DNA of 37,156 nt from Veillonella seminalis (GTDB lineage: Bacteria; Bacillota; Negativicutes; Veillonellales; Veillonellaceae), in contig NZ_RQUZ01000018.1 in the NCBI RefSeq assembly GCF_003992065.1, positions 1 to 37,156 on the forward strand. The letters run 5' to 3'. The notes beneath the pieces were generated by a model. The model saw nothing but the letters and a program-made list of their open reading frames with translations. It ran no database searches and had not been told where the DNA came from. Shown here piece after piece: positions 1 through 37,156 of the stretch (the first letter of the stretch is position 1; every line of letters starts with the position of its first letter). The position numbers were made by a program, and so were the translations under genes.

Positions 1-102
1 AGCGACATTAATCATAACACAAATCGGTATTCACTATGGATTTTTTATATGTTCAATTTCAGTTTACAATTAACCGTTAAATTATAAACTTTCAAATATA
101 AT

Positions 103-136
103 AAAACCTCCTATACCTGTTGGTGTAGGAGGTTTT
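103..136. terminator. Bidirectional intrinsic terminator
   Basis: A 15-bp stem (103-117 with 122-136, one mismatch) closes a TGTT loop. A T-rich run follows on the + strand and an A-rich run precedes it, so it can act in both directions. The gene it serves lies to the left of the window or is the broken gene at 230-363. Confidence 0.8.
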
Positions 137-182
137 GTATTAAGGGCGTATATTTCCGTCCTATTGATTTAAGTGTATACTG

Positions 183-224
183 TTGATAGTTTTCAATAGT
201 TTGAAATTTATTGAAAACTATCAA
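183..224. repeat. Perfect 16-bp inverted repeat
   Basis: TTGATAGTTTTCAATA at 183-198 is matched exactly by its reverse complement at 209-224, with a 10-nt spacer. No T-tract follows on either strand, so it is not a typical terminator. It lies at the end of the suspected gene remnant at 230-363 and could be a hairpin, a protein site or the scar of a mobile piece. Confidence 0.6.
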
Positions 225-229
225 AAGAT

Positions 230-363
230 TTATACCGGTGGCCGATTTGCTTTGCACGTAAGTTTGCGTGGCACCAGTTTTATAACAGCGATGGCGTTTA
301 ACATAGCCGGTTTATATTCCCATTGATTTTTGCCGGTGTAATCTGACGATCGTGACGACGCAT
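230..363 (-). pseudogene. 5' remnant of a NimA/pyridoxamine-5'-phosphate-oxidase-like gene
   Basis: On the minus strand AAAGGAGA precedes an ATG at 363 with normal spacing. The reading frame begins MRRHDRQIT-PAKIN and stops after 21 residues. The N-terminal pattern MRR-x-DR-x-IT followed by a KI segment is how many NimA-like flavin-binding family proteins begin (known family trait, from memory). Downstream, only about 130 nt remain before a perfect inverted repeat, and the other frames show no convincing continuation. I read it as the stub of a gene that suffered a frameshift and an internal or 3' deletion. It could instead be a short leader peptide. The assignment rests on roughly ten residues. 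Confidence 0.35.
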
Positions 364-416
364 GGGCATCTCCTTTATAAAAATCGAAGGAATTATTGAA
401 GACTCGTTTTAAAATG

Positions 417-1625
417 CTACTTTGCGTTAATAGCCTCAAGTCCTTTAATAATGCGGCTGGCTGTTTCTTTAACAGTATCGGGATGAGCCGCCAAGTTGAA
501 GCGGACAAAGCCCGGTGTTGCAGGTGCAAAGTTTGGACTCGTATTAACACCGACGCGGCATTGCTTAATCATGAAGTTATCCAGTTCTTCGGGATCCACA
601 TAGGCTTTAAAATCAACCCAGGCGAGATATGTTGCTTCGAGCGGTGTAAATACTAACTTAGGTGTTGCTTCAAGCAATGTGTTTTTCAAAATTTCGTAAT
701 TGTCTTTAATAACAGCTAAAAGTCCGGTTAGCCAAGCATCACCTGTCTGATAAGCTGTTTCCGTAGCCAGTAAATCCAGAACCGGTAATTGCGTATGGTC
801 GATAGTGGCAACATAGGCATCAAATTGCTTACGATGTGCCTCATTCGGAATAATGGTATGCGCTACCGGTAAAGAGGCCAAGTTGAATGTTTTAGACGCA
901 CTCGTAATGGCGATAATGGAATCTTTGAAGCGCCCGTCCTGTACAGCTAAGGCCGGAATAAACGGATCCGGTCCAAAAATAAAATCTTCATGGATTTCAT
1001 CGCTTACGATGAGTACATTGTGGGCTTCACATAGGGTAAAGAGTTTAACCAGCTCTTCTTCCGACCAGATACGGCTCACCGGGTTATGCGGATTACAGAG
1101 GATAAAGACTTTAACATTATGTTCTTTAATCTTAGTTTCTACATCGTCAAAGTCGATATAAAAACGTCCTGTTTTGTCTTGTTTAAGTTCACTGCAGATT
1201 GGCGTACGTCCGGTATCCTGCGGCGTGCTGTAGAACGGATAGTAAACCGGTGACAGGATCAGAATATTATCTTTAGGTTTTGTGAAGGCGTGCAGAATCC
1301 AAAATAAAGTAGTAATTGTACCGCTGGTAAAACGAAGCCAGTTTTTCTTAGGTGTATAGCCATGATGGCGAGTCAGCCAGTCAATAAATGTTTGATGATA
1401 GGTCGGGCTGATTAGAGCATAGCCGAAAGCACCGTGATTGATGCGTTCTGTAAGGGCTGCGGTTACCGTTTCGGGCACTTTAAAGTCCATGTCAGCCACC
1501 CACATAGGGATGACATCGTCGGTGCGAAACCGTTGTTTTAAACCGTCCCATTTAATACTATTGGAGCCGCGTCGATCAAGGGCGTAGCGACTTAAAAACT
1601 CTTCTTTAGTTATTGTTTGACTCAT
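417..1625 (-). CDS. MalY/PatB family PLP-dependent C-S lyase (putative cystathionine beta-lyase)
   Basis: 402 residues, the full length of the MalY/PatB branch of fold-type I aminotransferases. These cytoplasmic enzymes cleave cystathionine or cysteine with beta-elimination, giving pyruvate, ammonia and homocysteine or sulfide. Visible features are the early MWVADMDF motif (41-48), a CNPHNPVSR loop (178-186), VSDEIHED (207-214) and the SASK motif with the probable PLP-binding lysine at K245. The loop has Ser where a Gly (NPVGR) is usual. The ATG at 1625 follows an AGGAGGTG ribosome site. It is a single-gene unit with its own promoter (1740-1768). Substrate preference (cystathionine, cysteine, or another amino acid) cannot be read from sequence, so no symbol is given. 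Confidence 0.88.
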   Translation of the reverse strand: MSQTITKEEFLSRYALDRRGSNSIKWDGLKQRFRTDDVIPMWVADMDFKVPETVTAALTERINHGAFGYALISPTYHQTFIDWLTRHHGYTPKKNWLRFTSGTITTLFWILHAFTKPKDNILILSPVYYPFYSTPQDTGRTPICSELKQDKTGRFYIDFDDVETKIKEHNVKVFILCNPHNPVSRIWSEEELVKLFTLCEAHNVLIVSDEIHEDFIFGPDPFIPALAVQDGRFKDSIIAITSASKTFNLASLPVAHTIIPNEAHRKQFDAYVATIDHTQLPVLDLLATETAYQTGDAWLTGLLAVIKDNYEILKNTLLEATPKLVFTPLEATYLAWVDFKAYVDPEELDNFMIKQCRVGVNTSPNFAPATPGFVRFNLAAHPDTVKETASRIIKGLEAINAK

Positions 1626-1739
1626 TGTTACACCTCCTGTAGCAGTGTGTATGTGAAAATATTTTCAATTGAAATTTAATACTGATTAAAACATTTTAAT
1701 GGGAATGAGAGCTTTAAAAATCAGTTTGTAATTGATTTC

Positions 1740-1768
1740 ATTATAACAAAATAAAGTTAGAAATACAA
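1740..1768 (-). promoter_or_regulatory. Promoter of the C-S lyase gene
   Basis: On the minus strand TTGTAT (1768-1763) and TATAAT (1745-1740) are separated by exactly 17 bp. The -35 overlaps the arm of the neighbouring terminator. The predicted 5' UTR is about 105 nt and contains the palindrome GAAAATATTTTC near 1653-1664. Confidence 0.65.
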
Positions 1769-1811
1769 AAACGGTCATACTAACCTTTATAAGTTAAGTA
1801 TGACCGTTTTT
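1767..1811 (-). terminator. Terminator of the ABC/isomerase operon
   Basis: AAAAACGGTCATACT (1767-1781) pairs perfectly with 1797-1811, with further pairing inside. On the minus strand it ends in a T-run. It lies 17 nt after the last gene of the leftward transport operon. Confidence 0.85.
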
Positions 1812-1827
1812 CTATTTGTTTTTTATT

Positions 1828-2595
1828 TTATTTTGTTGTCATTAAGGATTCTATGGCGTTCAAATGTTGTAATAATTCGTCCATAGATTTGAACGTACCG
1901 TTGGCGTATTCTAAGACTTTAGTGGCATTTGGTGAATATGTGTTGATAGCTTTAAATAATTCGGTCCAATTGATAGAACTGGTACCGATAGGTTGGTGCT
2001 GATCTTTTTTACCATTGTTATCGTGTAAATGGTAAGCAATAATCTTTTCGTTTAAAGTTTGAATTACATGAGGCAAATTCCATTGATTTACATTAGCGTG
2101 ACCAACATCAATTAAGGAAACAATGTTAGGGAATTTAGTAAAGAGTTCAAGATATTCGGATTCATTAAATAAATTATTGGTTAATAAACCTACATTTTCT
2201 ACAGCCAAACGAGGTCCGTTTATTTTTTGTGCCAATTTATCGAGCTCCTGAAGTCGTTCAATAACTAAATTTTGTACATCTTCTTTATTTCCTGACCATT
2301 GTTCGTTGGTATGGACAACGATAAAATGAGCATTAATTTCTTTGCCGAACGTAATGTCTTTTTCATAACGGCTTAGGTACTGTGTATCATCAGGATTGGC
2401 TAAATTGAGGGTTACACATGGTCCGTGCAAAGAGATAGCTCGTGATTGAATATTAAATTGTGGTAATAAAGCACGCCAATATTCGACAGGTCCAAATTCT
2501 ACAAAAAACTCCATACTAAAGGTTTCCGGTAATGCTCTGAGCATGTATTTTTCAAATGCAGGAAATAGTAAATCACTGATAGCAATTGTATTCAT
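1828..2595 (-). CDS. Sugar phosphate isomerase/epimerase family protein (AP2Ec TIM barrel)
   Basis: 255 residues of the xylose-isomerase-like TIM-barrel family. Probable metal ligands can be traced in order: the histidine in SLHGP, the glutamate in LAVENV, the aspartate and histidine in LIDVGHAN, the AYHLHDN histidines, and the glutamate of VLEYANG. It is the last gene of the leftward ABC operon; an ATG with a GGAGGAACC site lies 18 nt after the ATPase gene. Its place in the operon suggests that it modifies the imported compound (sugar, polyol or sugar phosphate isomerisation). In the classical ugp operon this slot is held by a phosphodiesterase (UgpQ), which this is not. The family also includes endonuclease IV-like proteins, but the context favours sugar metabolism. 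The exact reaction is unknown. Confidence 0.8.
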   Translation of the reverse strand: MNTIAISDLLFPAFEKYMLRALPETFSMEFFVEFGPVEYWRALLPQFNIQSRAISLHGPCVTLNLANPDDTQYLSRYEKDITFGKEINAHFIVVHTNEQWSGNKEDVQNLVIERLQELDKLAQKINGPRLAVENVGLLTNNLFNESEYLELFTKFPNIVSLIDVGHANVNQWNLPHVIQTLNEKIIAYHLHDNNGKKDQHQPIGTSSINWTELFKAINTYSPNATKVLEYANGTFKSMDELLQHLNAIESLMTTK

Positions 2596-2613
2596 GGTTC
2601 CTCCTTAATATGT

Positions 2614-3696
2614 TTATTTTAGCTTTAAATTTAAATTATTGCCGGTTTCACTGTCAAAGAAACAAGCATCTGACCAGCTGAAATTAAGTCCTATGGAATC
2701 GCCGACATTTAGTTTGTTTTCCGATTCGGAAAATTGAATAAAACCTTTAATCGTATCATCAATTTGAAATAAACAATTTTGAATATTACCGATGTTTTCA
2801 ACATACTGACATTGCCCGTGTAGCATAGCACGTTCTAAAGGTGCGAGGTGTAATTTTTCAGGGCGAATACCTACAGTAATCTCAGAAGATGTAATATTTT
2901 CTTGAACAACCGGCGGTAAATCTAACGTTGAAGAACCAATAGTGACTTGTCCGTTATTAATAATCAATGGCCACAGATTCATAGCCGGTGTGCCTATAAA
3001 GGAAGCTACAAATAAATTGGCAGGATTATCGTATACTGTTTCAGGTTTGTCGAATTGTTGTAAAACACCTTCATGCAAAATGGCGATTCTTTGGCCAATG
3101 GTCATAGCCTCTACTTGATCGTGGGTTACATAAATCATAGTGGAATTACAACTTTCATGTATTTTTATCAGTTCTTGGCGAGCGTGTTGACGAAGTTGAG
3201 CGTCCAGATTGGCTAACGGTTCATCTAATAAGAAATAAGGGGATTGTTTGACGATAGCTCGACATAATGCTACCCTCTGCTTTTGACCGCCTGATAAGGA
3301 TTGGATTAAGCGATTTTCATAACCTTTTAAATTTAACATTTTAATGGCCGCATTGGCTCGTTCTTTAATTTCTGAATTAGGAAGGTTTTGGAGTTTTAAT
3401 CCAAATACAATATTGTCCCATACATTAAAATGAGGAAACAAAGCATAGTTTTGGAATACCATGGCTATATTACGGTCGCCGGCGGGTACATCATTAATGA
3501 GTGTATCACCCATATATAACTCGCCGTCACTAATATCCTCTAAACCGGCAATCATGCGAAGCGTGGTGCTTTTACCGGAACCGGAAGGACCTAATAAAAC
3601 TACGCGTTCCCCTTCTTTAATTTCAAAACTTAGTTGTTTGATGATTTCTTTTTCATGATAGGTTTTACTGACTTTATTGAAGACTATATTATGCAT
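2614..3696 (-). CDS. Carbohydrate/glycerol-phosphate type ABC transporter ATP-binding protein (MalK/UgpC family)
   Basis: 360 residues with an N-terminal nucleotide-binding domain and a C-terminal TOBE-type regulatory region. Seen: Walker A GPSGSGKST (36-44), Q-loop in VFQNYALFP, signature LSGGQKQR, Walker B with D-loop LLDEPLANLD, and the H-loop in IYVTHDQVEAMT. The length and C-terminal extension are those of MalK/MsmK/UgpC. It would power the two permeases encoded just upstream on the cytoplasmic face. The start overlaps the permease stop by one base (TAATG), implying translational coupling. MalK-type ATPases are sometimes shared between transporters, but here the gene sits within a complete system. 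Confidence 0.92.
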   Translation of the reverse strand: MHNIVFNKVSKTYHEKEIIKQLSFEIKEGERVVLLGPSGSGKSTTLRMIAGLEDISDGELYMGDTLINDVPAGDRNIAMVFQNYALFPHFNVWDNIVFGLKLQNLPNSEIKERANAAIKMLNLKGYENRLIQSLSGGQKQRVALCRAIVKQSPYFLLDEPLANLDAQLRQHARQELIKIHESCNSTMIYVTHDQVEAMTIGQRIAILHEGVLQQFDKPETVYDNPANLFVASFIGTPAMNLWPLIINNGQVTIGSSTLDLPPVVQENITSSEITVGIRPEKLHLAPLERAMLHGQCQYVENIGNIQNCLFQIDDTIKGFIQFSESENKLNVGDSIGLNFSWSDACFFDSETGNNLNLKLK

Positions 3697-4523
3697 TATC
3701 CTTTAACTCCTGATTGAATAAATGTGTTGAGAATGTATTTTTGGCATATGATGAATAAAATAAAAGGTAAGATGCTGGTAAGTACAGCTAAGGCCATAGC
3801 TAACCCCCATTCACTGCCACCTTCGGCACTTATAAACATTGGCAAAGCCAATGCTAAAGTGTATTCTGTTTTACTTTTTAAGATAAGTAACGGCCAAAAA
3901 TATTCATTCCATGCATTGATAAAAAACATAATACTAATGGAAATTACTGATGGTCTTACTAAAGGTAGGATAATATGCCATAAAATATACAGAGGCGATC
4001 CACCTTCTAAAATTGCACATTCGTAGATACTTTTCGGGATGCTTCGCATTGTTTGTCGCATTAAGTAAATTCCCATGCCATCTACAATTTCTACAAGAAT
4101 AACGCCATAAGGAGTATCAAGTAATCCTAAAGAAGAAATTAACAAGTAATTTGGCATGATTAATACAGACATAGGGATAAAAAACGTAAGAACCATGGAA
4201 TTGAATAGTAATTCTCTTCCTTTAAATCGGTAATAAACAAATCCAAACCCTGCCAACAAACTGGTTATAATTTTAAAAAGAGTAACGGTAATAGCAATAA
4301 AAAACGTATTCCCGGTAAATTGGAAGATAGGGAATCGATCAAGTACCGTAAGATAGTTTGATAAAGATGGATTTTCCGGTAGCGGATTTAAAGGGTACTG
4401 GAAGATTTGATTTAAATCTTTTAAAGAGGCTGAAATTAAAAATACAATAGGCCATAAGCAAATAAGCAAAGAAATGATAAGTATGATATGGCCAATAAGT
4501 TCCTTTTTAAGATTAATTTTCAT
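3696..4523 (-). CDS. ABC transporter permease, MalG/UgpE type
   Basis: 275 residues, a multi-spanning inner-membrane protein. A first membrane segment lies near residues 10-32, and the cytoplasmic EAA loop (YECAILEGGSPLYILWHIILPLVRPS) that docks on the ATPase lies in the second half, followed by the FINAWNEYFWPLL segment typical of MalG-type permeases. It pairs with the upstream permease to form the channel. The gene overlaps the upstream permease by 11 nt and the downstream ATPase by 1 nt, so it is firmly part of one operon. Substrate is not predictable from the permease. Confidence 0.92.
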   Translation of the reverse strand: MKINLKKELIGHIILIISLLICLWPIVFLISASLKDLNQIFQYPLNPLPENPSLSNYLTVLDRFPIFQFTGNTFFIAITVTLFKIITSLLAGFGFVYYRFKGRELLFNSMVLTFFIPMSVLIMPNYLLISSLGLLDTPYGVILVEIVDGMGIYLMRQTMRSIPKSIYECAILEGGSPLYILWHIILPLVRPSVISISIMFFINAWNEYFWPLLILKSKTEYTLALALPMFISAEGGSEWGLAMALAVLTSILPFILFIICQKYILNTFIQSGVKG

Positions 4524-5391
4524 AGTATACCTTCTTATCTAATACTTTGTTACGCCACCAAGCAAAAACAACGAATATTAACATCGTCATTACAGCATAT
4601 GCAGCTGATTTGCCGACTTGATAGAATACAAATGCGTATTGGTAAATAACGTATACGAGGTTGGCACTGCCTTGATTTGGACCGCCTTGAGTTAATATGT
4701 TAACCGGAATCATGATATATTGTAAGCCGAACACTACAGTAATAACGAAGACATAAATAGCAGACGAAGAAGTTTGAGGGATTATGATTTTACGTAAAAT
4801 TACCCAATCAGAGGCTCCTTCTAAACGAGCCGCTTCTATCATTTCTTTTGAAACAGACATCATAGCAGCCAACATTAGAATGAAATTATAGCCGAATACT
4901 TTCCAAGCAATAATCATACTAATTGAAAAAATAACTAAAACCGGTTCTTTGAGCCAACGAGGGGAATCCAGGCCGACCATTTGTAAAATCGCATCAATCG
5001 GTCCGGCTAACGGATTATAGATCCACAAAAATAAAATACTGGCAACGGATAGACTGAATAGCGATGGTATAAAGAAAAATACTTTATACAGGTTTTTTCC
5101 GTATTTAAGAACATAAGCTAAAATATATGAATATATATAAGGTAGTACAAAGTTAAAAACCAGAAGAACTAGAACAAATAATATTGTATTTACGATAACT
5201 GAATAAAACTCTGCTGTTTGGAGGATATCCGTATAGTTAGAAATTCCTACAAATTTAATCTTTGAGCTCACCATATTCCAAGAAAAGAAGCTAAGAGCTA
5301 CATTGACAAGTAAAGGCCAATAATAAAAGATTAAAAAGAAAAATGCTGCCGGTAAGAACAGTAAGTAGCCTGATTTTGAAAGACGATTCAT
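4513..5391 (-). CDS. ABC transporter permease, MalF/UgpA type
   Basis: 292 residues from the ATG at 5391, chosen because AAAAGGAGT sits 8 nt before it; a longer frame to 5424 has no such site. The N-terminus (MNRLSKSGYLLFLPAAFFFLIF, a 22-residue stretch given here as MNRLSKSGY...FFLIF) leads into the first membrane span, and five or six hydrophobic spans follow. The EAA loop is MIEAARLEGASDWVILRKI and the conserved motif near the end includes LTQGGPNQGS. It is the partner of the MalG-type permease next in the operon. A 15-bp stem-loop separates it from the binding-protein gene, which probably lets the binding protein be made in excess. Confidence 0.92.
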   Translation of the reverse strand: MNRLSKSGYLLFLPAAFFFLIFYYWPLLVNVALSFFSWNMVSSKIKFVGISNYTDILQTAEFYSVIVNTILFVLVLLVFNFVLPYIYSYILAYVLKYGKNLYKVFFFIPSLFSLSVASILFLWIYNPLAGPIDAILQMVGLDSPRWLKEPVLVIFSISMIIAWKVFGYNFILMLAAMMSVSKEMIEAARLEGASDWVILRKIIIPQTSSSAIYVFVITVVFGLQYIMIPVNILTQGGPNQGSANLVYVIYQYAFVFYQVGKSAAYAVMTMLIFVVFAWWRNKVLDKKVYYEN

Positions 5392-5414
5392 AGTAAGACT
5401 CCTTTTAAGCACAA

Positions 5415-5460
5415 TTAGAATCAATAGACGAAAACAAAGGCTAAAGTCTACTGATTCTAA
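5415..5460 (-). promoter_or_regulatory. Intercistronic stem-loop between binding-protein and permease genes
   Basis: 5415-5429 and 5446-5460 form a 15-bp stem with one G-U type mismatch and a 16-nt loop. No T-run follows, so transcription should continue. Such hairpins after a binding-protein gene (known for malE and others) protect the upstream mRNA and raise its share of the product. Confidence 0.55.
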
Positions 5461-5496
5461 TGGCGTTAATTTTACAATATGATAGTTTTTAAAATT

Positions 5497-6798
5497 TTAC
5501 TTCAGTAAATCATTAATTTTTAAAGCTGCTTCATGGAGCGCTTCGGATGCAGTTTTGCTTCCGTTAAGAATAACATCGCGGGCATCGATTAAGATTTGTT
5601 CTGCTTGTAAGCCGTTTTGGCCCGGGAAGCTAACCCATGGTGTTACATTAGGAAGCATTTCCATAGCTTTTCTAATATTTTCATTTTCATCCATTAATTT
5701 TTTGTAAGGGCCTTCTTGAGCCATACCTTTGCGTGGTGGCAAGTAGCCTGTTCCTGTATCCCATTTAGTTAAGTTTTCAGCACTTTCTAAATATTTTACA
5801 AATTCAACAGCAGCTTTTTGTTTTGCTTTATCTTTGCTGAGAATCATGAGGAAGTTACCGCCGGCAGGTACTTTTACAGGTTTATTACCGAAAGCCGGGA
5901 AGGTAGTAGTCATTACTTTAAAGTTGGATGACTTTTCAAAGTTAGCACGTTTACCAATTGTAGTTGCTACCATTGCTAATTTACCGGAAGTAAAGCTTTG
6001 GAAACCCTCTTCGTTAGTTGCGTGTAAGCCTGTGCCGTTTTTAACCATATCGGCAATTACTTGATATGCATAAGCAGCTTCCGGCGTATCAAAACCGGCT
6101 TGCCATTTACCATCTTTATGAGTTAACATGGTGCCGCCATTTGATTCAACAAGAGCCTGGTTTGTCCAGGTATCAGCATATTCTTGCATGAAGAATGCAG
6201 GATTACCTGTTTTTTCTTTAATTTGTTTAGCATATTCGGCAACTTCAGTCCAAGTAGTAGGTGGTTTATTTGGATCTAAGCCGGCTGCCTTGAAGATGTC
6301 CGGATTATAGTATAAAACCGGTAAAGATAAGGAGTAAGGAACACCAACCTGATCACCAGTATCTGTTTGAGCCAGACGAGCAATATTAGGTTCAAAGGTA
6401 TCTTTGATAAAATTAGGATCGCCGGCGTTAGCAAAAATTTTATCAATACTTTCCGTTTCGAAGTTTTCATGGGCATAGTTTAAGAAGTTCCAACCCATTT
6501 GTACTACATCAGGTGTTTGACCGGAAGCTAGAGCAGCTTGTAAATTTTGAGTTAAGCCTTTATACATATCCGGATTAAATTTTTCTGTAACTTTAATATT
6601 AGGATGTGTTTTATTAAAATCAGCAACTAATTCTCGAACTGTTTGACCGCCGAAACTATCAGATGCTACATGCCAATATTCAATTTCTACGACTTTGTCA
6701 TTTGTTGAGCCACTGTTTGAAGTTGAGTTGCCGCAACCTGCCAGTAAAAGCAAGGTCAGCATACAAAACAGGCCGGATAAAATGGCTTTTAATCTCAT
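5497..6798 (-). CDS. ABC transporter substrate-binding lipoprotein (UgpB/MalE-like)
   Basis: 433 residues with a lipoprotein signal peptide: basic start, hydrophobic core and lipobox LAGC, so C22 is the probable lipidated residue. The mature part begins with the family-typical EIEYWHVASD strand and continues as a two-lobe solute-binding fold (SBP_bac type, resembling UgpB in the region NFNKTHPNIKV/ALASGQTPDVVQ). It captures the solute outside the inner membrane and hands it to the two permeases. An ATG with TAGGAGGAAATC upstream starts it, first in the operon. A palindrome ACCTTA-AA-TAAGGT (6810-6823) overlaps the ribosome-site region. Glycerol-3-phosphate or a related polyol is possible, but the substrate is not established. 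Confidence 0.88.
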   Translation of the reverse strand: MRLKAILSGLFCMLTLLLLAGCGNSTSNSGSTNDKVVEIEYWHVASDSFGGQTVRELVADFNKTHPNIKVTEKFNPDMYKGLTQNLQAALASGQTPDVVQMGWNFLNYAHENFETESIDKIFANAGDPNFIKDTFEPNIARLAQTDTGDQVGVPYSLSLPVLYYNPDIFKAAGLDPNKPPTTWTEVAEYAKQIKEKTGNPAFFMQEYADTWTNQALVESNGGTMLTHKDGKWQAGFDTPEAAYAYQVIADMVKNGTGLHATNEEGFQSFTSGKLAMVATTIGKRANFEKSSNFKVMTTTFPAFGNKPVKVPAGGNFLMILSKDKAKQKAAVEFVKYLESAENLTKWDTGTGYLPPRKGMAQEGPYKKLMDENENIRKAMEMLPNVTPWVSFPGQNGLQAEQILIDARDVILNGSKTASEALHEAALKINDLLK

Positions 6799-6809
6799 GA
6801 TTTCCTCCT

Positions 6810-6823
6810 ACCTTAAATAAGGT
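6810..6823. promoter_or_regulatory. Small palindrome in the leader of the ABC operon
   Basis: ACCTTA-AA-TAAGGT is a perfect 6-2-6 inverted repeat immediately upstream of the binding-protein ribosome site. It could be an operator or an RNA hairpin near the start codon. No specific regulator is recognised. Confidence 0.35.
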
Positions 6824-6957
6824 TTTAATATACTAGATTACAATTTAGTGCACCACATATTTTTCATTTAATCATATCAATGTAAATATTCAAGATGAAA
6901 AATGTAAAATTTCATAAAAATTTTTTAAGGTTTTGTAATTTTTTTGTTGGAAATAAA

Positions 6958-6991
6958 AAAACAGTCACATCCATATGGATGTGACTGTTTT
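6958..6991. terminator. Terminator of the OPT transporter gene
   Basis: AAAACAGTCACATCC (6958-6972) pairs perfectly with 6977-6991 around ATAT. On the minus strand a T-run follows. It lies 21 nt beyond the OPT stop codon. Confidence 0.88.
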
Positions 6992-7012
6992 CATGATTAG
7001 GTTTGTAAGATT

Positions 7013-9103
7013 TTATTTATGTTCTTCTTCGTTAATGCGTTGGATTTCAAGTGCTTCTTCACGATTGAACTTAGTCGATAATACGAGATTTACGAAGTAA
7101 GCAATTGTGAGGATGAAGACACCTAAGCCAAGCCATTCAGCGGTGTTAGCAAAGTCTTTGCCGACCATGCTGAGCGGATCTTCGCCACCGCCGGAAGTTA
7201 CGGAAATAACGATGATAACGGCGATAATTACACCGATTAAGCTTTCGCCAACGATCATACCGGAAGCGAAGAGTACGCCACGACGGTTACATTGTTCAAC
7301 ATCAGCGTCAGCTAATTCACCGCTACGTTCTTTAGCACGTTTTACTAAATATTTACCAACGAAATAGCTCATCAAAGAACCGATAACGAGTGGCATTTCG
7401 AGGGAAGGCGGTAAATAGATACCCATCCCGATTGCCAATGGAGGCAAGGATAAAGTAGCCGTTGTGCTCTTTAATACCAAGTTAACGATAATACCGATAA
7501 CACCGATACCGACACCGATAAGGATGTAGTTCCAATCAAGGTTGGAGCTGAAGATACCTTGAGCAATTGTTGTCATCAAAGTAGCTTGTGGTGCGGATAA
7601 GGCAGCGGATGGATCCATTTCAGGACGAGGTAAAGCACCGGTGAAACCATAAGCTTCATATAAGAGGTTAAGAACCGGAGCGATAGCGATGGCACCGGCA
7701 ATGGAACCGATAAGTAAAGCTACCTGCTGTTTCCAAGGTGTAGCACCTACGAGTTGACCGGTTTTAAGGTCCTGTAAGTTATCGTTGGAAATCGCAGCGA
7801 TACAAACAACCACACTTGTCATGAACAAGGCCATGGCAGTAGCGAATTTAACGCCTGCTTCCGTAGCGAATAAGTCATTGGCAGAGGCAATGGCAAATAC
7901 TACGAGAGATGAAATGATGATACCCAAAATACCGATACCGGAGATTGGACTGGCAGATGTACCGATAAGACCGGCCATGTAACCGCAGGCAGCAGCTACG
8001 AAGAAACCGATGCAAAGAGCGATAACGATACCGCAGATAACTAATGTCCACATAAGAGCAGGACTGATGTCAACAGCACTTACGAAGGAGTAGAAACAGA
8101 TAATGAGGCCAACTAAAATAAGTAAGAATACGATAGCGATAGTAGAAGGCTTCATATCTGTGTCCATACGATGTGTAGCACGTTCTTCACCGGACATTTT
8201 CATATTCTGTACGGACATTTTCATACCTTCAACAATTGGTTTTGCCAAGGTAATAAGAGTCCAAATAGCGGCAATACCGATACAACCGGCACCGATAAAA
8301 CGAACTTTTTCTTTCCAAACGGCCATAGCAAAGGATTCTACGGATTTAGCATCACCCATAGGCAAGATATTGGTTAAGTACGGTACAAAACCGCCCCAAG
8401 CAATAATCATACCTACTAAAATAGCGATACCACTGGAGATACCGATAAGGAAACCGGCACCAAGCAAGGCAGTGGAGAAGCCGAGTGGGAATTGTGTAAC
8501 CCCACGGCCGACACCGAACCAGAAACTCATTTCACCGGCCAGGTAATGGAAACCGTTGGTGAAAAGACTAATGATACCGGCAAAAATACCACCACTTACG
8601 ATTTCTTTCATACCGCTGGCACTTTGTTTAGCGCTGTCACCATGATTCTGACTGCCGACTTTAAGAATTTCAGCAGCCGCACGGCCTTCCGGATATGGTA
8701 AGTCGCTGTTTACTACCATGGCACGACGAAGCGGAATCGTAAATAATACACCTAAACAACCGCCGCAGGCACAGAGTAATAAAGTTTCGCCATAAGGGAA
8801 CCCTTGCCAATAGCCTAGCATCAATAGGCCCGGCAATACGAAAATAACAGCCGATAAAGTACCGGCAGCTGATGCTTGGGTTTGAACCATGTTGTTTTCA
8901 AGAACGTTGGAGTCTTTGAAAAAACGTAGGATAGCCATTGAAATAACTGCGGCCGGGATGGAGCTGGAGAAGGTTAAGCCAACTTTTAAGCCCAAGTAAA
9001 CGTTAGACGCGGTAAATATAATAGTAATAAGTACGCCTAAAAGCATACCGCGAAACGTCAATTCCGGTAGATGCAGTTCATGACTCATAAAATCATGCTT
9101 CAT
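7013..9103 (-). CDS. OPT family oligopeptide transporter
   Basis: 696 residues from the ATG at 9103, selected because AAGGAGGG lies 6 nt upstream and because a promoter (9160-9188) overlaps the longer possible reading frame. The protein is almost wholly hydrophobic, with about 14-16 predicted spans. The LPELTFRGMLLGVLI start, the NVYLGLKVGLTFSSSIPAAVISMA segment (split here as NVYLGLKVGLTF then SSSIPAAVISMA) and the PYPEGRAAAEILKVG motif are hallmarks of the OPT superfamily. These are inner-membrane secondary transporters for small peptides or, in the YSL branch, metal chelates. It is a single-gene unit with its own promoter and terminator. Peptide uptake fits an amino acid- or lactate-using anaerobe, but the substrate is inferred only from family. 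Confidence 0.92.
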   Translation of the reverse strand: MKHDFMSHELHLPELTFRGMLLGVLITIIFTASNVYLGLKVGLTFSSSIPAAVISMAILRFFKDSNVLENNMVQTQASAAGTLSAVIFVLPGLLMLGYWQGFPYGETLLLCACGGCLGVLFTIPLRRAMVVNSDLPYPEGRAAAEILKVGSQNHGDSAKQSASGMKEIVSGGIFAGIISLFTNGFHYLAGEMSFWFGVGRGVTQFPLGFSTALLGAGFLIGISSGIAILVGMIIAWGGFVPYLTNILPMGDAKSVESFAMAVWKEKVRFIGAGCIGIAAIWTLITLAKPIVEGMKMSVQNMKMSGEERATHRMDTDMKPSTIAIVFLLILVGLIICFYSFVSAVDISPALMWTLVICGIVIALCIGFFVAAACGYMAGLIGTSASPISGIGILGIIISSLVVFAIASANDLFATEAGVKFATAMALFMTSVVVCIAAISNDNLQDLKTGQLVGATPWKQQVALLIGSIAGAIAIAPVLNLLYEAYGFTGALPRPEMDPSAALSAPQATLMTTIAQGIFSSNLDWNYILIGVGIGVIGIIVNLVLKSTTATLSLPPLAIGMGIYLPPSLEMPLVIGSLMSYFVGKYLVKRAKERSGELADADVEQCNRRGVLFASGMIVGESLIGVIIAVIIVISVTSGGGEDPLSMVGKDFANTAEWLGLGVFILTIAYFVNLVLSTKFNREEALEIQRINEEEHK

Positions 9104-9159
9104 ACTAACCCTCCTTGAGAGAATATAAAAAAATAGAACAATAATAATCCTACAAGACG

Positions 9160-9188
9160 ATTGTACATGAATTGTGGACAAAATTCAA
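9160..9188 (-). promoter_or_regulatory. Promoter of the OPT transporter gene
   Basis: On the minus strand TTGAAT (9188-9183) and TACAAT (9165-9160) are 17 bp apart, giving a leader of about 50 nt before the ATG at 9103. Confidence 0.7.
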
Positions 9189-9225
9189 TCTCAAATTTAA
9201 CTCTATATTGTATACATCATAAATC

Positions 9226-9253
9226 ATCATGAAATATTGCAGAATATCATGAT
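9226..9253. promoter_or_regulatory. Imperfect palindrome in the divergent promoter region
   Basis: ATCATGAAATATT (9226-9238) and AATATCATGAT (9243-9253) form an imperfect inverted repeat between the OPT gene and the divergent secreted-protein gene. It is positioned to bind a regulator acting on either gene. No candidate regulator is adjacent. Confidence 0.35.
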
Positions 9254-9355
9254 TTTTTCACCGGTTTTTGCTAAAATATAAATATATAGTGATTTTGGCA
9301 TGATTTAATGTATTACCGTACATTAGCCATAAAGGGGAATAAAGGAGGACTTTTT

Positions 9356-10231
9356 ATGAAACAGAAATGGCAAAAATATATAATGGCTGCCGTATTCGGC
9401 TCTATTGCTTTAGGTGGTTTTGGTGGCGTTAATGCTAATGACGTAACGGTTGTAAAAGTGGATTCGGAACCGGCTGCTGCCGTAGTCGATGATAATGGCG
9501 ATATTGTGGCGGTTCAGACACCGACCGAAGCTCATAATAATACTACAGGCGTTATGACTAAACGCGTATCTTCAGATATTTCGCCGGCATCTAATAAAGC
9601 TATGTGGGAAGCATCTGATGAACTATCCCGTGAAGCTGATTTAGTTAAAGTACCAGAAGCCAATGCGTATTACCAACGCTTATCCGTAGCAGTGCAACCG
9701 ATTGCTATCAGCGGTGAACGCATTCACATTACTTATCCGACAGTAACATCGGTCAGCCCGGTTGTGACAAAAGAAATTAACAGCCGCATTACCAAATATG
9801 TGCAGACTTTGCAGAAAAATTTAGAGAAAAACAACTTGAAAGCAGACGTTAAAGAAAATCTTTACATGACTTATGATGTAAAAGCTAATGATAAAGGGAT
9901 TTTCAGTGTATTGCTTAAATCTTACTCCATTGGTGATCAGGCAGCTAATGGTTTGAACACAGTGAAGGCCTTTACATTTAACAGCACTAGCGGTAAAGTG
10001 TTAACTTTACACGATTTTGGTGGTGTTAAATTAGACGAATTGAATCAAGCTATCGCTAATGATGAAGATTTGAAACCACAATTCTTCCCTGAAAATCGCA
10101 CCGTTGATAAAGTGCCATCCGATTTCTATGCTACGGAAGACCATGAAATCTTTGTTATTTTCCAGCAAGGTACAGTAGGCCCTATGTCGGCCGGTACGAT
10201 TTATGTGCCAATGGGTAAATTGAAATACTAA
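9356..10231 (+). CDS. Secreted DUF4163/DUF3298-type protein
   Basis: 291 residues from the ATG at 9356, which has AAAGGAGGA 6 nt upstream. The N-terminus is a Sec signal peptide (KQKWQKY, then a hydrophobic run, cleavage likely after VNA at residue 27), so the protein is exported. The mature C-terminal two-thirds match the layout of RsiV/PdaC-type proteins: a domain with ITYPTVTSVSP..VTKEINSRI, then a second with AFTFNSTSGKVLTLHDF and FYATEDHEIFVIFQQGTVGPMSAG. In characterised relatives this fold belongs to an anti-sigma factor that binds lysozyme, or lies next to a deacetylase; no enzyme domain or sigma partner is visible here. Its role may be at the cell envelope. It is a single-gene unit ended by the hairpin at 10301-10338. 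Confidence 0.75.
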   Translation: MKQKWQKYIMAAVFGSIALGGFGGVNANDVTVVKVDSEPAAAVVDDNGDIVAVQTPTEAHNNTTGVMTKRVSSDISPASNKAMWEASDELSREADLVKVPEANAYYQRLSVAVQPIAISGERIHITYPTVTSVSPVVTKEINSRITKYVQTLQKNLEKNNLKADVKENLYMTYDVKANDKGIFSVLLKSYSIGDQAANGLNTVKAFTFNSTSGKVLTLHDFGGVKLDELNQAIANDEDLKPQFFPENRTVDKVPSDFYATEDHEIFVIFQQGTVGPMSAGTIYVPMGKLKY

Positions 10232-10300
10232 GTTTAGATTCTAATAAAATTTAAGCTTTAAAGTCAAAACAACATATAATTATTGAATTATATATAATAA

Positions 10301-10338
10301 AAAAGGATGTCATAATCATGCAGGTATGGCATCCTTTT
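10301..10338. terminator. Terminator after the DUF3298-type gene
   Basis: AAAAGGATGTCATA at 10301-10314 pairs with TATGGCATCCTTTT at 10325-10338 (one G-U), followed by TGTTGT. It serves the rightward gene ending at 10231 and may also stop the leftward flavoprotein transcript. Confidence 0.7.
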
Positions 10339-10399
10339 GTTGTCGTTTATTAGTCTCAGAAACGCCTCGTTCCGGAGGTTTTCAAGAAGGCTTTTTGTA

Positions 10400-11059
10400 T
10401 TATTGTAACTTGCCGGTAGCAGCCACCAATTGTTGACCAATTTGATATGCTTCGTTTAGGCTTTTTTCAAAAGTAGCTTCATGGTAGGATTTTTTGTCGC
10501 TTTCTGAAAAAATAGATGATTCGAATTTACTGTAGTCATCAAACTGTAAGGTATTATAGACATAGTGTTTGATGGGCTCTACACCTAAAATACGTTCTAC
10601 AGCAGCTTCTATAGGTTTTAAGCTTTCACGTAGAGGAGTTTTAAAACTTTGCTCTTCAGTTACGTTCATGGTATAAATAAAGGCAGAAGGAATTTGTTTG
10701 CCAAGCACAGACGGTACGTCTTTGTTGTAGATATAGTTTGAAAAGAGAAAGCGTTCAAAGAGTGCCTGCAGGGCGGAGGTTATATTGTAAAAATAGATGG
10801 GCGAGCCCCAGATGATGGCATCTGCTTGTTTTAATTCTTCAATGACCGGTGTTAAATCATCTTTTATAATACAGGTGCCGTGTTCCTTATCTTTGCGTTT
10901 ACAATAAAAGCAGCTCACACAGCCGCGATATTGTAAAGGATAGAGTGAGATAATCTTTGTTTCGGCACCGGCTGCTTGGGCACCCATTAATGCTTGATTT
11001 AATAATTGAACTGTATTTTTGTTAGGGCGAGGACTGCCGTTAATTGCTATAACTTTCAT
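10400..11059 (-). CDS. NADPH-dependent FMN reductase / iron-sulfur flavoprotein family
   Basis: 219 residues with a flavodoxin-like fold. The GSPRPNKNT loop (8-16) binds the FMN phosphate, and WGSPIYFYNITSALQALFERF is the second family signature. A cysteine set C47-x2-C50-x2-C53-x9-C63 resembles the compact 4Fe-4S motif of iron-sulfur flavoproteins, so the protein may pass electrons between a cluster and FMN in the cytoplasm; in other family members such residues only line the site. The ATG at 11059 has AAAAGGAG 8 nt before it. It diverges from a truncated Crp/Fnr regulator 67 bp away, which probably used to control it. Natural substrate unknown. Confidence 0.82.
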   Translation of the reverse strand: MKVIAINGSPRPNKNTVQLLNQALMGAQAAGAETKIISLYPLQYRGCVSCFYCKRKDKEHGTCIIKDDLTPVIEELKQADAIIWGSPIYFYNITSALQALFERFLFSNYIYNKDVPSVLGKQIPSAFIYTMNVTEEQSFKTPLRESLKPIEAAVERILGVEPIKHYVYNTLQFDDYSKFESSIFSESDKKSYHEATFEKSLNEAYQIGQQLVAATGKLQ

Positions 11060-11126
11060 AATAAAACTCCTTTTAACATTAAAAGTATTAATTTTCTTTC
11101 TATCATTTATATAGAAGGTGGTTGTT

Positions 11127-11378
11127 ATGACATATCCAATGTATTTTTTCTCAGAAGATTTCCTTTCTATTCGCGAGTTTCTTGATGAATTGCCGACTAA
11201 AGAGTTTCATTTTAAGGACGGCGATTATTTGTGGAAACCCGGTGATTCGTTGGAATACATACACTATATTGAATGCGGTCTTTTGCAATTTTCAATTAAT
11301 CATCCGACCGGTCACTGTAAACTAGGTTATATAACGTTAAAAAACCTTAGGTATAGATTTCTTATAAATATTTTATAA
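11127..11378 (+). pseudogene. Truncated Crp/Fnr family transcription regulator
   Basis: 83 residues from the ATG at 11127 (preceded by GAAGGTGG). The sequence reads like the first third of a Crp/Fnr protein: a short helix, then the start of a cyclic-nucleotide-binding-type beta barrel (KEFHFKDGDYLWKPGD, IHYIECGLLQFSIN). The usual full length is 220-230 residues; the rest of the barrel, the dimer helix and the DNA-binding helix-turn-helix are missing. The last 14 or so residues are encoded by a long palindrome (11341-11400) that acts as a terminator, so the break is at about 11335. It cannot bind DNA as a normal family member. It diverges from the flavoprotein gene, a common regulator-target layout. 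Confidence 0.7.
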
Positions 11379-11400
11379 GAAGTTCTTACCTAAGGTTTTT
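11341..11400. terminator. Nested palindromic terminator at the regulator breakpoint
   Basis: The outer arms AAAACCTTAGGTA (11341-11353) and its complement (11387-11399) enclose an inner hairpin CTTATAAA-TAT-TTTATAAG (11361-11379). T-runs flank both sides, so it can terminate both the truncated regulator and the ychF transcript coming from the right. Confidence 0.7.
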
Positions 11401-11452
11401 ATTATTTGTTCATTTTAAGTTTTATTCCTGAAGTTTTTACTTATCAAAACTC

Positions 11453-12559
11453 TTATACATTGAAGCGGAAGTACGTTACATCGCCGTCTTTCATGACATA
11501 GTCTTTACCTTCGAGGCGAACGAGCCCTTTTTCTTTAGCCGCATTCTGACTGCCGCAAGCTACGAGGTCATCGAAAGCTACGATTTCGGCACGAATGAAG
11601 CCTTTTTCAATGTCAGAGTGAATTTTACCGGCTGCCTGCGGTGCTTTAGTGCCTTCTACGATTGTCCAAGCACGGGCTTCCATTTCACCGGCCGTGAAGA
11701 AGTTGATAAGGCCCAATAAGGAATAGCTGGCTTTAATTAATTTGGTCAAACCGCTTTCGGTAAGGCCGAGTTCTTCGAGGAAAGCAGCGGCTTCTTCATC
11801 GGATAATTCAGCGATTTCCGATTCGATACGAGCGGATACGACAACTACGCCGGAACCTTCGTTAGCAGCATATTCTTCAACGTGTTTCACATATTCGTTA
11901 GCTTCGTAATCGGAGATTTCGTCTTCCGAAACATTGGCTACGTATAAAGATTTTTTAGCTGTTAATAAAGTCAACTCTTTGAGAATTTCCAATTCTTCTT
12001 CGTCGAGACCTTGCGCGCGTACCGGAATAGCTTCGCCGAGACCTTCGATGACTTTTTCCAAAATAGGAAGCTCGATACGAGCATCTTTGTCACCGCTTTT
12101 GGCGATTTTTTCAATACGTTGTTTGCGTTTTTCAACAGAATCAAGGTCAGCTAAGCAAAGTTCAGTGTTGATGATTTCAATATCGCGAATCGGATCGATG
12201 GAACCGGCTACGTGGGTGATGTTAGGGTCATCAAAACAACGTACAACTTGAGCAATAGCGTCAACTTGGCGGATATGGCTGAGGAATTTGTTACCCAAAC
12301 CTTCGCCTTTGGAAGCACCGGCTACGAGACCGGCAATGTCAACGAAGCGCATAGCGGCTGGAATAATTTTTTTAGATTTAAACATAACAGCCAATTGGTT
12401 GATGCGGTCATCCGGAACGTCAACAACACCTACGTTAGGTTCGATTGTACAGAACGGATAGTTGGCCGCTTCGGCACCGGCTTTGGTAATGGCGTTAAAT
12501 AACGTACTTTTGCCTACATTAGGAAGGCCTACAATACCTACTTCAAGATTTGTACTCAT
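11453..12559 (-). CDS. ychF: Redox-regulated/ribosome-binding ATPase YchF (OLA1 family)
   Basis: 368 residues from the ATG at 12559, preferred over an in-frame ATG 18 nt upstream because GAGGAG lies 6 nt before it; this also gives the family's usual length. The N-terminal Obg-type G domain starts [20 protein letters not shown] (P-loop GLPNVGKS) and continues with the [14 protein letters not shown] switch and the [10 protein letters not shown] box. A coiled-coil region (about 130-210) and a C-terminal TGS domain (about 280-368) follow. YchF hydrolyses ATP more readily than GTP and associates with ribosomes in the cytoplasm; it is linked to oxidative-stress response and growth regulation. It stands alone between terminators. 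Confidence 0.97.
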
Positions 12560-12618
12560 TTCATTCTCCTCACTCATCAGTTAGTCAGTTAAGGTGATTA
12601 TGGGAATCACCGATGTCT

Positions 12619-12647
12619 ATGTTAGTTATAAATTACTATGTTAACAA
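12619..12647 (-). promoter_or_regulatory. Candidate ychF promoter
   Basis: On the minus strand TTGTTA (12647-12642) and TAACAT (12624-12619) have a 17-bp spacer, about 60 nt before the ATG. A small hairpin GTGATT-CCCAT-AATCAC lies in the leader. Confidence 0.45.
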
Positions 12648-12681
12648 TTTATTATAACATAGAAACAGCACGGATGCACTG

Positions 12682-13815
12682 TTAACCGTTTTTACGTTTA
12701 TTGGTAAAGGTGTGAACACTTATAAAGCCGGTGACGATGATGAAGGTAATGAGGGCAAAAATCTGAGGCCATAAATACTCTATACCAATCCCTTTTAGCA
12801 TGATACCGCGGATAATGGTTAAGTAGAATGTCATTGGCATAATGGCGCCGAGGTATTGGAAAATAGCATCCATGGCAACGCGGGGAAACATAAAGCCGGA
12901 CAGCAAAATACTCGGCATATATACCAAAATCGACATCTGCATAGCTTGCAGTTGCGTTTTGGCTACGGTAGAAACGAGGATTCCCAGCATCAGCGAGGAA
13001 ATAAGGAAGATGGTCGTTGTTATGAAGAGGACGAAAAAACTACCTTGAAACGGCACGTCAAAGAGTATAATACCGGCTACTAAAGCAATACCTGCTTGTG
13101 CGTAACCGATGAGCACATAAGGAATAACTTTGCCGATAATAATTTCGTAGTCTTTGAGCGGTGTTACCATTAATTGTTCTAAGGTGCCCACTTCCTGCTC
13201 ACGCACGATGGCCATGGCCGTAATACTTACCAAGGTCATAGTAATCATGAGGCTGATAATGCCCAGTACAATATTATAGGCCGTTATAAAATCCGGATTG
13301 AACCATGGATTGATTTTTACTTCAATGGCATTGCCCGACGGTACGGATTGTCCGGTCGCTAACAGTCGTTGTGAAGTAATGCTTAGGGAGCGTTGTTGAC
13401 CTAAGAGTTGTGCCGTGCTGATGGCACTGTTGGCTATCGTGTTATCACTGGCATCGACGATGAGTTGCATTTCCGCGGTGCGACCGTGTTTGATGTCTTC
13501 GCTGAAGGTTGGTGGGAAGGTGAGAGCAGCTACAGCCTTGCCGGAGTAAATACTATCCAGCATGGCTTGATTGCTGTCCACATACTCTACAACGTCATAG
13601 TAAGAGGTACCCACGAAGGCGCTAATCAGTTCTCGGCTTTCTTCACTTCGCGATTGGTCATAAATGACCGTGGGTACATGTTTTACGTCGGTATTAATAG
13701 CGTAGCCGAAAATAATGAGCTGCATTAAGGGCATTAAAATCAGCATAAATAAGGTGGCTTTGTCCCGTTTCATCTGGTGAAACTCTTTTATCAGTATAGC
13801 CCAAATTCGTTGCAT
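12682..13815 (-). CDS. ABC-2 type permease (YbhR/YbhS/YhhJ-like)
   Basis: 377 residues. One N-terminal membrane span (about 18-38) is followed by a large periplasmic domain (about 40-175) and five C-terminal spans with the ABC-2 motif VREQEVGTLEQLMVTPLKDYEIIIGK. This is the membrane part of a tripartite efflux pump with the fused ATPase (1 nt upstream) and the HlyD-type adaptor. E. coli ybh operons carry two such permeases; only one is present here, so it probably works as a homodimer. It is the last gene of the TetR-led operon. Substrate: drug-like or hydrophobic compounds, by analogy only. Confidence 0.9.
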   Translation of the reverse strand: MQRIWAILIKEFHQMKRDKATLFMLILMPLMQLIIFGYAINTDVKHVPTVIYDQSRSEESRELISAFVGTSYYDVVEYVDSNQAMLDSIYSGKAVAALTFPPTFSEDIKHGRTAEMQLIVDASDNTIANSAISTAQLLGQQRSLSITSQRLLATGQSVPSGNAIEVKINPWFNPDFITAYNIVLGIISLMITMTLVSITAMAIVREQEVGTLEQLMVTPLKDYEIIIGKVIPYVLIGYAQAGIALVAGIILFDVPFQGSFFVLFITTTIFLISSLMLGILVSTVAKTQLQAMQMSILVYMPSILLSGFMFPRVAMDAIFQYLGAIMPMTFYLTIIRGIMLKGIGIEYLWPQIFALITFIIVTGFISVHTFTNKRKNG

Positions 13816-13816
13816 A

Positions 13817-15319
13817 TCATTGACTCCTAGCTTGTTTCATATAATAAATAAACGCGTCTTCCAGATTATGGGCGCCCGGCGTGGTTTCTTTTAATACCTT
13901 CGGACGACCTTCGATGATTTTTTGCCCCTTGTCCATAAAGAGGATGCGGTCGCATTGTTCGGCTTCGTCCATAAAATGTGTGGTTACTAAAATGGTGGTG
14001 CCTCTATCGGACAGTTTATTGATGACAGTCCAGAATTGGCGTCGCGTCAACGGATCAACCCCGCTGGTCGGTTCGTCTAAGTACAAGATGGCCGGTTTAT
14101 GTAAAATAGCAGCCCCTAAAGAGGCGCGCTGACGCCAACCGGTCGGTAGTTCACGGACTAAACGGTTTTTAATTTCGTGTAATTCCAGTTCGTCGATAAC
14201 AATGTTGATTCGTTCGGTTAATTCCGCCGGTTTTAAACCATAGATACGGCCGTAAAATGTGAGGTTCTCCATAACGGTTAAATCTGCATAGAGACTGAAT
14301 TTTTGGGACATATAGCCCAGTTGCGACTTGATGAGTGACACATGTTTTGTCACATCTGTATTGAGTACTTCGATTTGCCCGGTAGTAGGGGTCAAGGTAC
14401 CGCAGAGCATGCGAATAGTAGTGGATTTACCGCAACCGTTGGAACCGAGTAGACCAAAGATTTCCCCTTCCTTGATGGTAATGTTGAGCTTGTTGACGGC
14501 TGTAAAATCACCGAATCGGCGTACCAGGTCTTCTGTTTGAATAACGACCGGCTTATCGGCGAGTCGTTCGAAGTCATGCTGCACCGTATAATCGGCGGTG
14601 AGTTCGTTATTCTTGTTGACGAGACGAATATATACTTCATCCAGGGTCTGATTTGAAGCTACCTTCGTTTGAGTTCGCAGATCTTGTGGTGTGCCGAGGG
14701 CTAGGATTTGGCCGGCTTCAAAAAAAGCAATTTGGCTGCAGTAGTCGGCTTCGTCCATGAAGGGCGTGGCGACTACCACGGTGGTACCTTCTTGGTTGAT
14801 TTTCTTGATTAAAGTCCATAATTCGCGGCGTGATAAGGGGTCAACACCGGTTGAAGGTTCGTCTAAAATGAGTAACCTTGGTGTGTTTAAGAGGGCTACG
14901 GCTAAAGCCAATTTTTGCTTCATACCGCCCGATAAATCGTTGGACATGCGGTCTTTAAAATTGCCGAGACCTACATATTCGGCAAGGGCATTGCATTTAT
15001 TGTGCAGTTCATCTTTAGTGAGATCGTATAATCGGCCATACAATTCGAGGTTTTCATAGACACTCAAATTGGGATATAAAGCAAAGAGTTGTGATACATA
15101 GCCGATAGTATGCTTGATATCGAGGGGAGAGGCGCCATTAATATCTATGGTTCCTTCGCTGGGAGCTATAAGGCCGCACAGCATGCGAAGAAGCGATGAT
15201 TTGCCGGCACCGTCGGCACCGACGAGACCGAACATTTCGCCGTCCGGAATAGTCAGGTTGATGCCGTTAAGAGCCTGTACATCGCCGTAATGTTTGTGGA
15301 CATTTTGAATGGTAATCAT
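13817..15319 (-). CDS. Fused double ABC transporter ATPase (YbhF-like)
   Basis: 500 residues holding two nucleotide-binding domains in tandem. The first has Walker A GADGAGKSS, signature LSGGMKQK and Walker B LLILDEPSTGVDP. The second has GSNGCGKST, a degenerate signature LPTGWRQR and ILYLDEPTSGVDP. In the first domain the H-loop reads VVVATPFMDEAD (Pro in place of His), while the second keeps TTHFMDEAE. Asymmetric sites of this kind are typical of the YbhF/RbbA group. It drives the ABC-2 permease encoded next. Its start overlaps the HlyD gene stop by 4 nt (ATGA). Confidence 0.92.
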   Translation of the reverse strand: MITIQNVHKHYGDVQALNGINLTIPDGEMFGLVGADGAGKSSLLRMLCGLIAPSEGTIDINGASPLDIKHTIGYVSQLFALYPNLSVYENLELYGRLYDLTKDELHNKCNALAEYVGLGNFKDRMSNDLSGGMKQKLALAVALLNTPRLLILDEPSTGVDPLSRRELWTLIKKINQEGTTVVVATPFMDEADYCSQIAFFEAGQILALGTPQDLRTQTKVASNQTLDEVYIRLVNKNNELTADYTVQHDFERLADKPVVIQTEDLVRRFGDFTAVNKLNITIKEGEIFGLLGSNGCGKSTTIRMLCGTLTPTTGQIEVLNTDVTKHVSLIKSQLGYMSQKFSLYADLTVMENLTFYGRIYGLKPAELTERINIVIDELELHEIKNRLVRELPTGWRQRASLGAAILHKPAILYLDEPTSGVDPLTRRQFWTVINKLSDRGTTILVTTHFMDEAEQCDRILFMDKGQKIIEGRPKVLKETTPGAHNLEDAFIYYMKQARSQ

Positions 15320-16290
15320 GGAATCACCACATCCACCGGCATGCCCGGTTTAAGAATTTCTTGGCCGTTATTTACTTTTATGCGGACTTTATACACTAAG
15401 TTATGGCGTTCCGTTTTGGTAATGCTTTGACGCGGTGTGTATTCCGCTTCGGGGCTGATACGTTCAATATAGCCTTCGAAGATTTGGCCGGGTAAACCAT
15501 CCACTTTGATTTGTGCTTTGTCGCCTACTTTAATAAGAGCGAGTTGCTCTGTCGATACATAGATATGAACCCACGCATCCTGCATGTCGGCAATGGTCAA
15601 AACGGGGGCGCCGGCTTTCACATATTCGCCCTTATTGTAGTTTTTGGTTAAAACAAGGCCGTTAACCGGGCTTTTCATCATTAAATCTTCCACCTTGCTT
15701 TGAGCGGAGGCCACATTAGCCTTTAGCGCTTCTACTTGAGATTGTGCGGCAGCAATCTGCTGACTGCGAGTGCCTTGTAATAATTCTTGGTAATCGGCGG
15801 TAGCTTTGGCAAGATTTTGCTGTGCCACATCATAGGCTTGTTGTTTTTGATCGCGGACTTGGGCGGATACAGCATCTTCTGCATATAAAGCTTCGTAGCG
15901 ATTAAATTCACGTAGTGCTTGGTCGCGAGATACGGTAGCGGAGTCAACCAAGGCTTTATAAGCTTTAATTTGGTCTTCACGAGCACCGGCTTGTAAATCC
16001 GCAAGGTTGGCCGCACCTTGAGCCTGCGATGCTTTGGCGGCGTCTAAAGCGGTGTTGGTGGTCGGTTCAGATAAGGTAAAGAGTGTTTCACCGGCTGTGA
16101 TGCGGCTGCCGAGATCTACATTAAGACCTTCAATATAGCCGCTGCTACGCGGTGTAATATCGTATTGATGTACTTCAATGGTGCCTACTGTATTTACTTT
16201 GCCGGTGGTGGTGCGAGGATAGAAGTAGTAGATGGCGATGCCGATTAAAAGAACCAGCACCAGGCCGATAGGGATGTATTTCTTTTTCAT
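15316..16290 (-). CDS. HlyD/EmrA-type membrane fusion (periplasmic adaptor) protein, YbhG-like
   Basis: 324 residues: an N-terminal membrane anchor (about 5-24), a biotinyl-lipoyl-like half (PRSSGYIEGLNVDLGSRITAG), a long coiled-coil hairpin (about 75-200, rich in Ala, Gln and Lys) and a beta-barrel end (NGLVLTKNYNKGEYVKAG, then QIKVDGLPGQIFEGYIERIS). It bridges the inner-membrane pump and an outer-membrane channel, which fits a diderm cell. No TolC gene is in the window. The gene follows tetR by 31 nt and overlaps the ATPase gene by 4 nt. Confidence 0.92.
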   Translation of the reverse strand: MKKKYIPIGLVLVLLIGIAIYYFYPRTTTGKVNTVGTIEVHQYDITPRSSGYIEGLNVDLGSRITAGETLFTLSEPTTNTALDAAKASQAQGAANLADLQAGAREDQIKAYKALVDSATVSRDQALREFNRYEALYAEDAVSAQVRDQKQQAYDVAQQNLAKATADYQELLQGTRSQQIAAAQSQVEALKANVASAQSKVEDLMMKSPVNGLVLTKNYNKGEYVKAGAPVLTIADMQDAWVHIYVSTEQLALIKVGDKAQIKVDGLPGQIFEGYIERISPEAEYTPRQSITKTERHNLVYKVRIKVNNGQEILKPGMPVDVVIP

Positions 16291-16321
16291 AAAAAACTCC
16301 TTATAGGTTAAAAGACACTAC

Positions 16322-16939
16322 TTAGTGTTCCGGGAAATAGGTATCAAAAAAGAATTGCAATGATGCTTTGGTTTCTTCCGGAGAAATAAAGACATCCTTC
16401 ATTGTCTTAACGGCTTCATTGATTGAGGCGCTGTAAATGATGGGGAAGACCAACATAGAAATCAGATGACTAAAGGTAAATTTAGTCATATTGCGTATCG
16501 TTTCATCAGATGCTGCCGGTTTTTGCTCTTTGATGAGGAGTTCCACATGGCTCATTATTTTGACAATGCCTTGGGAACGTAAGAATTTAATATAGGTCAT
16601 CTGGGTCGGGAAGGTTTGCTTCGATGAAAAAAGATAGTAAATAAACTTTTTATGTTTTGCTAAATGTTGTTGGTATTGAATTAAAAAGTCGAATAGTCGC
16701 TGTTTGGTTGGCTTGGTTTCGTCATCTAAAATTGAAAAAAATTCTTTTGCCCGTATGAGGATTTGGTTGATTACCTCATTGAAGAGAGTATCCTTATTTT
16801 TAAAATGGTAATTGACGAGCGCTACATTGACGTCTGCTTCGGCGGCAATCATGCGCACCGTAATACTGCTGATATCGTCGTTATTGAGCATTAAACGATA
16901 GGTTGTGTTGATGATTTTATCTTTGGTTGATTCAGCCAT
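16322..16939 (-). CDS. TetR family transcription regulator (CecR/YbiH-like)
   Basis: 205 residues. The N-terminal helix-turn-helix reads TVRMIAAEADVNVALVNYHFKNKDTLF (about 25-50), the classic TetR signature with the NYHF recognition helix. The rest is a helical ligand and dimer domain. It is the first gene of the efflux operon and shares a transcript with it, so it most likely represses its own operon and is released by a pump substrate, as known for CecR with ybhGFSR. Two matching palindromes upstream (17034-17050 and 17063-17079) are the probable operators. Confidence 0.9.
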   Translation of the reverse strand: MAESTKDKIINTTYRLMLNNDDISSITVRMIAAEADVNVALVNYHFKNKDTLFNEVINQILIRAKEFFSILDDETKPTKQRLFDFLIQYQQHLAKHKKFIYYLFSSKQTFPTQMTYIKFLRSQGIVKIMSHVELLIKEQKPAASDETIRNMTKFTFSHLISMLVFPIIYSASINEAVKTMKDVFISPEETKASLQFFFDTYFPEH

Positions 16940-17033
16940 AATAAATTCCTTTGTTTACGAATACTTACTAATACTTGCTAATACAGATTCAGATTACATA
17001 TTTACGAAGTTAGTATGAGATGTGTTTATAAAA

Positions 17034-17050
17034 TTTAAACAGCGTTTAAT
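17034..17050. promoter_or_regulatory. TetR-type operator, proximal copy
   Basis: TTTAAAC-AGC-GTTTAAT: 7-bp arms with one mismatch around a 3-bp centre. Same architecture as the copy at 17063-17079, 29 bp centre to centre. Confidence 0.6.
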
Positions 17051-17062
17051 TTACAACTCTAT

Positions 17063-17079
17063 TTTAAACATTGTTTAAA
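17063..17079. promoter_or_regulatory. TetR-type operator, distal copy
   Basis: TTTAAAC-ATT-GTTTAAA: perfect 7-bp inverted repeat around a 3-bp centre, about 125 bp upstream of the tetR start codon. Confidence 0.6.
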
Positions 17080-17140
17080 TAAAAAGCAAGGGTATTTAGC
17101 AATTAAATGAAAAAATTATCACTTAGTTCAAAAATAATAT

Positions 17141-17175
17141 AAAAAAACAGCTTGAAGATATATATCTTCAAGCTG
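17141..17175 (-). terminator. Terminator of the SRPBCC-HxlR unit
   Basis: A perfect 28-bp palindrome (17148-17175, arms CAGCTTGAAGATAT) is followed on the minus strand by seven T. It lies 75 nt beyond the hxlR-type stop codon. Confidence 0.8.
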
Positions 17176-17250
17176 CTGTTTAGATTTAGGAATTTTTTTG
17201 TCTGCTTATTCGGTTTTATGGAGAACAGTTTACCTGTCCTCTTTTATGTA

Positions 17251-17601
17251 TTAATTACAAGATGTTTCTTTCGGTAAAATGCGGTCCGGCATATAGGTTT
17301 TACCCCAGTCACACATAGATTCAATAATAGGAGCTAAGGTTAAGCCGAATTCAGTCAAACTGTATTCTGTTTTGGGAGGAACTACCGGATATACTTTTCG
17401 CTGAATGACACCGCTTTCCTCCAACTCCCGTAATTGTTGCGTCAACATTTTAGGTGTGGCCTGAGGAATGACGCGTTGCAATTCACTGTAGCGATGAGTC
17501 CGTTCCAATAAGTGCCATAAGATAATACATTTATATTTACCGCCCAATAGACTGAGAGCTGCTTCGACAGGGCATTGGAACATAGAATTTTTGGTAGCCA
17601 T
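17251..17601 (-). CDS. HxlR family winged-helix transcription regulator
   Basis: 116 residues, the normal length for HxlR proteins. The family pattern CPVEAALSLLGGKYKCIILW begins at C10, the winged helix contains RYSELQRVIPQATPKMLTQQLRELE, and the wing reads VPPKTEYSLTEFG. C10 is the conserved cysteine that in YodB/HypR-type members senses electrophiles or disulfide stress, so redox or quinone sensing is possible here (inference). It lies 30 nt after an SRPBCC-domain gene and is probably co-transcribed with and controls it. Repeated CTATAG-type palindromes upstream of the pair (18318-18407) are candidate sites. Confidence 0.93.
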   Translation of the reverse strand: MATKNSMFQCPVEAALSLLGGKYKCIILWHLLERTHRYSELQRVIPQATPKMLTQQLRELEESGVIQRKVYPVVPPKTEYSLTEFGLTLAPIIESMCDWGKTYMPDRILPKETSCN

Positions 17602-17631
17602 TAGTAATCCCTTCCTAAAAATAATAGTTTA

Positions 17632-18153
17632 TTATTTACCGGCTTTACTTTTTAATAAGGTAGCCGCTAAGCCATGGAGCCAATCCTGATGACCGATATT
17701 CATCGGGTCGGTCGGATCTTCGTGTAAAGCAACGGCCGGTTTACCGATTTGTGATTCTTGGGTCAAAATACGCACACGGTTTTCCGATAAATCTTCAATA
17801 AGCCAGGCGTGGATAACATCAAGTCGATGATCTTCGTCGCCTTCGGCCCAACCGTGCCAAGCCAAACGCCCCGGTTGATTACCGGATGGAGCTTCGAATT
17901 CGGTAATTTCAGCTTCGATAGGAAAACCGAAAGTTTTGAAACGAAAGCGTGTGTTTTCAGCGAGCTTCGTGCCTTTGGTATTATCGAATTCTACATCGGC
18001 TACATTTTTATAGTATGTTGGCCAAATGGCGACATCAATCAAATTTTCAAAAGCTTCGGCTGCCGTAACGCCTTGGATAATGACTTCGTTAGAAGCAAAG
18101 TTGTCGGTTGTACCCGGTAAATATTCGTGAGGCCAATTAATTTCGTGTAACAT
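17632..18153 (-). CDS. SRPBCC (START/Bet v 1-like) domain protein
   Basis: 173 residues. The pattern of a polyketide-cyclase/SRPBCC fold is visible: an early strand plus the ITAEA-like segment (GVTAAEAFENLIDVAIWPTYY), a central beta sheet (TRFRFKTFGFPIEAEITEFE) and WHGWAEGD...HAWLIEDL. These proteins make a hydrophobic pocket for a lipid-like or aromatic ligand. No signal peptide is seen, so it is cytoplasmic. Gene order with HxlR suggests a role in stress or detoxification, but the ligand and any enzyme activity are unknown. AAGGAGATATATT precedes the ATG. Confidence 0.75.
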   Translation of the reverse strand: MLHEINWPHEYLPGTTDNFASNEVIIQGVTAAEAFENLIDVAIWPTYYKNVADVEFDNTKGTKLAENTRFRFKTFGFPIEAEITEFEAPSGNQPGRLAWHGWAEGDEDHRLDVIHAWLIEDLSENRVRILTQESQIGKPAVALHEDPTDPMNIGHQDWLHGLAATLLKSKAGK

Positions 18154-18441
18154 AATATATCTCCTTATATTGTAACATAGTCTTGATATTTATTTAGTCC
18201 TATGACGCTATTCGCTTTGGCGAATTGTCTGACTCTATTTATGGATTATTGTATTGAAAACAATTCTTATCAGCTGATGAGTACATTATATGCTAAGTGC
18301 TATTTTTTAGGAAGAATGCACTTTAAAGTGCTATAGTACCCAAAAAGATAGTATAAAGGAATTAAGAGGTAGTTTTGCCAAGAGACTATATAGTTTTGAA
18401 CTATAGTATGTAAAATTAAATTGCATATAGCAAAGATATAT
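18154..18441. promoter_or_regulatory. Control region of the SRPBCC-HxlR unit
   Basis: On the minus strand TATAAT (18290-18285) is a good -10 but the -35 is poor (TTCCTA at 18313-18308), as in regulated promoters. Upstream lie a perfect palindrome GCACTTTAAAGTGC (18318-18331), ACTATATAGT (18385-18394) and ACTATAGT (18400-18407), with further CTATAG/ATAGTAT pieces at 18331-18355. These repeated half-sites are candidates for HxlR binding. No gene is seen. Confidence 0.45.
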
Positions 18442-18496
18442 AAAAAGAGACCGTAACGATTTGCAGATTAGAATCTGAATTCGTTACAGCCTCTTA
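18442..18496 (-). terminator. Terminator of ddh
   Basis: On the minus strand a long stem (about 16 bp with mismatches, AAGAGGCTGTAACGA pairing with TCGTTACGGTCTCTT) carries an inner hairpin CAGATTCTAATCTG and ends in a T-run. It shares its outer arms with the terminator at 20855-20915. Confidence 0.75.
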
Positions 18497-18540
18497 GTAT
18501 ATAGGTTATTCTATTGTTGGTATTAATATATTGTTATAAA

Positions 18541-19512
18541 TTATAAAGAATGAGCACGCAATTCTTCAGCACTGTGAGTGGAAATCCAAGCCGGTGGAAT
18601 ATCGAATACAGTGTAAGCGCCGGTGCCGCCGTGTTTTGCCAAACGGTAAATGCCGCGTGCATAAGCAGTCAATACAGAGCCTGTGAATTCAGGATTGCTG
18701 TCGAGTTTTAAGGAATATTCTACAACGTGACGGGTACCTTCGGTGCTTTCGCCGCTGCGAAGTACAAAACCGCCGTGTGGAATGCCTTTGTGGTTTTTGT
18801 CGAGTTCTTCTTGGGAGATGAAATGAACGATTGTTTCATAACCAACGAAGTAGTTTTCCATTGTTTTAATTTCATTTTCGATTTTAGCTTTGTCAGCGCC
18901 TTCAGCGGCTACTACATAGCATTCACGAAGATGACCGGATTGAGCCGTAACTTCAGGAGTTTGACCTTGACGAATTTGTTCCAAATATTCTTCACGAGGT
19001 ACTGTATATTGACGAGCATCTACTACGCTATCCAAACGACGAATGGCATCGGAGTGACCTTGGCTTACACCACGGCCCCAGAAGGTGTAGGATTTACCTT
19101 GCGGTAAAATGCTTTCGGCAAATACACGTTGTAAAGAGAACATGCCCGGATCCCAACCGCAAGAAATTAATGCAGCATTGCCGCCTTCTTTAGCAGCTTT
19201 GTTAACATTTTCAAAATGTTCCGGAATGCGTGCATGGGTATCGAAGCTGTCGATAACGGTGAAATGTTTAGCGACCATCGGAGTTTGTTCGATTAAGTCC
19301 GTAGCGGAACCGCCGCAGAGAACCATAACGTCGATTTTGCCTTTAAAGCTTTCCAATTCGCTCATAGCATAGCTTGGCATACCGCTCACCGTTTTTAAAC
19401 CACTACGACGGGAAAAAACACCAACTAATTCCATGTCCGGCTGTAATTTTACAGACGCTTCTACGCCGCGGCCCAAGTTGCCGTAGCCTACGATGCCTAC
19501 TCTAATTTTCAT
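18541..19512 (-). CDS. ddh: meso-Diaminopimelate D-dehydrogenase
   Basis: 323 residues, the usual length. An N-terminal Rossmann fold opens with RVGIVGYGNLGRGVE (NADPH-binding GxGNxG) and VGVFSRR. The substrate region holds the family motifs SCGWDPGMFSLQR, FWGRGVSQGHSDAIRRL and, near the end, KHGGTGAYTVFDIPPAW. The enzyme converts tetrahydrodipicolinate with ammonia and NADPH directly to meso-diaminopimelate, a one-step route to lysine and the peptidoglycan cross-linker (EC 1.4.1.16). The ATG at 19512 has GTAGGAGGTTTGACCT upstream. It is a single-gene unit ending at the 18442 hairpin. The gene is scattered among bacteria and often exchanged, but nothing here marks recent transfer. Confidence 0.95.
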   Translation of the reverse strand: MKIRVGIVGYGNLGRGVEASVKLQPDMELVGVFSRRSGLKTVSGMPSYAMSELESFKGKIDVMVLCGGSATDLIEQTPMVAKHFTVIDSFDTHARIPEHFENVNKAAKEGGNAALISCGWDPGMFSLQRVFAESILPQGKSYTFWGRGVSQGHSDAIRRLDSVVDARQYTVPREEYLEQIRQGQTPEVTAQSGHLRECYVVAAEGADKAKIENEIKTMENYFVGYETIVHFISQEELDKNHKGIPHGGFVLRSGESTEGTRHVVEYSLKLDSNPEFTGSVLTAYARGIYRLAKHGGTGAYTVFDIPPAWISTHSAEELRAHSL

Positions 19513-19700
19513 AGGTCAAACCTCCTACATATATAACAGTATTGTAATCATTGCAATCTTTTTGATATACACTCTTATTTAAGTATACTCTGTGTAGAGT
19601 TCGGTGTATAGTTAAAAATGTCATTTTCTATAGAAAATTAGAATAGTATGAACAGCAAATAGTAATTATAGGAAATTTTCGGCTTTTTTTCATAAAAAAT

Positions 19701-19729
19701 TTGCCTTTTAGTTGGAATTAGTATATAAT
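19701..19729 (+). promoter_or_regulatory. Promoter of the rpsF-ssb-rpsR operon
   Basis: TTGCCT (19701-19706) and TATAAT (19724-19729) are 17 bp apart. The leader of about 73 nt contains the hairpin at 19761-19779. Confidence 0.75.
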
Positions 19730-19735
19730 TATAAA

Positions 19736-19800
19736 GCTTATTGATGGTAAGCGCTTCCTACCCCTATGGAAGATAGGGGCATATGTCCAAAAGAGGAGGT
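19736..19800 (+). promoter_or_regulatory. rpsF leader hairpin, possible S6:S18 autoregulatory site
   Basis: CCCCTAT-GGAAG-ATAGGGG (perfect stem, 19761-19779) stands between the promoter and the AGAGGAGGTG ribosome site. Many bacterial rpsF operons carry a leader RNA that binds the S6:S18 dimer as feedback control. The position fits, but I could not confirm the expected bulge, so this is inferred. Confidence 0.4.
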
Positions 19801-19808
19801 GATTTTGT

Positions 19809-20093
19809 ATGAACAAATACGAAGTCATGGTGATTGTGAAACCAGCCGAAGAAGAGACAACCAATGCGGTTATTGAAAAAGTAGAAGCTTTGATTGCTCG
19901 TGTAGGCGGCACAGTAGAAAAGGTAGATCGTTGGGGCAAGCGTCGTCTTGCTTACGCAGTGAAAAAATTCACTGACGGTTTCTATGTATTGGTTAACTTT
20001 GAAGCAGATCCTGCAGAAATCAAAGAAATCGATCGTGTATTAAAAATCAACGATGATGTCCTTAAACACCTAATTGTTAAACACGGCAAGTAA
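19809..20093 (+). CDS. rpsF: 30S ribosomal protein S6
   Basis: 94 residues, the full S6 length. It begins NKYEVMVIVKP and contains the conserved VDRWGKRRLAYAVKKFTDGFY segment and the IKEIDRVLKINDDVLKHLIVK end. S6 pairs with S18 on the platform of the small ribosomal subunit. The ATG follows AGAGGAGGTG by 8 nt. It is first in the conserved rpsF-ssb-rpsR operon, 17 nt before ssb. Confidence 0.99.
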   Translation: MNKYEVMVIVKPAEEETTNAVIEKVEALIARVGGTVEKVDRWGKRRLAYAVKKFTDGFYVLVNFEADPAEIKEIDRVLKINDDVLKHLIVKHGK

Positions 20094-20110
20094 GCTCTGG
20101 GAGGTTTACT

Positions 20111-20512
20111 ATGAACTCAGTACAGATCTTAGGTAATTTAGCTCGTGACCCTGAAGTGCGCTTTACTAAAACAGGTAGAGCCGTAGCATCATTTACAGTG
20201 GCTGCGACAAACACATATTTTGATTCCACTACCAATGAACAGAAGGAACAAACTGCCTTCATCAACTGTGTAGCTTGGGGTAAATTAGGGGAAGCAGCTG
20301 GTAACCTACGAAAAGGGAGCCGTTGTTTCGTTGAAGGTCGTTTGAATACCCGTTCTTATGAAACTCAGGATGGGCAAAAACGCTATGTAACTGAAGTAGT
20401 GGCCAACTTTGTTGGTACATCGTTAGATACTCAGAACACCGACAGCTTTGGTGGCGGGTCTTCTAATTTTGATAACTTCGGTAGCAGCAACGAAGAAAAC
20501 ATTCCGTTCTAG
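20111..20512 (+). CDS. ssb: Single-stranded DNA-binding protein
   Basis: 133 residues. An OB-fold (about 1-105) starts [19 protein letters not shown] and includes [12 protein letters not shown] and [17 protein letters not shown] short Gly/Ser/Asn-rich linker leads to the acidic tip EENIPF that recruits replication and repair enzymes. The linker is brief compared with many SSBs. It coats single-stranded DNA as a tetramer. The gene sits between rpsF and rpsR with GGGAGG before the ATG, the standard arrangement. Confidence 0.98.
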
Positions 20513-20553
20513 TGTTTAGGACTCCTACTAATTCGAAAAGGAGGATTCACATA

Positions 20554-20784
20554 ATGAGAAGAGATAGAAGCAGAAAACCAAGAAGAAAAGTATGTAACTT
20601 CTGCGTTGATCATGTAGATCAAATCGACTACAAAGATATTGCTAAACTTCGTCGTTTTACGACTGAACGCGGCAAAATTCTTCCACGTCGCATTTCCGGC
20701 ACTTGCGCTAAACATCAGCGTAAATTAACATTAGCAATCAAACGCGCTCGCGCTATTGCTTTGTTGCCATTCACAGCCGAATAA
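20554..20784 (+). CDS. rpsR: 30S ribosomal protein S18
   Basis: 76 residues from the ATG at 20554, which has AAAAGGAGGA upstream; an earlier in-frame start at 20512 lacks a site and adds non-family residues. The sequence begins with a basic [16 protein letters not shown] stretch (CxxC, which can bind zinc) and has the conserved [21 protein letters not shown] and [18 protein letters not shown]. It binds with S6 to 16S rRNA. Terminator at 20803-20837. Confidence 0.99.
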
Positions 20785-20802
20785 GATCGCATAAGATACT
20801 AA

Positions 20803-20837
20803 AACCCGGTAACTTTACGGTTACCGGGTTCTTTTTT
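20803..20837 (+). terminator. Terminator of rpsF-ssb-rpsR
   Basis: AACCCGGTAAC (20803-20813) pairs perfectly with 20820-20830, followed by C and six T. Confidence 0.93.
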
Positions 20838-20854
20838 ATGTTATGGTGATAGTA

Positions 20855-20915
20855 AAAAAGAGACTGCAGCAAAATGTGACTTTTAAATCCCGCATTTTAG
20901 TTACAGTCTCTTTTT
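20855..20915. terminator. Bidirectional terminator between convergent genes
   Basis: AAAAAGAGACTG (20855-20866) pairs with 20904-20915, and an inner CAAAATG/CATTTTAG pairing extends it. T-runs on both sides allow use from either direction. Its outer arms match the ddh terminator at 18442-18496. Confidence 0.8.
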
Positions 20916-20933
20916 AATTAGATTAAGCTTTAT

Positions 20934-21689
20934 TTATTTTAATTTTCCACCTAATATAGTCAAATCTTGGTCAAGTTGTTGAGCTGCTTTCATTTGGTCA
21001 ATTGTTGCTTGTGGCACTTGGAAATCCGCTTGATGTTGAGCACCCTTCATTCTGATAATAGGGTTCGTACCTTCTGTTAATAATTTGATGCCCGGACGTA
21101 ATTTATCATATGGTACATCTAATGTTTCATATTTCCCGCCCATTACTACTTCTGTATGCTTACCGTCACCAGATTGACCTGCAAAGGCATTTATTTTATA
21201 CTCCCATTTACCCTGATCTGTGGAAAAAATTAATTCATCCCAGAAAACCCAATTGATATCGCTCGTAAAATGTACTAACTTTATACGTTCGGTAACAGAT
21301 TTATCTTTTACAACGGCGTACCAATAAAGGTTTGTATCGGCAGGAACCGGTCCATTCCCCCAAGGTCTGTAGATCGTTTGGTTTTTTACTTGGTCGTTTT
21401 CTTGTGGAACGGAACCTAATATATTCATTGCATCAGCCTGGGCGTTTTCTTTCTGTTTTTCTTTATCCTGTGCTGTTTGGGCTGCTTGTGTTGCGTTGCC
21501 TCCGGTCGTACTGGTTTTACCGGAATCAGGTGCTAACATACCACAAGCGATAAATATGATAAATGTAGTTAGAAGAATTAGTTTTCTTCTGTTTGATTTA
21601 AAAAATGGTGCTACTTTATTTGGACTAAACATACCGACAATGCACCAAATAATAGCTAATAACGTAATAACCCCTAAAAAAGCTTCAAT
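20934..21689 (-). CDS. Membrane-anchored protein of unknown function, probable ATT start
   Basis: An ATG at 21632 would give 232 residues, but it has no ribosome site. In the same frame the coding sequence continues upstream to an ATT at 21689, which has AAGGAG 7 nt before it. The added 19 residues (EAFLGVITLLAIIWCIVG) form a clean membrane helix, followed by a basic patch KSNRRK and a second hydrophobic segment LILLTTFIIFIACGML. This helix-basic loop-helix start looks genuine, so I place the start at 21689 (251 residues). After a low-complexity Thr/Gln/Lys-rich linker the C-terminal part (about 95-251) is a soluble domain with WYAVVKDKSVTERIKLVHFTS. No known domain is recognised. ATT initiation is rare (infC is the textbook case). 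Confidence 0.65.
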   Translation of the reverse strand: MEAFLGVITLLAIIWCIVGMFSPNKVAPFFKSNRRKLILLTTFIIFIACGMLAPDSGKTSTTGGNATQAAQTAQDKEKQKENAQADAMNILGSVPQENDQVKNQTIYRPWGNGPVPADTNLYWYAVVKDKSVTERIKLVHFTSDINWVFWDELIFSTDQGKWEYKINAFAGQSGDGKHTEVVMGGKYETLDVPYDKLRPGIKLLTEGTNPIIRMKGAQHQADFQVPQATIDQMKAAQQLDQDLTILGGKLK

Positions 21690-22015
21690 AATTCTACTCC
21701 TTACTTAAAACACTCTGTAATACACTATACCTTTAATTTTTATCCCTCCTCACTATATTGGGAAATAATAAAATTTATATCCGCTAGCTTGATGTGGAGC
21801 TAGTTGGAGTCTGATATTTACTTGGTAAGTTGTTTTTTAAAATTTTTTTGATGGTATTTGATTCTATTTATAAATAACATGAATTATCTTATATGTTTTT
21901 ATTATACTCTTAATTAGAATAAAATTCAAAGAAATTCAAAAAGTGATGGTGAATAATGTCTGTTTGTCTTGAGATAATGCCTTTAGCTAATATGTAGTAA
22001 TGCAATTGATAGTTA
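21690..22015. other. Divergent intergenic region
   Basis: On the minus strand a second strong site, GAGGAGGG (21751-21744), is followed 7 nt later by ATT and a ten-codon frame that ends with TAA at 21705, just before the AAGGAG of the membrane protein. An inverted repeat CTAGCT-N8-AGCTAG lies at about 21784-21803. No other gene is seen. Confidence 0.35.
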
Positions 22016-22044
22016 TTGGCTATACTAATAGTTTTTGCTACAAT
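22016..22044 (+). promoter_or_regulatory. Promoter of the sulfurtransferase gene
   Basis: TTGGCT (22016-22021) and TACAAT (22039-22044) are 17 bp apart, about 60 nt before the ATG. Confidence 0.6.
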
Positions 22045-22102
22045 AACACTATATAGATGTTTTCTGATATATTATCTAATTAATATATAGGGAGGTACTC
22101 AC

Positions 22103-22924
22103 ATGAAAAACTTTATTACGCCTCAAGAATTAGTCAATATTCAAAAGAATGTTGTCATTTTAGATGTACGTGGTGATAAGGCTTATGCTGCGGGGCACAT
22201 TGAAGGTGCTTTTGTGGTCAATTTAGCCGGTGATTTATCCGGTCCGGTTGAAGAACACGGCGGTCGTCATCCTTTACCGAATATGGTTGAATTTGCTAAA
22301 AAGATGGAACGCTTTGGTATTACCAAAGATAGTACCGTCGTTATCTGTGACAGATGGATTTTTTTAGCCGGTCGCCTTTGGTGGATGCTTCATTATATCG
22401 GTTTAGAAAATGTGAAAGTGTTGGAAGGCGGCATTGAACGGTGGGTCAAAGAAGGTCATTCTTTGGCAACAGAGTCGACTGCATCGCCAACTGAAATAGG
22501 CGAGTTGGATTATCGTTTGCAGCCTCATATGCTCATGAGTCGTGCTGAAGTGTTAGCGGCCAGTGAAAACGGCGATCATATCATTGTTGATGCTCGTGCC
22601 GGTGAACGTTATGACGGCAGTGTTATCGATACGATGGACGGCATGACCGGTCATATTCCTACGGCTGTTAACTATTATTGGGAAGACTGCTTCAACGCCA
22701 ATGGTCTCAAACCCGAAGCAGAGTTAAATGAAATGTTTAAAGATTTGAAAACAACTAAGACTCCGATTGTTACATATTGCGGCTCCGGTATTACTGCTTG
22801 TCTTGCCATGCTCGCCATGAGTGAAATTGGTATTGAATCGGCTCTTTATGTGGGAAGTTCCAGTGATTGGGTAACGTATGAAAACTTCCCGATTAAAACG
22901 GGTTGTGAGTTCGTGAAGGCTTAG
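22103..22924 (+). CDS. Two-domain sulfurtransferase (rhodanese / thiosulfate or 3-mercaptopyruvate sulfurtransferase)
   Basis: 273 residues with two rhodanese domains. The N-terminal one (about 1-125) has LDVRGDKAYAAGHIEGA and VVICDRWIFLAGRLWWML, but its active position is not a catalytic loop. The C-terminal one (about 145-273) has IIVDARAGERYDG and the active loop CGSGITA, with C226 as the persulfide-carrying cysteine. CGSGxTA is closer to 3-mercaptopyruvate sulfurtransferases than to CRxGxR thiosulfate enzymes, though the choice of donor is uncertain. It moves sulfane sulfur to cyanide, thiols or proteins. GGGAGGTACTCAC precedes the ATG. Its end overlaps by 4 nt the small gene on the other strand. 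Confidence 0.9.
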   Translation: MKNFITPQELVNIQKNVVILDVRGDKAYAAGHIEGAFVVNLAGDLSGPVEEHGGRHPLPNMVEFAKKMERFGITKDSTVVICDRWIFLAGRLWWMLHYIGLENVKVLEGGIERWVKEGHSLATESTASPTEIGELDYRLQPHMLMSRAEVLAASENGDHIIVDARAGERYDGSVIDTMDGMTGHIPTAVNYYWEDCFNANGLKPEAELNEMFKDLKTTKTPIVTYCGSGITACLAMLAMSEIGIESALYVGSSSDWVTYENFPIKTGCEFVKA

Positions 22925-23103
22925 TTCCTTCTCTTCTTTCTATAATGTTCTGACTGAAAATAGGCTCGGCGAATCATCGCCGGGCTTTCTTCATTTGAAG
23001 TATAATAGGGCTCCCTTTTTTCTTTAACAACGATTTCGGCCTCTAACTGTTTATTAAATTCCCCAAAGTACAGTATAATTGGCGTCTTATCCTTGTTCTT
23101 CAT
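22921..23103 (-). CDS. Small basic hypothetical protein
   Basis: 60 residues. I do not recognise a family. The N-terminal half is KTPIILYFGEFN, strand-like; the C-terminal tail (RRAYFQSEHYRKKRRN) is very basic and could bind nucleic acid. The ATG at 23103 has AAGGAG 10 nt upstream. It is convergent with the sulfurtransferase gene and the stop codons overlap by 4 nt, so no separate terminator fits between them. Coding status is plausible from the start signal, but the gene is short. Confidence 0.45.
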   Translation of the reverse strand: MKNKDKTPIILYFGEFNKQLEAEIVVKEKREPYYTSNEESPAMIRRAYFQSEHYRKKRRN

Positions 23104-23552
23104 ACACTAATAACTCCTTATTAATCATGGTATATAAATTATTGATTACATCTTGATAAAAGTATAATATGCGTTTATTATACACCTTTTATTTGAAATG
23201 TGAAGTATAAATGAGTAAAAATGACATGATTTTCACTAACTTTTATTTAATTTTGTTTAATTTATAATGATACTATTTGAGTGGAAATTTAGCTGACTAT
23301 GAATTGATCATAATTAATATCAATATATTTCTTATTATTTATTGCTATTAACTTATAGCTTCATTTTTTGAGTATTATCTCCGGTAAACTCACGTATACT
23401 GTAAAAAGTACATATACCCTTTATGGTATAATGCCATACCTGCCAGGGTATAATAAATAGAAGAAAATTTGAGTAAATATAGGAATCTATCAATATAAAT
23501 GGTTATTTTGTTAAAAAATGCCCTAAAATATTCAAAAATTCATGATTTTTTG
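23104..23552. other. AT-rich intergenic region with twin palindromes
   Basis: About 450 nt without a convincing gene between the small basic gene and the ABC operon promoter. It is very AT-rich. The only strong structure is the pair of ATACC-N6-GGTAT palindromes at 23414-23451. Confidence 0.6.
23414..23451. promoter_or_regulatory. Twin operator-like palindromes ATACC-N6-GGTAT
   Basis: Two copies of the same 16-bp inverted repeat, ATACC-CTTTAT-GGTAT (23414-23429) and ATACC-TGCCAG-GGTAT (23436-23451), start 22 bp apart, i.e. two DNA turns. Together they also form a nested palindrome. Each ends in TATAAT-like sequence. They look like a cooperative operator pair, about 110 bp upstream of the ABC operon promoter. 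The regulator is unknown. Confidence 0.5.
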
Positions 23553-23582
23553 TTGACACATTTACAGTAAATAGGCTAACAT
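23553..23582 (+). promoter_or_regulatory. Promoter upstream of the peptide/nickel-type ABC operon
   Basis: A perfect -35 TTGACA (23553-23558) lies 18 bp from TAACAT (23577-23582). Transcription would start near 23589. Confidence 0.65.
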
Positions 23583-23588
23583 ATTAGT

Positions 23589-23707
23589 GATTAAAGAAGT
23601 TATTTTCAAAATTTGAATAATATACTCTTGCTAATTCTATAACGAACAAGTGTTGTAGGGTTAATTTGTAAGATTTGCATACTCGCCATTAAAGGCGAGT
23701 TTTTTTA
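23589..23707 (+). ncRNA. Short terminated leader RNA or attenuator
   Basis: Between the promoter at 23553 and a strong terminator (ACTCGCC-ATTAAA-GGCGAGT plus seven T, 23681-23707) lies a transcript of about 119 nt with no good reading frame. It could be a small RNA, or a leader in which the terminator is conditionally bypassed to express the transporter 82 nt downstream. No known riboswitch is recognised. Confidence 0.5.
23681..23707 (+). terminator. Intrinsic terminator upstream of the ABC operon
   Basis: A 7-bp GC-rich stem ACTCGCC/GGCGAGT with a 6-nt loop is directly followed by TTTTTTT. It is in the same direction as the operon that follows. Confidence 0.88.
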
Positions 23708-23788
23708 TTGCTTATTTTGTCATTAAGGGATTATGAAAAACAACGTTTCAATCAGATTAGGCTAGAGCTATATTAGGGAGGGGCAGGA

Positions 23789-24727
23789 ATGTTTAAAAAA
23801 ACACTGCAGCATTTGGGGCAGGTGTTGGTGACGGTAATTGGGGTTACGTTTTTAACTTTCAGTTTAAGTTTTCTGGCACCGGGCGACCCTGTGCTCATGA
23901 TTTTGGAAACCGCGGACACCATGGTTTCACAGGAACTGATTGATCATACGAGGCAAGAATTGGGCTTAGATAAACCGTTTTTGGTGCAGTATGGTAATTG
24001 GTTGTCTCATGCGGTACAAGGTGATCTTGGCATGTCGTATTCGGCCAAGAAACCGGTTGTAGATAAGATGATGGAGGCCTTACCGGGTACGCTCATGTTG
24101 GCGAGTGTAACAATTGTGATGCTACTCGTCATAGCCGTCCCCATGGGGGTTATCGCAGCTATCTACCAGAATAAATGGCCTGACTACCTTTTCCGCGGGA
24201 TTGCATTTATTGGTATTTCCATACCGGCCTTCTGGCTTGGTCTTATGCTACTCTACATTTTCGGCTATAAATTAGGTATTGCATCGATTGCGACGGCTAC
24301 CGTTTCGTTAAAAAATGCCATTTTACCTGCTTTTACATTGGCATTTACGTTGATTTCAAAATTTATGCGTCAGGTACGCTTGGTAGTTTTGGAAGAAATT
24401 AATAAAGATTATGCCGTAGGTGCCAGAGCGCGTGGTATGACGAATACGGAAATTATGTTTAAACATATTTTGCCGAATGCCTTTTTACCGTTGCTTACCA
24501 TTTTCGGCATGTCCATGGGGTGGTTACTAGGCGGTGTAGCGGTAGTAGAGATGGTATTCTCGTGGCCGGGCCTTGGTAAAATGGCTGTACAGGCGATTAC
24601 CTTCCGTGACTATCCGTTAATTGAAGGATTTGTTCTTTGGGCCTCCATTGCGTATATGTTGATTAACGGCATCATCGATTATTCGTATACATTGTTGGAT
24701 CCCAGATTGAGAAGGGGGAGTAAATAA
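23789..24727 (+). CDS. Peptide/nickel-type ABC transporter permease (DppB/NikB family)
   Basis: 312 residues with six membrane spans. The N-terminal span and the VTFLTFSLSFLAPGDP motif are the DppB/NikB signature, and the binding-protein-dependent transport loop contains GARARGMTNTEIMFKHILPNAFLPL (EAA-type). It forms the channel with the permease gene that follows, with which it overlaps by one base (TAATG). AGGGAGGGGCAGGA precedes the ATG. Peptides, nickel or metal-opine complexes are all handled by this family, so no substrate symbol is given. Confidence 0.92.
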   Translation: MFKKTLQHLGQVLVTVIGVTFLTFSLSFLAPGDPVLMILETADTMVSQELIDHTRQELGLDKPFLVQYGNWLSHAVQGDLGMSYSAKKPVVDKMMEALPGTLMLASVTIVMLLVIAVPMGVIAAIYQNKWPDYLFRGIAFIGISIPAFWLGLMLLYIFGYKLGIASIATATVSLKNAILPAFTLAFTLISKFMRQVRLVVLEEINKDYAVGARARGMTNTEIMFKHILPNAFLPLLTIFGMSMGWLLGGVAVVEMVFSWPGLGKMAVQAITFRDYPLIEGFVLWASIAYMLINGIIDYSYTLLDPRLRRGSK

Positions 24728-25551
24728 TGAAAGAATTTATTAGAACACATAAAACTTTCTCCTTCTATACATCTTTAGTTTTGTTGGTTGTATTAGTGGC
24801 TATTTTTTCACCGTTCTTAACACCAAACGATCCCTTTGCTGCTGATTTGGCTAATGCCTTGAAAGCACCGAGCGAGGCACATTGGTTCGGGACGGATAAA
24901 TTAGGTCGTGATGTATTATCCCGTATTATTTACGGTACCGGTTTATCTTTGTTCATGGGTTTTACCATTGTGTTTTTGGTAGCCTCCATTGGTACGGTCG
25001 TAGGTTCCTTAGCCGGTTACTTCGGTGGTAAAGTTGAAATGGTACTCATGCGTATTTGTGATATTATGATTTCCTTCCCTGGTATCATCTTAGCAATTGC
25101 TATTGCCGGTATTATGGGCGGTAGTGTGGGCAATACGATTTTGGCCTTGACCATTGTAGGTTGGGCTAAATATGCCCGGCTGGTTCGAAGTCTTGTTATT
25201 AAAGTTCGTCAAGAAGATTATATTGCGGCGGCCATTATGAGTGGTGGTACATCAGCCGTTATCTTACGTCGTCACGTTTTACCGAATATCATGCCGCTCG
25301 TAGTTGTTACGGCGAGTATGGACCTTGGTGTTATGATGCTTGAAATAGCCGGGTTGTCTTTCCTTGGTTTTGGAGCACAAGCGCCGACACCGGAATGGGG
25401 TTTAATGCTTAATGAAGGCCGTCAATATTTACAGTTGGCACCTTGGCTTATGATTTTCCCAGGTGCGGCTATTCTTATCGTAGTATCTATTTTTAACCTT
25501 TGGAGCGACAGCTTGCGTGATATCTTGGATCCGCGGCAAAACAGAGGCTAA
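24727..25551 (+). CDS. Peptide/nickel-type ABC transporter permease (DppC/NikC family)
   Basis: 274 residues. The first membrane span is followed by the family motif HWFGTDKLGRDVLSRIIYG (about 56-74), then five more spans and the EAA-type loop AAIMSGGTSAVILRRHVLPNIMP. It ends with SLRDILDPR, as DppC proteins do. It is the second channel subunit, coupled to the first by an overlapping start. The 155-nt gap before the next gene has no terminator, so the operon continues. Confidence 0.92.
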   Translation: MKEFIRTHKTFSFYTSLVLLVVLVAIFSPFLTPNDPFAADLANALKAPSEAHWFGTDKLGRDVLSRIIYGTGLSLFMGFTIVFLVASIGTVVGSLAGYFGGKVEMVLMRICDIMISFPGIILAIAIAGIMGGSVGNTILALTIVGWAKYARLVRSLVIKVRQEDYIAAAIMSGGTSAVILRRHVLPNIMPLVVVTASMDLGVMMLEIAGLSFLGFGAQAPTPEWGLMLNEGRQYLQLAPWLMIFPGAAILIVVSIFNLWSDSLRDILDPRQNRG

Positions 25552-25706
25552 AGAGCGGGCACTTTATATAAGTTATTGGGCGGTTTCCGTATTTTATTTT
25601 GTCAGATGATACCCGTTAGGGATTTATATAAATTCATCTTGAGTGTTAGTGTTAATCAAACAGTGTGTTTTTGGTTGATGTTTTAGTTTATGGAGGGATG
25701 TTGATT

Positions 25707-27269
25707 ATGAAAAAATTCTGGCGCAAAGCCTTACTTGGTGGTTTAGGCGTGGTGTTGGCAGCGTCGCTTTTGGCCGGTTGCGGTAGCGATTCTGCAGATA
25801 ACAAAGACGTGTTAAAAGTAGGGGTAACTAACTTTGCGGATACCTTAGAACCTACGGATAACTTCTATGCTTGGGTAGTTATGCGTTACGGTATCGGTGA
25901 AACGCTTACCAAGTTTGACAAATCCATGGTGGCTAAACCTTGGATAGCATCTAAATGGTCCTTGGCTGATGATAAATTGACTTGGACATTTACGATTGAT
26001 GACAAGGCTAAATTCTCTAACGGTAAAAAAGTAACGGCTGCTGAAGTAAAAGAATCTATTGAGCGTGCTTTTGCTAAAGCTAAACGTGCCAGCACATTTT
26101 TCGAATATGATTCCATTGAAGCAAATGGGCAGGATTTAATCATCAAAACTAAAAAACCAATGCCTAATATGCCGGGCTTGTTAGCGGATCCGTTATTCCT
26201 TGTTGTTGATGTACAGGCAGAAAAAGACGGCCGTAATTTTGCTAAAGAAGGTCCGATTGCGACCGGTCCGTACACCGTTGTTTCGTACAGCAAAGATAAA
26301 TCCGTGTTAAAAGCTAATGAAAATTACTGGAATGGTACCGTACCATTTAAAACAGTAGAAGTGCCGTCCATCGAAGACCCTAATACCCGTGCTATGGCAT
26401 TGCAATCCGGTGAAGTGGATATGGCTGTTAACATCGGGCCGGGCGAAATTGACCTTTTCAAAGGCAACGATAAATTCCAGGTTGATGAAATTGCCTCCTT
26501 GCGTGTAGTATTGGCGCGTATTAATCAAAAAGGCTTATTGGGTGACCCTAAAGTGCGTGCTGCCTTTATCAGTGCTACGGATCGTCAAAACTATGCGGAC
26601 GTACTTTTAAAAGGCACTTTCATTCCTGGCAAAGCTCCGATTCCGCCATCCATGGATTATGGCTTTAATCAATTGACTGATCCAAATGCGTACAATCCTG
26701 ACCGCTCTAAACAATTGTTGGCAGAAGCCGGTTGGAAAGATACCGATGGCGACGGAATATTAGATAAAGACGGTCGTCCGTTGTCCGTTAACTTCGTGGT
26801 ATACAACAGCCGTGCGGAATTACCTATCTTCGCTGAAGCGGTACAAGCTGACCTTCGTAAAGTGGGCGTTGATGTGAAAATCAAAACGGTTGACTATACA
26901 TTAATCGATAAAATGGGTATTGATGGGGATTATGATTTGCTTATCTCCAATATCGTAACGGCTAATACCGGTGACCCTGAAACATTCCTTAAATGGTACT
27001 GGAAAACTAATGTTAACGGCGATAATCCGCAAAACGGTTCCGGTTACAGTAATCCGGAATATGATGCTAAATTAGATGCATTGTCTACTGAATTTGATCC
27101 GGCTGTTCGTCGTCAATTAATTATTGAAGCACAGCAGATTCTCTTGAATGACGGTGCAGCTTTATTCTTAGGGTATCCAATGACAAATATTGTTGCCAAT
27201 AAAGCACTTAAAGGTGTAGTTATGTTCCCAGCCGATTACTATTGGATTACGAAAGACATTGCTAAATAA
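25707..27269 (+). CDS. Peptide/nickel-type ABC substrate-binding lipoprotein (NikA/DppA-like, SBP_bac_5)
   Basis: 520 residues from the ATG at 25707, which has GGAGGGATG upstream. A lipoprotein signal (KKFWRKALLGG...LLAGC) places the lipidated cysteine at C25. The mature protein is a cluster C binding protein: LKVGVTNFADTLEPTD, KLTWTFTIDDKAKFSNGKKV (20 residues), the IATGPYTVVSYSKDKSV core and NPDRSKQLLAEAGWKDTDGDGILDKDG split over a calcium-like DxDxDG loop. The relatively short length and the KFSNGK/AEVKESIERAF region recall nickel or opine binders as much as oligopeptide binders. It supplies substrate to the permeases upstream. No His-rich metal motif is seen. Confidence 0.9.
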   Translation: MKKFWRKALLGGLGVVLAASLLAGCGSDSADNKDVLKVGVTNFADTLEPTDNFYAWVVMRYGIGETLTKFDKSMVAKPWIASKWSLADDKLTWTFTIDDKAKFSNGKKVTAAEVKESIERAFAKAKRASTFFEYDSIEANGQDLIIKTKKPMPNMPGLLADPLFLVVDVQAEKDGRNFAKEGPIATGPYTVVSYSKDKSVLKANENYWNGTVPFKTVEVPSIEDPNTRAMALQSGEVDMAVNIGPGEIDLFKGNDKFQVDEIASLRVVLARINQKGLLGDPKVRAAFISATDRQNYADVLLKGTFIPGKAPIPPSMDYGFNQLTDPNAYNPDRSKQLLAEAGWKDTDGDGILDKDGRPLSVNFVVYNSRAELPIFAEAVQADLRKVGVDVKIKTVDYTLIDKMGIDGDYDLLISNIVTANTGDPETFLKWYWKTNVNGDNPQNGSGYSNPEYDAKLDALSTEFDPAVRRQLIIEAQQILLNDGAALFLGYPMTNIVANKALKGVVMFPADYYWITKDIAK

Positions 27270-27306
27270 TTTTGATGAATTATGAGAAAGGATGTGCGCA
27301 AACGAT

Positions 27307-28122
27307 ATGACACGGGAGGCCGCACTGGTAGAAGTAAATAATTTGAGCATAGCCTATGGTGAAGCGGCGCCTTCTGTGACAGACGTTACGTTTTCCTTAG
27401 AAGAAGGCGAAATTCTGGTTATCGTAGGTGAGTCCGGCAGTGGTAAAACCACGGTAATTCGGGCCCTATTAGGCTTATTGTCCGTAGGTGGTCACGTTGT
27501 GGGTGGACAGGCTCATTATCGTGGTCAAGACATTGCTCATTGGTCCGAGGAAGAATGGCGGAAATATCGGGGCACCGATATTTCCATGATCTTCCAGGAT
27601 AGCGGCAGTGCTATGGATCCGATTCAAACAATCGGTAAACAGTTTATTGCCCATATTCGTCGTCACAGTAATCTTGATAAAGCGGCGGCAGAAACAAAAG
27701 CCATAGAATTGATGAAAATGGTTTCCTTACCGGCGGATACAGACTTTTTAAAACGATATCCGTTTGAACTGAGCGGCGGTCAACGTCAGCGTTTGGGGAT
27801 TGCCATGGCTATGGCTTTCACGCCACACTTGTTACTTGCCGATGAACCGACTTCGGCTCTTGATGTGACGACGCAGGCTCAGATTGTAGATGAATTGATG
27901 CGGCTTTGTCAGAAGAGCCGTACCGGCATTATCATGGTAACCCATAATATTGGGGTGGCCGCTCATATGGCGGATAAAATCATGGTTATGCAACAAGGTA
28001 AAGTAGTAGATTACGGTTCACGGGATGACGTTCTTTTCAAAGAGCATTCAGCCTATACCCAGCAGTTATTGGATGCTGTACCAACGTTAGGAGGGAAACG
28101 CTATGTCGACACAGTTGAATAA
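27307..28122 (+). CDS. Peptide/nickel-type ABC ATPase (DppD/NikD family)
   Basis: 271 residues from the ATG at 27307; AAAGGATGTG (27287-27296) is a near-perfect ribosome site 10 nt before it, whereas an in-frame ATG at 27292 lies inside that site. Walker A GESGSGKTT, Q-loop in MIFQDSGSAMDPI, signature ELSGGQRQRLGIA and Walker B LLLADEPTSALD are all present, with H-loop VTHNIG. It is one half of the heterodimeric ATPase; the next gene is the other half, overlapping by 20 nt. Confidence 0.93.
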   Translation: MTREAALVEVNNLSIAYGEAAPSVTDVTFSLEEGEILVIVGESGSGKTTVIRALLGLLSVGGHVVGGQAHYRGQDIAHWSEEEWRKYRGTDISMIFQDSGSAMDPIQTIGKQFIAHIRRHSNLDKAAAETKAIELMKMVSLPADTDFLKRYPFELSGGQRQRLGIAMAMAFTPHLLLADEPTSALDVTTQAQIVDELMRLCQKSRTGIIMVTHNIGVAAHMADKIMVMQQGKVVDYGSRDDVLFKEHSAYTQQLLDAVPTLGGKRYVDTVE

Positions 28123-28978
28123 GGAAGAAGCAACTTATACTGAAAATAGCGGTACTCATACTTCGATGGTGGCGGCTGACGGCGTGGGTACACCGATTTT
28201 GGAAGTAAAAAATCTTTGTAAAAACTATTCTTTACCAAATGGTGGTACCTTACAAGCCTGTAAAGATGTATCTTGGTCCTTATGGCGCGGGGAATCATTG
28301 GGAATCGTTGGTGAGTCGGGCTCCGGTAAAAGTACGCTCATGAATATGATCATGCAAATGACGGCTCCTTCAGGCGGTGAAATTTATTTGAACGGCGTGG
28401 AAATCTCCAAAGCTTCATCCAAAGAAAAACGAGAACAACGCCGTAAAATTCAGATGGTGTTCCAGGACTCTTCGCAAGCGTTTGATCCTCGTATGTCAGT
28501 TGAAGATATTATCTGTGAACCTTTGTATAATTTCGGCCTTTTGAAAAAAGGCGAAACAACGGCTATTGCTACCAAGTACTTGGAGTTAGTTGGTCTTAAC
28601 GGTACCTTTGCCAAACGTTATCCTCATGAAATGAGTGGCGGTCAGCGTCAAAGGGTAGCCATTGCCCGTGCCTTAGTATTGGAACCGGATATTGTTGTAT
28701 TTGACGAAGCTACCTCTGCACTCGATGTATCCGTACAGGATTCTATTGCAAAATTGCTCGTTAAATTACAGAAGGAAAAACAGTTAACCTATTTATTTGT
28801 TGCCCATGACATTGCTTTGATTCGCAGTATCTGTCATCGTGTAGTTGTTATGTATAACGGTGAAGTTGTAGAAGCTATTTCGGCAGAACATTTAACGGAA
28901 GCCAAGCATCCGTATACGCGTAAATTACTGGCAGCTGTATTTGAAGTGACGGAGCATCGCGAACCGGTAACAGTATAG
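28103..28978 (+). CDS. Peptide/nickel-type ABC ATPase (DppF/NikE family)
   Basis: 291 residues. After a non-conserved N-terminal stretch of about 30 residues come Walker A GESGSGKST, Q-loop QMVFQDSSQAFDPRMS, signature MSGGQRQRVAIA and Walker B IVVFDEATSALD, then H-loop VAHDIALIR. The DEATSALD form is usual for DppF/NikE. The start lies inside the end of the preceding ATPase gene with AGGAGGGAAACGCT before it, implying coupled translation. The extended N-terminus is unusual, but the ribosome site supports it. Confidence 0.93.
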   Translation: MSTQLNKEEATYTENSGTHTSMVAADGVGTPILEVKNLCKNYSLPNGGTLQACKDVSWSLWRGESLGIVGESGSGKSTLMNMIMQMTAPSGGEIYLNGVEISKASSKEKREQRRKIQMVFQDSSQAFDPRMSVEDIICEPLYNFGLLKKGETTAIATKYLELVGLNGTFAKRYPHEMSGGQRQRVAIARALVLEPDIVVFDEATSALDVSVQDSIAKLLVKLQKEKQLTYLFVAHDIALIRSICHRVVVMYNGEVVEAISAEHLTEAKHPYTRKLLAAVFEVTEHREPVTV

Positions 28979-29024
28979 TAAGTAGCAATAAATAGTAGGG
29001 AACTTGGGGGCTGATTTAGAAGGT

Positions 29025-29525
29025 ATGGTACGGATAGAACTGATTACACCGGACACAGAAAGAGAACCGATTTATCAATTCTTGGTCGAGCAAATGCATG
29101 TACATTACAGAAGATCGTTAGATAGTGATCACAATAAATATTTTTTACAATTAGCTGAACATTATTCACCCGATAAGCGAAGTTCTTTCTATGTGCTCTA
29201 TGAAAATGATGAGGTCATGGGGACAGGTTGTATAAGTCCTTTAGAAGCTCATCATCGTCGACCGCTTCATTGTAAAGATGCATCACTTTGGGGATATATA
29301 TCACGGGTGTATATTTCTCCCAAATCACAAAGTAGCGGTTATGGTCGTCAGATTTATAAAGTATTGGAAACAACGGCTAAAGAGTTTGGTTATACTCATT
29401 TATGTTTGAATACGCATAAATTTCTTACTAAAGGTTGTGCCTTTTGGAAACGCCATGGTTACATTGAGTTCCAGGATATGGGGGATGAGTGGGAAACGAT
29501 TTGGCTCAGCAAAGAGTTGGTATAA
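29025..29525 (+). CDS. GNAT family N-acetyltransferase
   Basis: 166 residues from the ATG at 29025; a TTG 21 nt earlier is also possible and neither has a clean ribosome site. The GNAT core is visible: an acceptor strand SSFYVLYENDEVMGTGCISPL, the acetyl-CoA loop RVYISPKSQSSGYGRQIYKVL (Q/R-x-x-G-x-G/A pattern) and a C-terminal GCAFWKRHGYIEFQ segment. It transfers acetyl from acetyl-CoA to an amine on an unknown small molecule or protein. It starts about 47 nt after the ABC operon on the same strand with no terminator between, so it may be its last gene. Confidence 0.8.
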   Translation: MVRIELITPDTEREPIYQFLVEQMHVHYRRSLDSDHNKYFLQLAEHYSPDKRSSFYVLYENDEVMGTGCISPLEAHHRRPLHCKDASLWGYISRVYISPKSQSSGYGRQIYKVLETTAKEFGYTHLCLNTHKFLTKGCAFWKRHGYIEFQDMGDEWETIWLSKELV

Positions 29526-29565
29526 TTTGAGTGTATAAAGACTGTAGAGGTCCTGTGTTTTAAAG

Positions 29566-29734
29566 TTATCCACTAAAACAGGGTAATTTATACACAGAAA
29601 ATCAAGCGCTTATGCACAAATAATTACAAGTTATCCACTACTTATCCACCGAAAAAGACGACTTATCCACAGAATAGTGATTAAGTTTTCAAAAAAAAGT
29701 TATTCACAAGCAAAGATTTAAGTGAATATACACA
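29566..29734 (+). other. Array of eight DnaA-box-like 9-mers (candidate origin or DnaA-binding locus)
   Basis: On the + strand: TTATCCACT 29566, TTATACACA 29588, TTATGCACA 29610, TTATCCACT 29631, TTATCCACC 29642, TTATCCACA 29663, TTATTCACA 29700 and ATATACACA 29726. Four match TTATNCACA perfectly and four differ by one base. Starts are 22, 22, 21, 11 and 21 bp apart for the first six, so those lie on the same face of the helix. An A-tract (29691-29698) and AT-rich sequence follow. All boxes point the same way. See findings for arguments for and against oriC. Confidence 0.7.
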
Positions 29735-29751
29735 ATTAAATACATAAAAGA

Positions 29752-29800
29752 AAAAGCGTAATGCAATTGGATTCGAAATGAATCTCTGCATTACGCTTTT
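29752..29800. terminator. Bidirectional terminator
   Basis: AAAAGCGTAATGCA (29752-29765) pairs perfectly with 29787-29800. The loop has a further GATTC/GAATC pairing. T-rich tails on both sides serve the rightward GNAT gene and the leftward gene ending at 29882. Confidence 0.85.
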
Positions 29801-29881
29801 CTTATGGGCCGTGCACAATGAAAACTATAAAGTAGCGTTGGGGGGTGAGTAATGTTTCTTTGGGGTCAGCTATATAAACAC

Positions 29882-30208
29882 TTAAATAGCATCGTCATTT
29901 TCAGACATTACACTATCTAAGAGGAGGAGTATATTGTTGCCAATCTCCGAATAAAAGCGAACGCTGTCGGTTGACTCTATAAATTCCCATTTAACATGCA
30001 TAGCCGTATCGTTAGGGCCGTACTTCGAGCGAAGCGCTGTCTGTACGGTTTGGGGTAAGCGAATATCATACATAATGTTATAACGGTTAAATTTATCGTC
30101 CACTAAAATGTAGTGACTGTCGATAATTTCTACATTATAACGGCGCGATACAAGGTCGAGTAATCCTTGAGGCACTTTGTAGTCATTTTCTTGATTTGTT
30201 GAAGTCAA
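29882..30208 (-). CDS. Hypothetical protein downstream of meaB
   Basis: 108 residues beginning at a TTG (30208) with AAAGGAGG 8 nt upstream. I do not recognise it. The sequence reads as a mixed alpha/beta domain: LLDLVSRRYNVEIIDSHYILVDDK, NIMYDIRLPQ, MHVKWEFIESTDSV, then an acidic tail ENDDA. No signal peptide, membrane span or cysteine motif is visible. It is 111 nt after meaB on the same strand with no clear terminator between, so it may belong to the mutase operon. That gap holds a small GC-rich hairpin (GCACAAG...CTTGTGC, 30261-30286). Confidence 0.75.
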   Translation of the reverse strand: MTSTNQENDYKVPQGLLDLVSRRYNVEIIDSHYILVDDKFNRYNIMYDIRLPQTVQTALRSKYGPNDTAMHVKWEFIESTDSVRFYSEIGNNILLLLDSVMSENDDAI

Positions 30209-30319
30209 TCGGATGGCCTCCTTTCTGTGGATTCCTGTTGTAAGGCGTTATAAGGCCTTTGCACAAGGCGTTGCCGCGCTTGTGCAGACCTTGGGGCGAG
30301 TCGCGTAATCGGACAGTCC

Positions 30320-31483
30320 CTATTTGAGTATCGGATTGTTTTTAGATCCGATAGGCTCCAATTTTTCTTCAATGAAAGTATTGATAAGCTGTTGTACCGC
30401 TAAGGTTGGTGTCAGCTCACCTTGGAGTACTTGGTTTTCTACGCTGTCTTTGCAAGCAATGATACGCGGCGCCCGATAGAATAAGTTATGAAGATGTTCT
30501 TCCACCATGGAATATACCCACGACATAGTTTGCTGTTTGCGCCGTTCTTGTAAGACGCCGTTGGCTTGGCACTGTTCGATGAATTTTTCAATAACATCAT
30601 GCCAAAGCTCCATAACGCCTTCGCCGGTGTACGCCGAGCAAGTGTATGCCTTGGTAATCCAGCCTTCTGTGGCAGGCCGTAAGAAATGAAGAATACGATT
30701 GTATTCCGATTTCGTAATTAGGGCTTTCGGTTTATTGTCACCGTCCGCTTTGTTGACTACAATGCCATCGGACAGTTCGATTACACCTTTTTTCATACCC
30801 TGCAGTTCGTCACCGGCACCGGTCAGTACGACTAAAAGGAAAAAGTCGACCATGGAGCGCACAGTGGTTTCACTTTGACCGACACCGACGGTTTCGACAA
30901 GAATCGTGTCATAGCCGGCTGCTTCACAAAGAAGTAAGGTTTCACGGCTTTTACGGGTTAAGCCGCCAAGCGTCCCACCCGAAGGGGAAGGACGAATGAA
31001 GGCATTTTCTTGCCGTGATAAAGTAAACATACGAGTTTTATCACCCAAAATACTACCGCCGGTTACGGTACTGGACGGATCAACGGCCAAAACGGCCACT
31101 TTATGACCTTCTTGGCAAAGTTTGGTACCGAGACATTCGATAAAGGTGGATTTACCGGCGCCCGGTACACCGGTGATGCCGATACGCGTTGCTTTACCGG
31201 TATACGGCAACACTTTTTGAATAACTTGCTGAGCCATTTCAAAATGGGCGGCTGCATTACTTTCGATGAGGGTAATGGCACGGGACAGCATCATGCGATT
31301 GCCGCTTAAAATGCCTTCCACATAATCATCGACGGTAAGTTTGGCCGGCCGTTTGCCGGTTTGCTGAGGCGGTGTACTTGTGGTATTACGCAAAGGACTG
31401 TCATTGAGGCCGCGCATAACGCGGCAGGCGAATTTATCATCATCTGCTTCGGGAACCCAGGACGGTTTATATCGTTCCGTCAT
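30320..31483 (-). CDS. meaB: Methylmalonyl-CoA mutase-associated G-protein chaperone MeaB
   Basis: 387 residues. The G domain has P-loop GVPGAGKS (105-112), DPSSTVTGGSILGDKTRM (switch region), ETVGVGQSE and NKADG. MeaB hydrolyses GTP to gate loading of adenosylcobalamin into the mutase and to eject damaged cofactor, and it acts in the cytoplasm bound to the mutase. The first 50 residues are an extension with a PSWVPEADDDKFACRVMRG segment, longer than in the shortest homologues. The start at 31483 has GAGGAGTGATACT upstream, 4 nt after the mutB stop. Confidence 0.95.
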   Translation of the reverse strand: MTERYKPSWVPEADDDKFACRVMRGLNDSPLRNTTSTPPQQTGKRPAKLTVDDYVEGILSGNRMMLSRAITLIESNAAAHFEMAQQVIQKVLPYTGKATRIGITGVPGAGKSTFIECLGTKLCQEGHKVAVLAVDPSSTVTGGSILGDKTRMFTLSRQENAFIRPSPSGGTLGGLTRKSRETLLLCEAAGYDTILVETVGVGQSETTVRSMVDFFLLVVLTGAGDELQGMKKGVIELSDGIVVNKADGDNKPKALITKSEYNRILHFLRPATEGWITKAYTCSAYTGEGVMELWHDVIEKFIEQCQANGVLQERRKQQTMSWVYSMVEEHLHNLFYRAPRIIACKDSVENQVLQGELTPTLAVQQLINTFIEEKLEPIGSKNNPILK

Positions 31484-31487
31484 AGTA

Positions 31488-33671
31488 TCACTCCTCTAGA
31501 CGTTCATTTAACAATTCGAGTACTTTCTTCGCACATACAGGGATAATGGTACCAGGGCCAAAGATGGCAGCGGCACCGTGTTCATATAAGAAATCATAAT
31601 CTTGAGCCGGAATTACGCCGCCGATGATAACCATGATATCTTCACGGCCGCGTTTTTTGAGCTCTTCAATAAGCTGTGGCATAAGTGTTTTATGGCCGGC
31701 AGCCAAGGAGCTGATGCCGACGATGTGAACGTCATTATCTACAGCGTCTTGGGCAGCTTCTTCCGGAGTTTGGAATAAAGGTCCGATATCTACGTCATAG
31801 CCCATATCGGCGAAGGCGGTAGCAATAACTTTCGCACCGCGGTCATGACCGTCCTGACCCATTTTAGCGATAAAGATACGAGGTCGACGACCTTCGCGTT
31901 CTTCGAAGTCATCGGTCATCTGACGTACTTCGGAGATAACATCATCATCGCTGAATTCACTGCTGTATACGCCGGAGATGGAGCGGATGATTGCTTTATG
32001 ACGACCGCAAACTTTTTCAACGGCATCGGAAATTTCACCCTTGGAAGCACGAGCACGCGCCGCTTCTACGGCTAATTCCAATAAGTTGCCTTCGCCGGTT
32101 TCCATGGAATGCGTAATGGCATCGAGGCATTGGCGAACTTTGTCGTTGTCGCGGTTAGCTCTTAATTTTTCAAGACGTTCAATCTGAGCCAAACGTACGG
32201 TAGTATTATCTACTTCGAGGATATCGAGCGGATCTTCTTTGTCTAAGCGCATATAGTTAACGCCGACAATTTTTTCACTGCCGGAGTCGATATGAGCCTG
32301 ACGGCGAGCGGCGGCTTCTTCGATACGCATCTTAGGAAGGCCGGTGTCGATAGCTTTGGACATACCGCCGAGTTCTTCGATTTCTTGAATATGAGCCCAA
32401 GCTTTGCGAATCAATTGGTTGGTCAAGAATTCTACATAATAGGAACCGCCCCATGGGTCGATAACCTTACATACCTTGGTTTCATCCTGGATATAAAGCT
32501 GCGTATTACGAGCAATACGTGCGGAGAAGTCGGTCGGCAAGGCGATGGCTTCGTCAAGCGCATTCGTATGAAGCGACTGGGTATGGCCCAAAGCAGCCGC
32601 CATAGCTTCGATACAAGTACGGGTAATATTGTTGAACGGATCCTGTTCGGTGAGACTCCAACCGGATGTCTGCGAATGCGTACGGAGCGCCATGGATTTA
32701 GGGTTTTCAGGTTTGAAGCTGTTAACGATTTTAGCCCATAACATACGGCCGGCACGCATTTTGGCGATTTCCATGAAGTAGTTTTTACCCATAGCCCAGA
32801 AGAAGGACAAACGAGGGGCGAACTGGTCAATAGTTAAGCCGTGTTGGGTACCGGTACGGAGATATTCAAGACCGTCAGCCAAAGTATAACCCAATTCGAT
32901 ATCGGCGGTAGCACCGGCTTCTTGCATATGGTAACCGGAAATGGAGATACTGTTAAATTTAGGCATGTATTTGGATGTATAAGCGAAAATATCGCCGATA
33001 ATACGCATGGAAGCGGCCGGAGGATAGATATATGTGTTACGTACCATGAACTCTTTCAAAATATCATTTTGAATCGTACCGGCCATAACTTTTTTATCAA
33101 CGCCTTGTTCTTCACCGGCTAAGATGTAGAACGCCATGATTGGCAAAACGGCGCCGTTCATTGTCATGGATACGGACATTTGATCGAGTGGAATACCGGA
33201 GAAGAGGATTTCCATGTCGAGGATGGAGTCAACGGCTACGCCTGCTTTACCAACGTCGCCTACAACGCGTGGATGGTCGGAGTCATAACCGCGGTGAGTG
33301 GCAAGGTCAAAGGCGATGGATAAGCCTTTCTGACCGGCGGCGAGGTTACGACGATAGAAGGCGTTGGATTCTTCGGCAGTGGAGAAACCGGCGTACTGTC
33401 GTACTGTCCAAGGACGGGTTACATACATGGTAGCGTATGGGCCACGTAAATATGGCGGTAAACCGGCCATATAGGATAAGTGATTACAATCGGCGTAAGC
33501 ACCCTGATCATAAAGCGGTGCTACATCGATTTGTTCCATCGTGCGATAGAAGTTTTCATCAAAGGATTTGCCTGTTTCAGCTTTTAACTGTGTAAGCCAT
33601 TCTTGAGCCGCTTGCTCATTGGCTTCGGCCCCGGCAAATGGGATATTTGCGAAATTAGGTATTTTAGCCAT
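31488..33671 (-). CDS. mutB: Methylmalonyl-CoA mutase, large (catalytic) subunit
   Basis: 727 residues, the usual length. An N-terminal TIM barrel has [20 protein letters not shown] (CoA region) and [21 protein letters not shown]-terminal B12 domain has [15 protein letters not shown], with the DxHxxG motif at D607-G612 (H609 is the cobalt-ligating base), and the closing [11 protein letters not shown]. It interconverts (R)-methylmalonyl-CoA and succinyl-CoA in the cytoplasm using adenosylcobalamin. In succinate-decarboxylating Negativicutes this feeds methylmalonyl-CoA decarboxylase and propionate formation. Its ATG overlaps the mutA stop by one base (TAATG). Confidence 0.98.
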
Positions 33672-35857
33672 TATTTAATCATCCCCTTTTCTTGTTGCAT
33701 CCGTAACAGTGTTTCGTAGCAGTTGGAGCGTACACTGATGTAGTCATCCATACCGGCAGCATCACACATTTCTTTTAATTCAGGTGATGGAGCGCCTGCG
33801 AGGAATACTTTCATTTCAGGGCGCTGTGCTTTGATGCCTTTGGTAACGGCCGGAGCCAATTCCGGATACGTATCATCGGTGGAGCATACAATAGCTACGT
33901 CCGCTTTGGATTCAAGCGCTGCTGCTACGGCGTCATCAACCGTTTTGAAACCGTTATTTAAGGCTACATCAAAGGCGGCAACCTGCATGAAGGATGTAAC
34001 AAAGTCGGCACGGGCTTTATGTTGTGGAATAGGACCCATGTTAGCCAAGAAGATATGAACATTGTCACCGGTTTCGGCAACAAATTCTTCCGTCGTGCGG
34101 CGTAATTTTTCATAACGTTCGGTCCAGCGATGAGCTTCGATTGGCGAAACGGTTTCACCTTGGCTATCGGTGGCGAGGGCATTCGTAATTTCACCGAAGG
34201 TAGCACCGGCAGTGAGGGCCGTTTTTACAGCGCCGATAAGCGACATAGGTTCGCTGAAGTCGGAGTCTTTAAGAACTTGTAAAGCTTCGTCGATGGCTTT
34301 TTGATCGGCTGCTTTGCGTTGATCGGCAAGTTCGGCCAAGCGTTGTTTTAAAAGTTCTGCCTTATTGATTTCAGGCACTTCGAGCAATTCTTCGGTCATG
34401 TTAGGGTACATGTTGTTACCAACGGCACGGTCTTGGCGAGTTGCCAATTTCTTGAAGCGGTCTTCCAAAATACTGTGAACGGCTTCTTGAACTTTATCGG
34501 CTTTGATGGCTTCAATAATGCCACCCATGTTTTCTAATTCTTGGAATTTAGCCCAAGATTTTTCGGTGAATTCTTCCGTCAACGGTTCGAGATACCAGCT
34601 ACCGCCGGCAGGATCGACCGGTTGAATGAAGTTGAATTCATGTTGTTCCATAATCTGGATATTGCGGGCAATACGACGGGAGAATTCATCACTCGGACGG
34701 ATACAATGGTCGAACGGATACACATTCATGCCGTCAACGCCACCTATCACAGCCGAGAAGGACTGGGAAGCTGCACGTAATAAGTTTACATATGGGTCAT
34801 ATACAGTTTGGCAAAAAGCGGATGTACTTACATACAAATTGATGCGCTGTGCATCTTCGTCGCCGCCGCAATGGCGTACCAATTGGGACCAGAGCATTTT
34901 AATACTGCGGAGTTTGGCGATTTCCATGAAGAAGGTAGCGCCTACGCTGAAGTGGAAACGAATGTGACGGCAGAAGGTATCAACATCAATACCGCGGCGT
35001 TCCATAGCGCGCATATAAGTCAAAGCGGTATGAAGGGCATAGGCTGCTTCTTGAATACCGTTGGCCCCGCCGTTGTGATATACATCGGCATCAACGAGGA
35101 CTGTTTTTAAATTAGGTGCATGTGCTTTAGCCCAGTGAATCGTATGAGCCATATCATCATAGAGTTCGTCAAGCGGACGATTTACTTTGCCAAAACGGAG
35201 TAAAGAACCGATAGGGTCGGCCGCAATAGCACCGTGCAATTCGGCGGATTTTAACCCGGCGGCTTTGCAGGCGATGGATACAGCACTGATGAGATTAACG
35301 GCAGATGGTCCGCCGAATAATTCGATTTCATGCTTGTTAACATCAATATCTTTTAATAAAGCTTTTACATCTTCGGCTGTGCTCAAAGAAACGCCGGTAT
35401 CGATGAATGCTTCATCAGCACCATCGGTAGGATCGATGCCTTGTTGAGTCAGGCTGTCGGTAGTAATGCTTACAACCGTGCTGCCTTTATCGAGCTCGAA
35501 AGCTGCCATGGCGTTGGCATCGCTGATGGTTTTGGCATCACAGCGCTGAGCGATTGACCAAGGTGTGTGGATATAGCCGCTGGCATGCGCGCCGCGGAGC
35601 TTATCCGCTAATCCCGGATAGGTGTAAGGTTGGGTTAATTTCTTTTGATCCTCTAAACGATAAATTGGGTGAAACAAAATACCTTCGTAAGTTTTCGTGA
35701 ACATACTCTTATCGAAAGGCTTGCCTTTTAACAGTTTTTCAACGGCAGCTTGCCATTCGTCATAACTGGGAATTTCAAACTCGTCAAAGGTGACAGCGGG
35801 CAATTCCTCGTGCCCATTTTGCCTTGAAACGGCTAGAGTCTGCTGCTTATGTTCCAT
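33671..35857 (-). CDS. mutA: Methylmalonyl-CoA mutase, small subunit
   Basis: 728 residues from the ATG at 35857, which has AGAAAGGATTC upstream; a 19-residue extension to 35914 has no site. The fold copies the large subunit but the B12 signature is lost: where the large subunit has DGHDRG this one has [12 protein letters not shown], so it cannot bind cobalt and is structural. This is the known pattern for the MutA/MutB heterodimer (as in Propionibacterium). It is the first gene of the mutA-mutB-meaB operon. A cobalamin riboswitch and terminators lie 220-560 nt upstream in the same direction. Confidence 0.95.
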
Positions 35858-36077
35858 AGTACGAATCCTTTCTACATAGCAAATAGAATATGAAATGCAA
35901 GGAAATTGATGCATTCGCTATATACAACACTATATGGCTTCGTTGCGTTTATGATTAGGTAAAACCGGTTTGTCGCTTAGCCTTGCGCTGTGAGATGGTG
36001 AGCGGCAGTTGGACTTACTTACTGTGTCTCATAATTAACGCGGTGGGATATATTGTTTCCTCCTATAACAATAATAA
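35858..36077 (-). other. mutA upstream leader with orphan ribosome site
   Basis: 220 nt. On the minus strand AGGAGGAAAC (36064-36055) is a strong Shine-Dalgarno, but 7 nt on there is ATA, not ATG, opening a ten-codon frame that stops. A CCGGTT/AACCGG palindrome lies near 35963-35970. A weak promoter may exist (TTGCAT near 35901 with TATGTA about 16 bp on). No gene is seen. Confidence 0.4.
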
Positions 36078-36135
36078 AACTTCCTACCGAAGAGCCATAT
36101 AAGTGGATGTACCGGGCAGTCTCCAATAGGAAGTT
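36078..36135 (-). terminator. Second hairpin/terminator downstream of the cobalamin riboswitch
   Basis: 36078-36093 and 36120-36135 form a 16-bp stem with a few G-U pairs, followed on the minus strand by TTTTATTATTG. The 26-nt loop contains further GC-rich sequence. A terminator is likely, though the T-run is interrupted. Confidence 0.55.
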
Positions 36136-36141
36136 GTTTCG

Positions 36142-36178
36142 AAAAAAATACCGTTTCACAGTAGAACTGCAAAACGGT
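36142..36178 (-). terminator. Intrinsic terminator of the cobalamin riboswitch
   Basis: ACCGTTTTGCAG pairs with CTGTGAAACGGT (12 bp with one mismatch, loop TTCTA), followed on the minus strand by TATTTTTTT. It lies about 60 nt past the aptamer, the usual place for an expression platform. Confidence 0.8.
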
Positions 36179-36234
36179 AAGATTGTATGCGAAAAGAATC
36201 ACACCATATCTTCCCGTCTATCGCGGGTATAACG

Positions 36235-36400
36235 ACATGCTTCCTTAGGCAGTTCTTCTGACTCAGCTTCATCATTCCTTTTGCCTTCCCAAACATAATA
36301 TTCAGTGACATACTAAAAAGGAACTTCACTTCACAGCGGCGGGACCGTGTCGGAGTTGCACCGACTTCTCTATTAAGCATAAAAGCACCTAGAGGGGACT
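36235..36400 (-). promoter_or_regulatory. Cobalamin riboswitch
   Basis: On the minus strand, in order: AGGTGC (36390-36385), TTAATAGAGAA, the GTCGGTGCAACTCCGAC hairpin, ACGGTCCCGCCGCTGTGA, a variable hairpin, GGGAAGG, and the B12 box AGTCAGAAGAACTGCC (36264-36249). These match the conserved cobalamin aptamer core. It lies downstream of a near-perfect promoter and upstream of a terminator, so it should control transcription in response to B12. Confidence 0.93.
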
Positions 36401-36419
36401 GTATTTATTTTATAATTTT

Positions 36420-36448
36420 ATTATATGTTTATAACATAACAGTGTCAA
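36420..36448 (-). promoter_or_regulatory. Consensus promoter of the cobalamin riboswitch
   Basis: On the minus strand TTGACA (36448-36443), a 17-bp spacer and TATAAT (36425-36420): full consensus. The start would be near 36413, about 20 nt before the aptamer. Confidence 0.9.
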
Positions 36449-36718
36449 TTTAAATGCATACTTTAATCATGTGTAACGTATAAAGATTGGTTATAACTGA
36501 GGTGTACGGTCATTGTATGCATAATCGGCAATTAGAATAGTGGGACATAGTCGGCGGTAGTGGGGGTAAATTGTATTTATACAAGAAGAAGTACAATCAT
36601 TATATATATACTACTATATGCAGATAAAGAGGTTAGATGAGGTAAATGCATGCATTGTCCACACTTGATGGATTGTTGTGTTTAATTAAAAATCTTAAAA
36701 ATATTTAGTAAAAAAGGG
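36449..36718. other. Intergenic region before the rRNA operon
   Basis: 270 nt with no gene. A TATATATATA run lies at 36601-36610. Nothing else is recognised. Confidence 0.7.
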
Positions 36719-36748
36719 TTGACGAACCATAGGCAAAAAGGGTATGAT
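36719..36748 (+). promoter_or_regulatory. rRNA operon promoter P1
   Basis: TTGACG (36719-36724) and TATGAT (36743-36748) with an 18-bp spacer. A hairpin CCGCCTTCAA-GCAA-TTGAAAGCGG follows at about 36783-36806. Confidence 0.65.
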
Positions 36749-36880
36749 AGTTCATGTCCTCAATCACGGGACATCAAGTGACCGCCTTCAAGCAATTGAA
36801 AGCGGGTTATTTTGAAAAAAGTGATGTATATTCTTTCAGTTTTAGTACTAAACTTTTTTAAAAGAAATTTTAAAAAGTTC

Positions 36881-36909
36881 TTGACACGATAAACTAATTG
36901 CGATATACT
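36881..36909 (+). promoter_or_regulatory. rRNA operon promoter P2
   Basis: TTGACA (36881-36886), a 17-bp spacer, TATACT (36904-36909). It is about 200 nt before 16S and is probably the main promoter. Confidence 0.85.
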
Positions 36910-36915
36910 AATTAA

Positions 36916-37109
36916 GCTGTCGCAAGCCGCTAAGGTAAAGCGATAAAGCAGATCTTTGAAAACTGAACAATGTAAGGTAATCATTTTTAACGAAATGAAC
37001 ATAGCCAGAGTGCGGGTTTCGACAACGTCGAAACCAACCAAATAAATTCTAGTCACTAACTTCGGTTAGAGACAACAACGAAAAACGAGCTAGCAAATAG
37101 CTCCAAGAT
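36916..37109 (+). other. rRNA leader with boxA-like element and processing hairpins
   Basis: It contains GATCTTTGAAAACTGAACAA (36951-36970), the conserved boxA-like leader sequence of Firmicute rRNA operons. Further hairpins are GGTTTCGAC-AAC-GTCGAAACC (37014-37034), GAGCTA...TAGCTC (37087-37102) and the palindrome CTCCAAGATATCTTGGAG (37101-37118). Confidence 0.75.
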
Positions 37110-37156
37110 ATCTTGGAGAGTTTGATCCTGGCTCAGGACGAACGCTGGCGGCGTGC
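37110..37156 (+). rRNA. rrs: 16S ribosomal RNA, 5' end (partial)
   Basis: The universal AGAGTTTGATCCTGGCTCAG (E. coli positions 8-27) starts at 37117 and is followed by GACGAACGCTGGCGGCGTGC. By that alignment the mature 5' end is near 37110. The gene runs off the right edge. Confidence 0.97.

Follow-up and report, generated by a model that had tools for sequence, protein, structure and literature searches.

An oriC-proximal secondary cluster of predicted DnaA boxes, conserved behind a GNAT gene in Veillonella seminalis and its relatives

The array and its genomic neighbourhood

The window analysed here is an entire contig (C18, 37,156 bp) of the 2.25-Mb draft genome of Veillonella seminalis (G000), which is divided into 26 contigs. 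An earlier note on this DNA had described eight 9-mers resembling TTATNCACA, four perfect and four with one mismatch, all on the + strand between positions 29566 and 29734, and all eight were found at those places. In the window this array sits between two gene 3' ends, that of a GNAT acetyltransferase gene, upstream of which lie nickel-type ABC transporter genes (nik), and that of a convergent gene for a 108-aa protein, after which come the MeaB and methylmalonyl-CoA mutase genes. The features are as follows (boxes are aligned across the five species that have an array):

29004..29525, + strand: GNAT acetyltransferase gene (Pfam PF00583); 5/5 arrays follow its 3' end
29566..29574, + strand: DnaA box 1, TTATCCACT, one mismatch; aligned box (at most one mismatch) in 5/5 array species
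29588..29596, + strand: DnaA box 2, TTATACACA, perfect; box in 5/5 array species
29610..29618, + strand: DnaA box 3, TTATGCACA, perfect; box in 5/5 array species
29631..29639, + strand: DnaA box 4, TTATCCACT, one mismatch; box in 5/5 array species
29642..29650, + strand: DnaA box 5, TTATCCACC, one mismatch; box only in G000, G006 and G002 (3/5)
29663..29671, + strand: DnaA box 6, TTATCCACA, perfect; identical in G000, G006 and G002 (3/5)
29700..29708, + strand: DnaA box 7, TTATTCACA, perfect, out of helical phase; identical in G000, G006 and G002 (3/5)
29726..29734, + strand: DnaA box 8, ATATACACA, one mismatch; common to G000 and G006 only (2/5)
29743..29806, no strand assigned: strong hairpin between the array and the 108-aa gene (fold -27.7 kcal/mol, z -5.5)
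29882..30208, - strand: convergent gene for the 108-aa protein; no family in Pfam and NCBIfam searches
36857..37156, + strand: rRNA operon leader and apparent 16S start, located beyond the array as seen from oriC, where the contig ends

Homologues of the 108-aa protein were present in the corresponding stretches of G006 (94% identical) and G002 (91%), and none was found in the other relatives' stretches searched. The hairpin has a counterpart in the similar inverted repeats seen in G006 and G002, and may perhaps act as a terminator for one or both of the converging genes; a simple terminator scan listed no site there. The neighbours that had been named as often origin-proximal, namely ychF, rpsF-ssb-rpsR and an rRNA operon, are all present, the last as a leader (36857-37084) that shares 87.6% identity with the one following the array in G005, together with a 16S start that we read by eye at the right contig end. 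The Rfam scan reported no rRNA in the window, presumably because the window has only its first bases.

Two further observations concern this neighbourhood. A cobalamin riboswitch lies at 36231-36407 on the - strand, upstream of the methylmalonyl-CoA mutase genes. We also considered whether the region might be a plasmid relic and rejected this, as positions 28000-31500 gave no match in a plasmid collection ('near' mode search).

Clustering and helical phasing of the boxes

It is the clustering of the boxes, not their total number, that exceeds chance in the window. Counting both strands and allowing one mismatch, we observed 46 boxes against a chance mean of 45.9. The eight same-strand boxes within 169 bp are, however, far above chance: among 60 Markov-1 sequences of window length (37 kb) the maximum per 169 bp was three (reached in eight of them), and among 3000 sequences of local intergenic composition it was four, reached once. 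Real DNA behaves similarly, with at most three such boxes per 169 bp in twenty 10-kb samples of a relative's chromosome and at most two in the remainder of the window. Looking genome-wide for clusters, as had been proposed, we found that same-strand box pairs (TTATNCAC, 2-34 apart) in G000 are confined to C15, the contig that carries dnaA (five pairs), and to the array (six), the total of 11 comparing with three matches to a reversed control pattern.

The starts of successive boxes are 22, 22, 21, 11, 21, 37 and 26 bp apart. At 10.5 bp per turn the first six do lie on one helical face, as had been suggested (R 0.86, a value that 0.6% of random spacings reach), while the phasing of all eight is marginal (R 0.66; 4.9% of random spacings). 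In the relatives the corresponding shares of random spacings are 4.5% for G006, 2.6% for G005 and 8.3% for G003, so that for the four boxes of the last the phasing is not significant.

The AT-rich right flank with an A-tract is likewise present, but its AT-richness is ordinary for the window: the best 50-bp AT fraction is 0.80, compared with a median of 0.74 and a 90th percentile of 0.86 among 97 tiles of the window. An AT-rich unwinding element to the right of the array was rejected on these grounds.

Conservation behind the GNAT gene

An orthologue of the GNAT gene was found in five of the seven genomes of the genus, and in each of the five it is followed, on its sense strand, by four or more boxes; besides V. 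seminalis, the gene is present in Veillonella ratti ATCC 17746, V. intestinalis DSM 105313, Veillonella sp. R32 and Veillonella sp. KGMB01456 (four loci). Four boxes are common to all five arrays, and three arrays have at least seven. The spacing 22-22-21-11-21 is identical in G000, G002 and G006, continuing with 37 in the first two and with 38 plus an eighth box in G006. In G003 and G005 there are four boxes 20-22 bp apart, boxes 5-8 are absent, and there is additionally one box-like site on the opposite strand. In the remaining two genomes, no GNAT orthologue was found in G004, and no GNAT match in G001, where the expected place of the array reads N. These runs of N occur in an otherwise near-complete relative (L012:1-1500, L105).

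We asked how the boxes fare relative to their surroundings by comparing the 48 fixed columns of boxes 1-6 with the 58 other columns under circular shifts of the box mask. In the five-species alignment the mean identity was 0.675 in box columns and 0.369 in the others, and in the three close species 0.958 and 0.667; in both cases none of 105 mask shifts was as extreme. Conservation in relatives had been named in advance as a check, and the persistence of the array behind an orthologous GNAT gene, with boxes conserved over spacers, leaves a secondary oriC-proximal DnaA locus well supported.

For tandem sites of this kind, one may also consider that a protein other than DnaA uses the repeats, or that they are a neutral leftover of tandem repetition. 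Short repeats can expand, and DnaA binding is here a prediction; still, the motif is the same as in the clusters round dnaA, and the boxes stay while the intervening sequence diverges, which makes either reading highly improbable.

The gene downstream of the array varies, being the convergent 108-aa gene in G000, G006 and G002 and a co-directional LysR-type regulator gene in G003 and G005. Since the array is kept while this gene changes, it appears to be tied to the place rather than to one promoter, which argues against a role at a single promoter. This bears on the possibility that DnaA bound at the array represses or activates a neighbour, such as the LysR gene, or forms a roadblock where the nik-GNAT operon ends. 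In G003 and G005, where the array separates GNAT from a LysR gene of the same direction, its position would suit such an element, and in B. subtilis a number of clusters are located at promoters regulated by DnaA (PMC4447404). We nevertheless consider it quite unlikely, for in G000, G006 and G002 it is the 3' ends of two converging genes that enclose the array, and the promoter scan gave one weak site, outside the array, where shuffled sequences give 2.9. A promoter role was rejected, there being no promoter-like site within the array.

Distance to oriC and direction of the fork

The single match to the DnaA C-terminal domain in G000 falls on C15, in agreement with the earlier statement that the window holds no dnaA; the dnaA frame (614 aa) is at C15:30669-32513. 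Synteny with relatives places the window with respect to this gene. The comparison with G001 took in 26 proteins of the window, from a PatB-type lyase to GNAT; clear counterparts emerged for 17 of them, and these run collinearly from 1541 to 1517.5 kb there. An ABC-transporter/MarR block (12682-18153), a rhodanese, the frame at 20934 and GNAT had no counterpart in the stretches of G001 that were read. Because the two leftmost genes of C15 adjoin PatB in G001, G003 and G005, C15 and C18 are most likely joined left end to left end, which would put the array about 30.5 + 29.6 = 60 kb from oriC, plus the contig gap. Synteny across one contig gap thus most likely places the array on the left arm some 60 kb from oriC; with two arms of equal length in the 2.25-Mb genome, this would be about 5% of a replichore. 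Added up in the same way over contigs C9 and C4, the distance in G003 is about 44 kb, and nikE of G001 lies 45.6 kb away from dnaA.

An oriC on the left means a fork that moves through the window in the + direction, so that rpsF-ssb-rpsR and nik are co-directional with replication. The earlier note had held that with an origin here rpsF-ssb-rpsR would run against the fork, and had counted this as an objection; that objection falls.

The array is not the origin

In G000, dnaA, two box clusters and an unwinding module are found together on C15. Eleven boxes (both strands) flank dnaA on one side and six on the other, and on its 3' side trios, a GC-rich spacer and boxes follow in order. A strict trio module (DnaA box, short GC-rich spacer and DnaA-trios, TA[G/A]) occurs beside dnaA in 7/7 genomes of the genus and at none of the five arrays. 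The basal unwinding module is defined here as in PMC8287927; the search in that paper admits trios of greater degeneracy, and our strict scan could therefore miss a weak one.

GC skew points the same way. In G001, a near-complete relative with a main contig of 2.2 Mb, twenty 10-kb samples gave four positive, ten negative and six positive values in order. A walk in 2.5-kb bins placed one sign change at dnaA: 16 of the 18 bins before the gene are negative (the exceptions being +0.014 and +0.012) and positive values fill all five bins from 1562.5 kb onwards; a second change falls between 390 and 490 kb. The skew of the window is positive in 15/15 bins, with no change of sign. A skew check had been proposed for an origin at the array, and its outcome goes against one.

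Origins away from dnaA exist, so the absence of dnaA alone would not decide against oriC; it is the position of dnaA, the skew and the location of the unwinding module elsewhere that together indicate that the array is not oriC. The many boxes, the AT-rich right flank and the proximity of rpsF-ssb-rpsR and rrn would fit an origin or a back-up origin. Given the evidence above, including the ordinary AT-richness, we regard either as extremely unlikely. Compared with oriC of this clade, as seen in the flanks of dnaA, the array has the same box motif and the same head-to-tail stretches, but is without the trio/GC module (present in 7/7 genomes) and the skew change (seen in G001). The earlier note had offered oriC or a secondary titrating or reactivating locus, leaning to the second: the origin part does not hold, the secondary DnaA locus does.

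Titration of DnaA as the probable role

The array is a genuine, conserved, oriC-proximal secondary cluster of predicted DnaA boxes. As in DnaA-box clusters outside oriC (the DBC type), we find above-chance clustering, an oriC-proximal position and, in five species, boxes kept by selection. The best explanation of these features is that it is neither an origin nor an ordinary promoter element, and it is probably a cluster of the B. subtilis kind that titrates DnaA, titration being the most likely role in our analysis.

We infer the binding of DnaA, its cooperativity and its effect on timing from the sequence. Judging by the motif, DnaA (mostly ATP-DnaA) would bind cooperatively along the head-to-tail boxes two helical turns apart. 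This assembly would not open the DNA, since no DnaA-trio and GC-rich spacer follow the boxes. At about 60 kb from oriC the sites would double soon after each initiation, and the doubled sites could then bind free DnaA and delay the next initiation.

Precedents exist in both model bacteria. Portions of PMC5295017 and PMC13220808 report that joint removal of six B. subtilis clusters outside oriC leads to early initiation and suggest that these clusters titrate DnaA, and for E. coli a passage of PMC12371093 holds that the concentration of boxes near oriC fits titration. In four genomes of the lineage a profile search gave no YabA match above the cut-off (weak evidence of absence), the one sub-threshold match, in G000, lying in a broken frame. 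The primary paper on the B. subtilis clusters is that of Okumura et al. 2012, cited here through reviews. The kind of site is thus known; a description of this particular array was not found in the literature searched, nor was any of DnaA-box clusters of Veillonella or Negativicutes in the open-licence PMC literature.

Alternatively, the array might change the nucleotide state of bound DnaA, promoting ATP hydrolysis as datA does with the help of IHF, or ADP release as DARS does. Head-to-tail phased boxes could suit a DnaA oligomer, and datA and DARS likewise do not code for protein, show better conservation in boxes than in spacers, and keep a conserved distance from oriC (PMC4585315). Against this, though weakly, the array has eight boxes in one orientation where the DARS core has three, joined by a flanking element or IHF/Fis sites, and datA and DARS are said in a passage of PMC13220808 to be absent from B. 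subtilis, again a weak point. Such a switch is on balance unlikely.

Comparison with known systems

The closest single element to this putative titration site is the gcp-ydiF cluster of B. subtilis, reportedly one of the six deleted clusters. Like the array, which has eight boxes, it combines many of them (10) with a place between two 3' ends at a distance from dnaA. It also binds DnaA strongly, with 16-fold more recovery with ATP-DnaA than with ADP-DnaA at low concentration (PMC4447404). In contrast to the array, it lies about 628 kb rather than about 60 kb from dnaA, has other neighbour genes and belongs to another class of Firmicutes; its DnaA binding was measured, whereas that of the array is predicted. 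B. subtilis also has YabA, in contrast to the lack of an above-cut-off match in four genomes of the array's lineage.

The datA, DARS1 and DARS2 loci of Escherichia coli are non-coding box loci away from oriC in which changes fall mostly in spacers, as in the array; they have, however, fewer boxes and IHF/Fis partners, and an effect on the nucleotide state of DnaA has been shown there (PMC4585315). The oriC-proximal box excess of E. coli is a broad density effect over centisomes, as a passage of PMC12371093 has it, whereas the array is one phased element.

To our knowledge, little is known of what limits DnaA in bacteria other than E. coli and B. subtilis. A conserved array in a non-promoter context, in a lineage where four genomes gave no above-cut-off YabA match, would offer a small removable element for a direct test of titration.

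Other box clusters in the family

Two further sets of boxes were observed, one in the same genus and one in another:

C15 about 13437-13590 (L086:1501-1653), both strands: 17-kb cluster in G000, beside a 105-aa gene
L083:1501-1617, L079 and L138-L148, same-strand boxes: RluA-array loci in Veillonella sensu stricto

The first, a second conserved cluster, adjoins a 105-aa gene without known family and has 7-11 boxes (both strands) in 7/7 genomes of the genus. In the six genomes with both on a single contig, 16-18 kb separate it from dnaA; three loci were searched for RNA, and in each a tRNA gene flanks the cluster opposite the 105-aa gene. In G000 it contains one weak trio-module match without a GC-rich spacer. 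A relative of the 105-aa gene also occurs beside a three-box cluster in G008, a member of another genus.

The second set lies within a coding gene. In genus g4, which we take to be Veillonella sensu stricto, an RluA-family pseudouridine synthase orthologue was found in 13 of 14 genomes, and 10 of these 13 carry, in frame, same-strand boxes spaced 12-21-21-21-21-12, seven of them with an eighth box. The exceptions are G025, without the middle box, G013, which is irregular, and G026, which has none. Among the 14 best homologues outside g4, none reaches three boxes within 170 bp. The array falls within a variable protein loop rich in VDN/VDK, and the two aligned homologues of the window's genus have a shorter, unlike loop at that position; the spacing suits the reading frame as well as two turns of the helix. 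In five single-contig sensu stricto genomes this array lies 208-328 kb from dnaA.

There may, quite tentatively, be a distinct class of DnaA array in Veillonella-type bacteria, with six to eight one-strand boxes two turns apart plus one or two one-turn pairs. In the V. ratti/V. intestinalis lineage it would follow nik-GNAT near oriC (with four to eight boxes there), and in Veillonella sensu stricto it would lie 208-328 kb from dnaA, in frame within the RluA loop, serving as both protein code and DnaA scaffold. The array in the RluA gene is a more unusual lead than that of the window, and in this sister genus it would show titration sites selected strongly enough to shape a protein.

Finally, the orientation of boxes relative to the fork was considered as a possible rule and rejected, because it differs among clusters: all boxes of the window array point with the fork, six of nine in the 17-kb cluster of G000 point against it, and so do those of the RluA arrays in the five single-contig sensu stricto genomes, assuming that oriC is at dnaA there.
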